Assembly: GCF_029229925.1 (NCBI RefSeq)
Contig: NZ_CP107254.1
Span: forward strand, 558,001 to 622,000
Direction of reading: 5' to 3'
Source of the DNA: Halorhabdus sp. BNX81
GTDB taxonomy: Archaea > Halobacteriota > Halobacteria > Halobacteriales > Haloarculaceae
DNA: 64,000 nt
Shown here piece by piece: positions 1 to 64,000 of the stretch (positions within the stretch are counted from its first letter, which is position 1; every line of letters starts with the position of its first letter). The notes beneath the pieces are model-generated. The model was not told the origin of the DNA. It did no database searches and saw only the letters and a program-made list of their open reading frames with translations. Position numbers and translations under genes: made by a program.

Positions 1-2211
1 CCGCGGGAATCGCACTTCCGTGAGGGCTCCGCGGGTGAGTGTCGACCAGACGCGCGAGGGGTCGGCGGTATCGTGGTCGGCCGCGGTCACCAGCCCGAGT
101 TTCTCGCCGGTCGTCCAGGTGGGTTGTTCGTCCGGTCCCTCGATCGCCGTTCGGGCCGGGAGTGCGGCCTGGTCGTCGAGCAGCGCTGTTGTGTGCAACC
201 GCAATGCGTGTGCCCATCCCAGCGGTGCGGCGCTGTCGAGGTCGCCGCTGTCGAAGACCTGTTCGGCGAGGTAGCCCGCTTCCGTCGTTAGTGCCCCGTC
301 CTCGTCGAGTAGCTCGTAGAGCTCGGCCGCCTGGTCGAGGAAGCGATCACCGTCCCGGTCGTGCGCGTCGAGCAGGACGGCCAGTTTCGCGGCGGCCACC
401 GCCCCCCAACTCGTCGAGACCGACCAGATCTTCTCGTGGCCCTGGTCGTCACGACGCCACTGATCGCCTTCGTACCGGGCCAGACCAGCGACCGGACTCC
501 CGTCAGGATCCCGATACAGCGTCCCGATCGTCGTCTCGACGTGAGTTTCGAGGCGATCGACCAACTCCTCGCCCAGGATCGTCCCCTCGACGTGATCGTA
601 CGCGTCGACCGCCTCGACCAGCGCCAGCCCGGCGCTATCGAGCCGACGGTCGGGTTCGGCGTCGTCCAGCCGCATCACGTAGGCCCCCATCTCGTCGTCC
701 CAGAGAGTCGAGAGCCCGGACAACACCGCTTCGGCTCCACTCAGTGCCCGCTCGCGGATCGGCTTTCGAATCGGTGCTCTGGCGACTGACGACAGCGCCT
801 CGATATAGGTGGCCGCCGTGTGGAGTGACTGCCCGGTGGCGTCCTCCCAGAGTGTCTGACAGGGAGATGGCAACCCGTTGTCGTCGATGTCCCGCACCAG
901 CGCGTCGACGGCTTCGACGATCGTTTCTCGGATGGAAACGGTCACGTCGTCCTCGAGGTCGCCCTGGCGCTCTCGAAGCAGCGTTGCCAGGAACGCCGTC
1001 ACGGAGGCGGTCTGGTCGGCCTGGTACTCCAGGGACTCGTCGTTGTGTTCGACGTTCGCGTTCGCCCAGCCCGGTGCTAGCGAGCCGTCCGAGGCCCAGA
1101 CGCGGTGGGGCCAGGTCCCGTCGGGAAGTTGCTGGCGGCACTGAAAGCGGGCGCTGCGCTGGAGTGCGTCGAGAACGTCCATCTGGAGGCGGTCCCCGGC
1201 CGCAAGCAGTCGGCGAGCGATCTCGGCGTCGTCACGGAACCAAACGTAGCCATAGCCTCCTGAATTGGCGAAGAACGTGTCGAACTCCGGGGCTGCGATG
1301 TGGCCCCCGTCTTTCGCTTCGAGCAGGTCAAGCACTCGCATGTCCGTCCGAACCAGCGACGAACGGGGCGTCTCCTGGGGCACGGTGACGAAGGTGCGGT
1401 CGCGGGCCGCTTCCCGGAGGGCGTCAGCGCTCGCGTGCTCGCGCGCACAATTGCGGAGATCCGCAAGCGCCGTCCCCCGGTTGATCTCGGCGTGATCGGA
1501 GAGCTGGCTCACCAGCGTCGTCCGGTTGCTCCGGCCGGCCCGTTTGAGGGGTGCACTCACCAGGAAGTCCCCGCTGAGGCGGGTCTGGTCGTAGGCCTGT
1601 GTCGCCGTCCCGCGCGGGAACGAAACCGGCTCATCCCCCAGGATCTCCTCGAACTGCTCGGGGCGCTGGCCCTTGATCGATTCGAGCCCCGTCGAGGCCG
1701 CCAGGTAATCGTGTTCGCGCCGGTGATAGACTTCCAGCGCCCGCGTGCCGTCGGGCCCGCCGTCGTCGTGGATCAACGCTCCGACGCCCCCCTCCTTGCC
1801 TTCCGGGGCCAGCGTGAGGAAGGCGACCAGGCTGGCCGCTTCCGGGACGGCACCCCGAAGTTCGACGTGGGTGACGTGGGCCCGCCCGAGTGTCAGGTCG
1901 TACTGGTGGACGGTGTAGGCACCCGCGTCGTATTCCGTCTCGACGAGCCTGGTGTCCCGGTAGTAATGCTGGCGGATCGTCTCCAGGTCGTCGAACCACT
2001 GGACGCCCTCCGCCGTTTCGATCCCAAGCCGCGAGCGATCGAGGCCGTACAGCCCCGACAGCGGCGAGGAGTAATCCCGTATCGATCCGTCCGGCTGGAC
2101 GTGGACCAATCGGTCCTCGTACCCCGAAAAGGATCCGTCGATGGTCTTGCTCTCGTCGGGAAAACGCCCGCTTTCCCCCTTGTATTCGTTGAGCGCCGTC
2201 TTCAGCCGCAT
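1..2211 (-). CDS. GH15 glucoamylase-like protein, 3' end outside window
   Basis: The frame is open from an ATG at 2211 to the window edge (737 codons, no stop), so the C-terminus is missing. The first ~650 residues look like a complete GH15 (alpha/alpha)6-barrel glucoamylase with an N-terminal beta domain. Visible motifs are a VWFRDD block, LWED (general-acid Glu of the family) and AEQ followed by PLGWAHAL (general-base Glu). After this domain the frame runs into a second block ending GALTEVRFP, which resembles the start of a glucodextranase/GH15 N-terminal domain, so the full protein may be a tandem GH15. No signal peptide is visible, so it probably acts in the cytoplasm on alpha-glucans with the GH13 and MalQ enzymes nearby. 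A TATA-like AAGTTTATC at about 2234-2244 (minus strand) suggests leaderless transcription. Confidence 0.85.
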   Translation of the reverse strand, partial: MRLKTALNEYKGESGRFPDESKTIDGSFSGYEDRLVHVQPDGSIRDYSSPLSGLYGLDRSRLGIETAEGVQWFDDLETIRQHYYRDTRLVETEYDAGAYTVHQYDLTLGRAHVTHVELRGAVPEAASLVAFLTLAPEGKEGGVGALIHDDGGPDGTRALEVYHRREHDYLAASTGLESIKGQRPEQFEEILGDEPVSFPRGTATQAYDQTRLSGDFLVSAPLKRAGRSNRTTLVSQLSDHAEINRGTALADLRNCAREHASADALREAARDRTFVTVPQETPRSSLVRTDMRVLDLLEAKDGGHIAAPEFDTFFANSGGYGYVWFRDDAEIARRLLAAGDRLQMDVLDALQRSARFQCRQQLPDGTWPHRVWASDGSLAPGWANANVEHNDESLEYQADQTASVTAFLATLLRERQGDLEDDVTVSIRETIVEAVDALVRDIDDNGLPSPCQTLWEDATGQSLHTAATYIEALSSVARAPIRKPIRERALSGAEAVLSGLSTLWDDEMGAYVMRLDDAEPDRRLDSAGLALVEAVDAYDHVEGTILGEELVDRLETHVETTIGTLYRDPDGSPVAGLARYEGDQWRRDDQGHEKIWSVSTSWGAVAAAKLAVLLDAHDRDGDRFLDQAAELYELLDEDGALTTEAGYLAEQVFDSGDLDSAAPLGWAHALRLHTTALLDDQAALPARTAIEGPDEQPTWTTGEKLGLVTAADHDTADPSRVWSTLTRGALTEVRFPR

Positions 2212-2351
2212 GCCTACCTACAACGTACAGGCGCAGATAAACTTGCCACTCTGTTTAACTGACGTTTCCATTCGAATATACGTCCCACGTCGGTCCGCGG
2301 CGGCAACTGGCCCCCGACTGGTCGTCCACCCAGTGGCCACACAGCGCTCCG

Positions 2352-4364
2352 TTACGCCAGGACTGTGTCCGGGTCCGCCGGGATCACGGCGACGGTGTCG
2401 ACCGTCAGCCCCCCGGCTGTCCCGATCGACCGTCCGGAGACGGCGTCGCGTGTCCCGGTGGCCGCTGGCAGGGCAACTGTCGCTGTCCCGGAGCCAAAGT
2501 GCAACACGACGGCGACCGCGTCGTCGGTATGGACGCGTCCGAACGCGACGACACGATCAGCGTCGCCATCCTTGATGTCGTACTCGACTCGCTTGAAGTC
2601 CCCCTCGGGGCCGAGTGCCGGTTCCTCACGGCGGGTCGTCGCCAACTGCCGGACGAACGATTGCAGCGCCTCGTCGGTGTGATCCCAGGCGAGGTCGTCG
2701 CGCTTGCCGCGCTGGCCGAACTCCTGGCCGGCGTACAGCATCGGTGCCCCGGGAAGCGTAAAGAGTGCGCCCGCGGCGGCTGCGGCGGCCGCCCGGCCAC
2801 ACTCGACGATGTAGCGCGTCTCGTCGTGGTTTTCGGCATAGAGCATGAAGCCGGCGTGGGGTGGGAATCCGATCTCCGCACGCTCGTCGACGGCGTCGAG
2901 GATCTCTTCCGCCGGCGCGCCGTTCCCGACTCGTCGGAGAGCGGCGTAGGTCGTCGAGTCGAAGTGCATGTCGAAACACCCGCCCTGGAAATCCGGGATG
3001 TACGGGATCGTCTCGTCGAGTAGCAGGAAGTCGTCGTCGATCGCCTTCGCCCGGTCGTGGACCTCCCGCCAGAAGGTGTTCGGGACGGCCCACGCCATGT
3101 CGATCCGGAAGCCATCGACCAGCGGTGCCCACTGATCGATCGCGTCAAGGAGGTGCCGGCGGACCGGCAGGTGGGTGAAATCGAAGTTCGCGATGTGTTC
3201 CCACTCGAAGTACGTCTCTGGCTCGCCGGGGCCGCGCCACTCGTACCACTCGTGATACTCGCTGTCGGGATCGGCGACGGCCGCCTGGAAGTGGGGATGA
3301 GTCCGCGCCGAGTGGTTGCACACGAGGTCGAACAACACCGCGATCCCGCGGTCGTGGGCCGCTTCGACCAACCGCTCGTAGTCCGACCGTGTCCCCAGAT
3401 CCGCGGCGATCGAGAAGAAATCCGTGATGTTGTACCCGTGGGGCGCGTGATCGTTCTCCAGGACTGGCGTCAGCCACAACGTATTGACGCCCAGCGACTC
3501 GATGTGGTCCAGGCGATCGATGATCGCGTCGAACGCGGACCGCTCGTCGCTTCCAGCACCCTCCCCGTCATCGTCCGCGTTCTGGCCCGCGAAGGTTCGG
3601 ACGTAGATCTCATAGATGACCGCGTCTTCGGCCCACGCCGGCGGATCGTACAGATGGCTCGCGGAGACATCGCCAGCCGAACTCACCGCCGTTCCCGTCG
3701 CCTCGCCGCGCGCGAACTCGACGGCGTCGGGGACGCTGTAGCCGGTGTCCCCGACCGAAACAGCGTGCACCCGGAGTCGATCGCCGATTCCAGCCAGGGG
3801 AACTCGGAGTTCGGTGTCCGCGATGGCGACCGCATCCCGGCCGACGGCGTCCCGATCGTCGAGCAGAAACTCCACGTCGAGATCGGACGGCGTTTCCGTC
3901 CCGTCGGGATGGGGGATCGGCGTGGCCCGGACGACGGCTTGTGCGCCCTCGATGGCGGGTTCGAGCCGAACGCGCGGTCGGCCGCCGTCGCCAGTCGGGA
4001 CCGAGACGCCGCCACTCCCGGACCCCCTGCTCACGCCCGACCGGCCGCTGGCGCCCTCGCCGCTCTCGAAGCCGCTTTGGCCGGCCGAAACGCCTGATTC
4101 GCCCCCGGTCGCCGGCGCGCGTGACGAACCGAACGCACGAACGGTGAGTTCGTGGCCGCCGTCCGGTGCCGAGAGGTGGACGACGTAGGTCCCTTCCACG
4201 TCGGGTTCGAGGTGCTCGACGGCGGCGTCACCGACGGTTACTGTCGATCCGTCCGGTCGGTTCGCTACCGTCCAGGCGTAGGCCGCATCCGGGTCGGGAT
4301 CGCGGGGGGCGAGTTCGATCGCCTCGCCAACGGCGACGAAGCGAGGTGGGCCAGGGTGGTGCAT
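2352..4364 (-). CDS. GH13 alpha-amylase family protein
   Basis: 670-residue glycoside hydrolase acting on alpha-1,4/1,6-glucans. The four conserved GH13 regions are visible: DLVCNH (346-351), GFRIDMAW (418-425, nucleophile Asp422), LLDETI (acid/base Glu451) and AENHDE (510-515, Asp514). Ahead of the barrel are a beta-rich N-terminal domain (1-80), a Gly/Ser-rich linker (about 82-127) and a second small beta domain (128-215). A short C-terminal beta domain follows the barrel. There is no export signal. It lies just downstream of, and on the same strand as, nothing closely spaced; the GH15 gene follows 140 bases further on. The substrate (starch, glycogen, cyclodextrin or maltogenic) cannot be told from sequence alone. 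Confidence 0.9.
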   Translation of the reverse strand: MHHPGPPRFVAVGEAIELAPRDPDPDAAYAWTVANRPDGSTVTVGDAAVEHLEPDVEGTYVVHLSAPDGGHELTVRAFGSSRAPATGGESGVSAGQSGFESGEGASGRSGVSRGSGSGGVSVPTGDGGRPRVRLEPAIEGAQAVVRATPIPHPDGTETPSDLDVEFLLDDRDAVGRDAVAIADTELRVPLAGIGDRLRVHAVSVGDTGYSVPDAVEFARGEATGTAVSSAGDVSASHLYDPPAWAEDAVIYEIYVRTFAGQNADDDGEGAGSDERSAFDAIIDRLDHIESLGVNTLWLTPVLENDHAPHGYNITDFFSIAADLGTRSDYERLVEAAHDRGIAVLFDLVCNHSARTHPHFQAAVADPDSEYHEWYEWRGPGEPETYFEWEHIANFDFTHLPVRRHLLDAIDQWAPLVDGFRIDMAWAVPNTFWREVHDRAKAIDDDFLLLDETIPYIPDFQGGCFDMHFDSTTYAALRRVGNGAPAEEILDAVDERAEIGFPPHAGFMLYAENHDETRYIVECGRAAAAAAAGALFTLPGAPMLYAGQEFGQRGKRDDLAWDHTDEALQSFVRQLATTRREEPALGPEGDFKRVEYDIKDGDADRVVAFGRVHTDDAVAVVLHFGSGTATVALPAATGTRDAVSGRSIGTAGGLTVDTVAVIPADPDTVLA

Positions 4365-4469
4365 CCTACCTCGTAGCTAGATGACAGACGCCTTTGTCCT
4401 TGTGGTGGTGACAGACACTGCCTTCCACCCGTCAGAACGCTTAAGTCCGGACTCGCCGGACATGTACCC

Positions 4470-4826
4470 ATGGGTTCAGGTGCGTCATCGGGTGGGTCAA
4501 CCGCGGAGACGCCCGTCAGTGTCACGACCGAGATCGAGGACGGTCGAACGATCGTGACTGTCTCGGGGGCTCGGAACGTCATCGTCGTCGTCAACTCCGC
4601 GTCCGGCGAGCGCGTTTATCTGCCGCCCGGCGAGACTAACGACGCGGGTGAATCGAGTCCATATCGTCCGACGGACAGCAGCGATAGCCCCTACGAAGGA
4701 ATAGCGGACGACAGTCCCTACGGCTCGCGCCCCCAGCCGGACGCCACCCTCGGCGTCAATCCAACGGCCAACGGGTTTCGCCTAGTCCATCCCGAACCCG
4801 CCGATGACGTTCGATTTCTTCGGTGA
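4470..4826 (+). CDS. small uncharacterised acidic protein
   Basis: 118 residues with no family I can name. A Gly/Ser-rich start is followed by a short beta-rich segment (about 15-55: TEIEDGRTIVTVSG, IVVVNSASGERVYLP), then a Pro/Ser/Tyr-rich tail with SSPYRPTD, DSPYEG and DSPYGS repeats. A TATA-like CTTAAG at about 4440 lies ~28 bases before the ATG, which supports this start and a leaderless transcript. It is divergent from the GH13 gene with a gap of about 105 bases. A structural or adaptor role is possible but unsupported. Confidence 0.65.
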   Translation: MGSGASSGGSTAETPVSVTTEIEDGRTIVTVSGARNVIVVVNSASGERVYLPPGETNDAGESSPYRPTDSSDSPYEGIADDSPYGSRPQPDATLGVNPTANGFRLVHPEPADDVRFLR

Positions 4827-4846
4827 CGACTCCCCGTTGAGGCGAT

Positions 4847-5140
4847 TCAGCGAACGACCGTCACCGGGACCGGTGCCTCACTGACCACGCTGGTCGCCAC
4901 TGTCCCGAGCAGGCGGCGGCCTGTGTCTGTGCCGCTTCGATCACCCGCGCTGCCCTGGCTTGGGCCTCGTCGATCCGCTCATCTTCTCGGCATCACGCCG
5001 GCTTCACTCATCCCCGCATCGAGCGGCGTGATCACGTTCAGGACAGTAATCGGGCACTCGAATACCGCCAGGGCGTGTTCGAGTGCCGCTTGCGCCAGCG
5101 GCGAGCCGTCGAGCGCCACGAGAACGTGCGATGGAGCCAC
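4847..5140 (-). pseudogene. degenerate universal stress protein (UspA)
   Basis: Read leftward from a GTG at 5140, the sequence gives a good UspA N-terminus (VAPSHVLVALDGSPLAQAA then ITVLNVITPLDAG), but the frame stops after GVMPRR. A second frame continues with EDERIDEAQARAARVIEAA, and a third ends with LLGTVATSVVSEAPVPVTVV, the usual UspA C-terminus. The central nucleotide-binding part is missing. At least two frame changes and an internal deletion make an intact product unlikely. An intact UspA lies at 45108-45509. Confidence 0.75.
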
Positions 5141-5214
5141 GATCCGCTCTTTGTTCCGGATGGCCTCGTCCGCTCCGTCGATACGTGGTCTTTCACCGTT
5201 CGGACCGACGACCG

Positions 5215-6264
5215 CTACGCGTCGAGGATATCGTGATAGAACTCGATGTGCTCGTCGGCGACGGTGTCCCAGGTCCGCTCCTCGTAGGCGGGGAGGGGGC
5301 CGGCGTCGAGCGCGCGTCTGATTCCGTTCGCGATCGAACGGGAGTTCGGTTCGACCTCGACGATACACCCCTCGGGCAGGATCTCGGCCGCCCCCGACTC
5401 GCAGGCGACGACCCGGGTCCCGACAGAGAGGGATTCGACGATGGTGATACCGAAGGGCTCCGACAGCGACGGCGAGACGAAGACATCCGCACTCGCGTAG
5501 TAATCACCCAGTTCGGCCTCGGGTACGTAGCCGACGAACTCGACCATCGCCTCGATCCCCAGGATCTCGACGAAGCGCTTGAGGCGATCGGTCAAGTGCC
5601 CGGTGCCGCCGATGACGAGGGTGACCTCCTCGGCGTCGAGTCGGTCAAGCGCGTAGACGAGATGTTCGATCCCCTTCTGGTGGGTATGTCGCCCCACGAA
5701 AAATAGCATCTGTCCGTCGATCCCCAGCTCGGCGGCGATATCGCGGCCGGTCGTCTCGACCGAGGAGAAGCCGTTGTAGATCACCTGCGGGTCGCCGTCG
5801 TACTGTTCGCGGACTGACCGACGGAGGACCTCGCTCACGGCGATGAGGTGATCCGCCCCCTCGACGATGCGCTGTTCGGTTCGAATTTCCCGATCAGGGG
5901 GATTTCGATTTCGGTCGGACGTCAGTGAATGAAACGTCGTCACCCACTCGACGTCGTGGGTACTCGCGGCCCGGGACGCCGGTCCGTAGCCGAACCAGTC
6001 GTGAGTGTGGACGATGTCGGCGTCAGCGGCGCGGTCGGCGAACTCGCCTGCGAGTCGGTTGATCCGATCCGCGACGTCGCCCTCTCCCGTCGGGACGCCG
6101 TGGATCCCGTCGCGATCCGGCGCGTACTCGGCCGGCAGCACGAGTTCGATCTCGACATCGTCGCGGGGTTGGAACTGCTCGAACAGTTCCCCGACAGCCG
6201 TGTCGAGACCGCCGCTCACGTTCGGCGGGAACCCCCAGCCGAGCATCAGCACCTTCGGTACCAT
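5215..6264 (-). CDS. GT4-family glycosyltransferase (GT-B fold)
   Basis: 349 residues. The N-terminus (KVLMLGWGFPPNVSGGLDTA) is a typical glucan-synthase-like GT4 acceptor domain with the GG loop; VHTHDWFGY lies at about 85. The C-terminal nucleotide-sugar domain has FVGRHTHQKGIEHL (about 190-203) and the E-x7-E motif EPFGITIVE (about 268-276). This resembles archaeal glycogen/starch synthase relatives and trehalose synthase-type GT4 enzymes. Divergent from malQ across 192 bases and near a nucleotidyltransferase, so a role in storage glucan or compatible-solute synthesis is plausible. Cytoplasmic; donor and acceptor are not determined by sequence. Confidence 0.85.
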   Translation of the reverse strand: MVPKVLMLGWGFPPNVSGGLDTAVGELFEQFQPRDDVEIELVLPAEYAPDRDGIHGVPTGEGDVADRINRLAGEFADRAADADIVHTHDWFGYGPASRAASTHDVEWVTTFHSLTSDRNRNPPDREIRTEQRIVEGADHLIAVSEVLRRSVREQYDGDPQVIYNGFSSVETTGRDIAAELGIDGQMLFFVGRHTHQKGIEHLVYALDRLDAEEVTLVIGGTGHLTDRLKRFVEILGIEAMVEFVGYVPEAELGDYYASADVFVSPSLSEPFGITIVESLSVGTRVVACESGAAEILPEGCIVEVEPNSRSIANGIRRALDAGPLPAYEERTWDTVADEHIEFYHDILDA

Positions 6265-6456
6265 TCGTTGTGAATGGTTGCGGTGGCGGTTACTTCACTG
6301 TTCGCTTCACCGAAACGGAATGTTCGGCCGAACCCCGGCCGGATTTTCGACGCCTGCCCCTCCCGGGCTGGATAAGGTGTCCGGCCCCCGCCACCCTAAA
6401 TAGTCAGGGAGGTGACAGTCACCGACTTCTTGGTGTGGGCCTTCGAACCGTCGGTC

Positions 6457-7941
6457 ATGTTCGATCGGCAAAGCGGTGTGTTCCTGCATCTCACCTCACT
6501 CCCCGGCCCGCACGGCATCGGCGACCTCGGTGCTGGTGCCCGGACGTTTCTGGACGTGCTTGAGCGCGCCGAACAGTCGCTGTGGCAGTTCTGTCCCGTA
6601 ACGCCGACGGTGGGGGTGCACGGCCACTCGCCATACGCTTCGCCGTCGGCGTTCGCCGGGAACCCGCTGCTCGTCGACCTGACCGCCCTCGTCGATCGCG
6701 GCTGGCTTGGGGCGAATGCGATCGAAGATCCGCCGGCCGATCCCCACACGGTTCACTACGACGACGTGGCTGCTTTCAAGCGTGACCGGCTCCGCATGGC
6801 TTTCGAAGGGTTCGAGGCGGACGCAAGCGAGGACGCGCGGGCGGCCTTCGACGCGTTCCGGGAGCGCGAATCGACGTGGCTCGAAGAGTACACCGTGTTC
6901 GCGGCGCTGAAAGCGGCCCACGACGGGGCACCCTGGGTCGAGTGGCCGGCTGACCTCGCCGGACGCGACGCTGGGGCACTCGCCGCCGCGCGCGAGAACC
7001 ACGCCGACGCGATCCGGTATCACGCTTTCGTCCAGTGGATTTTCGACGAGCAGTGGCGTGACCTCCGGGCCGCGGCCGATGAGCGCGGTATCTCGCTGGT
7101 CGGCGACCTCCCGATCTACGTCGCCTGGGATTCGGCGGATGTCTGGGCGAATCCGGGGGCCTTTCAACTCGACGAGGCGGGACAGCCGACTGCGGTGGCG
7201 GGCGTGCCGCCGAATCCCGGCGACGACGGCCAGCGGTGGGGCAACCCGGTTTACGACTGGGAGACACTCCGGGCCGACGAGTACGGCTGGTGGCGGCATC
7301 GACTGGATCGGCTGCTCTCCCTGGTGGACATCGCCCGGATCGACCACTTCAAGGCCTTCGACGAGTACTGGGCGATTCCGGCTGACGCCGATGATCCGGC
7401 AGCCGGCGAGTGGCAACCCGGTCCCGGCGCGGACTTCTTCGAGACAGTCCGTGCGGAACTGGGTGAGTTGCCGTTCATCGTCGAGGATCTGGGCTTTCTC
7501 GACGAACGTATGGTCTCCCTCCGGGATCAATTCGAGTTCCCTGGTATGCGCGTGCCTCACTACGCCGACTGGTGTCAGGAAGGCCATCGCTACAAGCCGA
7601 CCGTCTACCCGGAGCACTGCGTCGCCTACACGTCGACCCACGACACGGACACCGCTGTCGGCTTCTACGAGACCCTCCCGGCCGACCAGCGCGAATGTCT
7701 GGAGTACGCACTGGCGACCGACGGCGAGGGGATCGCCTGGGACCTGATCGAGGCCGTCTGGCACTCCGAGGCGACACTGGCGCTGACAACCGTTCCGGAC
7801 CTTCTCGAACGGGACAGCGAGGCGCGACTGAACCGCCCCGGGACCGACGAGGGCAACTGGACGTGGCGGGTGAGTGCCGACGAACTCGACGGGGATTTCG
7901 TCGACCGCCTGGCGTCGATCACCCGGACGGCTCTCCGCTAG
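6457..7941 (+). CDS. malQ: 4-alpha-glucanotransferase (amylomaltase, GH77)
   Basis: Transfers alpha-1,4-glucan segments between maltodextrins, releasing glucose. The product (494 residues) opens with RQSGVFLHLTSLPGPHGIGDLG, the usual MalQ start. GH77 catalytic blocks are visible: ARIDHFKAF (nucleophile Asp about 296), FIVEDLGFL (acid/base Glu about 343) and TSTHDTDT. I chose the ATG at 6457; a GTG at 6412 would add 15 residues that do not resemble the family, and a TATA-like CTAAATAG near 6395 fits a short leader. It ends 34 bases from the convergent nucleotidyltransferase gene. Confidence 0.93.
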   Translation: MFDRQSGVFLHLTSLPGPHGIGDLGAGARTFLDVLERAEQSLWQFCPVTPTVGVHGHSPYASPSAFAGNPLLVDLTALVDRGWLGANAIEDPPADPHTVHYDDVAAFKRDRLRMAFEGFEADASEDARAAFDAFRERESTWLEEYTVFAALKAAHDGAPWVEWPADLAGRDAGALAAARENHADAIRYHAFVQWIFDEQWRDLRAAADERGISLVGDLPIYVAWDSADVWANPGAFQLDEAGQPTAVAGVPPNPGDDGQRWGNPVYDWETLRADEYGWWRHRLDRLLSLVDIARIDHFKAFDEYWAIPADADDPAAGEWQPGPGADFFETVRAELGELPFIVEDLGFLDERMVSLRDQFEFPGMRVPHYADWCQEGHRYKPTVYPEHCVAYTSTHDTDTAVGFYETLPADQRECLEYALATDGEGIAWDLIEAVWHSEATLALTTVPDLLERDSEARLNRPGTDEGNWTWRVSADELDGDFVDRLASITRTALR

Positions 7942-7975
7942 TTCGGCACTCGCTCACATTTTCGCCCCGACCCGA

Positions 7976-8983
7976 TCACTCCGAGTCGCGGTGCTGTTCC
8001 CACACCCAGGGGTCGGGTGGCGTCTGGGTGAGCGAGGTGTGGGCACCGATCTGGGCGTTCGAGAGGTTGACGTCTTCGAGCTCGGTTTCCTCGTCGATGA
8101 GCGAGGAGATGATCCGGCAGCGTTCGAGGGATGCGTCCGGGAAAACGACCGACTGTTCGAGTTTCGAGTTGACGACCGTCGCGCCCTCCATGACGTGGAC
8201 GTTCTCCCCGAGGTCCGACCCCTCGACCGTCGCGTCGGGATGGACGAGCGTCCCACCGTCGAGATACCACGCGACGGCGTCGAGATAGCCCTCCGGCGTC
8301 CCGATGTCGAACCATGCCCCCTCGAAGGGGAACGCGTACACCGGTTCGCGCTCGATGAGCCACTGAATGAACCAACCGGGTTCGTCGGGATTGTTATCGC
8401 CCGAGAGATACGTATCGAAGAGTCCCACCGTCTCGGCGGGGAAGGCATAGCACGCGATCGAGACGAGGGTGCTCGCCGGATCGTCGGGTTTCTCCTGGAA
8501 CGCGACGACGCGGTCGTCCTCGACGTCGATCACGCCGTACTGGGTTGCGCTCTCCAGGTCGCCGACGTCGTAGGCGGCCAGCGTCGGCCCGTCGTTGGCC
8601 TCGAAGGCGTCGACGAACGCCGAGATGTCGAAGCTGATCAGGTTGTCCCCGGCGATCACCAGCGTGTCGCTGTCGATGCCCTCGCGCTCGACGAGTTCGC
8701 CAAGCGCCCCGACGACACCGAACTTTTCGTCCTCCGCGCGGGCCTCCTCGACGGAGACGCGTGGCTTCTCGAAGGGCGAGTCGGCCAGGTGGTTGCGGAA
8801 CTCCTCGGCGAACTCCTCGTTGGTCGAGACGTAGACGTCCTCGATGCGGTCGTCGGCTTCGAGTTCCCGGAAGATGCGATCGATCACCGTCGTGTCGCCG
8901 ATCGGCAGGAACATCTTCGGCCGGTTCCGGGTGATCGGCCACAGTCGTGTCGCGAACCCGCCGGCAAGTACAACGGCATCCAT
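7976..8983 (-). CDS. sugar-phosphate nucleotidyltransferase (NTP_transferase)
   Basis: Activates a hexose-1-phosphate to an NDP-sugar. The start MDAVVLAGGFATRLWPITRN contains the GGxxTRL-type nucleotide loop, then RPKMFLPIGD; VIAGDN (about 118) and FQEKPDD (about 168) are typical downstream motifs. The C-terminal third carries hexapeptide-like repeats (VHPDATVEGSDLGENVHVMEGA) forming a left-handed beta-helix. I start at the ATG of MDAVV; four further upstream codons are possible. Near the GT4 and MalQ genes it may supply the donor for glucan or glycoprotein synthesis; the base (UTP, dTTP or ATP) cannot be assigned. Confidence 0.85.
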   Translation of the reverse strand: MDAVVLAGGFATRLWPITRNRPKMFLPIGDTTVIDRIFRELEADDRIEDVYVSTNEEFAEEFRNHLADSPFEKPRVSVEEARAEDEKFGVVGALGELVEREGIDSDTLVIAGDNLISFDISAFVDAFEANDGPTLAAYDVGDLESATQYGVIDVEDDRVVAFQEKPDDPASTLVSIACYAFPAETVGLFDTYLSGDNNPDEPGWFIQWLIEREPVYAFPFEGAWFDIGTPEGYLDAVAWYLDGGTLVHPDATVEGSDLGENVHVMEGATVVNSKLEQSVVFPDASLERCRIISSLIDEETELEDVNLSNAQIGAHTSLTQTPPDPWVWEQHRDSE

Positions 8984-9144
8984 ATCGTGACACATGATAC
9001 CAACGTACTTTTGTGTGCCGGTGGCCGCAACGTCTGTTCGACGACATCACTCGGCGTAGACTTCGAGTTCGAACTGCCCGGTGTCGCTCTTTCCCGGTGG
9101 AGTTATCCACCGGGTGTGTGATCATCTCGTTTTGCCAAGTTCGC

Positions 9145-9822
9145 TTAGGCTTCTTCGCCTGGATAAAATTTAACCGTGATGTACTTGCCCGTCGGAACGG
9201 CAAAATTCGCAGAAGCAGTGATTTCATTCCCCGACGTATCATATTCATTTTTTGTCAAACCTGACTGGATTCCGCCAGACCAGTAATTCTGTGTAATTTT
9301 CGTATCTGCATCAATAAACTCTATACCGTACTCGAAATTTTGATTATAAGCCTTCAACTTGTGTGATGATGCGGCTGCAGACCGGGTAACTGAGATTTGG
9401 AGTGGCCAAAATTCCAGTGCTCGTTGCCCATCTGGTTCGGGATACACTCCAATGTATTCGATTGGCGCTTGGAACGTATATGAGTCTGTATCGCCGCTAG
9501 AAACGATCCCTTCCACCTGTTGTCCCTCATTATCTATAATTCTATCTCCGGTTTCAACATCACTTCCGAGCTCAATTGGTGGGAATTCATTGTCCTCGCT
9601 AGAGAGTCCACCTTGATTCACTTGGTATTGCCATTCACCGTATTGCGCACTCACTTCCACTTTCCCACTCACGAAGTCCTCTGCGGTAGATTGTTCGTAG
9701 CCACCTTCCGGAAGAGGATCCGCCGCTCCAGTACCGGTCGCAGCCATTCCACCAGCGATTCCGACCGCACCGATAGCAGCTGATCGGAGGAACTGTCGTC
9801 GACTGGGTTTTTTCTCTCTCAT
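9145..9822 (-). CDS. Tat-exported orphan protein, AT-rich
   Basis: 225 residues from ATG 9822 with a clear twin-arginine signal: REKKPSRRQFLRSAAIG, then a hydrophobic Gly/Ala stretch and an Ala-x-Ala-like end before ADPLPEGG. The mature part is beta-rich with no family I recognise (about 100-150: DRIIDNEGQQVEG, SYTFQAPIEYIGVYPEP). Codon use is visibly more AT-rich than in the flanking sugar genes and an AT tract (9850-9875) forms the promoter side, suggesting horizontal acquisition. Could be a surface-bound or secreted structural or binding protein. Upstream codons to 9927 are open but would bury the Tat signal. Confidence 0.75.
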   Translation of the reverse strand: MREKKPSRRQFLRSAAIGAVGIAGGMAATGTGAADPLPEGGYEQSTAEDFVSGKVEVSAQYGEWQYQVNQGGLSSEDNEFPPIELGSDVETGDRIIDNEGQQVEGIVSSGDTDSYTFQAPIEYIGVYPEPDGQRALEFWPLQISVTRSAAASSHKLKAYNQNFEYGIEFIDADTKITQNYWSGGIQSGLTKNEYDTSGNEITASANFAVPTGKYITVKFYPGEEA

Positions 9823-10028
9823 AATCCATTTTGGATGTCCTGGCCCATTATTATAATATTTTTCTATATGGTTCTGATATTTCGTCTTCGGTGTAACTAA
9901 TAATCTCGTCCATACCTTTCTCCCCAATCAGCAGGAGCCGACTGGGCTGATGACAGGCCACCGGCGTCAGGAGATAACTGTCCCGTGGGTCGTCGCCGGC
10001 CGCAACGACACTGGTCCCCTCGATACCC

Positions 10029-12227
10029 CTATTCTCGGAGTTCGAACCGCGCGGTGTCGACGATATCGTCGGCGGCATGGCCGACCATGAGATCGAATTC
10101 GCCGGGCTCGGCTGCCCACTCTTCGTCGGCGGTCCAGAACGCCAAGTCGCTCTCGTCGACTTCGATGGTCACCTCGGCGCTCTCCCCGGGCTCGAGTTCG
10201 ACGGTTTCGAAGCCGACCAGCTCTTTCCGGGGCCGCGACCGGCTGCCGACGCGGTCATGGACGTACCACTGGACGACGTCGCGGCCGGCGACCTCGCCGG
10301 TGTTCTCGACCGTGACGGTCGCTCCAAGCGTCTCGCCGGGCGCGAACTCGTCGGTCGAGACTGTCAGATCGGTGTAGGCAAAGTCGGTGTAGCTCTCGCC
10401 GTGGCCGAAGGCGTACAGCGGCTCGTTGGGCACGTCGAGGTACTTCGAGGCGTAGTCTCTCACGCCCTCTCCCGGCGGCCGGCCCGTCGGCAGGCGGTCG
10501 TGGGCGACCGGGATCTGGCCCTCGTTGTAGGGGAAGCTCATCGGCAGATGGCCGCCCGGGACGGCCTCGCCGAACAGCGTCTCGGCGACGGCCGGGCCGC
10601 CCTCGACGCCGGGATGCCAGACGTCGAGGATCGCCGGCACCGACTCGGCCAGCCACTCGATCGCGAGCGGCCGGCCGTTCATGAGCACGGCCACGACAGG
10701 CGTGTCGGTCTCTCCGAGTGCTTCGAGCAGCCGCCGCTGGTCGCCGGGCAGGTCGATCTGACTCCGGCTCGCGGCTTCGCCCGTGATGTCGGCCGGCTCG
10801 CCCACCACGGCGACGGCCACGTCGGCGTCGGCCGCCGCGTCGACCGCCGTCTCGATCGATTCGTCCGTCACCTCGCCGGGAAGGCTGTACCCGGGCGCGT
10901 ACGGGACCTCGCGGTCGAGGAACGATTCGAGACCGTCCCGGATCGTGATGACGTCTTCAGGTCGCCCCTCGAAACTCCAGGCTCCGAGGGCGTCCTCGGC
11001 GCTGTCGGCCAGCGCACCGATCACGGCGACGTCGTCGGCCGGATCGAGCGGGAGCCGGTCGTCCTCGTTTTCCAGCAGGACGAAGGACTGCCGGGCGGCC
11101 TCGCGGGCTGTCTCACGGTGCTCGTCAGCGAGCATCGCCTCCTCGCGACGCTGTTCGTCGAAGTACCGGTAGGGGTCCTCGAAGAGACCAAGCAGGCCCT
11201 TGACGGTCAAAACGCGCCGGACGGCGTCGTCGAGTCGAGCTTCGCTTACGTCCCCGTCGCGGACAAGGTCGGCGAGTTCGTCGACGACGACCTCGCTCGC
11301 CATGTCGATGTCGGAGCCGGCCTGGATCGCCTTGCGCGCGGCCTCTCGGCGGTCACCCGCGGTCCCGTGCTGGATCTGCTCGCGGAAGGACGCCCAGTCC
11401 GAGACCACCAGCCCCGGGAAGTCCCACTCGCCCTTGAGGATCCCGTCGACGAGCGATTCGCTGCCGCTCGCCGGGATCCGCTCGTGGACGTTGAAGGCGT
11501 TCATCATCGACCCGACGCCTTCCTCGACGCTGGCCGCGAACGGCGGCAGGTGGCGCTCGCGCAGGGCCGTCTCGGAGACGTTGACGGTGTTGTACTCCCG
11601 ACCGCCCTCGACAGCGCCGTAGCCGGCGAAGTGTTTCGCACACGCCAGAACGGTGTCCGGCGCGCTCAGGTCCTCACCCTGGAATCCGCGGACGCGTGCC
11701 CTGGCGAAGGCACTCCCGAGTACCGGGCTCTCGCCGGCCCCTTCCATGACCCGGCCCCACCGTGGGTCACGCGAGACGTCGACCATCGGCGCGAACGTCC
11801 AGTTGTGTCCGTCGGCGCTCGCTTCCGTGGCGGCGATCCGTTCGGCTCGCTCCGCGAGGTCTGGGTTCCAGGAAGCGGCCTGTCCCAGCGGGGTCGGGAA
11901 GACGGTCCGGTACCCGTGGATGACGTCGTAGCCGATCAGGAGGGGGATCCCGAGGCGACTCTCCTCGACGGCGCGTTTCTGCAGCCGGCGTTTCGTCTCG
12001 AGGTCGGTGACGTTCAGCAACGACCCGACCTCGCCGTCGGCGATTGCGCCTTCGAGTTCGTCGCCCTCGTCTTCGGTCCCCGTGATGAAGTGTACGGAGC
12101 GCTGGTTGAGCTGGCCGACTTTCTCCTCGACGGTCATCGCTTCGAGTAGCGACTCGACGTGTTCGTCGATCTCCGCCCGGCGGTCGTCGTCGACGTACTG
12201 ACCGAGCCGTTCGTCCGAGAGTTGCAT
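10029..12227 (-). CDS. GH3 beta-glucosidase
   Basis: Hydrolyses terminal beta-glucosyl residues, probably cello-oligosaccharides given the phosphorylase genes next door. Domain order: GH3 N-terminal barrel with WTFAPMVDVSRDPRWGR and KHFAGYG motifs, the nucleophile Asp in GLVVSDW (about residue 277), the GH3 C-terminal alpha/beta domain, and a fibronectin-III-like C-terminal domain (about 640-732). Length (732) fits BglX-type enzymes. There is no signal peptide, so it acts inside the cell. The ATG at 12227 (MQLSDERL) is preferred because a TATA-like AGATTAAATG lies about 28 bases upstream; an ATG at 12239 adds four residues. Confidence 0.93.
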   Translation of the reverse strand: MQLSDERLGQYVDDDRRAEIDEHVESLLEAMTVEEKVGQLNQRSVHFITGTEDEGDELEGAIADGEVGSLLNVTDLETKRRLQKRAVEESRLGIPLLIGYDVIHGYRTVFPTPLGQAASWNPDLAERAERIAATEASADGHNWTFAPMVDVSRDPRWGRVMEGAGESPVLGSAFARARVRGFQGEDLSAPDTVLACAKHFAGYGAVEGGREYNTVNVSETALRERHLPPFAASVEEGVGSMMNAFNVHERIPASGSESLVDGILKGEWDFPGLVVSDWASFREQIQHGTAGDRREAARKAIQAGSDIDMASEVVVDELADLVRDGDVSEARLDDAVRRVLTVKGLLGLFEDPYRYFDEQRREEAMLADEHRETAREAARQSFVLLENEDDRLPLDPADDVAVIGALADSAEDALGAWSFEGRPEDVITIRDGLESFLDREVPYAPGYSLPGEVTDESIETAVDAAADADVAVAVVGEPADITGEAASRSQIDLPGDQRRLLEALGETDTPVVAVLMNGRPLAIEWLAESVPAILDVWHPGVEGGPAVAETLFGEAVPGGHLPMSFPYNEGQIPVAHDRLPTGRPPGEGVRDYASKYLDVPNEPLYAFGHGESYTDFAYTDLTVSTDEFAPGETLGATVTVENTGEVAGRDVVQWYVHDRVGSRSRPRKELVGFETVELEPGESAEVTIEVDESDLAFWTADEEWAAEPGEFDLMVGHAADDIVDTARFELRE

Positions 12228-12469
12228 GCTACTGATCACTATCTCCCGTGCCCATTTAATCTTTGCAGAATAATTTCATCCCAAAAGCAGCCACGATGCT
12301 TGAAGCCGGCCCGGTCAGCCGCTGAACCCCTTGGTCATCCGAAAAATATACGTTCATCAATACATCATATATCCGTTAAGTTGGGGGCGACACATCTGTC
12401 ATCAAATACCTGCTGTCCCGGGGAAACGCGTTAGAAAGTTATTCAAGTCCCGTTTCCGTCATTCGATGT
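12228..12469. promoter_or_regulatory. divergent promoter region, GH3 / GH94 genes
   Basis: This 242-base region separates the divergent beta-glucosidase and phosphorylase operons. The leftward promoter has AGATTAAATG at about 12254-12263. The rightward one has AAAGTTATT at about 12436-12444. Both are 26-30 bases from their start codons, so both transcripts are probably leaderless. The centre (12335-12385) is AT-rich (AAATATACG, ATCATATAT) and could hold a shared operator. No palindrome is convincing enough to name. Confidence 0.5.
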
Positions 12470-15220
12470 ATGGCGAAGCGACACTTACACGATATCGATA
12501 CGAACGTCGACTCCTGGGAGTTCGTCGACGACGCGGGGACGTTTCGACTGGACGACCCCCAGCGGTCGAGTTACCTGTATTTCCCGCTGGTCAACGAGGC
12601 GGGCATCATGTCGGCGATCACGCCGAAGCTCCACGGCGACGTCAACGCGAGCCAACACGAGTTCCTGACGCCGCCGACCGCCGTCGAGGACCTCCACAAC
12701 AAGCGCTCCGCCCGGAACTTCTGGGTGTACGAACACGGCGCGGGGCCGTGGTCGGCCGCCGGCAACAGCGCCACACAGATTCCCGAAGAACGCCCCGGTG
12801 GCGCGGAGTCCGTCTCGATGGAGGGCGGCCTGCTGTATCACGAGATTACCCGCGAGAACGACGAACGCGGATTGCGCGCCGAGATCACTAACTTCGCGCC
12901 GGTCCGCGACGACATGGTCGAACTCATGCGCGTGGCCGTCACGAACACCGGCGATGACGCGAAGACGATCACGCCGACGGCTGCCGTCCCCATCTACGGT
13001 CGCTCTGCGGACAACATCCGGGACCACCGCCACGTCACGTCGCTGCTTCAGGAGACCTGGACCGAGGAGTACGGCGTCCTCGTGCGTCCGACCCTCTCCT
13101 TCGACGAGCGGGGCCACACGCGAAACGAGACGACCTACGGCGTCCTCGGCACGGAAGCCGACGGGACGGCCCCCGAGAGCTTCTACCCCGTCGTCGAGGA
13201 CTTCATCGGCGAGGGTGGTAACCTCGAGTGGCCGGAAGCCGTCGTCGAGGACCTCGAGGGCGTCCCGGCCGGCACCGAGGTCGACGGCTACGAGAGTCTC
13301 GGCGGCCTCCGCTTCGAGACGACGGAACTCGAACCCGGTGAAACCGCCGAGTACGTCGTCATGCAGACTATCTGGGCGGACGACCCCGACCCTGCAACCC
13401 TGGTCGAGCGCTATGGCTCCAGCGAGGCCGTCGCCGCGGAACTCGCCGCCTGTCAGGATCACTGGCGCGAGAAATCCAGCGCCGTCGAGTTCGACACCGG
13501 CGACGACACCTTCGATCAGTGGATGCGGTGGGTCACGCTCCAGCCCGTCTTCCGTCGCCTCTTCGGCAACTCCTTCCTGCCGTATCACGACTACGGCCGC
13601 GGCGGCCGTGGCTGGCGTGACCTCTGGCAGGACATCCTCTCGCTGTTGCTGACTGAACCCGACAACGTCACCGACCTGCTGTACAGTAACTTCGCGGGCG
13701 TGCGCTTCGACGGGTCGAACGCGACCATCATCGGCGACGAACCGGGCGAGTTCACGGCCGACCGGAACAACATCCCCCGCGTCTGGATGGACCACGGTGC
13801 CTGGCCGTGGCTGACGACCCGCTTCTACCTGGATCTCAGCGGCGACCTACAGTTCCTGTTGCGCGATCAGCAATACTACAAGGACCTCCACGTCGATCGG
13901 GCCAGCGAGCAGGACGAGCAGTGGTCGCCCGAAGACGGAACGGAACTCTACACCGACGACGGCGATGTCTACGAGGGCACCGTTCTGGAGCACCTCCTCG
14001 TCCAGCACCTCACGCAGTTCTTCAACGTCGGCGAGCACAACGTGATGCGCCTAGAGGACGCCGACTGGAACGACGCCATGGACATGGCCCCCGAACGCGG
14101 CGAGAGCGTCGCGTTCACCGCGCTGTACGCCTGGAACCTGCGCGACATGAGCGACGTCCTCGAAACACTGGAGGCCGAACTCGGCGTCGAGGAGATCGAG
14201 ATCGCCCGGGAGATGCAGACGCTGCTCGATACGCTCTCCGAGCCAGTCGATTACGACGACCCCGAGGCAAAGCAGGCGCGACTCGACGCGTACCTCGACA
14301 CCTGGGAGCGGACGGTCTCCGGCGAGAAAACCACCGTCGCGATCGACGACCTGGCGGCCGACCTGGAAGACAAGGCCGAGTGGCTCTACGAGCAGCTGCG
14401 CGACCAGGAGTTCATCGCGAACGAAGACGGCTACCAGTGGTTCAACGGCTACTACGACGACAGCGGCCGGCGTGTCGAGGGCGATCACGACAACGGCGTC
14501 CGGATGACCCTGACCGGCCAGGTCTTCACCCTGATGGGCGGGGTTGCGACCGACGACCAGGCCGACGCCATCGTCGAGGCCGCCGACGAGTACCTCTACG
14601 AGCCGAAGATGCGGGGCTACCGGCTGAACACCGACTTCGACGAACTCAAGACCGACCTCGGGCGTGGCTTCGGCTTCGCGTTCGGGCACAAGGAGAACGG
14701 CGCGATGTTCAGCCACATGGCCGTCATGTACGCAAATGCCCTGTACCGCCGCGGGAAGGTCGAGGCCGGCCACAGGGTCCTCTCGGGCATCTACGAGCAG
14801 AGCACGGACTTCGAAGTCAGCCGGATCTACCCTGGCATCCCGGAGTACTTCAGCGAGCGCGGCCGCGGGATGTACACCTTCCTGACTGGCTCGGGGAGCT
14901 GGCTGCTGTTGACGACCGTCACCGAGGTCTTCGGCGTGAAGGGCCGACTCGGCGACCTGCGCCTCGAACCCAAACTCCTGGCCGAGCAGTTCGAGGACGG
15001 CGAGGCGACGGTGACCTGCCAGTTCGCTGACCGCCGACTCGACGTGACCTACCACAACCCTGACGCCGCCGACGTCGACGACTACGAGATCACCGAGGTC
15101 ACGCTGAACGGGGATCGCGTCGAGTTCGAACGCACCGACGACGGCGTCGTGATCGACCGCGACGCCCTGACTGCCCTGGACAGCGAGGCCGTCCACGACG
15201 TCGACGTCACGCTCGAATAG
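12470..15220 (+). CDS. GH94-family phosphorylase (cellobiose phosphorylase-like)
   Basis: 916 residues. Family members cleave a beta-glucosidic bond with phosphate, giving alpha-glucose-1-phosphate and a shortened sugar and so saving ATP. The N-terminal beta-sandwich is followed by the alpha/alpha barrel with NSFLPYHDYGRGGRGWRDLWQD (about 366-387), the catalytic Asp in DADWNDAMDM (Asp535), and the late barrel motifs SRIYPGIPEYFSERGRGMY and FLTGSGSWLL. No signal peptide. It is first in a two-gene operon (33 bases to the next gene) and divergent from GH3, consistent with cytoplasmic breakdown of imported cello-oligosaccharides. Exact acceptor (cellobiose, cellodextrin or other) is not determined. 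Confidence 0.85.
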   Translation: MAKRHLHDIDTNVDSWEFVDDAGTFRLDDPQRSSYLYFPLVNEAGIMSAITPKLHGDVNASQHEFLTPPTAVEDLHNKRSARNFWVYEHGAGPWSAAGNSATQIPEERPGGAESVSMEGGLLYHEITRENDERGLRAEITNFAPVRDDMVELMRVAVTNTGDDAKTITPTAAVPIYGRSADNIRDHRHVTSLLQETWTEEYGVLVRPTLSFDERGHTRNETTYGVLGTEADGTAPESFYPVVEDFIGEGGNLEWPEAVVEDLEGVPAGTEVDGYESLGGLRFETTELEPGETAEYVVMQTIWADDPDPATLVERYGSSEAVAAELAACQDHWREKSSAVEFDTGDDTFDQWMRWVTLQPVFRRLFGNSFLPYHDYGRGGRGWRDLWQDILSLLLTEPDNVTDLLYSNFAGVRFDGSNATIIGDEPGEFTADRNNIPRVWMDHGAWPWLTTRFYLDLSGDLQFLLRDQQYYKDLHVDRASEQDEQWSPEDGTELYTDDGDVYEGTVLEHLLVQHLTQFFNVGEHNVMRLEDADWNDAMDMAPERGESVAFTALYAWNLRDMSDVLETLEAELGVEEIEIAREMQTLLDTLSEPVDYDDPEAKQARLDAYLDTWERTVSGEKTTVAIDDLAADLEDKAEWLYEQLRDQEFIANEDGYQWFNGYYDDSGRRVEGDHDNGVRMTLTGQVFTLMGGVATDDQADAIVEAADEYLYEPKMRGYRLNTDFDELKTDLGRGFGFAFGHKENGAMFSHMAVMYANALYRRGKVEAGHRVLSGIYEQSTDFEVSRIYPGIPEYFSERGRGMYTFLTGSGSWLLLTTVTEVFGVKGRLGDLRLEPKLLAEQFEDGEATVTCQFADRRLDVTYHNPDAADVDDYEITEVTLNGDRVEFERTDDGVVIDRDALTALDSEAVHDVDVTLE

Positions 15221-15253
15221 GGAGCGACGGTCAGACACCACCTACACACAACC

Positions 15254-18200
15254 ATGGACCGACATTCATTCGACGACCGCGACCGATTCGTCATCACCGA
15301 CTACGCCGACCGCGACCCCTTCGCCAGCTTCCTGCCCGGCATCGCCGGCGAGATGGGCATCCCGCTGTGGGTCCTGTACGTCAACCGCGGGCAGGCCATC
15401 ACCAGCATGGGCGTCGGGGACAAGGACGGCGCGATTACCGAGTTCCTGCCGGCGAACAAGGCCTACCGACAGACCCACGAGGTCGGGTTCCGGACGTTCC
15501 TCGATGTCGACGGGACGTTCTACGAACCCTTCGCACCTGACTCCGATGGCGACCGCCAGATGCACGTCGGCGCGAACGAACTCGAAATCGTCGAGACTCA
15601 CGACGCGTACGGCCTGGAAACGACGGTCCGGTATTTCACCGTGACCGAAGAGCCGTTCGCCGGACTCATCCGGGAGGTCACGATCGAGAACGTCGGCGCG
15701 GAGCCGATCGACCTCTCGGTGCTCGACGGCCTGCCCGTCGTCGTGCCCGCCGGCGTCGAGGACGCCGAACTCAAGAACGTCTCCCGGACTGCCGAAGCCT
15801 GGATGGCCGTCAAGCATCTCGACTCGGGCGTCCCCTTCTATCAGGCCAATCCCACCATGGGCGAGGACGCGACGCTCGAAGCAGTCGAGGGCGGGCACTT
15901 CTACACGGCCGTCAGCGACGGCGAACGCCTCGATCCATTCGTCGATCCGGACGTCGTCTTCGGGCAGGACACCGCGCTGGATCGCCCCGACCCGTTCCTC
16001 GAAGGCGGCCTCGACGCGCTCATAGAGGCCGACCAGATCACGGTCGGGCGGACGCCGTGTGGCTTTTTTGGCACCGAGGGGACACTCGAACCGGGCGAAA
16101 CGCTCTCGCTCTCGGCACTCGTCGGCCACGCCGCCGACCACGATGGCGCACTCGACCACGCCGCGCGTCTCGACGCCGACTTCGTCGCCGAGCAGCGCGA
16201 GCGCGCGAACGAACTCGCTCGCGACCTGACGGATCACGTCGCCGTCGAGACCGCCGACGACACGTTCGACGCCTACACCCGCCAGACGTTCTTCGACAAC
16301 GTCCTCCGTGGCGGGTGGCCGGTTCTGCTCGGCGAGGACGACGATATCGTCCAGCACGTCTACTCGCGCAAACACGGCGACCTCGAACGCGACTACAACG
16401 ACTTCTACGTCGCCCCCGAGTTCTACTCCCAGGGCAACGGCAACTTCCGGGACGTCCTCCAGAACCGCCGGGAGGACGTCTGGCTGGAACCCGGCGTCGA
16501 GGACTTCAACGTCGTCTCCTACATGAACCTCCTCCAGGCCGACGGCTACAACCCGCTGGTGCTGGAGGGCAATCGCTTCTTTGTCGAACCCGACGATCGC
16601 GAGGCGATCCTCGAGCTGGTCGAGGGTCCGGACGCCGTCAAAGAGACGCTCGAAGACGCGTTCACCCCTGGTGGACTTCTCACCGCCGCGATCGTCGAGG
16701 ACGGCGGGCTGACGGTCGAGCCCGACGAGTTCCTCTCGGTCGCCCTCGAGCAGGCGACCCGGCACTTCGAAACCGCCTTCGGCGACGGCTACTGGGTCGA
16801 CCACTGGACGTACAACCTCGATTCGATCGAGAAGTACCTCGACATCTACCCCGACCGCAAAGCCGACCTGTTCTTCGGCCGCGAGGAGTACACCTTCCAG
16901 GACACCCACGTCAAGGTCCGCCCACGGACGCTGAAGTACGTCGAGATCGACGGCGCGGTCCGGCAGGCCAACCCGCTCGAATTCGACGACGAGAAGCGCG
17001 AACTCATCGAATCCCGTGACGCCCGGCCGTTCGCGGTCCGGACGGCGGACGGGCACGGCGAGGTCTTCGAGACGACTCTCCTCGGAAAACTGACCACCCT
17101 CGGGCTGGTGAAGTTCGCGACGATGGACCCGCAAGGCATGGGCATCGAGATGGAAGCCGGCAACCCCGGCTGGGACGACGCGATGGCCGGGCTGCCGTCG
17201 ATCTTCGGCTCGTCGATGCCCGAGACGTACGAACTCTCACGGCTGCTCGCGATGGTCCGGGACGCCATCGACGACGCTCCCGAAGACGTCGACAGTCTTA
17301 CACTCCCTGTCGAGATCTACGACCTGCTGGAGGCGGTCCGTGAAGCCCTTTCGTGGTACCGCGAGACCGACCGCGCCGAGCGCGATCACGCCTACTGGGA
17401 CCGCGTCGCGACTGCCCGCGAACAGTACCGTGACCGCGTCCACTGGGGCTTCGACGGCGAGACCGTCGACGTCACGCTGTCCGAACTCGACGACGCACTC
17501 GCGGCCTTCGAGGCGAAGGTCGAGCAGGGCATCGCTCGTGCCAAGGACCGCAACGACGGCGAGGTCCCGACGTACTTCCGCTTCCACGTCGAGGAATACA
17601 GCGAACGCGAGGTCGGTGACGTTCCGGAAGACCTCGACCACGCCGGTCCGTTCGTCGAGGTCGAATCCTTCGAACCCGAGGCTCTCCCGCTGTTCCTCGA
17701 AGGCCCGGTTCGCGCGCTCAAGAGCGGTGCCGAGGCCGACAACGCCGCGGCCATCTACGAGCAGGTCCGGGACAGTGGGCTCTACGACGACAAACTCGGC
17801 ATGTACAAGGTCAACGCCGACCTCTCGGGCCAACCGTTCGACATCGGCCGCGCCCGCACGTTCACGCCGGGGTGGCTCGAGAACGAGTCCATCTGGCTCC
17901 ACATGGAGTACAAGTACCTCAAGGCCCTGCTCCGGGCCGGCCTCTACGAGGAGTTCTTCGCGGACTTCCGTGCGGCGGCGATTCCCTTCCAGGATCCCGA
18001 GCAGTACGGCCGCAGCCCGCTGGAGAACTCGTCGTTTCTCGTCTCCAGCGATCACCCCGACGAGTCGCTGCACGGCCGCGGGTTCGTCGCCCGGCTGACC
18101 GGCTCGACCGTGGAGTTCCTCAGCATGCTCCATCACATGCTGTTCGGCGAGCAGCCCTTCGCGCTCGAGGACGGCGAACTCACGCTGACGCTCGATCCGA

Positions 18201-18487
18201 AACTCCCTGCCTGGCTGTTCGACGACGGCCGGCTCACGGGCACGTTCCTGGGTGAGACCACCGTCGAGTACCGCAACCCTGCGAACGAAAACACGTTCGG
18301 CGACGGCGTCTCTCCGGCGAGCGTGACCGTCGAATTTGCCGACGGCAAGGGACACAGTCCCTCGGACAGCTGGACGGCGTCCGGCGACGGCGAGACAGTC
18401 GAGGTCGACGGTGCGACGATCGGCGAACCGTACAGCCGACGGATTCGTAACGGCGAGGCCGAGCAAATCATCGTCGAACTGCGCTGA
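15254..18487 (+). CDS. large GH94-related (clan GH-Q) phosphorylase-like protein
   Basis: 1077 residues, longer than ordinary cellobiose phosphorylases (~800). The N-terminal beta domain begins near GEMGIPLWVLYVNRGQAI. The barrel contains MEAGNPGWDDAMAGLPSIFG, where Asp641/642 occupies the position of the GH94 catalytic acid, and later ARTFTPGWLENESIWLHMEYKY and SSFLVSSDHPDESLHGRGFVA. It seems related to long 'cellobiose phosphorylase' annotations and could belong to a GH94-like sister family such as GH149 or GH161, which act on beta-1,3-glucans; I cannot separate these by eye. No export signal. Operon partner of the preceding phosphorylase. Confidence 0.75.
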   Translation: MDRHSFDDRDRFVITDYADRDPFASFLPGIAGEMGIPLWVLYVNRGQAITSMGVGDKDGAITEFLPANKAYRQTHEVGFRTFLDVDGTFYEPFAPDSDGDRQMHVGANELEIVETHDAYGLETTVRYFTVTEEPFAGLIREVTIENVGAEPIDLSVLDGLPVVVPAGVEDAELKNVSRTAEAWMAVKHLDSGVPFYQANPTMGEDATLEAVEGGHFYTAVSDGERLDPFVDPDVVFGQDTALDRPDPFLEGGLDALIEADQITVGRTPCGFFGTEGTLEPGETLSLSALVGHAADHDGALDHAARLDADFVAEQRERANELARDLTDHVAVETADDTFDAYTRQTFFDNVLRGGWPVLLGEDDDIVQHVYSRKHGDLERDYNDFYVAPEFYSQGNGNFRDVLQNRREDVWLEPGVEDFNVVSYMNLLQADGYNPLVLEGNRFFVEPDDREAILELVEGPDAVKETLEDAFTPGGLLTAAIVEDGGLTVEPDEFLSVALEQATRHFETAFGDGYWVDHWTYNLDSIEKYLDIYPDRKADLFFGREEYTFQDTHVKVRPRTLKYVEIDGAVRQANPLEFDDEKRELIESRDARPFAVRTADGHGEVFETTLLGKLTTLGLVKFATMDPQGMGIEMEAGNPGWDDAMAGLPSIFGSSMPETYELSRLLAMVRDAIDDAPEDVDSLTLPVEIYDLLEAVREALSWYRETDRAERDHAYWDRVATAREQYRDRVHWGFDGETVDVTLSELDDALAAFEAKVEQGIARAKDRNDGEVPTYFRFHVEEYSEREVGDVPEDLDHAGPFVEVESFEPEALPLFLEGPVRALKSGAEADNAAAIYEQVRDSGLYDDKLGMYKVNADLSGQPFDIGRARTFTPGWLENESIWLHMEYKYLKALLRAGLYEEFFADFRAAAIPFQDPEQYGRSPLENSSFLVSSDHPDESLHGRGFVARLTGSTVEFLSMLHHMLFGEQPFALEDGELTLTLDPKLPAWLFDDGRLTGTFLGETTVEYRNPANENTFGDGVSPASVTVEFADGKGHSPSDSWTASGDGETVEVDGATIGEPYSRRIRNGEAEQIIVELR

Positions 18488-18508
18488 GACCGACTGGCTG
18501 GCCCCGAC

Positions 18509-19708
18509 TCAAGCGTCCGCGGCCCACGGCTGTCCGTCAGCCATCCGATAGACGCTTCTCGCCGCCACCAGCGCGATCGCGATCTCGAGTCCGCCGGCGG
18601 TCAGGAACGCCGCGAGAAAGCCGTAGCGATCGGTGACGACGCCGCCGACGAGAAAGCCCGAGAGCATGCCGAGGCTGCCGAAGACGTTGAACCCGCCCAT
18701 GGCCGCGCCGCGCTCGCTCGCCGGGACCAGATCGGTGACCAGGGCCATCGTCGCCGGCGCGACCGCCGCCCCGCAGACGCCGACGACGACCATCAACGCC
18801 GCCGCGAGGACGAACACCGGCGCGAGGCCGACGGCGATGATCGTGACGCCGTAAAGAAGCGACCCGACGACCACCGGGACAAACCGACCGACTCGATCCG
18901 AGAACTGTCCCATGTGGTACTGCAGGGCCGCGAAGGGCAAGAAGAACAGCGCCAGCGTCACGCCTGCCACTGCCGGCCCAACGTCGAAGGCATCGGTGAA
19001 GTACGCGACGCCAGTGAGCGCGAAGAAGCCGGCCGTCAGGCGATCGATGAACCCGAACGCGTAGGGCACGAACAGCGCCGGCCGACCGCGTAGCCGATCG
19101 AGAAGCGGTGCGAGTTCGATGCTACCCTCGGGCGTCCGGTCCGGGACCGTCGCCGCGAGCAGCGCTGCGCCGCCCAGGACGGCCGCACCGGCGTACAGTG
19201 GGGCCAGCGGGTCAACCGTGGACAGCAAGCCGCCAGTGGTCGATCCCAGCGCCGCACCGGACCCGATCGCGGCACCGGCAGCCCCCATGTTCCGCCCGTG
19301 GCCGCCTGTGAGGTCCATCAACTTCGTGATCGACAGCGAGAATGCGCCGATGGTGAACGCACCGCCGAGGACCCGTAGCGCCAGCACACCGCCGAAAGCC
19401 ACGCCGAAGTCCGGTGCGAACGCCACGGCGAGGTAGCTGGCCGCGCCGCCCGCAGCGCCGGCGACGACCAGCGGCGTCCGTCGGCCGATGGCGTCGCTCG
19501 CCAGGCCCCACACGACCGCGACGCTGACGAACGCGCCGAACTCGGCGACCAGAAACCACGTCCGGGCCAGGATGGAGCTACCACCCCCTAAAGCGCGGAC
19601 GACCTCCTCCAGGCCGGGATAGAGCAACACCTGCGAGACCAGTACCGCCCAGACGACGACCGCGAGACGCGTCCGCTCGGTCATAGGCGGTGTCCGGGTA
19701 ACTGCCAT
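18509..19708 (-). CDS. MFS transporter
   Basis: 399 residues with about 12 hydrophobic segments. The loop GLASDAIGRRTPLVVAG between helices 2 and 3 is the MFS signature; FSDRVGRFVPVVVG is its echo in the second half. Ends 21 bases from the convergent phosphorylase operon. Substrate unknown; its position suggests an oligosaccharide or drug exporter/importer but nothing in the sequence fixes this. A second ATG (19684, MTERTRLA) is an equally good start. Confidence 0.85.
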   Translation of the reverse strand: MAVTRTPPMTERTRLAVVVWAVLVSQVLLYPGLEEVVRALGGGSSILARTWFLVAEFGAFVSVAVVWGLASDAIGRRTPLVVAGAAGGAASYLAVAFAPDFGVAFGGVLALRVLGGAFTIGAFSLSITKLMDLTGGHGRNMGAAGAAIGSGAALGSTTGGLLSTVDPLAPLYAGAAVLGGAALLAATVPDRTPEGSIELAPLLDRLRGRPALFVPYAFGFIDRLTAGFFALTGVAYFTDAFDVGPAVAGVTLALFFLPFAALQYHMGQFSDRVGRFVPVVVGSLLYGVTIIAVGLAPVFVLAAALMVVVGVCGAAVAPATMALVTDLVPASERGAAMGGFNVFGSLGMLSGFLVGGVVTDRYGFLAAFLTAGGLEIAIALVAARSVYRMADGQPWAADA

Positions 19709-19885
19709 CCGTCGTCGCGCTGCCCAGCACCGCTATCCGGGGCCGTCACAGCGGGCCAATCAGCCAGCACCCTCATCACCTGACTGGATGGGTCCGCCAC
19801 GTTTCAATGGTCGGCCTCAACTCTTCCGGCGACGTGCCCGCCCCCACTCTTCTCCCCCGTCGGACCACGTCCGGGATCGATCGCG

Positions 19886-20167
19886 CTACAGCGACACTGG
19901 CTCGTACCACTCGGCGTCCGGGAGCGGTGGGTCACGATCGCTGTAGTACTTCCGGCCGATCGCCCCCTCGCTGACCGACGACAGCACCGTCTGGCGTGCC
20001 TCCCGCTGGCTCCGGAGCGTTCCGGCCTCACACCGATCGATGGCCTCGCCGACCGTCTCCTTGCCGGTCTGCAACGCCAGTACGTGATCCCCGCAATGCT
20101 CGACGACGTCCGCACACTTCGCCGGATATGACACGTCTTCGAGGGCTTGTTCGACATCGAGGTACAT
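19886..20167 (-). CDS. small haloarchaeal protein (DUF5789-like)
   Basis: 93 residues, starting MYLDVEQALEDVSYPAKCADVVEHCGD; this opening resembles, from memory, the haloarchaeal DUF5789 family of unknown function. The middle (KETVGEAIDRCEAGTLRSQ) is helical and the end is acidic. Start chosen at 20167: a TATA-like CTATATAATGG at 20209-20219 lies ~45 bases upstream, implying a short leader. The open frame continues upstream to 20560 but that part has no protein-like character. Confidence 0.65.
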   Translation of the reverse strand: MYLDVEQALEDVSYPAKCADVVEHCGDHVLALQTGKETVGEAIDRCEAGTLRSQREARQTVLSSVSEGAIGRKYYSDRDPPLPDAEWYEPVSL

Positions 20168-20668
20168 CACGACCCCGTTATGCGGGCGCGTTAATTGATA
20201 CCATGCCATTATATAGTGGTCCTTTATATGTTCGTGTGACAGGACGGGTTCAAGTACCCGGATTGACCAGTGGGGATCGGCCTGTCCGCCGGGACGAACT
20301 CCACAGGTGGCCGTCATCCGGCGGCTGTTTGGTGTCTCTCCGCTGGTGGTCTCGCGATCCGCGGGAATCGGTGCCGTCCCGCGTGTACCCTCCATGGATG
20401 GCCGAGCGACGAGCGTTGTCAGACGGTGAAAAGCGCTTACAGGCCATCGACGCCGCAAAACGATCCACTCGTTTAACAGGCCTCTCCGCTCACTGTCGAA
20501 ATGGGCCGGGACGCCCCCGTCCCCGGCCAGGATAGGTCTTGGACCTGTCTGGATCTCCATGCACGGTGGCGCGACGAGTTCGCCCCCCGAACTCGCCGCC
20601 CACCGCGTATCGACGCCGGGTTCGACCCCCTTCCCGGCATCCCCTTTCCCCTTTTCGTGAACTCATAG
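20168..20668. other. intergenic region with a strong hairpin
   Basis: About 500 bases without a convincing gene. The only structure I see is a hairpin at 20574-20594 (CGAGTTCG, six C, CGAACTCG), whose flanks GGTGGCG and CGCCGCCCACC extend the pairing. It is not followed by a T-run, so it is not an obvious terminator. The stretch GGGTTCGACCCCC at about 20623 looks like a tRNA T-loop but no tRNA fold surrounds it. Confidence 0.4.
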
Positions 20669-20884
20669 GGCGGTGTTCAGATAAGCACCGAGTAAGAAGC
20701 CTGTTTTCTCTGCTAATCAGCCAAATCCTGGCGGAATGAAAGGGCGAGCCAGTTTCGGGAACCCCGACGAAGTAAGCACTGCAGGGCGCGTAGCGCCCGA
20801 AGCGCGCAACGAGTCGCGGGACCGAAACTGGCGAGGGCTTTCAGAGTGGTTTCCATCTTTTCAGATCCTTATCTGAACACTATC
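20669..20884. mobile_element. 216-bp MITE, copy 1
   Basis: Non-coding element bounded by imperfect inverted ends sharing GTGTTCAGATAAG (left GGCGGTGTTCAG..., right ...CTGAACACTATC) and flanked by a perfect 8-bp direct repeat ACTCATAG (20661-20668 and 20885-20892). The second copy at 61489-61704 has the same length and its own 8-bp duplication. The core has an imperfect long hairpin (GAGCCAGTTTCGG with CCGAAACTGGCGAG) and no ORF. Eight-bp duplications fit IS6-family transposition; the parent element is not in the window. Confidence 0.85.
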
Positions 20885-21179
20885 ACTCATAGGCGTGCCT
20901 GTTCTGGGCCTGTTGCTCGTTGACGGGAGTCGCCACTGTGTCTCCGAAGGGGTCGTGCCTGGGGTGCAGCCGGAATGTGACGTGGGTGTTCGGTCCTGTA
21001 GGGGATCGCACGCACGGGGAGGACACAACCATACTACTGCGAGCGGATAGACACGTATCGTGAGCAAGCCGACGTGTTTGCGCGTGCCTGCGGGAGGCTC
21101 GGCTACGCGATATGGGATACTTCGTCCGTTGCGAGCGTGTGAGAAAAAACCGCGAGAAAATAGATGCTACGGCGCTACG

Positions 21180-21683
21180 TCAGGGTTCGTAGGTGTTGAT
21201 GACCTGGCTCTGGTCGCCTTCTGGGTCTTGCCAGATGAGTTCGACCGTCGCACCGGAGAGATCCAGCGTGTCCGGAGAGGCAGCACTCCAGTCGCTGCCC
21301 CCAGATGGGTCAAAGTCATTTTCGTCCATAACGACCTCATCTGAAGCGCCCATGTCGTCGGACCTACCCAAGTCGTCAGCAAAATTGAGATCGACATCCG
21401 AATTTGTCGTGTTGCCGACGCCACTAACGGAAAGCACGTATTCACTAGGCACGGCTTCTCCGCCGCCTTCATGCGTCAACGTGAAGCTATCGTGTCCCGT
21501 CGTCTGAATATCAAAGCTCGCGTCCCAGTTCGCGTTCGCGGGCGTACTCTCGCTTGGCCCCATGTTCATCACGAAGGTCGCGATCACTGCGGCCAGGATC
21601 ACAGTAATCGCCACCATCAGGATTACGCCGATGACCGGCGAGACACCACGATCGTCGTCGAAGAGATAATCTTTCAGATTCAT
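21180..21683 (-). CDS. archaeal type IV pilin (PilA-like), copy A
   Basis: 167 residues with an archaeal class III signal: charged DDDRG, then VSPVIGVILMVAITVILAAV; PibD should cut after the Gly so that the hydrophobic helix forms the pilus core. The exposed part is Ser/Asp/Gly-rich beta structure ending ELIWQDPEGDQSQVINTYEP. It follows the paralogue after four bases, so they are probably co-transcribed. Likely a minor or adhesion pilin; no biogenesis genes (pilB/pilC) are in the window. Confidence 0.9.
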   Translation of the reverse strand: MNLKDYLFDDDRGVSPVIGVILMVAITVILAAVIATFVMNMGPSESTPANANWDASFDIQTTGHDSFTLTHEGGGEAVPSEYVLSVSGVGNTTNSDVDLNFADDLGRSDDMGASDEVVMDENDFDPSGGSDWSAASPDTLDLSGATVELIWQDPEGDQSQVINTYEP

Positions 21684-21687
21684 GGGT

Positions 21688-22203
21688 TTATGGCTCGTAG
21701 GTGTCGATAATTTGAGTCTGGTCGCCCTCAGGGTCTTCCCAGATCAGCTGAATCTCATTGATATCTGTAACTACACCACTATCCAGGTGAACATAGCTAG
21801 CGGGGAGATCCGCATCAGCGATTGTCGTAGAGCCACTCGCATTGAAGACTTTCACAGTATCTGATGCGGACATTTCGGAGCCTGAGCTGTAGCCATCAAC
21901 GTCTGTAAATTGGATTGTTTCGGATGATCCGGCCACGTCAATTTTTAGCTTATATTCATCTACTGCAGCCGCACCACCACCTTCATGCGTCAACTGTGAG
22001 TAGATATCCACGTCACCCCCGGACGTGGCTTTTTCTTCACTCCAGTCCCAGTTCGCGTTCGCGGGCGTACTCTCGCTTGGCCCCATATTCATCACGAAGG
22101 TCGCGATCACCGCGGCCAGGATCACGGTGATCGCCACCATCAGGATGACCCCAATTACTGGCGATACGCCTGTGTCGTCGTCGAGTAGGGATTTCAAATC
22201 CAT
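21688..22203 (-). CDS. archaeal type IV pilin (PilA-like), copy B
   Basis: 171 residues, first gene of the tandem pair. The signal and core helix (DDDTGVSPVIGVILMVAITV through ATFVMNMGPSESTPANANWD) are almost identical to copy A, while the head domains diverge, sharing mainly the end LIWEDPEGDQTQIIDTYEP. This pattern suggests duplication with head-domain diversification. The product would be processed by PibD and assembled into surface pili. Confidence 0.9.
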   Translation of the reverse strand: MDLKSLLDDDTGVSPVIGVILMVAITVILAAVIATFVMNMGPSESTPANANWDWSEEKATSGGDVDIYSQLTHEGGGAAAVDEYKLKIDVAGSSETIQFTDVDGYSSGSEMSASDTVKVFNASGSTTIADADLPASYVHLDSGVVTDINEIQLIWEDPEGDQTQIIDTYEP

Positions 22204-22523
22204 ACAGTGATAGGATACACAACAGGGTATAAAAATCGGGACGGATCGTTTTGGGGTCGACAGGCTTTTTCAGCCCGTGTAATTACCGTCTCACTCCAGT
22301 ATCACCGTCTGATAATGGCTCGCCGTATGGCGATTCAGTGAACAGACGCCCCGTGTTACACGATTGCTCCGGGTCGGCGGATTCGATCCGTGATTTTGCG
22401 GGGGTCTTGCTGGCATTGCACCGCCGAAAAATACTTTTGAACTTACAATTGGTGGTGTAACGACCATCTCCACCAGTCCGTCACCGGCAATGCTGCCGTG
22501 GTGGGTGCCGCCTGCTCAGGACG

Positions 22524-22767
22524 TCTGTTCGTCGCAGAAGTAGTCCTGGGAGGATTCGAACCGTCTGAAAGCTCGCTCCGCTCGCTTTCCGGGGTTCGAA
22601 TCTCAGGGACATTTGCGACTCACGATGTTGTTCGTCGCAAAATAGTCCTGGGAGGATTCGAACCTCGGTCACTCCGCGCCGCTCCGTTCCCTGCTTCGAA
22701 TCCTCGTAGATACTTCTCGCTCACGAGTTTGTTCGCGAGAAAGTAGTCCTGGGAGGATTCGAACCTC
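22524..22767 (-). repeat. three tandem copies of the tRNA-Gln 3' end (candidate att sites)
   Basis: The plus-strand sequence TAGTCCTGGGAGGATTCGAA occurs at 22541, 22643 and 22744, i.e. every ~101-102 bases. The last copy is the T-arm/acceptor end of the tRNA-Gln gene. Each copy is preceded by a similar GTTCGTCGCAGAAG / GTTCGTCGCAAAA / GTTCGCGAGAAAG, so the sequence just past the tRNA is repeated too. This is the pattern left by integrases that use tRNA 3' ends, with successive or excised elements. No integrase gene is present. Confidence 0.75.
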
Positions 22768-22816
22768 CGTCGAGGGCCCCAGAAGCCCGCATGATTGGCC
22801 ACTACACCACAGGACT
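22744..22816 (-). tRNA. tRNA-Gln (anticodon CUG)
   Basis: 73 nt on the minus strand without encoded CCA. Acceptor arms AGTCCTG and CAGGACT pair fully with A as discriminator. D-arm GTGGTGTAGTGGCCAATCAT, anticodon loop TTCTGGG (anticodon CTG), long T-stem GGAGG-TTCGAAT-CCTCC. It has no intron. The lowest pair of the anticodon stem (C-T) is mismatched. Followed downstream by further copies of its own 3' end. Confidence 0.93.
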
Positions 22817-23023
22817 TCATCCGTGTATATCCGGTTGTCGTACTTGAGTTTTGCGAACCGTATCTCCCGTTAACCGACCGGGGCATATCACCTCCCGCCT
22901 GCCGCTACGCCCGGCGTCTCGACGTGTTCCTTTCGATGGCAATTCGCACAAGGAACCTCGAAGCCGGCGATTTCGGTCCGGACAGTCGAAATACGCTTGT
23001 CATTTCCCGCCCTACGCTGCGGC

Positions 23024-23707
23024 ATGGATCGCCGGACCATCATCGCGGAACTCGACGTCACCTCCCCACGGGTTGTGCTCGGCCCGACGCTCGCGAGCGA
23101 CTGCGACGTCACCGTCTATGCCGAACGGCTGCCCGTCTCCCACGAGGGGACGACCTGGTTTCACGTGACCGTCCTGGCTGCGGACTTCGACGCGTTCGAG
23201 GAGGTCCTCGCGACGGATCCGACTGTCGCCAACAGTGAGGTCTTCGCTGCCTACGGCGACCGGCGGACGTACCGGCTTACGATCGCGCCGGAGGTGCCGG
23301 TGCTGACCGAACACGTCGCCAGTTTCGGCGACGAACTGCTCGACCTCCGCTCGACGGCCGACGGCTGGCGCGTCCGCATTCGGACGACCGACCGCGGCTC
23401 GATTCGCGAATTTCTGGCGTTCTGTGCCGAGCAGGACATCGACTGCCGACTTGCTCGGGTCTTCGAAGCGAGCGATCCGGTCGGCGAGATGGCCGTGCCC
23501 GTCGAACGCGACGCCTTCGACCTTCTGGCGACCGCTTTCGACGCCGGCTACTTCGAGGTCCCACGCGAGACCTCACTTGCCGAACTCGCCGACCGCTTCG
23601 ACGTCTCCGAGTCGACGATGTCCGTCCGACTCCGCCGGGCGCTGGGTCACGTCGTTGCAAGTCTCGTCGCCGCGGACGCATCTGCCGAGACGACTGACAG
23701 CGAGTAA
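23024..23707 (+). CDS. Bat-like HTH transcriptional regulator
   Basis: 227 residues. The C-terminal ~55 residues (LATAFDAGYFEVPRETSLAE then LADRFDVSESTMSVRLRRAL) are the HTH_10 domain of the haloarchaeal Bat family. The N-terminal part is the usual Bat-associated ligand or signal domain without a PAS/GAF motif. Likely cytoplasmic DNA-binding regulator; target unknown. I use the ATG at 23024; an ATG at 22997 adds nine residues. Confidence 0.85.
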   Translation: MDRRTIIAELDVTSPRVVLGPTLASDCDVTVYAERLPVSHEGTTWFHVTVLAADFDAFEEVLATDPTVANSEVFAAYGDRRTYRLTIAPEVPVLTEHVASFGDELLDLRSTADGWRVRIRTTDRGSIREFLAFCAEQDIDCRLARVFEASDPVGEMAVPVERDAFDLLATAFDAGYFEVPRETSLAELADRFDVSESTMSVRLRRALGHVVASLVAADASAETTDSE

Positions 23708-23798
23708 TCGGGTTTCGAGGCCACCGGCGCCTTGCTTATAAAGTCCGGAATATTTCGACAGAGATGGCATCCGATGGTACCGCCTACCATATACTGTC

Positions 23799-23942
23799 AT
23801 GAAACGGAACGTAACTATCGATGCCCGTGGCGGCCAACACGATCGCCCTGACGTTCGGCTAACCGTCGAGATCGCCGGACGGCGACTCGTCTATGCGGAA
23901 AGCGATCTCGAGTCCGTCGGCTTTACCGCAAACGAGTTATAA
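23799..23942 (+). CDS. 47-residue hypothetical protein
   Basis: A short complete frame, MKRNVTIDARGGQHDRPDV followed by RLTVEIAGRRLVYAESDLE, ending in TAA at 23942. Residue use is plausible for a small beta-strand protein, and a TATA-like sequence (CTTATAAAG, about 23733) lies upstream. Its last six bases overlap the end of the convergent gene at 23937. No family recognised. Confidence 0.45.
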   Translation: MKRNVTIDARGGQHDRPDVRLTVEIAGRRLVYAESDLESVGFTANEL

Positions 23943-24704
23943 GGAGACCTCTTCGAGCGAGTCGGATTCGGCGGTGACCTCCTGGTTGAACGCCGCGACG
24001 AAACCGGCGAAGTTCGGGGCGTGAGCGCGCAGGTCATGCGCCGAGGGGGGCTGATACTGTGAGAGGAGATAGATCCCGCCTTCGCCGCCGACCCGGAGGT
24101 AACTGGTCCGGCCGTCCTCCCACTTGAGTTCCCAGCGTGAGCCCCCGGAGCCGGAACTACCGCGTCTCGATCCGCCGGAGCCACCGTTGTCTGTCACGCG
24201 TGCCGAAAACGTCCCGTAGTCGCCGCCCTCGTAGCGCTGGAGCTGGCGCGCCATAGCGTCGGTCGCCTCGCGCATCTGGCCGAGGATCCGTTCGCGTTCC
24301 GCGACCACGCTATCGACCGATTCGATGGCGGGGAAGTCGCTGTTCACGTCGTCGAGCACGCCCGCGAGCGAGCGGACGTGGTCGTTGAACGCCGCCACGA
24401 ACGCGTCGTAATCCGCCATCGCCGTTGCGAGGGCGTCCGGCTCGGGCGGTTGCTGGGTCGAGACGACGTAGACGTCCGCCCCCCGACCGTCGAAGCGGAG
24501 GTACTGGACGTCGCCGGCCTCGTATTTGAGTGTCCAGGTCCCCGCCTCCGTCTCGAAGTCCGCCTGGCCGTAGTCGCCACCCTGCAGTCGGGCGAGTTCG
24601 CGGGCGATCCGGCCGGCGTGTTCGGTGACTTCGGCGACCACCTCGTCGCGGCGCTCGGCGGCGGCCTCGGTCCCGACGATCTCGCTGTCCAGACCAGTCG
24701 TCAT
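23937..24704 (-). CDS. uncharacterised protein with an internal domain duplication
   Basis: 255 residues from ATG 24704. Two homologous halves of ~100 residues: the first has [28 protein letters not shown] and [11 protein letters not shown]; the second has [31 protein letters not shown] and [12 protein letters not shown] Gly/Ser-rich insert ([14 protein letters not shown]) sits within the second half. No transmembrane segment or signal. Divergent from purO with ~100 bases between. I do not recognise the family. Confidence 0.7.
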
Positions 24705-24804
24705 TGCCACTGGAGAGGAACTCAGAGCGGATAACGCCACCGAGTCCGATGCTGTCGATCGCGGAACCGACACCTACTTTCCGGTCTGCGTCTCAGGAGG
24801 GAAC

Positions 24805-25404
24805 ATGTACGTCGGACGATTCGTCGTCGTAGCCCCGGAGGTCGGCGCGTATCGCGTCTCCTCCCGCTCGTTTCCCAACCGCAAGGCCGTCGATCGCGAC
24901 GGGACGATCACCGTCGCGCCGACGGCAGACGCCCCCGAGACGGACAACCCTTACATCTCCTACAACGCGGTCCGGCTGACCGACCGCGGCGCGGTGATCG
25001 GCAACGGCAGTCATGTCGATCCCATCGCCGAGAAACTCGCACTGGGGACGCCGGCCCGCGACGCCCTGGCCGAACCCCTCAAGGCGCTGGACTTCGAGAA
25101 GGACGACTACGACACGCCCCGGATCGCCGGCATCGTCGGCGTTAGCGAGGACGATCCCACTGCTGGCGAGGCCGGCGCAGCCATCGGGATCGTCCGTCGG
25201 GACGCGCTGGTGGTTGAGGCCGTCGAGGAGCCGACGCTCGTGGCGACCTACGAGCGTGACGACCCGGTCCCGTTCGAGCTCGGGGCGAGTGACGCCGCGG
25301 GCGCGGCGCGAGAACTCTACGACCACGAGTTCGAACACGCGGTCTGTGCGGCCGGTGTTTCCGGGTCGGCGGGCGACTACGAGACGGCGATCGTCAACGA
25401 GTGA
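24805..25404 (+). CDS. purO: IMP cyclohydrolase, archaeal type
   Basis: Closes the purine ring: FAICAR to IMP, the last step of de novo IMP synthesis in archaea lacking PurH cyclohydrolase. The start [20 protein letters not shown] and following RSFPNRKA and ISYNAVR are the PurO signature; length 199 matches the family. The ATG at 24805 is preceded by a good Shine-Dalgarno (AGGAGG, 24795-24800), uncommon in this window. Confidence 0.93.
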
Positions 25405-25426
25405 TCGACGGGTAGCGTCAGGTCCG

Positions 25427-25432
25427 TTTTTT
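25427..25432 (+). terminator. T-run terminator after purO
   Basis: Six T residues 22 bases past the purO stop, in GTCCGTTTTTTCAG. Oligo-T alone is sufficient for archaeal termination; no hairpin is needed. Confidence 0.4.
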
Positions 25433-25499
25433 CAGCGGTGTCGATACCACGTCAACCGGAGTCAGATCCGTCCCGGGCGACAATTCGGTAGTCACACAT

Positions 25500-26168
25500 T
25501 CAGTCGAGACGATCAAGCGAGCCGTGGAGTTCCTCGTTTTGGATGTGGGTGCAAAACTGTGCACAGAGTCGACAACAGTCGATACCGTCAGTAAACGTTC
25601 GGACGCTGGTGTCCCAGCGAGCGTGCACGGATCCAAGCATCGCACTCCGCACTGATGGTTCGGTCGCGACCATGATCCGTCGCGTTCGCTCCGGTGGAAT
25701 CGCATCTGTTGCAGGTCCGTACATATCATCTGTCGATAACAAATCTTCGAGAACACTCCCGATCTCGATGCCGACACCGAGGTTGTCACCGACCTGTGGG
25801 GCGATAAACACTATTGCATTGCTTGCCCGTGCAAAGGCGATACTCTGACTCGCTGCATCCATTTCATCGAGCGGGATCCCGACGTCAATAGCCAGAAACG
25901 CGTTGAAGCCACGTTCGCGCAGGCAGTCTCTCGTTTCTTCTAGGAGCCGCAGGACTTCGTCTTCGGCGTATTTACCACTGTCTTGGTCCCACGTGGCAAA
26001 CGATGGGGCATCAGTTTTGACGTCGGCGTCAGACGGTAGCAACGAATCGACCTCGAACGTTCGGTATGGCCCCATCAGATAGACGAGAAACCGCTCTCTC
26101 CTGACCGGGGCGAGGGAGTCCGAGTCGCCGACAGCACGAGGAAGGTTCTCGATAATCCGCTGTCGCAT
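25500..26168 (-). CDS. uncharacterised haloarchaeal protein (DUF7509-like)
   Basis: 222 residues. Begins with a helical stretch, then RERFLVYLMGPYRTFEVD, GFNAFLAIDVGIPLDEMDAA, and SNAIVFIAPQVGDNLGVGIE. The layout suggests a Rossmann-like nucleoside 2-deoxyribosyltransferase/TIR-like fold, an impression rather than a proof. From memory it resembles DUF7509. It ends Cys-rich (CCRLCAQFC). Divergent from a winged-helix regulator 111 bases away, a pairing that suggests linked regulation. Confidence 0.6.
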   Translation of the reverse strand: MRQRIIENLPRAVGDSDSLAPVRRERFLVYLMGPYRTFEVDSLLPSDADVKTDAPSFATWDQDSGKYAEDEVLRLLEETRDCLRERGFNAFLAIDVGIPLDEMDAASQSIAFARASNAIVFIAPQVGDNLGVGIEIGSVLEDLLSTDDMYGPATDAIPPERTRRIMVATEPSVRSAMLGSVHARWDTSVRTFTDGIDCCRLCAQFCTHIQNEELHGSLDRLD

Positions 26169-26279
26169 TCGTGTTGAAATTACTTAATGATGGTATATAA
26201 ATCTTCGTCTTTTCAAGAACTCTCTAGTCAAGAACGACTAAGTATGTGGCATCCGATTACTGAACTGAGACAGTTCCAA

Positions 26280-26672
26280 ATGTCAGAGACTGATCGCCAC
26301 CAGACAGACGAGGTTCGTCAGCCGGAGCCCCCGCTGCCGGAAGAGAGCGGATTGACGCTCGAGGAGTACCTCGCGATGCAACAGGCGATCGGCCACCAGA
26401 CGCGGTTTCGAATCGTGCGCGCACTTGTCGCTAATGACGAACTGAGTGCCACCGACCTCAAGTCGACGGTCGAAGCCGAGCCCGGGAATTTCCACTACCA
26501 CCTCGAGCAACTGGTCGACGTCGGACTCGTCGACAAACGGAAGCGACGAACTGCCGATAGCAAGGGATTTTTCACCTACTATCGACCGACAGCGATGGGT
26601 CGTGGCATCCTCGAGTATGGCGTCGAGGAGCTGATGCGGCGCGAACGCGAATTCGACGACGCCTACTCGTAG
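26280..26672 (+). CDS. winged-helix (ArsR-like) transcriptional regulator
   Basis: 130 residues. EEYLAMQQAIGHQTRFRIVR, then LSATDLKSTVEAEPGNFHYH and LVDVGLVDKRKR form a typical ArsR-type winged helix (about 25-105). Start taken at MSETDRHQ; a TATA-like GACTAAGTAT at 26235-26244 lies ~38 bases upstream. Divergent from the DUF7509-like gene, which it may control. Confidence 0.8.
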   Translation: MSETDRHQTDEVRQPEPPLPEESGLTLEEYLAMQQAIGHQTRFRIVRALVANDELSATDLKSTVEAEPGNFHYHLEQLVDVGLVDKRKRRTADSKGFFTYYRPTAMGRGILEYGVEELMRREREFDDAYS

Positions 26673-26687
26673 ATGCCGTGAAAGTGA

Positions 26688-27392
26688 TCAGTCGCTCGGG
26701 ACGACGTTCGGCCCCACCTCGCGGTCCCGGACGAAATGGACGACCGCGTAGACGAACGGCGTGTCGAACACCGCGACGCCGATTTTGACGAGGTACTGAC
26801 CGACGATCAACCCGGCGGCGTCACCCAGTGGTATCCCCTTGAAGAGGATGAAGGCGACGGTGATGAAGATGACCGTGTCGACGAACTGGCTCGTCGCCGT
26901 CGACCCGACGTTGCGCAGCCACAGGAGTCGGCCGTCGGTGCGGTCCCGAAGCCAGTGGAACGTGAAGACGTCGAGGTTCTGGCTGACGAGGTAGGCGAGC
27001 ATGCTCCCGGCGACGACGCCCGTACTCGATCCCAGCACGCTGGCGAACGGTGACTGGTCGACGGGCGAGCCGACAAAGATGGGTGCTTCGATCGCGAGCC
27101 ATACCAGCCCAAGCAGGACGAAGTTCATCGCGAAGGCGACGTTGACCAGTTTGGTCGCCTCGCTGCGGCCGTACAGTTCGGCGTAGCAGTCCGATGCGAA
27201 AAAGGTCACCGCGTAGGCGAAGGCGGCCGCGGGGACGATCAGCGTCGACCCCCTGAGCGGGATCGAGAACGGGATATCGATGCCGACGAGCTTACTCGCG
27301 GTCACCTGGGAGGTGATCAGCGCGGTCACGAAGACCGCGATCAGACCGAGCCGGGCCACCGGCAACGGCGGTGCGGATCGCTCAGTGCTCAT
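26688..27392 (-). CDS. queuosine-precursor / VUT-family transporter (YhhQ-like)
   Basis: 234 residues with 6 hydrophobic segments. FASDCYAELYGRSEA, SQNLDVFTFHWLRDRT and NVGSTATSQFVDTVIFI are characteristic of YhhQ/DUF165 (vitamin uptake-like) carriers, which import queuosine or 7-deazaguanine precursors. In archaea the precursor may serve archaeosine (preQ0). Overlaps the preceding RHH gene by 11 bases, so they are translationally coupled. Confidence 0.85.
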   Translation of the reverse strand: MSTERSAPPLPVARLGLIAVFVTALITSQVTASKLVGIDIPFSIPLRGSTLIVPAAAFAYAVTFFASDCYAELYGRSEATKLVNVAFAMNFVLLGLVWLAIEAPIFVGSPVDQSPFASVLGSSTGVVAGSMLAYLVSQNLDVFTFHWLRDRTDGRLLWLRNVGSTATSQFVDTVIFITVAFILFKGIPLGDAAGLIVGQYLVKIGVAVFDTPFVYAVVHFVRDREVGPNVVPSD

Positions 27393-27558
27393 CGGTCTGC
27401 CTCCCCTGGCGCTCGTCGATCTCGTCGAGTAGATCCAGTGTCTTCCGGATCGAGGCCCGGATCGCCTCCGAACGGTTGACGAACTTGCCGTCCTCGCCGA
27501 CGTGATCGTCGAGATCCGAGAGCAGTTCCTGGGGCACTTCGACGCTTATCTTGGGCAT
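27382..27558 (-). CDS. ribbon-helix-helix (CopG-like) DNA-binding protein
   Basis: 58 residues: MPKISVEVPQELLSDLDDHV, then FVNRSEAIRASIRKTLDLLD, a classic RHH fold with the beta-strand first and two helices after. Overlaps the start of the YhhQ-like gene (TGA within ATGAGC region), so probably an autoregulator of this two-gene operon. Start at MPKISV because the upstream extension lacks RHH character. Confidence 0.85.
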   Translation of the reverse strand: MPKISVEVPQELLSDLDDHVGEDGKFVNRSEAIRASIRKTLDLLDEIDERQGRQTDEH

Positions 27559-27654
27559 ACTGGGGACTTCTCTCAAGAATACTTTAGCCTCGCGGTTCGC
27601 TCGCGACACTCGTCACTCAGATATCTATTTACCCGCCGCAGTCGTAGATCCCCT

Positions 27655-28221
27655 ATGCCAACTATTCTCGTGTGCTACGGAACCAGCGAGGGCCAGACCG
27701 AGACGATCGCCGAACGGATCGGCGACCGGCTCACCGAACGTGGCCACCGCGCGCCCGTCCGGAACGTGGCCGAGAACGACCTCGACCCGACCGGCTACGA
27801 TGCCGTCGTGATCGGGTCGTCGATCCACATGGGGAGTCACCAGTCAAGCATCGAGGGGTTCGTCCGCGAAAACCGCGAGGCGCTCGCCGGTCGTCCGACG
27901 GGGTTCTTCCAGGTGTCGCTATCATCCGCCACCGACGACCCGGACCGGCGTGCCGAGGCCGCGGGCTACGTTGAGGACTTCGAGGACTCGACGGCGTTTC
28001 ATCCGGACCGCGTCGGCCTGTTCGGCGGCGCATTGCGGTACTCGAAGTACGGGTTCCTCAAGCGGTTGTTGATGAAGCAGATCGCAAAGCGGGCAACGGG
28101 GGATACGGACACCTCGCGGGACTACGAGTACACTGACTGGGACGAGGTTGAGGCCTTCGCCGAGGACTTCGCTGCGTTCGTGGAGGGACGCCTCGGCGAA
28201 GCCCCGCCGCGGACCGAGTGA
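27655..28221 (+). CDS. flavodoxin-domain protein (HemG-like)
   Basis: 188 residues. TILVCYGTSEGQTETIAERI is the FMN phosphate loop; YDAVVIGSSIHMGSHQSSI and FQVSLSSATDD match the flavodoxin-type menaquinone-dependent protoporphyrinogen oxidase group. It could be an HemG homologue or another quinone-linked flavodoxin. Start at 27655 in front of the flavin motif; the frame is open upstream but is not protein-like there. Confidence 0.8.
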   Translation: MPTILVCYGTSEGQTETIAERIGDRLTERGHRAPVRNVAENDLDPTGYDAVVIGSSIHMGSHQSSIEGFVRENREALAGRPTGFFQVSLSSATDDPDRRAEAAGYVEDFEDSTAFHPDRVGLFGGALRYSKYGFLKRLLMKQIAKRATGDTDTSRDYEYTDWDEVEAFAEDFAAFVEGRLGEAPPRTE

Positions 28222-28316
28222 GCGGTCGCCCGCGAACCGGGGGTGTTGGCGACCGTGAGTTTGATACGAGAACCGACAGTATCTACTGACAGAGCGGACA
28301 CGTTTCAGGTAGACAG

Positions 28317-29525
28317 ATGGTCGAAGCACTTCTCGTCGTCGGGATCGTCATCACCGCGTTCGTCGCGTACAACATCGGCGGCGCGACGACCGGCCCAGCC
28401 TTCGGTCCCGCGGTCGGCGCGGGCGCGATCGGCAAGGTCGGCGCGGCCGCGCTGATGTCCGTTAGTTTCTTCGTCGGCGCGTGGACGATCGGCCGGGAGG
28501 TCGTCGACACGCTCGGGACGGAACTCGTCACCGATCCGACGATCTTCAGCCTGCCGGTCAGTATCACTGTCCTGTTTTTCATCGGCGGGGCGCTGTTGAT
28601 CGGCAACCTCTCGGGTGCGCCCGCCTCGACGTCGATGACTGCCGTCGGCGCGATCGCGGGGCTCGGCATCGCCTCCGGGACGCTCGATCTCACCGTCGTG
28701 GGCGAGATCGTCTCCTGGTGGATCGTCTCACCGGTAATCGGCTTCTGGATCTCCGCGGTCATCGGCCGATACTTCTATACGCACCTTCGACGACTCATCG
28801 CGATCGATCAGTCCGAGGGACCACTGTTGACGCTCGACCGTGAGGGTGGGCTCCCCCGACCCGCTCCCGGCCCGAACACGTCCCGTCGTGAGATCGTCGG
28901 GACTGTCGTTCTCGTCGCGATCGGGTGTCTGATGGCCTTTAGCTCCGGGACGAGCAACATCGCCAACGCGATCGCGCCGCTGGTGGGTTCGAACGAGCTC
29001 AAGATGAACCCCGCTATCCTTCTCGGCTGTGCGGCCGTCGCCGTCGGGGCCTTCACGATCGCTCGCCGGACCATGGAGACGCTTGGCAACGACATCACCG
29101 ATCTGCCGCTGACCGCGGCAATCGTCGTCGCTGTCGTCAGCTCGACGATCGTGATCGCGCTATCGGCCGCCGGCGTCCCGGCGAGTTTCGTCGTGATCGC
29201 GACGGTGAACATCGTGGGCCTCGGATGGGGGCGGGCGACCCGAGTCGTCAAGATCGAGGACGCTGTGGTCGGCGACGAAACCCCACCGGTGTCGGTCGGG
29301 GCGCTGGCTGCGGACGACGACGCCCCGACGGTGGGGAAACCGGAGCTGATCGAGGACGAACACGACCCGGAGCCGATCGGGGATGAACCTATGCAGGAAT
29401 CTCCCGCCGAGTCGGACCTCTTCGATCCATCGACGACCGCACGGGTCCTGCTCATGCAGAATCTGGTCCCCGCCCTCGCGACGATCGCTTCCTTCGGGAC
29501 GTTCGAACTGCTGTTTGTCGTCTGA
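28317..29525 (+). CDS. inorganic phosphate transporter (PiT family)
   Basis: 402 residues, about 10 transmembrane helices. The duplicated PiT motif is seen as VAYNIGGATTGPAFGPAVG (about 16-34) and SSGTSNIANAIAPLVGS (about 210-226). A long acidic cytoplasmic loop (about 315-370) precedes the last helix. Imports phosphate with Na+ or H+. The first motif lacks the standard GANDV, as in many haloarchaeal members. Confidence 0.85.
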   Translation: MVEALLVVGIVITAFVAYNIGGATTGPAFGPAVGAGAIGKVGAAALMSVSFFVGAWTIGREVVDTLGTELVTDPTIFSLPVSITVLFFIGGALLIGNLSGAPASTSMTAVGAIAGLGIASGTLDLTVVGEIVSWWIVSPVIGFWISAVIGRYFYTHLRRLIAIDQSEGPLLTLDREGGLPRPAPGPNTSRREIVGTVVLVAIGCLMAFSSGTSNIANAIAPLVGSNELKMNPAILLGCAAVAVGAFTIARRTMETLGNDITDLPLTAAIVVAVVSSTIVIALSAAGVPASFVVIATVNIVGLGWGRATRVVKIEDAVVGDETPPVSVGALAADDDAPTVGKPELIEDEHDPEPIGDEPMQESPAESDLFDPSTTARVLLMQNLVPALATIASFGTFELLFVV

Positions 29526-29606
29526 TACTCGGCTGACGTCGTTCCGGCAGGTATTCTGACCGCCGCTGGTCTCGGTGGCTCTTTTCGGCCGAAACGGGTT
29601 TGCCAG

Positions 29607-31787
29607 TCAGGTCGTCGCTGGGGTCAGTGGCCCCTTTCGTCTCCCGCCGAATGTATACAGCCAGAGGATGCCCAGCCCCAGGAGATACGAAAGCGATGCC
29701 GGAATCGCAACCAACAGTAGCGAGAACATCCCGCCGGGGGTGACCACCATCGCCAGCGCGAACAGCGCCAGGACGACCACGCGCCATCGGGCGGCCATAG
29801 TCTGATACGAGACGAGGCCGCCACGGTGAAACAGCAGCATCGTGACCGGAATCTCGGCGAGCAGGCCGATCCCCACAGTGGTGAACACCAGCAACCACCC
29901 GAAGGTATTGACCCGATACTTGACGACCATGTGTGCATCGATCGCGTCGGCGGCGAGCCACGACATGACTCTGGGTGCGATGAAGCTATACCCGATGTAA
30001 CTTCCCAGGCCGATGCCGACAACGAGTGACCCGCCCCAGACCAGGAGCGTCCGTCGGTCACCGGTCACCCACTCGCGGTCTTTCAGGGCCGGCCAGACGT
30101 AATAGCAGACCAACGGGAGAATGGCCACCACGCCAAGCAGTGTGCTGACCTTGAGCTCGAACACGAGGTGCTCGACGGGATGCAACACGGCGATATCTCC
30201 CTGAGCGATCATATCGGCCGGGAGTCGCCGGAGGAAGTCCTTTCGGATGTAGTTGATGCCACCCATATAGAGTGCCCCGAACGCTGCGATAAACACCGCC
30301 ATGAAGACGGCAACGAGGACGAACATCTTCGAGGTGAGTGACTCCAGAATGAACCGCAGATCGTAGTAGTACCCGCCGATATCGTCTTCGGTCGTTTCGT
30401 CTTCGGTGAACGCGTCGACGACTCCCGTTGCCGTACCCGAGACGATTCCCGAGTCGTCCGAGCTCTCTTCGTCAGCTTCGTCCGCGTTTTCCTCCTGTTG
30501 GGCACGCTCGTTGGCCTCGTCGAACCGTTCGAGGATGAGTTCGGCCTTCTCGTTGTTGCCGTTCTCTAAGGCCTGGTTGATGTAGCTGAGCGCCTCGTGC
30601 TCTTCGAGCGCTTCAAACGCTTCCGGTGGCGCGGCCTCGATCCCGGCCCGGTCGAGGTTTGTAAGATCGATCTCGGTTGGATCTCCCATCGTCGCCATCG
30701 CGATGCCGGCCTCCTGCTGTACTTGCTTGGCGACCGATCGATACCCGACCCAAGCGACCACGGGCACTGCAAGAGTGGCCGCGACCAGTGCCGCTGCGTA
30801 CGACTCCGGGAGTCCCAGGGCGGTTCCGATCGTCGGGACCGGTCCGAGGTTGCCAGGAGCGATTGCGAGCCCCTCGTTGATCACACTTACGCCGCCCGCA
30901 GCGAAGAAGCCATAGACAACCGCAAAGGACGCGATCGCCGCCCCAGCGAGAACGTTCCACCGCTCACGGAGCGTGGCCGTCACGTTGACCTGCCCGCGTG
31001 ATCGTTTGGCACCGACGACGAGTTTCGTGATCCGCAGACTGACGGCATAGAGCGCGACCAGCGGCGTCGCCCACATCAATTGTGTCAACGGTTCCGGTGG
31101 CGTAAACATCGCCCCTGCCGCATAGAGGCCCAACACGGCGTGCTTCCAGCGGTCCCTGAACGTCTCGTAGGGGACAATCTCGGCGTACGCGAGCGTACTC
31201 ATCACCAGCGGGAGCTGGGCTGCGATGCCAAACGAAAGCGCCAGCAGGAAGATAAACTCGACCCACTTGACGATGTGATACGTCGGGACGAATCCGGCCT
31301 TGATCGCGTTTGACGCCAGAAAGCTGAACATGATCGGAAAGAAGACGGTATAGGAGTATGCGACCCCACCGACAAACAGCACTAGCGTGGCCATCACCAG
31401 CAGCACGAGCTTCCAGCGGGCAATCGGGGCCTGTGGCAACCAGCCCCGCCGTCTGAGCGCGTCACGCGAGAAATACAGGAACAACGGAACTGAAAACAGT
31501 GCGCCGACGATGAGCCCAATCTTCACCTGCAATAGAATGACATCGAACGGGGAAACGACGACGACGTTGGTTCCCTCGCGGACTTCATCAGTCATGCCCG
31601 CGAACAAATCCGCTTTGAGTCGATCCCACACGTACGTCTGCAGTATCCAGATCGTCCCCACGAGTCCGAAGACGAACGCGATAAAGACCTTCTGGATATC
31701 CTGCTGTGCAGACCGAAGCATCGCTCCCAACGTTTCTCGACCACTCGCAAGTGTGCGACGTGTACCGTCGTCGATCGCTCCGGACAT
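29607..31787 (-). CDS. double-length TatC (TatCt-type) translocase subunit
   Basis: 726 residues: two TatC modules in one chain. Module 1 (about 20-300) has LRSAQQDIQKVFIAF and VVSPFDVILLQVKIGLIVGA; module 2 (about 470-720) has YIRKDFLRRLPADMIAQGD and VFELKVSTLLGVVAILPL; an acidic helical linker (about 360-450) joins them. Fused TatC proteins (TatCt) are known from haloarchaea, where most secretion uses Tat. Start at MSGAIDDGTRRT (31787). Divergent from the single TatC gene across 129 bases. Confidence 0.88.
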   Translation of the reverse strand: MSGAIDDGTRRTLASGRETLGAMLRSAQQDIQKVFIAFVFGLVGTIWILQTYVWDRLKADLFAGMTDEVREGTNVVVVSPFDVILLQVKIGLIVGALFSVPLFLYFSRDALRRRGWLPQAPIARWKLVLLVMATLVLFVGGVAYSYTVFFPIMFSFLASNAIKAGFVPTYHIVKWVEFIFLLALSFGIAAQLPLVMSTLAYAEIVPYETFRDRWKHAVLGLYAAGAMFTPPEPLTQLMWATPLVALYAVSLRITKLVVGAKRSRGQVNVTATLRERWNVLAGAAIASFAVVYGFFAAGGVSVINEGLAIAPGNLGPVPTIGTALGLPESYAAALVAATLAVPVVAWVGYRSVAKQVQQEAGIAMATMGDPTEIDLTNLDRAGIEAAPPEAFEALEEHEALSYINQALENGNNEKAELILERFDEANERAQQEENADEADEESSDDSGIVSGTATGVVDAFTEDETTEDDIGGYYYDLRFILESLTSKMFVLVAVFMAVFIAAFGALYMGGINYIRKDFLRRLPADMIAQGDIAVLHPVEHLVFELKVSTLLGVVAILPLVCYYVWPALKDREWVTGDRRTLLVWGGSLVVGIGLGSYIGYSFIAPRVMSWLAADAIDAHMVVKYRVNTFGWLLVFTTVGIGLLAEIPVTMLLFHRGGLVSYQTMAARWRVVVLALFALAMVVTPGGMFSLLLVAIPASLSYLLGLGILWLYTFGGRRKGPLTPATT

Positions 31788-31916
31788 CTTCGTTCGGGGG
31801 ACTAACGAACTCGCCGTTATCAATTTATTCATCGACGTATCGGTCTGCCGGTGTGACTCCGTTCTGCGGACACGAAAAGAAGGCTTACAATAGGGGGGTG
31901 CAAACTCGCCGAAACG

Positions 31917-33680
31917 ATGACCGACGGCGACAGTCCTGACGACGAGGACGACGCTCCGAATGGCGGCCATGATGCTGCCGACACCTCGAGCGATACCGCC
32001 GTCGATTCGGGCGACACCCGGGACGACGATACCGGAAGTCCAGCGGAACCAGACGATCAATCCGACGAGTCGACGGACGGTCCTGTCCCCGATGGGACCG
32101 ACTCGGACCAAGCCGAACCTGCAACTGTCGAGGACACTGACGCCACCGCGGCCGATCGCGGTGATCGCTCCAGCAGCGCTGGTGAGGCAGTTTCCGATGG
32201 CGAGAGTGACACCGATTCGAGCCAACAACGCGAGGCGACAGCAGACGGCGACACGACAGACCAAGACAACGACCTAGCTACGGATCCCGAGGATATCGCG
32301 GCTGGGCCGACCGAACCGGTCGGGATCGAAGACGAACCGTCCCGTCAGGAGCCGCCACGGGAGACCTTCGACTCTGATCCCACCGAGACGACGGCCGAAA
32401 GCACAGCCCCGGATGACGAAGAAATGCCGCTGGCCGATCACATCGAGGAGATGGTCCGCCGGCTCGGCGTCGTGCTCGTGTTGATGGCTGGCGTCAGCGC
32501 CGTGGTCTTTCCCTTCGGCGAGCAGATCATCAACACCATCTGGTATTCGTTCCTGCCGGGAACCTTCGAACAGTGTCCGACGACGGGTTCGGTCGTGACT
32601 AATACGGGCGCGACGATCAGGCCGGCCTGTCCACGGGTGTACAATCCGCTTGCGACGATCCTCGCGCGATTCAAGGTGGCGACGCTGGCCGGGTTCGTCG
32701 TCGCGCTTCCGGCGTTTGTTTACGAGACGTACCTGTTCATGCGCCCCGGTCTGTTCCCCCGTGAGCGTCGGTACTATCTCGCTGCTGTGCCAACGAGTCT
32801 CGTGCTCGCCACGGTCGGGCTGGCCTTTGCCTACCTGCTTGTCCTCCCCGCGATCTTCACGTACTTCCTGTATTACTCCGAGAGCGCGGCGGACATCGCC
32901 TTTGGCTTGACAGAGACCTTCGACATTATGGTCCTGATGATGGGCTTTTTCGCTGCCATCTTCCAGATTCCACTGTTCATCATGCTCGCGATCATGATGG
33001 GTGTGACCTCCCGGCAGTGGCTGGCCGACCGCCGGTTGCTGTTCTGGGCGGCCTTCGGCGGGATCGCGTTCATCTTCAATCCTGACCCGACCGGGATGGC
33101 CCCGTTCATCGTCGCGGCGACGATGATCGCGCTGTTCGAGGGGACGCTTCTCCTGTTGTCCTGGACCGGCAGCGAAGGGCTGGTCCCCGCTCCGGATGCA
33201 GTGTCGGCTCGCCGACCCTACGCCTGGCTGCTCGCGGTGGTCACCGGCTACCTCGCCAGTGACGCCCCGCTTCCGGCGGGCTATTACGACCAACTCCCCG
33301 GATTCGTCACTGGCTTCATCGAGAGCAACGGTCTGGTCGGGATAACGCCGCTCGTCGTCGGTGGCGCACTCATTGCCGTCTACGAGGTCTTGACGGTGCT
33401 CCTGCGGCAGTATCTGCCGATGGGGCGGGTCAAACTGGCACTGTTTACCGGTCGTATATCGGTACTTCGGTTCCGTGCACCGGTCTGGCTCCTCTCAATT
33501 GTCGTTGGCTACTTCGCGAGTCCGGAGCCGTTCCTGCTCGATCGCGCGGGTGAGATCGCGCTCGCGCCGATCGAGGCGGCCGCGCTCGCCGGCGGGTTGA
33601 TCGTCGCCTTCGAGATGACCCTCGCGATCTGGCGCTTCGTTCGGCCGGAGGAGGGCCAGCGTCTGCCCCTCGAGCGGTGA
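31917..33680 (+). CDS. tatC: TatC (TatCo-type) with long acidic N-terminal extension
   Basis: 587 residues. The first ~170 are a highly acidic, Asp/Ser/Thr-rich disordered tail. TatC begins at MPLADHIEEMVRRLGVVLVL; further motifs are FKVATLAGFVVALPAFVYET, FMRPGLFPRERRYY and FNPDPTGMAPFIVAATMI. Extra C-terminal helices (about 430-580) go beyond the usual six. With TatCt it forms the Tat receptor for twin-arginine cargo, such as the Tat lipoprotein ModA in this window. Confidence 0.9.
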   Translation: MTDGDSPDDEDDAPNGGHDAADTSSDTAVDSGDTRDDDTGSPAEPDDQSDESTDGPVPDGTDSDQAEPATVEDTDATAADRGDRSSSAGEAVSDGESDTDSSQQREATADGDTTDQDNDLATDPEDIAAGPTEPVGIEDEPSRQEPPRETFDSDPTETTAESTAPDDEEMPLADHIEEMVRRLGVVLVLMAGVSAVVFPFGEQIINTIWYSFLPGTFEQCPTTGSVVTNTGATIRPACPRVYNPLATILARFKVATLAGFVVALPAFVYETYLFMRPGLFPRERRYYLAAVPTSLVLATVGLAFAYLLVLPAIFTYFLYYSESAADIAFGLTETFDIMVLMMGFFAAIFQIPLFIMLAIMMGVTSRQWLADRRLLFWAAFGGIAFIFNPDPTGMAPFIVAATMIALFEGTLLLLSWTGSEGLVPAPDAVSARRPYAWLLAVVTGYLASDAPLPAGYYDQLPGFVTGFIESNGLVGITPLVVGGALIAVYEVLTVLLRQYLPMGRVKLALFTGRISVLRFRAPVWLLSIVVGYFASPEPFLLDRAGEIALAPIEAAALAGGLIVAFEMTLAIWRFVRPEEGQRLPLER

Positions 33681-33790
33681 TCGACTGCAGTCGGTTGGCC
33701 AACCGTCACGCAACTGTCCGACGATTGTGAGCGATGTTTTCGCGTCCCGGTCAGGCCAGTTACCGTGTGAACTGACCGAAATACTCTTAT

Positions 33791-33820
33791 ACTACAATTG
33801 ACTACATTTGATTACAATAT
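33791..33820 (+). repeat. three 10-bp iterons before the toxin-antitoxin operon
   Basis: ACTACAATTG, ACTACATTTG and ATTACAATAT lie head-to-tail between a TATA-like CTTATACT (33785-33792) and the ATG at 33819. Phased 10-bp direct repeats between promoter and start are a plausible binding site for the antitoxin encoded next. Confidence 0.5.
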
Positions 33821-34232
33821 GCCGGTCCTCCTCAACGATCACGATTCCGACCTTACCCTTCGGCCAGGGACAACGAAGTCGGATATCGTCGCGTACCTCT
33901 ATCGAAACCCCGAGTGGGGATATTCCCCGAAGGACATCACGGAATCCCTTGACATCCCGCGAGGGACCGCCACGACGACACTCAAACGGCTGTACGACGA
34001 CGATTACGTCGGGAAAACCGACGACGGCTACTACCACGCCCTGAGCGAACGAGATGACATTCGACGGTATGTCTCTAGCCTTGAGCAGGCACATCGACTG
34101 TTCGGTCACCACCGCGATGCGGACGCCACGCCGGAAGCGCCCGAGAAACAGATCGCTGAAGACCGCACTGACGAGGAACTTGATGCCGAACTTGCGGCGT
34201 TAGAAGACGAGATCGGCGACAGCGATGAGTAA
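33819..34232 (+). CDS. HTH (MarR-like) antitoxin
   Basis: 137 residues. A winged-helix domain (about 15-85: TKSDIVAYLYRNPEWGYSPK, DIPRGTATTTLKRLYDDDYV) is followed by an acidic helical tail, which typically neutralises the toxin. Overlaps the toxin gene by eight bases. ATG 33819 fits the TATA spacing; an upstream ATG at 33798 would lie inside the iterons. Confidence 0.75.
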   Translation: MPVLLNDHDSDLTLRPGTTKSDIVAYLYRNPEWGYSPKDITESLDIPRGTATTTLKRLYDDDYVGKTDDGYYHALSERDDIRRYVSSLEQAHRLFGHHRDADATPEAPEKQIAEDRTDEELDAELAALEDEIGDSDE

Positions 34233-34563
34233 ACTATCAGCAGGAGACGTGTGTTGGGCACAGGACCCGACGGGAGCTCATCCGAAGCGACCGATCATCG
34301 TACTCGCTCACGAGACACACCCGTTCAGTGCGACTGACTGTACGGTGATGTGTGTCGGGACGAGCGCCGGCAAGTACCAGCAAACGACACCAGAACTTGA
34401 AGACGAACATCTCAGGGACATCTCTTTCACCGACACGTCATATCTGATGCCGTGGGCGCTGTACACGATCCCACCGGGGACGATTAACGGACAGACGAGG
34501 GGAGAACTGACGGAAGAGGGGCGGAGACTCGTGAAGAAGTCACTCATCTCACTCATGCCGTGA
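34225..34563 (+). CDS. PemK/MazF-like toxin
   Basis: 112 residues. Start KLSAGDVCWAQDPTGAHPKR PI then IIVLAHE resembles the SH3-like PemK/MazF fold, an mRNA interferase family; SYLMPWALYTIPPG matches the later strand. Low sequence conservation of this fold leaves the activity unproven. Translationally coupled to the upstream HTH gene, giving a compact type II module. Confidence 0.7.
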   Translation: MSKLSAGDVCWAQDPTGAHPKRPIIVLAHETHPFSATDCTVMCVGTSAGKYQQTTPELEDEHLRDISFTDTSYLMPWALYTIPPGTINGQTRGELTEEGRRLVKKSLISLMP

Positions 34564-34715
34564 CTGGTGGGCAGTAAACCCGGCCACGGTTTGCGTGCAG
34601 TTTCCGACACACACCGGGAGTACGTCGCTCTCGCTGCTCGTTCCTCCCCGCTCGTAGTTTCCGAGGCCTCCCTTGGGTTGGCCTCGCCCTCGCTGCTCGC
34701 GGCTTCGCCGCTCGC

Positions 34716-35561
34716 TCATTCCGAGGGCTCGCTTCCCTCGCCCTCGCCAGGACTCACACTCCCCGTCCGATACCCCTCTAGATCCAGCGTGACGTGCTCG
34801 AAGCCCAGATCGCCGATGTGCTCGCGCGCCGCGGCAACGAACTCCGGATCGAGCGCCGCCTCGAGTTCGCCCTCGCCGACCTCGATCCGGGCGATGCCGT
34901 CGTGATCGCGGACGCGGAACTGCTCGAAGCCCCACGTCCGGAGGACGCGTTCGGCCTGTTCGATCCGGGTAAGTTTCTCCTCGGTGACCTCCAGGCCGGT
35001 CGGGATCCGGGAAGAGAGACACGCCATCGACGGCTTCTCGGCGACCGAGAGGTCGTAGTGGCGGGCGACTTCCCGGACCTCGTCTTTCGTGATGTCGTGC
35101 TCGAGCAGCGGTGAGGTCGCGTCGAGTTCCTCGACGGCCTGCAATCCGGGGCGGTGTCCCTCGCCGGGGTCGGCGGCGTTCGTCCCGTCACAGACGGTCT
35201 CGATCCCGAGTTCCTTCGCCCGGTCGTACATCGCGGAGAGGCGCATCGACCGGCAGTGATAGCACCGGTCGCCGTCGTTTTCGATGAACGCCTCGCTTTC
35301 GAGTTCGGAGAACTCGACGATATCGTGACGGATACCGATCTCCTCGGCGACACGCTTGGCTTCCTGCAGTTCGGCCTCGGGGAGCGTCTCGCTTCTGGCG
35401 GTGCAGGCGACCGCGTCCGCGCCCAGTGCGTCTTCGGCGATCGCGGCGACGACGCTCGAATCGACCCCGCCCGAAAATGCCACGAGGACGCCATCGCGCT
35501 CGGCCAGGTCGGCGCGGGCCGCCGCGAGTTTGTCCTCGACGGACCGCTGGGTGGATTCCAT
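34716..35561 (-). CDS. larE: ATP-dependent sacrificial sulfur transferase LarE
   Basis: 281 residues. N-type PP-loop ATPase with LVAFSGGVDSSVVAAIAED (about 26-44), DRCYHCRSMRL carrying the Cys that donates sulfur, and ACLSSRIPTGLEVTEEKL. LarE adenylates and sulfurates the pyridinium precursor of the nickel-pincer cofactor. No larB/larC or lactate racemase in the window. The tail SPGEGEGSEPSE is low complexity and ends against a GC-rich palindrome (34694-34715). Confidence 0.88.
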   Translation of the reverse strand: MESTQRSVEDKLAAARADLAERDGVLVAFSGGVDSSVVAAIAEDALGADAVACTARSETLPEAELQEAKRVAEEIGIRHDIVEFSELESEAFIENDGDRCYHCRSMRLSAMYDRAKELGIETVCDGTNAADPGEGHRPGLQAVEELDATSPLLEHDITKDEVREVARHYDLSVAEKPSMACLSSRIPTGLEVTEEKLTRIEQAERVLRTWGFEQFRVRDHDGIARIEVGEGELEAALDPEFVAAAREHIGDLGFEHVTLDLEGYRTGSVSPGEGEGSEPSE

Positions 35562-35974
35562 TACACCGCGGTACGGAATGGACGCGCAAAAGCCCGTTGT
35601 CCCGTGGTGGGGGTGGTCTTTGGTTAATCGAGTCACGGTTGGGAACAGCCAGAAAGCCCCACCCAAGGCCGGTTGGTCAGCCGGCATGGGCAGGACTGAA
35701 AGGGGCGAGGCGTGCGCGGCGGTGCAACCGCCGCGACCATTCAAGGCCGGCTCGCCGGCCTCGCGCTCGGCGACGGCGCGAACGGGCAAGCACTGTCGTC
35801 CGAGAGAGCGAAGCGCGCGACCGGCGCACCGAGCCGACCGCATCGGGGCATTCTGGCTGTTCCAGGCGATCCCTGCGAAACGACACACTACCCAGGGCGG
35901 GGCGACGGGACAGCCCCCGGCCACGAAACTGCCGGGAGCCCAACGGTTACCCCCCGGCGTCCCCGCCTTCCACT
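35562..35974. other. intergenic region without a clear gene
   Basis: 413 bases between divergent larE and the luciferase-like gene. GC-rich inverted pieces occur (GCCGGCTCGCCGGC around 35749-35762, GCGGCGGTGCAACCGCCGC around 35718-35736), both possible hairpins. Open frames cross the region on both strands but have Arg/Pro-rich, shadow-like composition. I see no tRNA or defined ncRNA. Confidence 0.4.
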
Positions 35975-37006
35975 ATGGATCTCTCGCTGGTCGATCTCTC
36001 GCCGGTCCCCGAGGGCGGCACCGCGACCGATGCCTACGCGAACACCGTCACCGCCGCGAAACAGGCCGAGGAACTCGGCTACTCGCGGGTCTGGGTCGCA
36101 GAACACCACGCCATGGGCGACACCCTCGCCGGAACCACGCCCGAGGTACTGCTCGGCCATCTCGCGGCCGAGACCGACTCGATCCGGCTTGGCTCGGGAG
36201 CCGTCCTGCTCAATCACTACAGCCCCTACAAAGTCGCCGAGGTTTTCGGCGCGCTCGACGGCCTCGCGCCGGGCCGAATCGACGCCGGACTCGGACGGGC
36301 CAACGGCTCGCCGGCTGCCGATCGCGCCCTCGGGACCGAGCGCCGGGTCGAGAACCCCGACGCCGAGCACCGCGAGAAGATCGAGTCCGTCGTCGCCCAC
36401 CTCTACGACGCATTTCCCGACGACCACGCCTACAGCGACCTGAAAATCCCCCGCTCCGGCGAGGAGCCGCCGGTCCCGTGGGTGCTCGGATCGAGCCCGT
36501 CCAGTGCGAAAGTCGCCGGGCAACTCGGCTTGCGGTACTGTTTCGCGGCGTTCATCCGCCCGGGCTTCGCGACCCAGGCTTTCGAGACCTACCGCGAGCA
36601 TTTCGAGCCCGCCGACAGCGACGGCGGCCTCGACGAACCCACGGGGATGGTCGCCGTCAACGCCATCGCCGCCGAGACCGACGCGCAAGCGGCGCGCAAG
36701 CGGGCGGTGGCCGAGGCGTCCTTCCAGCGGATGGCACGCGGGGTCGTCGGCTCGACGCCCTCAATTGAGGAAGCGATCGACGAACTCGGCGGCGTCCCGG
36801 ACCCGACACCGGCCACCCTCGACCCTGGCGAGTGGCCGCGGGCCATCTCCGGGAGTCCCGAAACGCTGTCCGGGTTGCTCGAACAGCTGTCGGACCGGGT
36901 CGGCGTCGAGGAGGTCATGATCCAGCAGGTCGTCGCCGATCACGACGACGCGCTGCGCTCGCACGAACTACTGGCTACAGGGGTTGATCTCTCACCTCGC
37001 CCCTGA
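35975..37006 (+). CDS. LLM-class (luciferase-like) flavin-dependent oxidoreductase
   Basis: 343 residues. LSLVDLSPVPEGGTATDAYA, RVWVAEHHAMGDTLAGTTPE and IRLGSGAVLLNHYSPYKVAE are typical of bacterial-luciferase-like F420/FMN monooxygenases of the MsnO8 group; the (beta/alpha)8 barrel is full length. Cytoplasmic; substrate unknown. The ATG at 35975 is where the family begins. Confidence 0.88.
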   Translation: MDLSLVDLSPVPEGGTATDAYANTVTAAKQAEELGYSRVWVAEHHAMGDTLAGTTPEVLLGHLAAETDSIRLGSGAVLLNHYSPYKVAEVFGALDGLAPGRIDAGLGRANGSPAADRALGTERRVENPDAEHREKIESVVAHLYDAFPDDHAYSDLKIPRSGEEPPVPWVLGSSPSSAKVAGQLGLRYCFAAFIRPGFATQAFETYREHFEPADSDGGLDEPTGMVAVNAIAAETDAQAARKRAVAEASFQRMARGVVGSTPSIEEAIDELGGVPDPTPATLDPGEWPRAISGSPETLSGLLEQLSDRVGVEEVMIQQVVADHDDALRSHELLATGVDLSPRP

Positions 37007-37101
37007 CTGGAGCGGGCACATCGTCGGCTTGACGTGTGGCTTGTCACGGGCTCGCAAGTATACCGGCGGAAGGCAGAATTAAGCATATCTGGACCCTAGA
37101 T

Positions 37102-38907
37102 ATGGTAATGGAAACGGGTGACGCGATCGCTCGAAAAGCCTTCGAGAAGGCGGCCACCATCATGGTCGTCCTCGACGCTGACGGGGTCATCCAGCGCATC
37201 AACGACCGTGGGTGTCAGGTACTCGGATACGATCGGTCGGCCCTGCTTGGAGCAGACTGGTTCGAGACAGTCGTCCCTGCGGGTAGTGATGTCGATCTGG
37301 ACGCTTTGCTTGGGGCCGTTCAGGGAAACGAGTCTGTCGACATCCACGAGAATACGGTCCGGACCGACGACGGCGAGATTCGATGCATCAAGTGGCACGT
37401 CACTGGCCTTCGGGACGACGCGGGGAACGTCACGGAACTGCTCGTCTCGGGATCGGACATCACCGAGCGCGAGGAGACCGAACGCCGGCTCCGCCGGTAC
37501 GAACAGACCGTCGAGAGTTCGACCAATCAACTCGCAGTCGTCGACCGGGAGTACACCTACGAGTTGGCCAACCGAAACTACCGGCGATTCCACGGCCTGG
37601 GCGAGGAGATCCCGGCTGAACTGACGATCGCCGACGTCTACGGGACCGAAACCTTCGAAGCGATCAAGCCCGCCGTCGACCGGGCGCTGGCCGGCGAATC
37701 GCTGGCCTACGAGACCACGCGTCCCGGCCCGGACGGCGACGATCGCACGTTCGACGTCCGGTACTTCCCGCTCGTGGCTAACGACGACACGGTGGAGGGT
37801 GCCGTCGCCGCGTTGCGGGAGGTCACCGAACAGCGGGCACGCGAGCGCGAGCGTCGGGAAACCAGAGACACTTTCGAGGGCCTGTTCCACGGGATCAACG
37901 ACGCCGTTTTCGTTCACGATTTCGACGGTCAGTTTCTCGCCGTCAACGAGACAGCCCGTGAGCGGCTCGGATACGACGAGGGTGAACTCCTCGGGATGAC
38001 GCCCCAGGATATCGACGCCAGCGAACACGCGGACTCGATCGACGAGCGGATCGAAACGATCCTCGAAGAGGGGGAGCTGACCTTCGAGGCCGTCCACATC
38101 ACGAAGGCCGGCGAGCAAATCCCTGTCGAGATCACGTCGAGTCTGGTGACGTACTTCGGCGAGGAGGCGATTTTGAGTGTTGCCCGGGACATCACCGACC
38201 GCAAGGAGCGAGAACGACAGCTCGAGCGAGAGGTCGATCGGCTCGCGGAGTTCGCCGGTGTCATCTCTCACGACCTCCGAAATCCGCTGAACGTCGCCCA
38301 GAGCCGGATCACGCTCGCGGCTGAGGAGTGTGACGAAGACCACGAGCACATCGCCCCTGTTGTCAACGCATTGGATCGCATGGAGACCATCATCGAGGAC
38401 ACGCTCATGCTTGCCCGGCAAGGCGAGACCGTCGGCGAGACCGAACCGGTCGCCATCGCGGACGTCGTCGGGCAATGCTGGGACGCGGTGGAGACTGCAG
38501 ACGGGACACTCGAACTCGCGACGGAGTTCACGGTTCGTGCCGATCGTGATCGCCTCCAGCACGTTTTCGAGAACCTCTTCCGGAATGCCGTGGAACATGC
38601 TTCCAGGAGCCCTCACTCGTCTTCGACTCCCAGGGATGCGATCGAGCACGGTGGCGATGACGTGACGATCCGTGTCGGTCGGATCGGGGACGACGGCTTC
38701 TACGTCGAAGACGACGGCCCCGGAATTCCCGCGGCCGATTACGAGACTGTTTTCGAGCCTGGGTTCTCGATCCAGGACGAGGGAACGGGCTTTGGATTGA
38801 CCATCGTCCGTCAGATCGCCGAGGCCCATGGGTGGACCGTTGACGTGACTGACGGGGCGGCCGGTGGCGCGCGCTTCGAGTTCACTGGTGTCGACATTGT
38901 CGAATGA
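37102..38907 (+). CDS. PAS-domain sensor histidine kinase
   Basis: 601 residues, soluble. Three PAS domains in a row (about 10-125, 130-255, 265-375), each ending in a typical SDITERE / LREVTEQ / ARDITDRKE C-cap. HisKA follows with VISHDLRNPLNV (phospho-acceptor His about 390), then HATPase with NLFRNAVEHA, DDGPGIP and GTGFGLTIV. No membrane helices, so it senses an internal redox or ligand signal. No adjacent receiver. Start at MVMETGD (37102); METGD (37108) is equally possible. Confidence 0.9.
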   Translation: MVMETGDAIARKAFEKAATIMVVLDADGVIQRINDRGCQVLGYDRSALLGADWFETVVPAGSDVDLDALLGAVQGNESVDIHENTVRTDDGEIRCIKWHVTGLRDDAGNVTELLVSGSDITEREETERRLRRYEQTVESSTNQLAVVDREYTYELANRNYRRFHGLGEEIPAELTIADVYGTETFEAIKPAVDRALAGESLAYETTRPGPDGDDRTFDVRYFPLVANDDTVEGAVAALREVTEQRARERERRETRDTFEGLFHGINDAVFVHDFDGQFLAVNETARERLGYDEGELLGMTPQDIDASEHADSIDERIETILEEGELTFEAVHITKAGEQIPVEITSSLVTYFGEEAILSVARDITDRKERERQLEREVDRLAEFAGVISHDLRNPLNVAQSRITLAAEECDEDHEHIAPVVNALDRMETIIEDTLMLARQGETVGETEPVAIADVVGQCWDAVETADGTLELATEFTVRADRDRLQHVFENLFRNAVEHASRSPHSSSTPRDAIEHGGDDVTIRVGRIGDDGFYVEDDGPGIPAADYETVFEPGFSIQDEGTGFGLTIVRQIAEAHGWTVDVTDGAAGGARFEFTGVDIVE

Positions 38908-39063
38908 CCGGACTGGTGGTCACGTTCGAGTGATTCCACGGGCTGATCTGGGATGTCGAGCACACAGCGGCAAGTCAGCACGATGCTGGAGGGACTCTGC
39001 TTCTCGATATTGTCACAGCCACCCACAACAGGTAAATGGTCAGCCGCCGAACGTATGGGTACA

Positions 39064-39282
39064 ATGGAACCAAACGTCGGCTCACTGGATCGAAGCGTCC
39101 GCATTGCGATCGGTATCGTCCTCGGGATCGTCGGGGCTGCCGTCTTCGCCGGCCCGCTGTCCAGTCTGGGAACGATCGTCGGCGCGATCGCGCTGGTCGC
39201 CGGGGCAGTCATGCTCGGGACGGGGCTGACCCGCCAGTGTATGCTCTATCGGCCGCTTGGCATCGACACCTGCGAACGATAG
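39064..39282 (+). CDS. small membrane protein (DUF2892-like)
   Basis: 72 residues: PNVGSLDRSVRIAIGIVLGI, then hydrophobic helices (GAAVFAGPLSSLGTIVGAIA) and a CMLYRPLGIDTC tail, the layout of the DUF2892/YgaP-type family with two helices. Function unknown. ATG 39064 fits family starts; ATG 39055 adds three residues. Confidence 0.75.
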   Translation: MEPNVGSLDRSVRIAIGIVLGIVGAAVFAGPLSSLGTIVGAIALVAGAVMLGTGLTRQCMLYRPLGIDTCER

Positions 39283-39418
39283 TTCCCGGCGGACACAGAA
39301 CTATCGGACGAGCCGTGGCCGGAAACGAGACGGCCGTTCTCTCTCAGTGCTGGGGCAGTGACTGGGCGATCGGGCAGGACGTGAGGTTTTTTCTCACGGG
39401 GCGTCGAGACATCGATAG

Positions 39419-41413
39419 ATGGACCTGACGGCGATCCCCGGCGTCGGCGAGAAGACCGCCGCATCGCTTGCCGAACTCGACGATCCAGCGGCGGCGATCG
39501 AGAACGGCGACGTCGCGGCCGTCGCGCGGGCACCCGGCATCAGTCAGGGTCGTGCCGCCCGGATCGTCCGCGCGGCGATCCGCGAGCGCCACGGCGACGC
39601 GGGCGAGTTCCTGGCGACGGCGCGCGCCCGGGAACTATACCAGTCTGTGCTGGACTTGCTCGAAGCCCGCACAGTGACCGACTACGCGGCTGCACGGCTC
39701 GAAACGCTGTATCCAAGCGCCAGCGACTCACGTATCGCGGAAGTCCGCGCCCTGAGCGAACGTGCGATGGAGCGCGATCCCGACGAAGCCGTCCTCGGGG
39801 TACTCGACGACGTCGAACCGCTCGAAAGACCGGGCGACGTCCGAGTTCGTGATCGATGTCTCGCGACGACAGACGGCGAGACCTACGCGCAAGCCCGCGA
39901 GGCGATCCCGGAGTTGAGCGTCGAAGTCGTCGAGGATAGCCGTGATCTGGCGGAACTCGCCCGCGGCTATGCGACAGTCGTAGCGCTCGACGATTCCTTC
40001 GCCGGTGTTGACGTCGAGGGAGACGTCCGCGTCGAACCGGATGCACTCGACGATCCGGCGTCAGTCGTGCCCGAGCGTCCGATCGCCTTTTTCGCACACA
40101 ACCGCGACCGCATCCTCGCTGCGATCGCCGTCCACCGGACGGTTGCTCTCGACGCATCTTGTGACCTCGACACGCTCGAAGCCGCGCTGGATCGACTCGA
40201 TGCGGAAGGGATGCCGACTGGCGACGACGAACTCCGGCGGCTTCAGACGGCTGTCGACGACCTCGACGCCGCCGTGAGCGAGGCCGAATCGGTCGCCAAC
40301 GACCGCCTCCGGGAAGCGATCGAAGCGCAGGACGTCACCATCGAGGGGGCGGACCTGCTCTCGCTGGTCGAGCGCGGTGCGGGCGTCGACGAGGTGCTTT
40401 CGAGGGAACTGGCCGACGAATACGACGACGCCGTCGAAGCGGCCCGCGAGCACGTGATCGACACACTGGATCTGCGGGACGTCGCTGACATTGCGAAGCG
40501 GGCGTTCCCGGACGAACCCACGTTTCCGGTCGAGCGTGAGGAAAGCGTCGTCTCCCGGCTCCGGGAGGAGCTCACGACCGCCCGCGATCGGCGGGCCGAG
40601 CGGCTCAAGCGGGAACTGGCCGACGACCTGGCGTCGATGCGCGAACCAGCCGAAGCGCTCGTCGACGCCGCACTCGAACTCGACGTCGAACTCGCCATCG
40701 CCCGCTTGGCTGCCGATTTCGACGCCTCAATGCCCGACATCGGTGGCGATGGAATCACGATCGAGGGCGGGCGATCGCCGCTACTCGACGTGGACTTCGA
40801 GGACGTGGAACCGGTCGATTACGCGGTCGACGGCGTTCGCCTCCTCTCGGGGGTCAACAGCGGCGGGAAGACCTCGACGCTTGACCTGCTCGCCCTGATC
40901 GTGATCCTCGCGCACATGGGGCTGCCGGTGCCCGCCGAACGGGCCCGCGTCGGGCGGATCGACGCCCTCCACTACCACGCCAAGACCCAGGGGACGCTCG
41001 ACGCCGGGGCCTTCGAGAGCACGTTGCGCTCCTTCGGCGAACTGGTCACCGACGCCGCAAGCGAGGGGGAGACGCTCGTGCTGGTCGACGAACTGGAGAG
41101 CATCACCGAACCTGGCGCGAGCGCGAAGATCATGGCCGGCATCCTCGAGGCGCTGGCCGAGCGCGACCAGACGGCCGTGTTCGTCTCCCACCTCGCCCGG
41201 GAGATCCGCGAGACGGCCGATCAGGACATCGGCGTCGACGGCATCCAGGCGCTGGGACTGGTAGACGGCGAGTTACAGGTCGATCGGACGCCCCGGAAGG
41301 ACACGCTGGCGCGTTCGACGCCGGAACTCATCGTCGAGAAACTCGCGGAGGATGGTGGGGACGGCACTGGCGTGGCGGAGTTTTATGGCGACCTGCTGGC
41401 GAAGTTTGAGTAA
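39419..41413 (+). CDS. MutS-like ATPase with N-terminal helix-hairpin-helix
   Basis: 664 residues. The N-terminal HhH (LTAIPGVGEKTAASLAELDD) is followed by a long helical middle part, then the MutS domain V ATPase: LLSGVNSGGKTSTLDLLALI (Walker A, about 478-497) and LVLVDELESITEPGASAK (Walker B, about 560). Lacks MutS mismatch domain I and the Smr nuclease of MutS2. Probably a DNA-structure-binding archaeal MutS relative. A 6-bp-stem hairpin with a T6 loop (39380-39398) lies in front of the start. Confidence 0.85.
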   Translation: MDLTAIPGVGEKTAASLAELDDPAAAIENGDVAAVARAPGISQGRAARIVRAAIRERHGDAGEFLATARARELYQSVLDLLEARTVTDYAAARLETLYPSASDSRIAEVRALSERAMERDPDEAVLGVLDDVEPLERPGDVRVRDRCLATTDGETYAQAREAIPELSVEVVEDSRDLAELARGYATVVALDDSFAGVDVEGDVRVEPDALDDPASVVPERPIAFFAHNRDRILAAIAVHRTVALDASCDLDTLEAALDRLDAEGMPTGDDELRRLQTAVDDLDAAVSEAESVANDRLREAIEAQDVTIEGADLLSLVERGAGVDEVLSRELADEYDDAVEAAREHVIDTLDLRDVADIAKRAFPDEPTFPVEREESVVSRLREELTTARDRRAERLKRELADDLASMREPAEALVDAALELDVELAIARLAADFDASMPDIGGDGITIEGGRSPLLDVDFEDVEPVDYAVDGVRLLSGVNSGGKTSTLDLLALIVILAHMGLPVPAERARVGRIDALHYHAKTQGTLDAGAFESTLRSFGELVTDAASEGETLVLVDELESITEPGASAKIMAGILEALAERDQTAVFVSHLAREIRETADQDIGVDGIQALGLVDGELQVDRTPRKDTLARSTPELIVEKLAEDGGDGTGVAEFYGDLLAKFE

Positions 41414-41435
41414 CGGGCCCGATGGCTCGCTCCGA

Positions 41436-42116
41436 TCACCGCGGTACGGCCCGCGTCGCCGCTGCCTTGAACGCCGCGACGACCGCGACACCGGGTGAAA
41501 GCTCCAGGTTCGCGACGCTCGTCCGGGTGACGGTCACGCGCAGGCGAATATCCGACGCGACCTCGACGGTGACGTGGGCGATGGCTTCACCGTAGTCGAT
41601 CGCCGCGACAGTGCCGTGAAACCGGTTGCGGGCGCTGGTGTCGGCGGCCGGCGGTGCCGTATCCGGGCGGTGAAGCGTGATCGCGTCCGCGCGAAAGAGG
41701 ACCTGGACGGCCTCGCAGTCCTCGGCCAGCAGCGCGCGGACGGTCCCCGCGTCGGTTTCGACGGTGGCGAGTTCCCCCTCGCGGTCGAGGACGCGACCGT
41801 CGATGGCCACCTCCTCGGTCCGGGCCGAGTCGTCGAGGACGGCCTCCAGGCGCTCGAAGCGAGCAAGCAGCTCCCGGGCGTCCTCGGTCAGCCGGCTGCC
41901 ACCCCCTCCCGAACCGCCGCGCCGGCGCTCGACGAGTCGCCCGACGGCCGACTCCAGATCCGTCAGGCGGGCGTGGGACCGCGAGTACGATCGGCCCAGC
42001 GCGTCGGCGGCGGCGTTCAGCGACCCCTGCTCGTCGATCGCCCGGAGGAGCGCGGCGTCCGCCCTGTCGAAGGCGACGCCGTCGATCCGGAGATGGGCCT
42101 CGAAGCCCGCATCCAT
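41436..42116 (-). CDS. ModE-like molybdate-responsive regulator
   Basis: 226 residues. The N-terminal LysR-type HTH (about 15-85: DRADAALLRAIDEQGSLNAA, SYSRSHARLTDLE) is followed by a linker and a C-terminal TOBE/Mop-like region (about 145-225: NRFHGTVAAIDYGEAIAHVT, VANLELSPGVAVVAAFKA). This is the ModE architecture. Divergent from modABC across 105 bases, it probably regulates molybdate uptake and possibly nif. Start at MDAGFEAH; ATG 42143 is possible. Confidence 0.85.
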   Translation of the reverse strand: MDAGFEAHLRIDGVAFDRADAALLRAIDEQGSLNAAADALGRSYSRSHARLTDLESAVGRLVERRRGGSGGGGSRLTEDARELLARFERLEAVLDDSARTEEVAIDGRVLDREGELATVETDAGTVRALLAEDCEAVQVLFRADAITLHRPDTAPPAADTSARNRFHGTVAAIDYGEAIAHVTVEVASDIRLRVTVTRTSVANLELSPGVAVVAAFKAAATRAVPR

Positions 42117-42221
42117 GTCCCACCCTTCAAATGGACGGCCCATAGCCCTGTCGACCCGGTGTCGTTGCCTCGATTCCTGGGTTCGGGACAACCGTTATGT
42201 TCCTGCAGACACACCGCCGTT

Positions 42222-43214
42222 ATGTCTTCGATGAAACAACGCGCGAAGGGGGCCGACGGGACCCGGACCAGTGGGAAATCTGTCCCCAGTGCCGTCGCCG
42301 GAACACACACGCGTCGGGGCATCCTGACCGGCGTGGCCGGGCTCGCGACGGGTTTGCTGGCCGGCTGTCTGGGGGGCGAGCGGACGGCATCGGTCCTGGC
42401 GGCCGGCAGTCTCGCGTCGGCCTTCGGTGAGACGGTCGGGCCGGCTTTCAAGCGGGAGCGGGGGTACGCCTTCGAGGGGGAGTACCGTGGTTCGAACGCC
42501 GTCATGCGGATGGTGGCCGACGGCCAGCGCAATCCCGACGCGGTCGTCAGCGCCGACGCGGGGTTGCTCCGGGAGCGTCTCCGGCCGGAGACGGCCGACT
42601 GGGACGTCGTTTTCGCGACCAACGCAGTGGTCATCGCCTACAACCCATCCACGCCGACCGGGTCCCGCCTGGCCGACGGCGAGCCCTGGCCGACCGTCCT
42701 GGCCGACGCCGACGCCGAAATCGGCCGGACGGACCCGGACCTCGACCCGCTTGGGTATCGGGCTGTCCAGCTGTTCGACCTCGCGGCGCGGTACTACGAT
42801 CGCCCGGAATTGGCCGATCGACTGCGCGCGAACACGACGGTCGACCCCCAGGAGGCTCACCTGCTGGCGGCCGTCGAAACCGGCGACCGGGCGGCCGCCG
42901 TCGCCTACCGGAACATGGCTGTCGACCGCGACCTCCCGTTTCGCGACCTGCCGCCGGAGTTGAACTTCGCGGACCCCGCGCTCGCCGACCACTACGCCAC
43001 CGCCACGTACACGACCGAGGAGGGCCGGGAGATCCGGGGGCGGCCGATCCGGTATAATGCGACTGTGCCCGCCGGCGCGCCCCGGCCCGAGGCCGGACGG
43101 GCGTTCGTCGGCTTCCTGGCGCGACGGCCCGACCTATTGGAACGGGCTGGCCTGGTCGTGCCGGCAGCGCTCCCACGGGCGAAGGGGGACCCACCCGGGG
43201 GTGTCGTGCCGTGA
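42222..43214 (+). CDS. modA: molybdate/tungstate-binding Tat lipoprotein (ModA/WtpA)
   Basis: 330 residues. Twin-arginine THTRRGILTG and lipobox LLAGC (Cys49) give a Tat-exported lipoprotein as usual in haloarchaea. The mature domain (SVLAAGSLASAFGETVGPAF, EYRGSNAVMRMVADGQRNPD, VFATNAVVIAYNP) is the periplasmic-binding fold of the ModA/WtpA group, closer to WtpA in length. First of three genes with tight spacing to modB and modC. Whether Mo or W is preferred is not visible. Confidence 0.88.
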   Translation: MSSMKQRAKGADGTRTSGKSVPSAVAGTHTRRGILTGVAGLATGLLAGCLGGERTASVLAAGSLASAFGETVGPAFKRERGYAFEGEYRGSNAVMRMVADGQRNPDAVVSADAGLLRERLRPETADWDVVFATNAVVIAYNPSTPTGSRLADGEPWPTVLADADAEIGRTDPDLDPLGYRAVQLFDLAARYYDRPELADRLRANTTVDPQEAHLLAAVETGDRAAAVAYRNMAVDRDLPFRDLPPELNFADPALADHYATATYTTEEGREIRGRPIRYNATVPAGAPRPEAGRAFVGFLARRPDLLERAGLVVPAALPRAKGDPPGGVVP

Positions 43215-43245
43215 GTCGGGCCGTCCCGACCGGGGTGTGGTCGCC

Positions 43246-44079
43246 GTGAGTTACGCCGATCGGCTTCCCGCCTTGCCACCCGGCCGTGAGGAGTGGGGGT
43301 TCGACGCACGGAGACAGCGGGTTGGCCTGGCGCTGTTCGGTGCCGTCCTCCTCGCGGTGCTGGCGGTCCCGTTCGTCGGGTTCTTCGCCTTCGTGGGCGT
43401 CCCGGCCCCGGCGGCGTTCACGGACCCAGACGTCCTCTCGGCGATCCGGGTCTCGCTGCTGACGGCCCCTGTCTCGACGGCCATCGCGACGGTGTTCGGC
43501 GTCCCGCTGGCGTACGTCCTCGCCCGCGAGCAGTTCCCCGGCAAGCGGATCGTCGAGGCGCTGGTCGTGTTGCCGCTGGTCACGCCGCCAGTCGTTGGCG
43601 GGACGATGCTGCTGTCGGCCGTCGGCCGGTTCACGCCGCTTGGGCGGGCGACCGCCGCAGTCGGTCTCGACATCACGGGCGGGTACGCGGGCGTGATCCT
43701 GGCCCAGACGTTCGTCGCCGCGCCGTTCCTGATCGTGACCGCGCGCTCGGGCTTTGGGGCCGTCGACGAGGACCTCGAACGGGCCGCGCGCAACCTCGGC
43801 AAGGGGCCGCTGGCGACCGTCCGGGAGGTGTCGTTACCGCTCGCTCGCGGGAGTATCCTCGCCGGGATCGTCCTCACTTTCGCCCGGGCGCTGGGGGAGT
43901 TCGGCGCGACGATGATGGTCGCCTACCAGCCACACACACTGCCGACCCAGATCTGGGTGACGTACATTTCGGGCGGCGTCGAGGCGACAGCCCCACTGGT
44001 GATCGCACTGCTGGCTGCTGGGCTGGCGGTCGTCGCCACCCTGCAGTACGTCGGCGCGTCGATCGGGGTCGATCGATGA
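43246..44079 (+). CDS. modB: molybdate/tungstate ABC permease
   Basis: 277 residues with six hydrophobic helices. The EAA-type cytoplasmic loop (about 180-205: LERAARNLGKGPLATVREV) contacts the ATPase. Start is the GTG at 43246; the GTG at 43237 is possible. Ends ATGA, overlapping modC by four bases, so translation is coupled. Confidence 0.88.
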   Translation: MSYADRLPALPPGREEWGFDARRQRVGLALFGAVLLAVLAVPFVGFFAFVGVPAPAAFTDPDVLSAIRVSLLTAPVSTAIATVFGVPLAYVLAREQFPGKRIVEALVVLPLVTPPVVGGTMLLSAVGRFTPLGRATAAVGLDITGGYAGVILAQTFVAAPFLIVTARSGFGAVDEDLERAARNLGKGPLATVREVSLPLARGSILAGIVLTFARALGEFGATMMVAYQPHTLPTQIWVTYISGGVEATAPLVIALLAAGLAVVATLQYVGASIGVDR

Positions 44080-45098
44080 CCCTACGCGTGTGCGATCTCC
44101 GGGTCGATTACCCGGCGACGGCCGTCGGCCCACTCTCGTTGACGGTCCCGCCCGGCGTGACCGCCGTGCTTGGTCCCTCGGGGACCGGGAAATCGACGCT
44201 GTTGTCGGCGATCGCTGGCTTCGAGGAGCACGGCGGGACGGTTATCCTCGACGGCGAGCGGCTGGACGGCCGCCCGCCGGAGGACCGAGCGGTCGGGATG
44301 GTCTTCCAGGACGGGGCGCTGTTCCCGCATCTGTCCGTCCGTGAGAACCTGGCTTTCGGTTCGAACGACGGGGACGACATCGAGACGGCGGCCAGCCGAC
44401 TCGAAATCGACCACCTGCTCGACCGAGCTCCCGAGACGCTCTCGGGCGGGGAACGACAACGCGTCGCACTCGCCCGCACGCTCGTGGCCGATCCCGACGC
44501 GCTCCTGCTGGACGAACCGCTGTCGAGCCTCGATGCCCCCATTCGCCGGCGGCTACGCGTCGTGTTGCGCGAGGTGCTGGCCGATCTGGCGGTGCCCGTG
44601 CTCTACGTCACCCACGACAGACAGGAGGCGACGATCGTCGGCGACCGGCTGGCGGTACTGGTCGAGGGCGCGATCGTCCAGACCGGCCCGGTCGAAACAG
44701 TCGTCGAGTCGCCAAAGACACCACAGGCGGCCCAGTTTGTCGGCTACGAGACACTCATCGACGGGACCGTCGTCGAGCGGGGCGATGGCCGGGCAGTCGT
44801 CGATGTCGGCCCGACGACAGTTCGGGTTCCCGACGATGTCGGGGTCGACGAGGTGACGATAGCGGTCCGGCCCGCCGACGCGACGCTCGCGCCGTCGAAT
44901 CCAGCAACGGCACTCGACTGCCGGGTCGTCTCGATCACCGCCCAGCACGGCGACGCGCTGGTCGATTGCGCCTGGCCCGGCGGCGATCCGATCCGGGCCC
45001 GGGTCGATCGGGCGGCAGTCGCGGACCTGTCGGCGGGCGATCGCTGCCGCGTCGGGATCGATCCCGAGGCGAGTCGGCTCCTCCCACAGGAGGGGTGA
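44076..45098 (+). CDS. modC: molybdate/tungstate ABC ATPase with TOBE domain
   Basis: 340 residues. LGPSGTGKSTLLSAIAG (Walker A), MVFQDGALFPHLSVREN (Q-loop), LSGGERQRVALARTL (signature), LLLDEPLSSLD (Walker B) and VTHDRQEA (H-loop) are all present. A C-terminal TOBE region (about 245-335) is the usual molybdate sensor of ModC. Completes the transporter that can feed FeMo-co synthesis. Confidence 0.9.
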   Translation: MTLRVCDLRVDYPATAVGPLSLTVPPGVTAVLGPSGTGKSTLLSAIAGFEEHGGTVILDGERLDGRPPEDRAVGMVFQDGALFPHLSVRENLAFGSNDGDDIETAASRLEIDHLLDRAPETLSGGERQRVALARTLVADPDALLLDEPLSSLDAPIRRRLRVVLREVLADLAVPVLYVTHDRQEATIVGDRLAVLVEGAIVQTGPVETVVESPKTPQAAQFVGYETLIDGTVVERGDGRAVVDVGPTTVRVPDDVGVDEVTIAVRPADATLAPSNPATALDCRVVSITAQHGDALVDCAWPGGDPIRARVDRAAVADLSAGDRCRVGIDPEASRLLPQEG

Positions 45099-45107
45099 GC
45101 GGGCTCG

Positions 45108-45509
45108 CTACTTCGAGCGGCCGGTGATCGTCACCGGCAAGTCGGCGTCGAGCACGACCGCCTGGGTGACGCTGCCGTACAAAAGCGAGCCGAACGGCGA
45201 GCGCTTGCGACCGCCCAGGACGAGTTGGTCAGCGGGGAGTTCCTCGGCCACGTTCAGGATCTCCGAGGCGGGATCGCCGATCCGGGACTCGACCTCGTAT
45301 TCGACGTCGGTCCCTTCGAGACGCTCGATCGCCGCCTCGCCGCCGGGGACGTCCGCCACCGTCTGCCCATCGGCGTCGGCCTCGTCGGCGAAGACGTACA
45401 GCACCGTCACGTCGACGGATTCGGCGGCATCAGGCAGGGCCTTGACGGTCTCGGCCTGGGCTGTTCCACGGGCGCGACTACTGTCGACCGGCATCAGTAC
45501 CGTGTACAT
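45108..45509 (-). CDS. universal stress protein (UspA family)
   Basis: 133 residues, MYTVLMPVDSSRARGTAQAE at the start and LVLGGRKRSPFGSLLYGSVT near the end, the ATP-type G-2x-G-9x-G(S/T) loop. Intact, unlike the fragment at 4847-5140. It ends ten bases past the convergent modC. Stress- or redox-linked regulator of unknown target. Confidence 0.85.
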   Translation of the reverse strand: MYTVLMPVDSSRARGTAQAETVKALPDAAESVDVTVLYVFADEADADGQTVADVPGGEAAIERLEGTDVEYEVESRIGDPASEILNVAEELPADQLVLGGRKRSPFGSLLYGSVTQAVVLDADLPVTITGRSK

Positions 45510-45629
45510 CAATCGACGAACTCGACCAGAAAGCGGAAATAATAACCGGAAAATGGCAATAGTTGCGACGTCGTTTGGGCGTCCAACCGGCAATATGAAA
45601 ATAAATCAAACGTATGTCGAACGTCTCCG

Positions 45630-46118
45630 TCACCGAAAGCGGTCGTCCGCCCGGCGCTGCTCGACCGCGTCGTCGCTCGCAGCGATCCAGCCGTCCTCGA
45701 CGCTGTCGGGCACGTCGAAGCGGCCGACCAGCGGTTTCACGTCGAGCAGCGGGGTCCCGTCGACCACGTCGATGCCCGAGACGTCGATGGTGGGGCCGTC
45801 GACGGCCTCGATCCGAACGACCGAGAGGCCCACGTTGTTGGGTCGCCGCGGGGCGCGCGTGGCGAAGAGGCCCCGCGGCCGGTCGTCGAGGAACGGCTCG
45901 ACGGAAAGGGGCGCGTCCGCGGGCGATTCGTGGAAGTGATAGAGGAGGATGCAGTGCGAAAAGCCCCCGAGGTCGGCCAGGCCCTCGACGTACCTTTCTT
46001 CGAGTTCGACGGTCCCCCGGGCATCGGACCCGGCCGGCTGGATCGGCATATCGACCGCCGACTCGAACGGCGAGTGGATCGTGCCGATCGGTTCGTAGGT
46101 GATGGATTCGTCGGACAT
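45630..46118 (-). CDS. trmO: tRNA (t6A37) N6-methyltransferase TrmO
   Basis: 162 residues. ITYEPIGTIHSPFESAVDMP, GFSHCILLYHFHES and FATRAPRRPNNVGLSVVRIE are TrmO/VirR family signatures. Methylates t6A at position 37 of certain tRNAs using SAM. Separated by 9 bases from the upstream amidotransferase, so probably co-transcribed. Confidence 0.88.
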   Translation of the reverse strand: MSDESITYEPIGTIHSPFESAVDMPIQPAGSDARGTVELEERYVEGLADLGGFSHCILLYHFHESPADAPLSVEPFLDDRPRGLFATRAPRRPNNVGLSVVRIEAVDGPTIDVSGIDVVDGTPLLDVKPLVGRFDVPDSVEDGWIAASDDAVEQRRADDRFR

Positions 46119-46127
46119 GGCTGTCGC

Positions 46128-46880
46128 TCACCGCCCGGGCCCGTCAATCTCCCGGTCCGACCCCGGGTTAGTCGCGGAACCGGGCGGTGACGAGCATTGT
46201 TCGGCCAGTCCGTCCAGCAGAGTGTAGCAATACGAGCGCAGGTCTTCGAGCCGGTCGGCCGCCGGGAGTAGGGTTTCCGGATCCTGGACGGACGGTCCCG
46301 GGTCGACCTCGGTCGCTTCGATCAGCGCCGCGATGCTTTCGGCAGTCGCCTCCGGGTGACACTGGAACCCGACGACCCGATCTTCGGAGACGAACGCCTG
46401 ATTCACGCAGGCCTCGCTGCCGTAGAGTCGATCGGCCTCGTCCGGGATCGCGAAGGTGTCGCCGTGCCAGTGGAACACGGGGAACCGATCGGGCAAATCC
46501 GCCGTCGGCGGCCAATCGCGGGCGCGATCGGTCGCCTCGATCGGGTACCAGCCGATCTCGCGGCGGTCGTGCTCGCGAACCTCGGCCCCCAGGACCTGCG
46601 CGAGCAACTGCCCACCGAGACAGATCCCGAGGACGGTCTTGCCGGCCGCGATCGCCTCGGCGATCAGCCGTTTCTCCTTGGCGAGCCAGGGATGGGCCTC
46701 GGTGTCGTGGACGCTCATCGGCCCGCCCATGACGACCAGCCAGTCGAACTCGGCAGGTTCGGGCAGCGAATCGCCGTCGTAGAGGTGGGCCCCCTCGATC
46801 GTGTGGCCACGGTCGCGGGCCCATTCGGCAATTCGACCGGGGCCCTCGTGTGGAACGTGCTGGAGGTACTGAACGTGCAT
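46128..46880 (-). CDS. class I glutamine amidotransferase (GMP synthase-like)
   Basis: 250 residues. WLVVMGGPMSVHDTEAHPWL, nucleophile in GICLGGQLLAQVLGAEV and the catalytic His in GFQCHPEA identify a free-standing class I GATase. Such proteins act on poorly defined substrates or with partner synthetases. Start taken at MHVQYLQHV (46880); an ATG at 46910 adds ten residues. Confidence 0.85.
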   Translation of the reverse strand: MHVQYLQHVPHEGPGRIAEWARDRGHTIEGAHLYDGDSLPEPAEFDWLVVMGGPMSVHDTEAHPWLAKEKRLIAEAIAAGKTVLGICLGGQLLAQVLGAEVREHDRREIGWYPIEATDRARDWPPTADLPDRFPVFHWHGDTFAIPDEADRLYGSEACVNQAFVSEDRVVGFQCHPEATAESIAALIEATEVDPGPSVQDPETLLPAADRLEDLRSYCYTLLDGLAEQCSSPPGSATNPGSDREIDGPGR

Positions 46881-46990
46881 GAGCGGGGCGTCGGCCGGAA
46901 GAGGTCTCACGGTTGTCGTTCGCGCAAATACCGCCAGACTCGATCGGGATAGGCGGGCCTTTGGCCGCCACTGACAGGCGACCGAGCGGG

Positions 46991-48061
46991 TCAGCGGTGG
47001 TCGTCCTCGCGGGCAGGGCCGGCACCGTCGGCCCGGTCGGCCAGCGCCCGCGCGGTACTCCCGGAGTGCTTGCCCAGCGCGATCCGGCGGGACTGGCCGA
47101 CGGCCGAGGGGTCCAGCCCCTCGTAGGTCGCCGGGTCCTCCAGCAGGGCGTCGACGTGGATGCCGGACTCGTGGGTGAAGGAGTGCTCGCCGACGACGGG
47201 CTGGGTGGCCGGGATTTCGAGGCCGCTCCGTTCGGCGACCGTCCGCGCGAGGGTCGACAGCCCCGTGGTGTCGATCCCGGTCTCGACGCCGTGGATCGCC
47301 TCCAGCGCCACGACAACCGCACCCAGGGGTGCGTTCCCGGCACGCTCGCCGATGCCGGTGACGGTCACGGCACCGACGTCGGCCCCGGCGGCCAGGCCCG
47401 CCAGCGTGTTGGCGACGGCGAGCCCGCAGTCGTCGTGACAGTGGACGCCGACCTCGGTGTCATCGGCGAGTGACTCATCGACCGCCCCGACCAGCCGAGC
47501 GATCGCGGTCGGACTCGCACCGCCGGTCGTGTCCGGCAGATGAACCCGCGAGGCACCGGCCCGCTCGGCTGTCCGGGCGAGTTCGCGCAAGCGATCGATC
47601 GGCGTCCGGGTCGCGTCCTCCGCCGAGACTGTCACCGCGATATCGCGGGCGAGCGCGTGTCTGACCATCGACCCGACACGATCCAGCAGGCCGCCCACGT
47701 CCCAGCCGGTCTTGGCGTCGAGGTGGCCGTCGCTGGCCGGCGCGACGATCGTCACGCGGTCGACGCCGCAGTCAGCCGCCGCGTCGATGTCGTCCGGATC
47801 AGTGCGGGCCAGCGCCAGCGTCTCGGCGTCCAGGCCCGCGGACGCGATCTCGGCGACGGCCTCGCGTTCGGCCGGCGAGATCGCAGGGAATCCCAGCTCG
47901 ATCTCCGGGACGCCCGCGCGGTCGAGCCGGGTTGCGATCTCGAACGTCTCCTCCGCGTCGAACGTGACGCCCGGGGTCTGCTCGCCGTCCCGGAGCGTGG
48001 TGTCGTACAGCGTCGGCTCGCCGTCGATGTCCGGATTGTACGGACTCGTGTTTGCGTTCAT
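46991..48061 (-). CDS. nifV: homocitrate synthase NifV
   Basis: 356 residues. Condenses acetyl-CoA with 2-oxoglutarate to homocitrate, the organic ligand of FeMo-co. TTLRDGEQTPGV (about 21-32) and the metal-binding HCHDDCGLAVANT are the DRE-TIM signature; GERAGNAPLGAVVVALE and EHSFTHESGIHVDALL are family blocks. No C-terminal LeuA regulatory domain, as usual for NifV. Last gene of the nif operon, 21 bases after nifK. Sequence alone cannot exclude citramalate or isopropylmalate synthase; context favours NifV. Confidence 0.88.
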   Translation of the reverse strand: MNANTSPYNPDIDGEPTLYDTTLRDGEQTPGVTFDAEETFEIATRLDRAGVPEIELGFPAISPAEREAVAEIASAGLDAETLALARTDPDDIDAAADCGVDRVTIVAPASDGHLDAKTGWDVGGLLDRVGSMVRHALARDIAVTVSAEDATRTPIDRLRELARTAERAGASRVHLPDTTGGASPTAIARLVGAVDESLADDTEVGVHCHDDCGLAVANTLAGLAAGADVGAVTVTGIGERAGNAPLGAVVVALEAIHGVETGIDTTGLSTLARTVAERSGLEIPATQPVVGEHSFTHESGIHVDALLEDPATYEGLDPSAVGQSRRIALGKHSGSTARALADRADGAGPAREDDHR

Positions 48062-48082
48062 GGGCGACGCGTGGATGGCACG

Positions 48083-49546
48083 CTAGCGCACCCCACCCTC
48101 CAGGTCGGTATCCAGCGTCGTGTTCGAGACGAGTCGCTCGTTGCCCCCGCGGAGGAAGGCGTTGACCACGTCGTCGAGCAGGTTGATCGACCCGCGGTAG
48201 CCGACCGTCGCGCGGCGATGGTAGCCAAAGCGGTCCTCAACGGGGAACCCGGTGCGCACCAGCGGGATGTCCTGCTCGTCGGCGAGGAATTTGCCCTTCG
48301 ACGGGCCGACCAGCAGATCGACCGGCTCGTCGTCGAGCATGTCCTCCAGTTCCTTGAGATCGGACTCGTGGCGGACGTGCAGGTCCAGATCGTGGCGATC
48401 GGCGACCGCGAGCATGTCCTCGGTCCACGCGTCGGATTCAAAGGACGTGAGCGCGTGGACCGGTTCGGACCCGGCCTCGGCGAGGAACTCCGTGATCCCC
48501 TCGATCCAGTCCGGGTCGCCGAAGACGCCCACGCGCAGCCCCGAGAGGTACATGTGCGCGTCGACGATGGCGTCGAGCAGGCGGGCGCGCTCCTTTTTCA
48601 GACGCTCGGAGCGATCGAGGCCGGTGATCTGGGTGACAGCCTCGACGAACCGGTCGGTGTTGCGCACGCCGACCGGCATCGGCCCGACGCTGACCTGCTG
48701 GTTGTACTCCTCGCCGAGGAGCCGTGCGCCTTCGCCACCGACGTGCTTCTGGATCGCGACCGTCCCCCGGGAGTTGGCGGCGTCTTCGAGGTCCTCGATC
48801 GGCGTGCCGCCGGGCGGATGGTCGAGGTCCTCCTCGTAGAGCCCGCCGTCAAGTGGATCCGAGTAGTCGGTCAGCCACAGCGGGTTCGCGCCGATCTCCT
48901 CCAAGATGTGCCGAAGTTCGCGGATGTCGCCCGGATCGACCCAGCCGGGGATCACGTTCAGCCGGTTGGTCGGCTTGCCGGGTTCGGGGAAGCGCTGGAC
49001 GACCTCGGTGACGAAGTTGTCCATCCCGGTGATGTGGGTGCCGACGTAACTCGGCGCGTTGACCGAGAGGATCGGCACGTCCACCTCGGGGTTGGTCGCC
49101 TGGTACTCCATGACGATCCCCTCGATGTCGTCGCCGATCGTCTCGGAGAGACACGTCGAGATGCCCGTGATCATCGTCGGGTCCACCCGCTCGTAGATGT
49201 TCTCCAAGCCCTCGATGAGGTTGTCCGCCCCGCCGAAGACCGTCGAACCCTCCGTCAGCGAGGTGACGCCCGTCTCGACGGGCTCCTCGAAGTGGCGGTT
49301 CATCTCGTGGCGCGGGTAGGTCGCACAGCCGTTCGACCCGTGAATCAGCGGGACGCCGCCGTGGACACCCAGCGTGCCGATCATCGCGCCGATCGGCGCG
49401 CACATCCGCACCGGATTGATGAACCCGGTGCGGTCCTGCGAACAGGCTTCGGCCTCGTCGGGGACGCCTTCGGGGATGTCGTCGGTGCTCGCGGCTCCGC
49501 CGCTCGCATTCTCCGAGGCTTCCCGCTGGTCAGCCTCGCCGCTCAC
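48083..49546 (-). CDS. nifK: nitrogenase MoFe protein beta subunit NifK
   Basis: 487 residues. Forms the alpha2beta2 catalytic heterotetramer with NifD. The three P-cluster cysteines lie in MCAPIGA (Cys49), SNGCATY (Cys74) and STCLSETIGDD (Cys132); EMNRHFEEPVETGVTSLTEG and APSYVGTHITGMDN are typical NifK. Start is GTG 49546, overlapping by four bases the stop of a 20-residue frame lying between nifD and nifK. The N-terminal ~40 residues are low complexity (Glu/Ala/Ser) and contain the GC palindrome (49486-49507). NifN is unlikely since all P-cluster ligands remain. Confidence 0.93.
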   Translation of the reverse strand: MSGEADQREASENASGGAASTDDIPEGVPDEAEACSQDRTGFINPVRMCAPIGAMIGTLGVHGGVPLIHGSNGCATYPRHEMNRHFEEPVETGVTSLTEGSTVFGGADNLIEGLENIYERVDPTMITGISTCLSETIGDDIEGIVMEYQATNPEVDVPILSVNAPSYVGTHITGMDNFVTEVVQRFPEPGKPTNRLNVIPGWVDPGDIRELRHILEEIGANPLWLTDYSDPLDGGLYEEDLDHPPGGTPIEDLEDAANSRGTVAIQKHVGGEGARLLGEEYNQQVSVGPMPVGVRNTDRFVEAVTQITGLDRSERLKKERARLLDAIVDAHMYLSGLRVGVFGDPDWIEGITEFLAEAGSEPVHALTSFESDAWTEDMLAVADRHDLDLHVRHESDLKELEDMLDDEPVDLLVGPSKGKFLADEQDIPLVRTGFPVEDRFGYHRRATVGYRGSINLLDDVVNAFLRGGNERLVSNTTLDTDLEGGVR

Positions 49547-49605
49547 GGAGGCCCACCTCCGTTCGCACTTCCCGAGGTCTCGCTCTGCTCGACCTCGCTG
49601 CTCAT
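49543..49605 (-). other. 20-codon frame between nifD and nifK
   Basis: ATG 49605 follows the nifD stop directly and the TGA (49545-49543) overlaps the nifK GTG. The encoded MSSEVEQSETSGSANGGGPP resembles the first residues of NifK (SGEADQREASENASGGAAS), pointing to a duplicated segment. It may aid translational coupling or be the former start of nifK put out of frame. Not a confident gene. Confidence 0.4.
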
Positions 49606-51057
49606 TCAGTCCGCCACCCCCGAGGCGTCGCCGACGTGATCGAGCACGTCCGGGCTCCCGTCGCCGCCGAACGGTTCGGCTTCCTCGCCGACGAGATCCC
49701 AGACGGGGTTGTTGACGGCCTTGTCCATGTCCTCGGCGAACCCGAGCAGGCCGCGGAAACCGGCGTAGGGCCCCGAGTCGTAGCTGTGGCCGTTGACGAA
49801 GCTGATCCCGCGCTTGTACGCGAGGAACTTCTCCTTGTTGCCCGAGATGAACAGGTCGATGTCGTAGTCAGCGAGGATCTCCTCGAGTTCGGGGCCGTTG
49901 GGGTTGTCCACGACCAGGGTGTCTTCGCCGACGCGCTCGAAGATCTTGCGATGGTCGTCCGCGTGGCCGAACGTCGAGCCCACGGCGACGACGTCCATGC
50001 CCAGGTCCTCCTCTAACATCGGCGGCCAGTGCCAGCACCGCGGGCCACCCTGGTAGATGAACACCCGGTTGCCTTCCAGGCGATCGCGGTAGTACTGGAG
50101 TCGGTCGTCGATAGCATCGAGTTCGGACTCGATGACTTCCTGGCCGCGCTCTTCGATGTCGAAGAAGTCGGCGACCTTCTCGATGGCTTTGGACATGTGG
50201 CGGGTCCCCCAGAAGGAGACCTCGATCGAGGGCGTCCCGTAGGCGTCCTCGATCATGTCCGTGATGTAGCCAGCCGAACGGGCGCAGTGAACGACGTTGA
50301 GGCTTGCCTTCGGCATCTGGCGGATGCTCTCCAGATCGCCGTCGCCGGTGAACGTGACGTTGATGTCCAGGCCCAGCTCCTCAAGCGGCGGCCGGATGAC
50401 TTCCAGGTCACCCTTGATGTTGTACTCGCCGACGATGTTGATCGTCATCTCCTCGCGTTCGGGCGTCTCGGCGGGGTCGATCAACTCGTCGAAGATGACG
50501 TTGTTGCCGACGTGGTGGCCCTTCGACTGGCTGACCCCCGAGAACCCGGCACACGGGAAGAACGTCACCGGCACGTCGTCGTCGATTTCCTCCTCGGCGC
50601 GCTTTGCCACGTCGAAGCCGTCGTCACCGATGAGAGCCGGTGAGCAAGTGTTGTACACGAAGATACCCTCGGCGTCGGGGAATTCCTCGTGGGCCTCGAG
50701 GATCGTCTCCAGCAGGCGGTCCTCCCCGCCCATGATGATCTGGTTCTCCTGGAGGTTCGAGACGAAGACGTTGTCCATGTGCTGACTCGTGTCGCTGGCC
50801 AGGTGGGGCCGGTAGCCCCAGGAGTAGTACGCACACCCTGTCGGGCCGTGGGTGACGTGCAGGACGTCTTTCACGGGCCCGCCGACGACGCCCCGACAGC
50901 CGGCGTAGGTACACCCGCGCTCGGTCATGTCGCCGGGCGTCGTCGGTTCGTTGCTGTCGATACACTCCCCCGGGTTCTCCGGGTCGTACTCCTCGGATCC
51001 CTTCTCGACGACGTGGTCGTCGCGGTCCGGGATCGAATCGTTGCAGTTCAGTCTCAT
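49606..51057 (-). CDS. nifD: nitrogenase MoFe protein alpha subunit NifD
   Basis: 483 residues from ATG 51057 (ATGA overlap with the nifB stop). P-cluster ligands Cys49 (ERGCTYAG), Cys75 (PTGCAYYS) and Cys138 (NTCSPALIGDD); FeMo-co ligands Cys258 (VVHCARSAGY) and His424 (VNGHSYDSGPY). Active-site SQSKGHH supplies Gln177 and His181, and Arg340 in GGPRCWHW matches Arg359 of Azotobacter NifD. These exclude NifE and the chlorophyllide or F430 relatives. The QGGPRCWHW and CAGFSGVSQSKGHH stretches recall VnfD as well as archaeal NifD. No delta-subunit gene lies between nifD and nifK. Confidence 0.95.
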   Translation of the reverse strand: MRLNCNDSIPDRDDHVVEKGSEEYDPENPGECIDSNEPTTPGDMTERGCTYAGCRGVVGGPVKDVLHVTHGPTGCAYYSWGYRPHLASDTSQHMDNVFVSNLQENQIIMGGEDRLLETILEAHEEFPDAEGIFVYNTCSPALIGDDGFDVAKRAEEEIDDDVPVTFFPCAGFSGVSQSKGHHVGNNVIFDELIDPAETPEREEMTINIVGEYNIKGDLEVIRPPLEELGLDINVTFTGDGDLESIRQMPKASLNVVHCARSAGYITDMIEDAYGTPSIEVSFWGTRHMSKAIEKVADFFDIEERGQEVIESELDAIDDRLQYYRDRLEGNRVFIYQGGPRCWHWPPMLEEDLGMDVVAVGSTFGHADDHRKIFERVGEDTLVVDNPNGPELEEILADYDIDLFISGNKEKFLAYKRGISFVNGHSYDSGPYAGFRGLLGFAEDMDKAVNNPVWDLVGEEAEPFGGDGSPDVLDHVGDASGVAD

Positions 51058-51941
51058 GGCTGTCCTCCGCTGACGTTGACTGACGCGAGCGAGCGGTCGT
51101 CGGCCAGCATGCCGGCCGCGTCGGCCCGGCACTGCTGGCAGTTGCGGAACTGGTTGAGGTGGCCGCCACACGCCTCACGGACGGCGGCCACCTGCTGGTG
51201 ATCGGGCGATTCGTGCTCGGCGAACTCGGCCATCGGAATGAGTGGCGTGACGTTGTGGACGTAGGCCCCGAGGTCGGCCGCTGTCTCGGCCACCGCCGGC
51301 AGGTGGTCCTCGTTGACGCCGGGGATCAGGATGGAGTTGACCTTCACGACCATCCCGCGATCGACGGCCGTGCGGATCCCCCGCAGTTGCTGGAAGAGGA
51401 GCAACTGGAAGGCCTCCGCGCCCTGATAGACCGTCCCGTCGTAGGTGACGCCGCCGTAGATCTCCTCGCCGATCGCGGGATCGACGGCGTTGACCGTGAC
51501 GGTCACCGTCTCGACGCCCAGGCGGTCCAGGCGGTCGATCCGGTCGGGCAGGAGCAGACCGTTCGTCGAGATACACCCCTTCAATTGCGGATGGCGCTCG
51601 TTCAGCAGTTCCAGGGTCTCGAAGGTCTCCTCGTTGGCCAGTGAGTCGCCGGGGCCGGCAAAGCCCGCGACGGTTATCCGCGGCTCTTCGTCGAGGATCT
51701 CGCCGACGCGATCGACCGCCTCCTCGGGCGAGAGGACATCCGAGGAGACGCCCGGCCGGTTCTCGTTCGGGCAATCGAAGCGCCGATCGCAGTACCCACA
51801 GGAGACGTTGCAGTCGGGGGCGACCGGCAGGTGGATCCGGCCGAACTCCTTGTGGGTGCCGTCGCCGTAGCAAGGGTGATCGGCTGTCGCGGACTCCTCG
51901 GCCGCTTCAACGTGCGGGTCGTCGGGTGGCTCCGCGTCCAT
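51054..51941 (-). CDS. nifB: NifB-co synthase NifB (radical SAM)
   Basis: 295 residues. HPCYGDGTHKEFGRIHLPVA, then CNVSCGYC (Cys44, 48, 51: the SAM [4Fe-4S]) with RRFDCPNENRPGV, and the C-terminal NCQQCRADAAG (Cys268, Cys271) are diagnostic for NifB. Makes the 8Fe-9S-C core of FeMo-co. Short form without the NifX-like tail, as in other archaea. Overlaps nifH (TGATG) and nifD (ATGA). Confidence 0.94.
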   Translation of the reverse strand: MDAEPPDDPHVEAAEESATADHPCYGDGTHKEFGRIHLPVAPDCNVSCGYCDRRFDCPNENRPGVSSDVLSPEEAVDRVGEILDEEPRITVAGFAGPGDSLANEETFETLELLNERHPQLKGCISTNGLLLPDRIDRLDRLGVETVTVTVNAVDPAIGEEIYGGVTYDGTVYQGAEAFQLLLFQQLRGIRTAVDRGMVVKVNSILIPGVNEDHLPAVAETAADLGAYVHNVTPLIPMAEFAEHESPDHQQVAAVREACGGHLNQFRNCQQCRADAAGMLADDRSLASVNVSGGQP

Positions 51942-52819
51942 CAGTCGGCGGCCTCCCCTTCGGCGGCGTTGGGCGTGACGACGCCGTACTCGCGCATCAG
52001 CGATTCGAGTTCCGCCTGCTCCATCGGGTCCGGGACGGTGTAGGTCTCGTTGGTCTCGATCTTCTCGGCCAGTTCCTCGTACACCTGGGCCTGCTCGACG
52101 GAGTCGTCCCAGTCGATGACCGTCTTCTTCTGGATCTCGGCGCGCTGGACGTCCTTGTCCCGGGGGATGAAGTGAATCATCTGGGTGTTGATCCGGTCGG
52201 CGAACTCCTCGACGAGTTCGCGTTCGCGTTCGACGTTCCGGGAGTTGCAAATGATCCCACCCATCCGGGCGTAGCCCCGATTGGCGAACTTCTGGACGCC
52301 GATGGCGATGTTGTTGGCGGCGTACAGCGCCATGTACTCCCCCGAGACGACGATGTAGATCTCGTCGGCGTAGTCCTCGCGGATGGGCATCGCAAAGCCG
52401 CCACAGACCACGTCGCCCAGCACGTCGTAAAAGACGTAATCGAGGTCGTCCTCGTAGGCCCCCTTCGCTTCCAGGGCCTCGATGGCGGTGATGACTCCCC
52501 GGCCGCCACAGCCGACGCCGGGCTCTGGCCCACCGGCCTCGACGGTCTTGACGCCCTCGTAGCCGTCGATCATCAGCTCGTCGAGGTTCAATTCCTCGGG
52601 GTCGCCCGCCTCCCGGACCTGATCGAGGACCGGCTCCAGGCGTTCGCCCCGGCGGAGCAGGCGGGTGCAGTCGGCCTTGGGGTCACAGCCGACGTTGAGG
52701 ATGTTGTGGCCCTTGTTAGCGAGTGCTGCGGCGGTGTTCTGCTGGGTCGTGCTCTTGCCGATACCGCCCTTACCGTAGATAGCGATCTGCCGGGGTTCGG
52801 TGTCCGCGTCGTCACTCAT
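51941..52819 (-). CDS. nifH: nitrogenase iron protein NifH
   Basis: 292 residues; ATP-dependent reductase of NifDK and also used in cofactor maturation. Walker [10 protein letters not shown] (16-24), [11 protein letters not shown], the bridging [4Fe-4S] cysteines Cys104 (GVGCGGRGV) and Cys139 ([13 protein letters not shown]); Arg107 is the ADP-ribosylation-type Arg. An in-frame TGA three codons upstream fixes the ATG at 52819. First gene of the operon. The BchL/CfbC relatives are less likely given nifBDK and the motif context. Confidence 0.94.
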
Positions 52820-53174
52820 CGGGCGTCACCCCAGTTCTCGTGCATTCGATCCTTTCGGACGTCGATTCGTTCGGTTCGGTAGTCGTTGCGTACATCGTGC
52901 GTTCCTCCCGGAAGCCGGCAATGGTTTCCGGCTCTCGGACATCCGGGCCTCTCGCGAGAGGGAACATAAAACGTTCGGCTAATTTACATCCACAATCTAG
53001 CGATACTAGGAGAATATAATGCCGCTATCCTATATGATTGACCAATTAATTGCGGAAATTGACAAGATACTCAAAAAACGTTCGATAACAGCGATAATAG
53101 ATAATCGGTTTTATCTCGACAGCAGAACGATCGGACGTGAGCGTCGGGCGTCCAATGTACAGCCCGAACCGTCC
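52820..53174 (-). promoter_or_regulatory. nif promoter and leader with palindromes
   Basis: The 355 bases before nifH are partly AT-rich. On the minus strand I see a TATA-like GTTTTATG (about 52963-52971) immediately before a perfect 14-bp palindrome CCTCTCGCGAGAGG (52948-52961), GAAC-N7-GTTC (52962-52976) overlapping the box, GCCGG-N9-CCGGC (52914-52932) and, farther up, GATAA-N6-TTATC (53100-53115). The implied leader of ~120 nt is long for a haloarchaeon and contains a 27-codon frame (52895-52812) and a 9-codon frame (52845-52816), both ending on the nifH start. Which sites act is unknown. Confidence 0.5.
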
Positions 53175-53912
53175 CTAAAGATCCATCCCGCCGTTGACGT
53201 CGATCACCTCACCCGTGATGAACGACGACCGCTCGCTCGCGAGGAAGGCAACGACGTCGGCGACTTCCTCGACGTCGCCGATCCGGCCGAGTGGGGTGTC
53301 TTCCTCGACCTGCTCGATGATCGACTCGGGCAGGTCGGTCACCATGCTCGTCTCGATGAACCCGGGGGCGACGCAGTTGGCCGTCGATCCCTCGCGGGCG
53401 AGTTCCTGGGCGAGCGTCCGGGTGAACCCGAAGATGCCGGCCTTCGCCGTCGCGTAGTTGGCCTGCCCAAGATTACCGCCCTTGGCGACGATGCTGGAGA
53501 TGTTGATCAGGCGACCGCTCTCAGCGGCCGCGATGTCGTCGTAGAAGGTCTGGGTGCAGTGAAAGGCTCCGTCCAGGTGGACGTCGAGAACGGTGTCCCA
53601 CTGCTCGTGGCTCATCTCCTTGAAGAAGACGTCCTGATTGATGCCGGCGTTGTTGACCAGCACGTCGACTGTCCCGAAGGCGTCTTCGACGTCCTCGGCC
53701 ATCGCTTTCACCTGTTCGGGTTCGGTGACGTCGGCCTTGACGGCGATCGCCGATCCGCCGGCGTCCTCGATCGTCTCGACGACCTCACGGGCGGCTTCTC
53801 CTGAACTCCGGTAGTTGACAGCGACCTCACAGCCCGCGTTGCCGAACCGTTCGGCGATCCCACGGCCGATTCCTCGCGATGCGCCGGTCACGACGCAAGT
53901 CTTCGCTTCCAT
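53175..53912 (-). CDS. SDR-family 3-oxoacyl / acetoacetyl-CoA reductase (FabG/PhaB-like)
   Basis: 245 residues. TGASRGIGRGIAERF (NADPH loop), LVNNAGINQDVFFKEMSHEQ, catalytic Ser in NISSIVAKGGNLGQ and YATAK (Tyr/Lys), PGFIETSMV. Haloarchaea lack fatty acid synthase, so the likely job is acetoacetyl-CoA reduction for polyhydroxyalkanoate. No phaC or phaE is adjacent. Confidence 0.88.
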   Translation of the reverse strand: MEAKTCVVTGASRGIGRGIAERFGNAGCEVAVNYRSSGEAAREVVETIEDAGGSAIAVKADVTEPEQVKAMAEDVEDAFGTVDVLVNNAGINQDVFFKEMSHEQWDTVLDVHLDGAFHCTQTFYDDIAAAESGRLINISSIVAKGGNLGQANYATAKAGIFGFTRTLAQELAREGSTANCVAPGFIETSMVTDLPESIIEQVEEDTPLGRIGDVEEVADVVAFLASERSSFITGEVIDVNGGMDL

Positions 53913-54093
53913 ATTGGCCGATCAACGTGACGAGTGAAAACGATTCGCTGTGACGCAAATTTAGCCAGACGCACTCTGGTGTCACCAAGTGCCTGCCCGG
54001 CCTGTCCCGTCGTGGTGGATACCATGTGGAACTCTCCCGTGTGAGACCGTTACATTGATAGGGGTATATCGTGAACAACCAGCGTGGTACACA

Positions 54094-54267
54094 ATGTCGA
54101 TGGGCGCGTACGATGACGAGGAACACGAACGCCGTGAACGCAAGAACAGTTCGGTCGACGCGAGTTTCGACGACGACCGGACGGACTACCACGGCAGTGT
54201 CGACTACGAAAGTGAGGACTCGACCGAGGAACTGCTGGAGACGTTCAAGGAGATCCAGTCCGACTGA
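54094..54267 (+). CDS. small acidic protein (DUF5786-like)
   Basis: 57 residues: MSMGAYDDEEHERRERKNSS, then DDDRTDYHGSVDYESEDSTE and a helix. Resembles, from memory, the short conserved haloarchaeal DUF5786 family. Unknown role. TATA-like TTGATAGG lies about 40 bases upstream. Confidence 0.7.
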   Translation: MSMGAYDDEEHERRERKNSSVDASFDDDRTDYHGSVDYESEDSTEELLETFKEIQSD

Positions 54268-54346
54268 TTTGCCGTGCAAATTGGTACTGTCTGTCCCCAA
54301 CCAGTAGCGATGACGCTCTCTTTGTTCGGGCCCCGCTCGAACGCGA

Positions 54347-55204
54347 TCACTGACTTCCGTCCCACCCGGGCGTGGGCGTGGCTCCGCGCCGGGTTTCGAT
54401 CGTCCGTGCGAGCGTCGGATCGGCAGCGCTGGTTTCCGCCCGTCGTCGCCACTCGGCTATGGCCTCACTGATCCATGACTCGGCGGTCGCTGCCCGCTCG
54501 CGAACCTGCTCGTACCGCCTCGGCTCGACCTCTAAGGTGCCCGGACTCGACGCTGCCGCGACCGCGATGAACTCCGCGCGGTCGTCCCGCGTCGATTCGC
54601 CATCGCGAAGCCCCGTGATGGCGTCCCCGATCCGATCCGGATCCGGATGTGCGAAGACTGTCTCCCCGATCGCCGCGGGACCGAAGTTCGGCGTCGCATC
54701 TTCCGGGGGCTCGTCGTCGAGCAATCGATCGCCGCCGTGTTCGGCCTCGACGCGTTCACACTCCGTTTCGACATCGAGGACGAGGTTCTCGCCAGGGTAG
54801 ATTTCGCAGGTCTCGGGATACCGGTCGGTGTTGTGGATTCGACACTGCAACGTCGTCGGGTCGAGGAAGATGCAACTCGACAGCCAGCTCGGTTCGTGGC
54901 CGAACGGAGCTACTGGCTTCGGGACCGACCGCAGCCCGACGAAAAACGCCGGCCGGCCGTCGATCGCTGCCACCGAGACCCCGCCGACGTCGATGCCATC
55001 CTCGCTCGCGAACAGTCTGGGGACGAGTGCGTCGGCCAGCCCCTCCTCCACGAACCCGCGGATCGCCTCACGATGGAGGGGGACGAGGTTGTACTCGTCG
55101 TCGAGTGGTTCGTAGGGGCCGCGCCGCTCGTGATCGATGTCCCCCGCGGCGAGCGGCCGCCAGTCGAGACAGCAACCCGCACACCCCTTGCAATCGACCT
55201 CCAT
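54347..55204 (-). CDS. YkgJ-family cysteine-cluster protein
   Basis: 285 residues from MEVDCKGCAGCCLDWRPL. CKGCAGCC plus SSCIFLDPTTLQCRIHNTDR and PETCEIYP form the YkgJ/CxxCxxCC metal-binding motif (Fe or Zn). The second half is helical. Function unknown; the family is often linked to metal or Fe-S handling. ATG 55231 adds nine residues. Confidence 0.8.
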   Translation of the reverse strand: MEVDCKGCAGCCLDWRPLAAGDIDHERRGPYEPLDDEYNLVPLHREAIRGFVEEGLADALVPRLFASEDGIDVGGVSVAAIDGRPAFFVGLRSVPKPVAPFGHEPSWLSSCIFLDPTTLQCRIHNTDRYPETCEIYPGENLVLDVETECERVEAEHGGDRLLDDEPPEDATPNFGPAAIGETVFAHPDPDRIGDAITGLRDGESTRDDRAEFIAVAAASSPGTLEVEPRRYEQVRERAATAESWISEAIAEWRRRAETSAADPTLARTIETRRGATPTPGWDGSQ

Positions 55205-55345
55205 GTCCTGGCAGACGCTATCGTGAACCAAAGACGTGTGGGTGGGATCGGATCACTCGACCACGGGACCGGGCGACGGCGGGTGTTCGGGTGATCGACG
55301 CTGTCGATCGGTGTGCTTAGGATCGTCCGTCCATTTCCCAGGAGC

Positions 55346-57097
55346 GTGGATCCCTCCCGTATCGAATCGGCGTTTCCCGCACCCTCCTATCGCGGCAACC
55401 AGGAGGACGCCCTGCGTCGTATCCGGGCGGCCTTCGAGGACGGCAACGACGTCGTGCTCGTCCGCGCCCCGACGGGCAGCGGCAAGTCCCTGCTGGCGCG
55501 GGCGATCGCCGGCTGTGCCCGCGGGGGGAGCCAGGCCAGCGCGACCGACCCGATCGGGGCCTACTACACGACCCCGCAGGTCTCCCAGCTCGACGACGTG
55601 GCGAGCGATCCGCTCCTCGACGACCTTTCGATCATCCGCGGGAAAGGAAACTACAAGTGCATCCTCTCGGGGGAGACAGACACCCCCGTCACCCAGGCAC
55701 CTTGCGCTCGCGAGCGCGAGTTCGACTGCCAGGTCAAACACCGGTGTCCATACTTCTCGGATCGCTCGATCGCCGCCAACCAGTCGATCGCGGCGATGAC
55801 GCTCGCCTATTTCATGCAAACCGCCGGCTCGGACGTCTTCGGCACGCGCGACGTGGTCGTGATCGACGAGGCCCATGGCCTGGGCGAGTGGGCCGAGATG
55901 TACGCCGCGATCGATCTCGCGCCCGACACGGTCCCAGTCTGGGACGAACGCCCGCCCCCTGAGATCGACGACGTCGAGACGGCCGCCGACTACGCCGCCG
56001 GCCTCTCGCGGGTCTGTGATCGCCGACTGACCGACCTCCGATCGCAGGTCGAACTCGAACCCGAGGAGGCCGCCGAACGCGACCGACTCGAGGAACTCCG
56101 GTCGGACCTGACGTGGTTCCAGGAGGCCGTCCGCGATCCCGATAGCCCGACGACGTGGGTCGTCGACCAGCCCGACGGCGAGGGCACCCGGACGACGTGC
56201 AAGCCACTCAATCCCGAACGCTTTCTCTCACACACGGTCTGGGATCGGGGGAACAAGTTCGCGCTCCTCTCGGCGACGATCCTCAACAAGGAGGCGTTCT
56301 GTGCGAGCGCCGGTCTCGACCCCGACCGCGTGGCGCTGGTCGACCTCGAACACACCTTCCCCGTCGAGAACCGGCCGCTGGTCGACGTCACGCAGGGGAA
56401 GATGACCTACGAGGAACGCGATGCGACGATTCCGAAGGTCGCCGAGACGCTCGTCTCGTTGATGGCCCGTCATCCCGAAGAACCTGGGCTGGTGCACTGT
56501 CACTCCTACGCGATCCAGGATGCCCTTGCCGACGAACTCGAGGCGCTCGGCGTCGGCGATCGGGTCCGCTCTCACGACAGCGAGGACCGCGACGGCCAAC
56601 TCGCCGCCTGGAAGCGCAGCGACGACCCGACGGTCTTTCTCTCGGTGAAGATGGAGGAAGCGCTGGATCTGGACGGTGATCTCTGTCGGTGGCAACTGCT
56701 CTGCAAGGCTCCCTACCCCAACACGCGGGATTCGCGGGTCGCGCGTCGCCTGGAAGACGGCGACTGGGCGTGGTACTACCGGAGTGCGCTCCGGACGGTG
56801 ATCCAGGCCTGCGGGCGGATCGTCCGCTCGCCCGAGGATCACGGGGTGACCTATCTCGCGGATTCGAGCCTGTTGGATCTCTTCGATCGCGCCCGGACCG
56901 ACATGCCGGGGTGGTTCGCCGACCAGGTCGATCGGATGGAGCGCCCCGATCTCGCCGATCCGGATCCTGACGCTGCGCTCGCTGGACTGACCGACGGCCG
57001 GTCGAGCGGTCGGTCGGGGTCGGGGGGCTCGCGCCGCTCACGACGCAGTTCCCGGTCGGGATCGAATCCCGTCGCCGATGTCTGGGACACGGAGTGA
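55346..57097 (+). CDS. XPD/DinG-like ATP-dependent DNA helicase
   Basis: 583 residues, SF2. YRGNQEDALRRIRAAFED, VRAPTGSGKSLLARAIAG (Walker A), the four-Cys Fe-S patch region (YKC, APCAREREFDCQVKHRCPYF), VVVIDEAHGLG (DEAH), LSATILNKEAF and the C-terminal Q-x-x-GR motif in QACGRIVRSPEDHG. Unwinds DNA 5'-3' in repair or replication-stress settings. Ser/Arg-rich tail. GTG 55346 chosen; GTG 55313 would add 11 residues. Confidence 0.85.
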   Translation: MDPSRIESAFPAPSYRGNQEDALRRIRAAFEDGNDVVLVRAPTGSGKSLLARAIAGCARGGSQASATDPIGAYYTTPQVSQLDDVASDPLLDDLSIIRGKGNYKCILSGETDTPVTQAPCAREREFDCQVKHRCPYFSDRSIAANQSIAAMTLAYFMQTAGSDVFGTRDVVVIDEAHGLGEWAEMYAAIDLAPDTVPVWDERPPPEIDDVETAADYAAGLSRVCDRRLTDLRSQVELEPEEAAERDRLEELRSDLTWFQEAVRDPDSPTTWVVDQPDGEGTRTTCKPLNPERFLSHTVWDRGNKFALLSATILNKEAFCASAGLDPDRVALVDLEHTFPVENRPLVDVTQGKMTYEERDATIPKVAETLVSLMARHPEEPGLVHCHSYAIQDALADELEALGVGDRVRSHDSEDRDGQLAAWKRSDDPTVFLSVKMEEALDLDGDLCRWQLLCKAPYPNTRDSRVARRLEDGDWAWYYRSALRTVIQACGRIVRSPEDHGVTYLADSSLLDLFDRARTDMPGWFADQVDRMERPDLADPDPDAALAGLTDGRSSGRSGSGGSRRSRRSSRSGSNPVADVWDTE

Positions 57098-57278
57098 TTT
57101 TGGGTCACATGTTGTCGGCTTTCGACGGGGGACGCTGCGACGAATCGTCCCGTCGATCCCGAGTGCGTCCGCAGTCACGATCGGGCAAACCACGGAACTG
57201 GAACGACCCGCTACTCGATGTAAATCCGCTTGACGGATTCTCGAACGGGATCGGTGTTTGCCGGGGCACTCGACGCAC

Positions 57279-57365
57279 TCAAAACAGGCTGGACGCCGCG
57301 TAGGCGAACGACGACCCGACCATCAACACCACGAGGATGATCGCGAGGATCTGCTGTCGGTCCAT
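57279..57365 (-). CDS. 28-residue membrane miniprotein
   Basis: MDRQQILAIILVVLMVGSSF followed by AYAASSLF: a single helix with a short polar N-terminus and no cleavable signal. The same style of tiny protein occurs in other haloarchaea, to my memory. ATG 57365 to TGA 57279 is followed by no larger gene. The remaining 180 bases back to the helicase are empty. Confidence 0.55.
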   Translation of the reverse strand: MDRQQILAIILVVLMVGSSFAYAASSLF

Positions 57366-57425
57366 ATCGGGGCTTGAGCGCCGGGACGAATAGGTGTTAC
57401 CCTCTCGGGACTGAAATGCTCACCC

Positions 57426-58523
57426 TCACCGGATCCGTGCGTCCACGACGACGTGTTCGACGCCCTCGCTGTAACTCTTCACCCGACGAGTGTCGAGTAC
57501 TTCGACCGACCGGTCTCGATCGCTCGCGGCCGCCTCCAGCCGATCGATCGGCCGGTCGAACACCAGGTCTTCCGGCGTCGCTTCGTGAAGGTGCACGGTT
57601 CCCCTTGATTTCAGCGCGTCGAGGGCACTGTCGAGGTACTCGTAGGCGTCGTAGTAGCCCATGACGACGCGATCTGCACTGACCCCATCGACCACATCAC
57701 GACAGTCGGCCCGATAGGGCTGGACACGGTCGGTCACGTCGTTGAGCCGGGCGTTCTCCAGCAGGTACTGGAACGCGGTCGGGTTGCGCTCGACGGCGAC
57801 CACGTCCCCGCCGGCCCGGGCCATCGGCAGCGTGAAGTAGCCGATCCCGGCGAACATGTCGAGGACGGTCTCGCCGTCACTCACCACTTCGGCCATGCCT
57901 GCCCGCTCCTCCTTGTTGCCCGGCGAGAACATGACTTTCGCGAGGTCCAACGCGTAGCGCGTGCCGTGCTCGGTGTGGATCGTCTCCGTATCGCCCTCGC
58001 CGGCGAGCACGGACACGTCCGGCTCGCGGTGCTCGCCGGCGATCCCGTGGCGTTCGAGGACGGTGTCGGCCTCACTGTGGAGGTCCAGCAGCGCCTCGCC
58101 CAGTTCCTCGGGCCGCGGTGCGTCGCCGATCTCGACGAGGATCACGCTCCCGACGACGGCCCACGACGACGGCGCACGGTCGACCTCCGCTCCGGTCCAC
58201 CCGCGCTCGCGGAGGTGATCGGCCAGCGTCCGCAGTCGAGGATCGCCGACCTGCCGGACGACTTCGTGAAAGTCGACGGTTTCGGGGACGGCCGTCACGG
58301 GGATCGAGACGCCGCCGTCGCCGTAGGCCCGGACGCGCCGGTCTGCGTCGTAGACGCCCTCGTCGGTCAGGGCGTCGATGGCTTGCTGGGCGCGGGGTTT
58401 CTCGACGACGACGGCGAGCTCACCCTCATATTCCCCGGTGAGAACCCCGGACCCTTCACTTTCGCCGGTGAGAACCCCGGACACCTCCTCTTCGTCGTCC
58501 GGAATCGGACTGTCGTCACTCAT
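57426..58523 (-). CDS. Trm5/Tyw2-family SAM methyltransferase
   Basis: 365 residues. The Met-10 domain is seen in SVILVEIGDAPRPEELGEAL, KVMFSPGNKEERAGMAEVV, VLDMFAGIGYFTLPMARAGG (SAM loop) and VVMGYYDAYEYLDSALDALK. Either m1G37 tRNA methyltransferase Trm5 or the wyosine aminocarboxypropyl transferase Tyw2; the YYDAY in place of NLP favours Tyw2-type. An acidic N-terminal extension carries a 10-residue tandem repeat (58435-58482). Overlaps nmd3 by eight bases. Confidence 0.8.
   Translation of the reverse strand: MSDDSPIPDDEEEVSGVLTGESEGSGVLTGEYEGELAVVVEKPRAQQAIDALTDEGVYDADRRVRAYGDGGVSIPVTAVPETVDFHEVVRQVGDPRLRTLADHLRERGWTGAEVDRAPSSWAVVGSVILVEIGDAPRPEELGEALLDLHSEADTVLERHGIAGEHREPDVSVLAGEGDTETIHTEHGTRYALDLAKVMFSPGNKEERAGMAEVVSDGETVLDMFAGIGYFTLPMARAGGDVVAVERNPTAFQYLLENARLNDVTDRVQPYRADCRDVVDGVSADRVVMGYYDAYEYLDSALDALKSRGTVHLHEATPEDLVFDRPIDRLEAAASDRDRSVEVLDTRRVKSYSEGVEHVVVDARIR
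58435..58482 (-). repeat. 30-bp tandem duplication in the methyltransferase N-terminus
   Basis: CCGGTGAGAACCCCGGAC on the plus strand occurs at 58435-58452 and 58465-58482, encoding two SGVLTGE units (VSGVLTGESEG, GSGVLTGEYEG). In frame, so it lengthens a flexible acidic extension. Confidence 0.7.
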
Positions 58524-59652
58524 CGTTGATCTCGTCCGCCTCGTCGCTCGGGAGGACGTGCAACCCGGCTCGCGATTTCAACACCGGTACCGTCTCAGCG
58601 TCGGCGTCGAGATAGTCGGGCCGCGGGATCGATTTGGTCTCGTAGGTCTCGGGATCGAGCACCTGGACGGCGTGGTCGTCCTCGATCGCCACCAGCGTCG
58701 TCTCGACGCCGTCGGATTGATCGCCAAGCCGTCGGGCGTCGGGCGCATCGCCTGCCTCAAAGCTCGCCTCGTAGGCGTCGCCGGTCTTCAGCCGCGTTCC
58801 CTTGAGGTTGCCCTGGACGCTCCGAACCAGCACCGGTCCCTCGTCGTCCTCGGGATCGATTATTTCTCCTGGCCGGTAGGGCGGCAGACGAACGGCGTAG
58901 GTCACCCGGTAGACTTCGTTGCCGTCCTCGTCCTCGGTGATCAGCGTTTCCGAGTCCGAAAAGGAACCGCCGAACTCGCCGACGATCCGGCTGGCGATCT
59001 GCTTGCCGATGTTCGTCGTCGAGACCTTGATGTTCACCCCGTCGTCGTCCTCGCCCACCTCGGTGACGAACGCGTCACGAGCGCCCGTCGCCTCCATGTC
59101 GGCGACGATTTCGTGGGCGATCGCTTCGGCACGTTCGATCTCGTCGTCGGTCGGCGTCCGGTCGCGTGCCCGCACCTGGACGGTCGATGCGTAGGACCCA
59201 CCGGCGATCCGGCCACACCGCGTGCAGACTTGCCGGGAGACCTTCACGGGGACGACCACCTCCTCGGTGACCGCCGTCCCGCGGACGACCCCCGAAAACG
59301 TCGCGTGCATCCGGATCGTGTTGCGGTCGACCTGCTCGGGCGCGACCTGCCAGGAGACGTCGGTCGCATCGAGGTGGACACCCAGCGACTCGCTGGTTTC
59401 CTCGATCGCGACGTCGGTGTAGTCCTCGGCACCGACGTCGAGCCAGCGGTTGCCCCGGTGGACGGCCCCACACCGCGAACAGACGCGGACCTCGATCCGC
59501 TCGGGCGCCTCCACGAGGTCGAACTCCTCGAAGTAGCAGGCGTCACACAGCACGCTGTCGGGATCGTGCGCGTCAGGCTGACCCGGCCGCTCGGTCGGGT
59601 CGCTCTCGATCGCATCGCCACACCGCGGACAGAACGCACCCGATCGCGTCAT
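58516..59652 (-). CDS. nmd3: archaeal NMD3 homologue
   Basis: 378 residues. GAFCPRCGDAIE and LCDACYFEEFDL, then VRVCSRCGAVHRGNRW and SRQVCTRCGRIAGG form the zinc-binding CxxC series of NMD3; the latter part (GEIIDPEDDEGPVLVRSVQG) matches the C-terminal domain. In eukaryotes NMD3 adapts the 60S subunit for export; the archaeal role is probably in large-subunit assembly. ATG 59652. Confidence 0.88.
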   Translation of the reverse strand: MTRSGAFCPRCGDAIESDPTERPGQPDAHDPDSVLCDACYFEEFDLVEAPERIEVRVCSRCGAVHRGNRWLDVGAEDYTDVAIEETSESLGVHLDATDVSWQVAPEQVDRNTIRMHATFSGVVRGTAVTEEVVVPVKVSRQVCTRCGRIAGGSYASTVQVRARDRTPTDDEIERAEAIAHEIVADMEATGARDAFVTEVGEDDDGVNIKVSTTNIGKQIASRIVGEFGGSFSDSETLITEDEDGNEVYRVTYAVRLPPYRPGEIIDPEDDEGPVLVRSVQGNLKGTRLKTGDAYEASFEAGDAPDARRLGDQSDGVETTLVAIEDDHAVQVLDPETYETKSIPRPDYLDADAETVPVLKSRAGLHVLPSDEADEINDE

Positions 59653-59727
59653 TACACTGCGGTAGGGGATTGGTCTGTAAAAACGGCGCGGGTTCGAATT
59701 TAGCCGACAGAACGTAGCGCTTTGATC

Positions 59728-59748
59728 GGTGCTTATCTGAACACCGCC
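59728..59748 (-). repeat. solo MITE terminal repeat
   Basis: The minus strand reads GGCGGTGTTCAGATAAGCAC C, identical to the left end of both 216-bp elements. The similarity drops after about 23 bases and no matching right end is nearby. It lies 25 bases before the TumE-like gene, so it may form part of that promoter. Confidence 0.75.
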
Positions 59749-59772
59749 TTGTATTCCGCACCAACAATTAAG

Positions 59773-60108
59773 ATGTTGCACTTCGTAACAACAACCGTGC
59801 CCGGAGATGATCCCGCCCAGCCCGTCATCGAGGTCACGAAGGACTTCGGTGACCGCTATGCTGAGATCAATGCCTACCGGGTGCCCGAATCAGATCGGTA
59901 TCCGGAAGGGATCAAGTACTCGATGCAGTATGGCAATGCTGCAGGGGAAACGATCCTTCGCTACGACAACTTCCCTGACCACCCGGATACGGCACGCCAT
60001 CACAAGCATACGGCCGACGGGAGTGTCGATGACGTCGAGTTCAACGGGCTGGAGTCTCTCTTCCAGCAGTTCAAATCAGAGGTAATCGAACATGGCCACG
60101 ACTGGTAA
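59773..60108 (+). CDS. TumE-like toxin
   Basis: 111 residues starting MLHFVTTTVPGDDPAQP, with RVPESDRYPEGIKYSMQYGN and DNFPDHPDTARHHKHT, the DUF6516/TumE layout. The HTH protein that follows overlaps it by 17 bases, an arrangement repeated in haloarchaea. Presumed RNase-type toxin of a TA module, inferred from the partner. Assignment from memory. Confidence 0.7.
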   Translation: MLHFVTTTVPGDDPAQPVIEVTKDFGDRYAEINAYRVPESDRYPEGIKYSMQYGNAAGETILRYDNFPDHPDTARHHKHTADGSVDDVEFNGLESLFQQFKSEVIEHGHDW

Positions 60109-60505
60109 CGATACTGACCGTACGCTTCACGTTCGCTTTCGCGAGGGTGACGACGAGCAACTCTCGGACACGCTCGCCGCCCTCGACCGAGGCGAGACAC
60201 CCGATCCGCATCTCGAAGTGGTCTACACGGACCCCGCGGACGTACACAGCGTAACACGACCGAAATCACTGGAACTGCTGCGGGCGATTGTCCAGCACGA
60301 ACCCGGGAGTATTCGTGAGACTGCACGCCTCGTCGAACGTGACGTGAGTCAGGTCCACCGTAATCTGACCGAACTTTCGGAGTTGCATTTGATCGATCTC
60401 GTCGAAGAGGGCCATGCCAAACGGCCGGTCGTGTGGTACGACGCGATCGATATCGATCTCCCGCTGGTGGCATCGGCCAGTGATTCGGACGAAGCTGTCG
60501 TGTAG
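60092..60505 (+). CDS. HTH antitoxin (HVO_A0114-like)
   Basis: 137 residues. Winged-helix centre: RPKSLELLRAIVQHEPGSIR, ETARLVERDVSQVHRNLTEL and LHLIDLVEEGHAKRPVVWYD. Matches the HVO_A0114 family of DNA-binding proteins that accompany TumE-like proteins. Probably binds its own promoter and neutralises the toxin. Confidence 0.75.
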   Translation: MATTGNDTDRTLHVRFREGDDEQLSDTLAALDRGETPDPHLEVVYTDPADVHSVTRPKSLELLRAIVQHEPGSIRETARLVERDVSQVHRNLTELSELHLIDLVEEGHAKRPVVWYDAIDIDLPLVASASDSDEAVV

Positions 60506-60578
60506 TTTCTCCGTTGGGCATTCTGCCGACACCGTCACCCGGAGAGGTTTTCTTTCCCGATCACCTACGAGTGCGTGT

Positions 60579-61457
60579 ATGCAGTGGCAACCGGACTGGG
60601 GGCTGCGCGGGCGCATGGTCGTGACGATGTTCCTGCTGTTCGCCCTCTATATCGTGTTCGTGGGGGTGCTTTCGAGCGCCGGCGTCGGCCTCGTGGGTAT
60701 CGTCGTCGTGATGGGACTGTTCTCGTTCGGTCAGCTGTTCTTCAGCGACAAGCTCGCCCTGCGGAGCATGGGCGCGAAGAAAGTCGAGGAGAACGAGTAT
60801 CCCGAACTCCATAGCAGCGTCTCCCGGCTGGCCCAGCAGGCTGACCTGCCGAAACCCGACATTGCGGTGGCAGACTCGTCGGTCCCGAACGCCTTCGCCA
60901 CCGGGCGCTCGAAGAAGAACGCGACGGTCTGCGTGACGACGGGTATCATGGAAACCTTAGAGCAGGACGAACTGGAGGGCGTCATCGCGCACGAACTCGC
61001 CCACATCAAGAACCGCGACGTCGTGGTGATGACGATCGCTTCGTTCCTCTCGACGATCGCCTTTATGATCGTCCGGTGGGGCTGGCTGTTCGGCGGCGGA
61101 CGCAACCGCCGGGGCGGTGGCGGCGGGATCTTCGTCGCCATCGCCGTCTCGCTGGTCGTCTGGATCGTCTCCTACGTCCTGATCCGCGCTCTCTCCCGGT
61201 ACCGGGAGTACGCCGCCGACCGAGGCGGGGCGATCATCTCCGGCCAACCTTCGGCGCTGGCCTCGGCGCTCGCGAAGATCGACAACCGGATGGACCGCGT
61301 TCCCAAGGAGGACCTCCGAAGCCAGTCGGAGATGAACGCCTTCTTCATCGTCCCGATCTCGAAGGGGATGATCGCCAACCTCTTTAGGACCCACCCCTCG
61401 ACGGAGAAGCGAATCGATCGCCTCCAGGAACTCGAACGCGAGATGGAAACGGTTTGA
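60579..61457 (+). CDS. htpX: zinc metalloprotease HtpX
   Basis: 292 residues. Two N-terminal helices (GLRGRMVVTMFLLFALYIVF and SSAGVGLVGIVVVMGLFSFG), HELAH zinc motif (GVIAHELAHIKNRDVVVMT), two more helices (about 150-205) and RYREYAADRGG carrying the third ligand. Membrane quality control of misfolded proteins. ATG 60579. Confidence 0.92.
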   Translation: MQWQPDWGLRGRMVVTMFLLFALYIVFVGVLSSAGVGLVGIVVVMGLFSFGQLFFSDKLALRSMGAKKVEENEYPELHSSVSRLAQQADLPKPDIAVADSSVPNAFATGRSKKNATVCVTTGIMETLEQDELEGVIAHELAHIKNRDVVVMTIASFLSTIAFMIVRWGWLFGGGRNRRGGGGGIFVAIAVSLVVWIVSYVLIRALSRYREYAADRGGAIISGQPSALASALAKIDNRMDRVPKEDLRSQSEMNAFFIVPISKGMIANLFRTHPSTEKRIDRLQELEREMETV

Positions 61458-61488
61458 GAGCCGGATTCTTCCTGTCGTCGCCCCGTAC

Positions 61489-61704
61489 GGCGGTGTTCAG
61501 ATAAGCACCGAGCAAAGAGTTTGTTTCTCCTGCTTTTCAGCCGGATCCTGGCGGAATGAAAGGGCGAGCCAGTTTCGGGAACCCCGACGAAGCAAGCACT
61601 GCAGGCCGCAGCGCGGCCGAAGCGCGCAGCGAGGCGCGGGACCGAAACTGGCGAGGGCTTTCAGGGCAGTCTCACTCTGGTTAGATCCTTATCTGAACAC
61701 TACC
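61489..61704. mobile_element. 216-bp MITE, copy 2
   Basis: Same length, ends and core as copy 1 (20669-20884). Flanked by a perfect 8-bp direct repeat CCCCGTAC (61481-61488 and 61705-61712). The centre differs at scattered positions only. It separates htpX from the HTH/PIN module. Two insertions, each with a different 8-bp duplication, show independent transposition. Confidence 0.88.
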
Positions 61705-61755
61705 CCCCGTACAGTCGGAACTCTTATATCGAATTATGTATAACTCATAACTAGG

Positions 61756-62292
61756 ATGGCCCAGTCCCCACCACAGTCGGGTCAGTCACCCATTCGGCAG
61801 CTACAGACAGTTGCCGACCTCCTCGAAACGCCGGCACTCGCCCGGGTTTACGCCCAGGTTTTACGGGACGGTCCGGTCACTGTGTCCGATATCGTCGACG
61901 GAGTCGACATCCCGCAGGGGACCGCCTACGAGTACGTCCGGAAGCTCGAAACGGCCGGATTGCTCGAGAAAACCCGCGACCGGCGTCCGTACGAATACGA
62001 CGCCGAGCCGATCGCCCTCACGCTCTCGGCTGCCGAGGAGACGCGAACGATCACGCCGGCACTCATCGCGGCCGTTGCCCGTCGCGAAGCAGACGAGGAC
62101 ATCGACGTGTACATCGATCGACACGGTCTCGACGGCCTCGCTGTCGCGCTCGAGTACGCCTTCGAGTACGTCGAGGGCACGGTCAACTATCGCATTGCGG
62201 CCCGGGAACTCGATCTCTCACCCCTCGAAGCCGAGATCATCTTACAGGCGCTCGAACCAGTCGCCACCGAGTACGCTGACGAACGTACATGA
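61756..62292 (+). CDS. HTH regulator / antitoxin of a PIN module
   Basis: 178 residues. Winged helix at about 20-85 (LETPALARVYAQVLRDGPVT, DIPQGTAYEYVRKLETAGLL), then a helical C-terminal half. ATGA overlap with the PIN gene. A partly symmetric TTATATCGAATTATGTATAA (61724-61743) precedes it and is a candidate operator. Confidence 0.8.
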   Translation: MAQSPPQSGQSPIRQLQTVADLLETPALARVYAQVLRDGPVTVSDIVDGVDIPQGTAYEYVRKLETAGLLEKTRDRRPYEYDAEPIALTLSAAEETRTITPALIAAVARREADEDIDVYIDRHGLDGLAVALEYAFEYVEGTVNYRIAARELDLSPLEAEIILQALEPVATEYADERT

Positions 62293-62816
62293 CGACTGTC
62301 TACGTCGCTGATACTGGTGTTTTCGTTCGCTGTGGCGGGCCTGAGAAAGACAAGTTCCAGCGGCTTCGCCGGGCTGTTCGACAGGCAGACATCTCCCTGC
62401 GAATTCCACAACGCGTCTACGAGGAACTCGGTGGCGATACTGCTGCGGAGGAATATCCTTCGGGAGACGTGCCGTATTCGGCTGGGATCCGATCGGGCTG
62501 GATCGTCGTCGCCGACGAACTCGACTACACCAATCCGTTGGTTTCGACGGTGATGGACGAGACACGCAGATTCATCGCCAGCGAGACCGACCGCGACGAG
62601 GATCGTATCGAGAAGGCGGACACGGCTCTCGTTGGGCTTGCCGGACAACTTTTGGATGCCGGCGAGGCGGACCGCATCGTGCTGTTGACGACGGACAAAC
62701 CGGCGGGACGAGCGGCTGTGCGCTTACTTCCTACCCACGGCTTCGAGGACTGTATCGAGTTCCGATACGTTAGCGAAGCGTTTCTGGAGACGATCACTGC
62801 CGACGAATTTCGTTGA
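62289..62816 (+). CDS. PIN-domain protein (VapC-like RNase)
   Basis: 175 residues. VYVADTGVFVR (Asp7), RIEKADTALVGLAGQLLDAG and VLLTTDKPAGRAAVRLL carry the PIN metal-binding acids. Probably a toxin ribonuclease held by the overlapping HTH protein. Longer than classical VapC (~130). Confidence 0.8.
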   Translation: MTTVYVADTGVFVRCGGPEKDKFQRLRRAVRQADISLRIPQRVYEELGGDTAAEEYPSGDVPYSAGIRSGWIVVADELDYTNPLVSTVMDETRRFIASETDRDEDRIEKADTALVGLAGQLLDAGEADRIVLLTTDKPAGRAAVRLLPTHGFEDCIEFRYVSEAFLETITADEFR

Positions 62817-62884
62817 GATTCCGCATTCCGAAGGCGGCATATCGGAGTTATTTTCCTGCGACGGTGAGAACCTACGGCGTCCGC

Positions 62885-63901
62885 ATGCAACTCGAGGCCT
62901 TTCCGTCCGTGTCTTTGCACAACGTCGCCGAACTCGCCCCGGCCGACTGGACCAACGGCGGCGGCCACCTCCAGCGGGTCCCGCGTTCGGTGGCCGCGAA
63001 TCTCAACGTCATGGCCCGCGACCGCGTCCAGAGCCCGACGGGCAGTGAGATCCGATTCGTTCCGAAGAATGACGACGCGACCGTCGAGGTGACGCTCTCG
63101 GCCGCCGGCGAGACGACCGTCCAGCCGTTCTGGGGCCCGTTCCAGGGGGCCGAACCGTTCGAGATCGGCCCGGACCCCTCGACGCACACCTTCTCCGTCC
63201 CGGACCGCGTCCGGAACCTCGATCCGGCGGCTGCCGAAGACGCCGCGTATGACACCCGAATCTGTCGACTCCGCTTCGACGCGTGGTCCCGTGTCGCACT
63301 TCACGACGTCGCCGGTGACGCTCGTCCACCCCGAGACGCAGAACTCCCCGAAACCCGGTATCTCGCTTACGGCACCTCCATCACCGAGGGGGCGCTCTCG
63401 AATCCACACCTGGCGTACGTCGCCACCGCCGCTCGACAGCTGGGCGTCGATCCGATCAACCTCGGCATGGCCGGCTCGGCGTACTGCGAACCGGCCATCG
63501 CCGACCACATCGCCGGTCGCGAGGACTGGGACGTCGCCACGATCGCCGTCTCGGTCAACATGTCGAATCGGGGATTCACTGTCGAGCAGTTCCGTGAGAG
63601 CGCCGACCAGCTGCTCGATACCGTCGCCGACGCACACCCCGAGAAGCCGATCGCCGCCATTTCGCTGTTCCCGTATCACGCCGACGTCGTTGCGGGCGAC
63701 GACCCCGAACGGGCGGCGGCCTACCGGGAGACGCTTGAGACACTCGTCACCGAATCGGCCCACGACAACCTTTCGTTTATCGACGGCTCGAAGCTCCTCT
63801 CGGTGCCCGGGCTGATGGACGACATCCTTCACCCCGGCGACGCCGGGATGGTCGAGATCGGGCACAACCTCGCCGACGAACTCGCGCCGCTGGTGGAGTG
63901 A
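62885..63901 (+). CDS. SGNH/GDSL-type hydrolase
   Basis: 338 residues. N-terminal beta domain, then the nucleophile block RYLAYGTSITEGALSNPH (Ser in GTS), GMAGSAY (Gly/Asn block), VSVNMSN and MDDILHPGDAGMVEIGH with the D-x-x-H pair. Cytoplasmic. Could deacetylate sugars or hydrolyse esters. ATG 62885. Confidence 0.8.
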   Translation: MQLEAFPSVSLHNVAELAPADWTNGGGHLQRVPRSVAANLNVMARDRVQSPTGSEIRFVPKNDDATVEVTLSAAGETTVQPFWGPFQGAEPFEIGPDPSTHTFSVPDRVRNLDPAAAEDAAYDTRICRLRFDAWSRVALHDVAGDARPPRDAELPETRYLAYGTSITEGALSNPHLAYVATAARQLGVDPINLGMAGSAYCEPAIADHIAGREDWDVATIAVSVNMSNRGFTVEQFRESADQLLDTVADAHPEKPIAAISLFPYHADVVAGDDPERAAAYRETLETLVTESAHDNLSFIDGSKLLSVPGLMDDILHPGDAGMVEIGHNLADELAPLVE

Positions 63902-63928
63902 GTCACAGGCCACGCCGCTGTCGAGCAA

Positions 63929-64000
63929 TCACATCCACAGCAACTGTGCGTGACGGGTCCCGTCGATGTCGAGAACGTTCGCCTCATCGACGAATCCCTC
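63929..64000 (-). CDS. C-terminal fragment of a minus-strand gene
   Basis: The last 72 bases read as EGFVDEANVLDIDGTRHAQL then LWM and TGA at 63929, protein-like and open to the window edge. Only 23 residues are visible, too few to name it. It converges on the SGNH gene. Confidence 0.5.
   Translation of the reverse strand, partial: EGFVDEANVLDIDGTRHAQLLWM

Follow-up and report, generated by a model that had tools for sequence, protein, structure and literature searches.

MITEs that depend on transposases of haloarchaea belong to a kind of element already known (PMC3119063). The same source describes the SMR-A repeats of Haloquadratum, which are ~110 bp long, make no duplications and insert in the palindromes of other elements, the mechanism being given as unknown. 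The palindromes of Streptomyces telomeres have GNA-type triloops with sheared pairs and fold as single-stranded DNA (PMC7205883). The IS6 elements ISH29 and ISH15 share with the MITE analysed here the terminal GTGTTCAGATAAG, the left/right variants GGCGG or GGCAG / GGTAG and the 8-bp duplication; they differ in being 697 bp long with a transposase of 212-221 aa, whereas the MITE has no transposase and another interior.

The 216-bp MITE, its copies and its probable IS6 partners

The window, i.e., the whole stretch of 64,000 nucleotides that was analysed, corresponds to G000:C1:558001-622000 on the one chromosome, 2,828,981 bases (2.83 Mb) long, of a genome of the genus Halorhabdus. It contains two MITE copies of equal length (86% identical), and the coordinates and the size of 216 bp given for each in the original prediction were exact (Table 1). 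The predicted 8-bp perfect direct repeats, different in the two copies, flank the elements exactly (ACTCATAG and CCCCGTAC). The MITE ends are GGCGGTGTTCAGATAAG...CTTATCTGAACACTAYC, with a conserved terminal match of 13 bp, or ~17 bp counting GGYRG. The element had been described as lacking an ORF, and we detected no coding ORF within either copy and no transposase gene in the element, nor an IS6-type one elsewhere on the chromosome. The conserved internal imperfect hairpin is also real in both copies.

The solo MITE end overlaps a pair of small genes (59722-60505), at the beginning of the ORF listed first; the pair matches Pfam TumE toxin and HVO_A0114 and adjoins an NMD3-family gene. Two neighbouring ORFs at 21180-22203 have archaeal pilin-type N-termini, nearly identical by eye.

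Table 1. Positions of the MITE copies, their duplications and ends, and the hairpin cassette in the window
Feature	Positions	Strand	Remark
MITE copy 1 (216 bp), non-coding, IS6-type ends	20669..20884	+	
MITE copy 2 (216 bp)	61489..61704	+	orthologous site empty in G004 (H. tiamatea)
Left target-site duplication ACTCATAG, copy 1	20661..20668	.	
Right target-site duplication ACTCATAG, copy 1	20885..20892	.	
Left target-site duplication CCCCGTAC, copy 2	61481..61488	.	
Right target-site duplication CCCCGTAC, copy 2	61705..61712	.	
Left end GGCGGTGTTCAGATAAG, copy 1	20669..20685	+	as in autonomous IS6 elements L079, L057
Right end, copy 1	20868..20884	-	reads GATAGTGTTCAGATAAG on - strand
Solo left end of the same MITE, no partner end	59726..59748	-	23/23 bases
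Palindromic hairpin cassette (core), head CCTGGCGGAATGAAAG, copy 1	20725..20846	+	covariance model R1, 109.7 bits
Stem P2 5' arm, variable, covarying (copy 1)	20748..20758	+	
Stem P2 3' arm (copy 1)	20822..20832	+	
Cassette terminal hairpin GGGCGC-GTA-GCGCCC (copy 1)	20784..20798	+	compensated sequence variation between copies
Hairpin cassette, copy 2	61545..61666	+	R1, 98.4 bits

The further copies that the original prediction suggested looking for do exist: the whole-genome search (20 matching pieces) detected ~15 MITE copies in the chromosome, several with different 8-bp duplications, plus one solo end. With the boundaries fixed by the GGYRGTGTTCAGATAAG ends, 8/8 duplications, all different, were found in eight copies (578669, 2377397, 619489, 1567092, 711043, 649068, 1273234 and, after a 2-nt boundary shift, 66953). 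The duplication is 7/8 in copy 285777 and 6/8 in copy 459628 (the latter by eye), and duplications are absent in five truncated, rearranged or diverged copies (1923584, 2271177, 624886, 2296777, 2189696). Among 96 end-to-end combinations, which span all loci compared, including autonomous IS6 elements and wrong end pairings, the flanking 8-mers agree 8/8 in 32 and 7/8 in 8; the control with mismatched left and right sides had 7 or 8 agreeing bases in 25 of 9,120 combinations. The pattern of MITE repeats and duplications is far beyond chance.

The comparison of orthologous sites, also proposed in the original prediction, showed that H. tiamatea (G004) has no element where copy 2 would be. Its flanks at this empty site are 92-94% identical, and the same two neighbours, the M48 peptidase and TrmB-like regulator genes, are present. 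For copy 1, the flanking region failed to align as one block within the genus, i.e., the flanks are not conserved together. H. tiamatea SARL4B has a MITE copy of its own in plasmid pHTIA (G004, C1:181378-181591). This copy straddles two annotated genes, covering the last part of an HNH endonuclease gene and the beginning of the hypothetical gene that follows (L248 2141-3092, pHTIA 181018-181969), so these gene calls are probably partly MITE sequence. In the genome collection, 16 loci matched a 19-base pattern of the MITE end, and the haloarchaeal ones include real MITEs; the matches in Henriciella, Morganella, Spirochaetes and Alphaproteobacteria were set aside, being about the chance number for the sequence scanned.

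The profile search for the IS6/IS240 transposase (PF13610) gave no match in the own chromosome, with positive controls detected, and matches in 75 of 116 relatives. Several IS6 elements of relatives are 697 bp long, with MITE-like ends and 8-bp duplications. L079 and L081, both of this length, match the MITE ends in 13/13 positions and have the duplications TCCACCGG and AACGCCAC, respectively. ISH29 on pNRC200 has the ends GGCAGTGTTCAGATAAGG / GGTAGTGTTCAGATAAGC, also 13/13 with the MITE, and the duplication GATAGGCC. Within the same genus, G005 has two 697-bp IS6 elements with 13/13 ends (including L121) and an identical 221-aa transposase, which scores above the Pfam IS240 cut-off and is ~80% identical to the annotated ISH29 and ISH15 transposases; these same-genus copies (L121/L122) are without target duplications. 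The expectation of an IS6-type element with the same ends held for the relatives, where 8-bp duplications accompany it, and for the same genus; the own chromosome has none.

Given the shared ends and duplication length, the enzyme that moved the MITE in trans was probably an IS6-family transposase like those of ISH29 and ISH15 in haloarchaea, recognising the GGYRGTGTTCAGATAAG ends and duplicating 8 bp of the target at insertion. With no IS6 element on the own chromosome, the MITE would have depended on a transposase supplied from elsewhere, and the family is perhaps stranded by now. The chromosome has no source of transposase, unless the assembly lacks a plasmid or another replicon, and recent mobility in the present genome is no more than a possibility.

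The hairpin cassette: distribution, fold and modules

The DNA search of relatives with the MITE as query detected many genomes of other families that match query positions ~58-175 only. The matched region is a ~105-nt hairpin unit with the head GGYGGRAYTGAAAGGG and the tail GGGCTTTC, and in other genera the units often occur as head-to-head inverted doublets. In genus g21, doublets (L040-L043, L095-L103) have the same IS6-type ends as the MITE and 8-bp duplications. A further MITE family of the own genome, whose ends are also of IS6 type but differ in sequence (GTGTTTAGTTAAG-like), carries doublets (L170, L171, L173-L175) with duplications of 8/8 or 7/8 (8 bp in L170, L173 and L174), and this genome also has doublets with no IS6 end nearby (L143, L144). 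The core is a cassette independent of the 216-bp MITE, common to other IS6-type MITEs and free doublets.

The R1 covariance model detected 32 units in the own genome. It matched at least 47 of the 53 listed Halobacteriales genomes and, under strict filters, none of 242 other genomes of the phylum; owing to these filters and to a ceiling of 12 units scored per genome, the counts of the survey are lower bounds. No core was found in IMG/VR, searched with one exact core pattern, or in phage records. The window also contains, at 35612-35892 (L177), what is left of a member of this second MITE family, recognised by its doublet hairpins and GTGTTTAGTTAAG-like ends; its duplication is only 4/8, and it has a weak R1 match at 35767-35837.

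The suspicion that the core is structured understated the result, as we detected a strongly covarying fold that exists independently of the MITE. In alignment A2 (23 ungapped units), 93.8% of cells are paired, both sides have changed in 22 of 36 pairs, and 44 columns are invariant, many of them unpaired. The covariation score is 0.488 vs 0.04-0.08 with slid partners, and none of 500 shuffles reached it. Shuffles leave relatedness in; the slid control, which removes it, falls far short of the score of the true pairs. The MITE-type core itself (alignment A3, 15 cores) has double changes in 13 of 35 pairs (0/500 shuffles). Stem P2 (nine pairs) is 99.7% paired in the GGGGC type, with 31 different arms among 36 units (66% for shuffled arms), and 96.6% paired in the GGGCGAG type, also with 31 different arms (54% for shuffled arms). 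About half of the pairwise P2 comparisons differ on both sides. The outer stem, TGAAAG/CTTTCA, is among the most conserved positions, together with unpaired purine motifs.

Folded as RNA, copy 1 is much more stable than its shuffles (z -4.3). The core is more stable than shuffles under both RNA and DNA parameters, the DNA fold of copy 2 being unexceptional (z -1.6). At Rfam gathering thresholds, the core was unmatched and only a tRNA was found in the window; the core as a known RNA family was dropped on this ground. A same-family MITE of G006 (L141, G006:C1:2313900-2314500) retains only GAAAGGGCGAGGGCTTTC of the hairpin, as a deletion between the two CGAG repeats would leave it. Nested insertion with 3-5 bp duplications could lie behind the internal mismatches (GGG/GGG, CGAG/CGAG); this is no more than a hypothesis, since L141 is explained equally well by a slippage deletion across direct repeats.

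Some copies (649k, 711k, 2190k) hold strings of extra perfect hairpins. L173 and its counterpart L188 in G006 have the same duplication; apart from two segments that L173 has in addition (56 and 53 bp, each made up of two hairpins), they are 99.3% identical. Whole-module steps were also detected in L192 vs L171, L135 vs L021 and L169 vs L186, and module M1 of L169 is absent from the orthologous copies L186 and L179. The ortholog pairs demonstrate module differences, whose direction may be gain or loss. L173 and L174 have the same modules and different duplications, which means that either the enlarged element moved whole or modules were exchanged. In L019, L021, L022, L137 and L169, a module starting CGCGTGGCGGC lies in the P2 5' arm, mostly just before TTYCGGG; most copies have GCCGACCTCCC at its end, and it is absent from the L169 orthologs.

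Among the free doublets, L169 and its counterpart L179 in G004 have colinear flanks (94% and 86%), and the doublet aligns best inverted (315 vs 111); by this alignment, it occupies the same place in G000 and G004 but in opposite orientation; L143/L178 was dropped as proof of inversion, as only the right flank aligns. The ~297-bp doublets L166 (G000) and L187 (G006) are 95.6% identical, with unrelated flanks on both sides. Three L166-type doublets are centred in inverted repeats of 8-10 bp (two of them perfect, the third with one mismatch by eye), and stems of at least 8 occurred in 3 of 5,000 trials of a random-position control.

With regard to DNA or RNA, G-U makes up 1.2-3.3% of P2 pairs vs 6.1% of stem pairs in ten tRNAs of haloarchaea; the ratio of one-sided to two-sided differences is 0.05-0.06 in P2 vs 0.22 in tRNA acceptor stems, this control being small for both values. 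G-U pairs do occur in A2 (columns 49/85 and 60/74). Of the 48 distinct module hairpins in the enlarged copies, 36 have a loop of exactly 3 nt, mostly GNA or its complement; among hairpins of the window, 9 of 79 have triloops. The scarcity of G-U and the GNA triloops speak for single-stranded DNA rather than RNA as the folded form, an argument short of proof, with the small tRNA control and the loop statistics as its basis.

Proposed explanation and its rivals

We consider it likely that the locus is a trans-mobilised IS6-type MITE with a separate, order-wide cassette that is kept as a folded single strand at the DNA level. The ~105-nt cassette rides in other IS6-type MITEs too and also stands alone as head-to-head doublets throughout Halobacteriales. 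Its folded form would comprise the outer TGAAAG/CTTTCA, the variable complementary P2, the unpaired purine motifs and a GNA-type loop, and the fold would act as a hairpin that extrudes when replication or transposition leaves the DNA single-stranded. Perfect stems would be kept up by repair of one arm on the template of the other, by the demands of an enzyme that recognises the structure, or by both. Larger copies would grow or shrink by gain or loss of triloop-hairpin modules and then move as whole MITEs. Action at the DNA level, templated upkeep of the stems and loop-targeted insertion as a general route are what we infer from the fold, the modules and the doublets.

Four rival explanations were weighed. 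The 216-bp element could be an internally deleted IS6 derivative with degraded transposase sequence as its core, and the ends and the duplication length are indeed common to the MITE and IS6 elements; but IS6 likeness was seen at the ends only, and this reading is contradicted because the core belongs to a separate repeat family that exists without IS6 ends. The core as degraded IS6 sequence was ruled out, since it is present without these ends and order-wide, and we regard the derivative as extremely improbable. If the core were instead a family of structured non-coding RNAs, whether transcribed, processed or cis-acting, which IS6-type MITEs acquired and disperse, this would agree with the very strong covariation plus conserved unpaired motifs, with the RNA fold of copy 1, with the order-wide distribution and with the orthologs 824k/769k, in which the hairpins are near-identical and the linker and immediate flanks have diverged. 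The RNA reading is unlikely in our view, given that Rfam has no match at gathering thresholds, P2 is poor in G-U and one-sided intermediates compared with tRNA acceptor stems, and the module loops have 3 nt and not 4 nt. Inverted doublets, moreover, have one unit per strand, so that any transcript of a doublet would contain one unit in sense and the other in antisense.

The perfect and variable stems could also be a by-product of mutation (quasi-palindrome correction, template switching at the fork), with a fold that has no function. P2 is nearly without intermediates though so many of its pairwise comparisons differ on both sides, and clean deletions at short direct repeats are seen, e.g., at GGGCGAG|GGCTTTC in G006 (L141). 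Mutation bias alone, however, would not preserve unpaired positions that are among the most conserved (many of the invariant A2 columns) or an architecture maintained across an order, and we doubt this explanation about as strongly as that of an RNA. Somewhat more plausible, and held tentatively, is a REP/REPIN-like or SMR-like mobile hairpin, moved as single-stranded DNA into hairpin loops, which colonised the IS6-type MITEs by chance. The near-identical L166/L187 doublets amid unrelated flanks, the three doublets at inverted-repeat centres, a position rare at random, the apparent inversion of L169/L179, the orthologs missing M1 and the H. walsbyi SMR-A repeats, which likewise target palindromes without duplications (PMC3119063), are all consistent with it. 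The profile search for the Y1 (HUH) transposase PF01797 gave no match in the chromosome (positive controls were detected), unlike RAYT-driven REPs, and REP with RAYT was rejected for this reason. Many own-genome copies, in addition, lie within IS6-ended elements, and the loop insertions examined in detail are only three; flank rearrangement could mimic mobility. A broader reading on top of the preferred trans-mobilised MITE with its DNA-level cassette is possible, more doubtful than not: an undescribed order-wide class of single-stranded DNA hairpins, with ever-changing matched stems, inserting into the loops of other hairpins and spreading alone and as passengers of several families of IS6-type MITEs.

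Comparison with known systems

The MITE family appears new as originally predicted, with no earlier description in the literature searched; MITEs moved by haloarchaeal transposases are already described (PMC3119063). The cassette looks undescribed: no description was found in Rfam or in the literature searched, a search that covers few subscription journals. The shared cassette matters more than the MITE, since its covariation is very strong for a dispersed repeat and it is present in most sampled Halobacteriales genomes. It is amenable to study in cultivable organisms, and it makes testable how perfect yet variable palindromes arise and persist and whether haloarchaea possess an enzyme recognising single-stranded DNA hairpins.

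The MITEs of Haloquadratum walsbyi are similar in being transposase-free, in sharing ends with transposons, in their duplications and in sometimes having no functional transposase in the genome; they belong to another organism and, in the accessible part of PMC3119063, no conserved covarying cassette is described. The SMR-A/PATEs of H. walsbyi are short, palindromic and non-coding as well (PMC3119063). By description there, the insertion of SMR-A into palindromes without duplication resembles the apparent behaviour of M1 and of the L166-type doublets, but copies of SMRs are said to differ little from one another, unlike the hypervariable P2 of the cassette.

REP/REPIN sequences are likewise dispersed palindromes, often inverted doublets (here in the doublets elsewhere, not in the 216-bp copies), with compensated stems; the cassette differs by its ~105-nt unit with internal stems, in which no GTAG/CGTC foot was noticed, and by the absence of a Y1 transposase from the chromosome. 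Streptomyces telomeres share a series of palindromes, 3-nt loops (GCA, GGA, GNA), sheared purine pairs, folding of single-stranded DNA and compensatory changes (PMC7205883), but they are chromosome ends and not dispersed repeats, and the likeness is structural, by description (PMC7205883). Taken together, the MITE fits a known kind of element, and what is new is a group of MITEs sharing one covarying hairpin cassette with expandable triloop modules.
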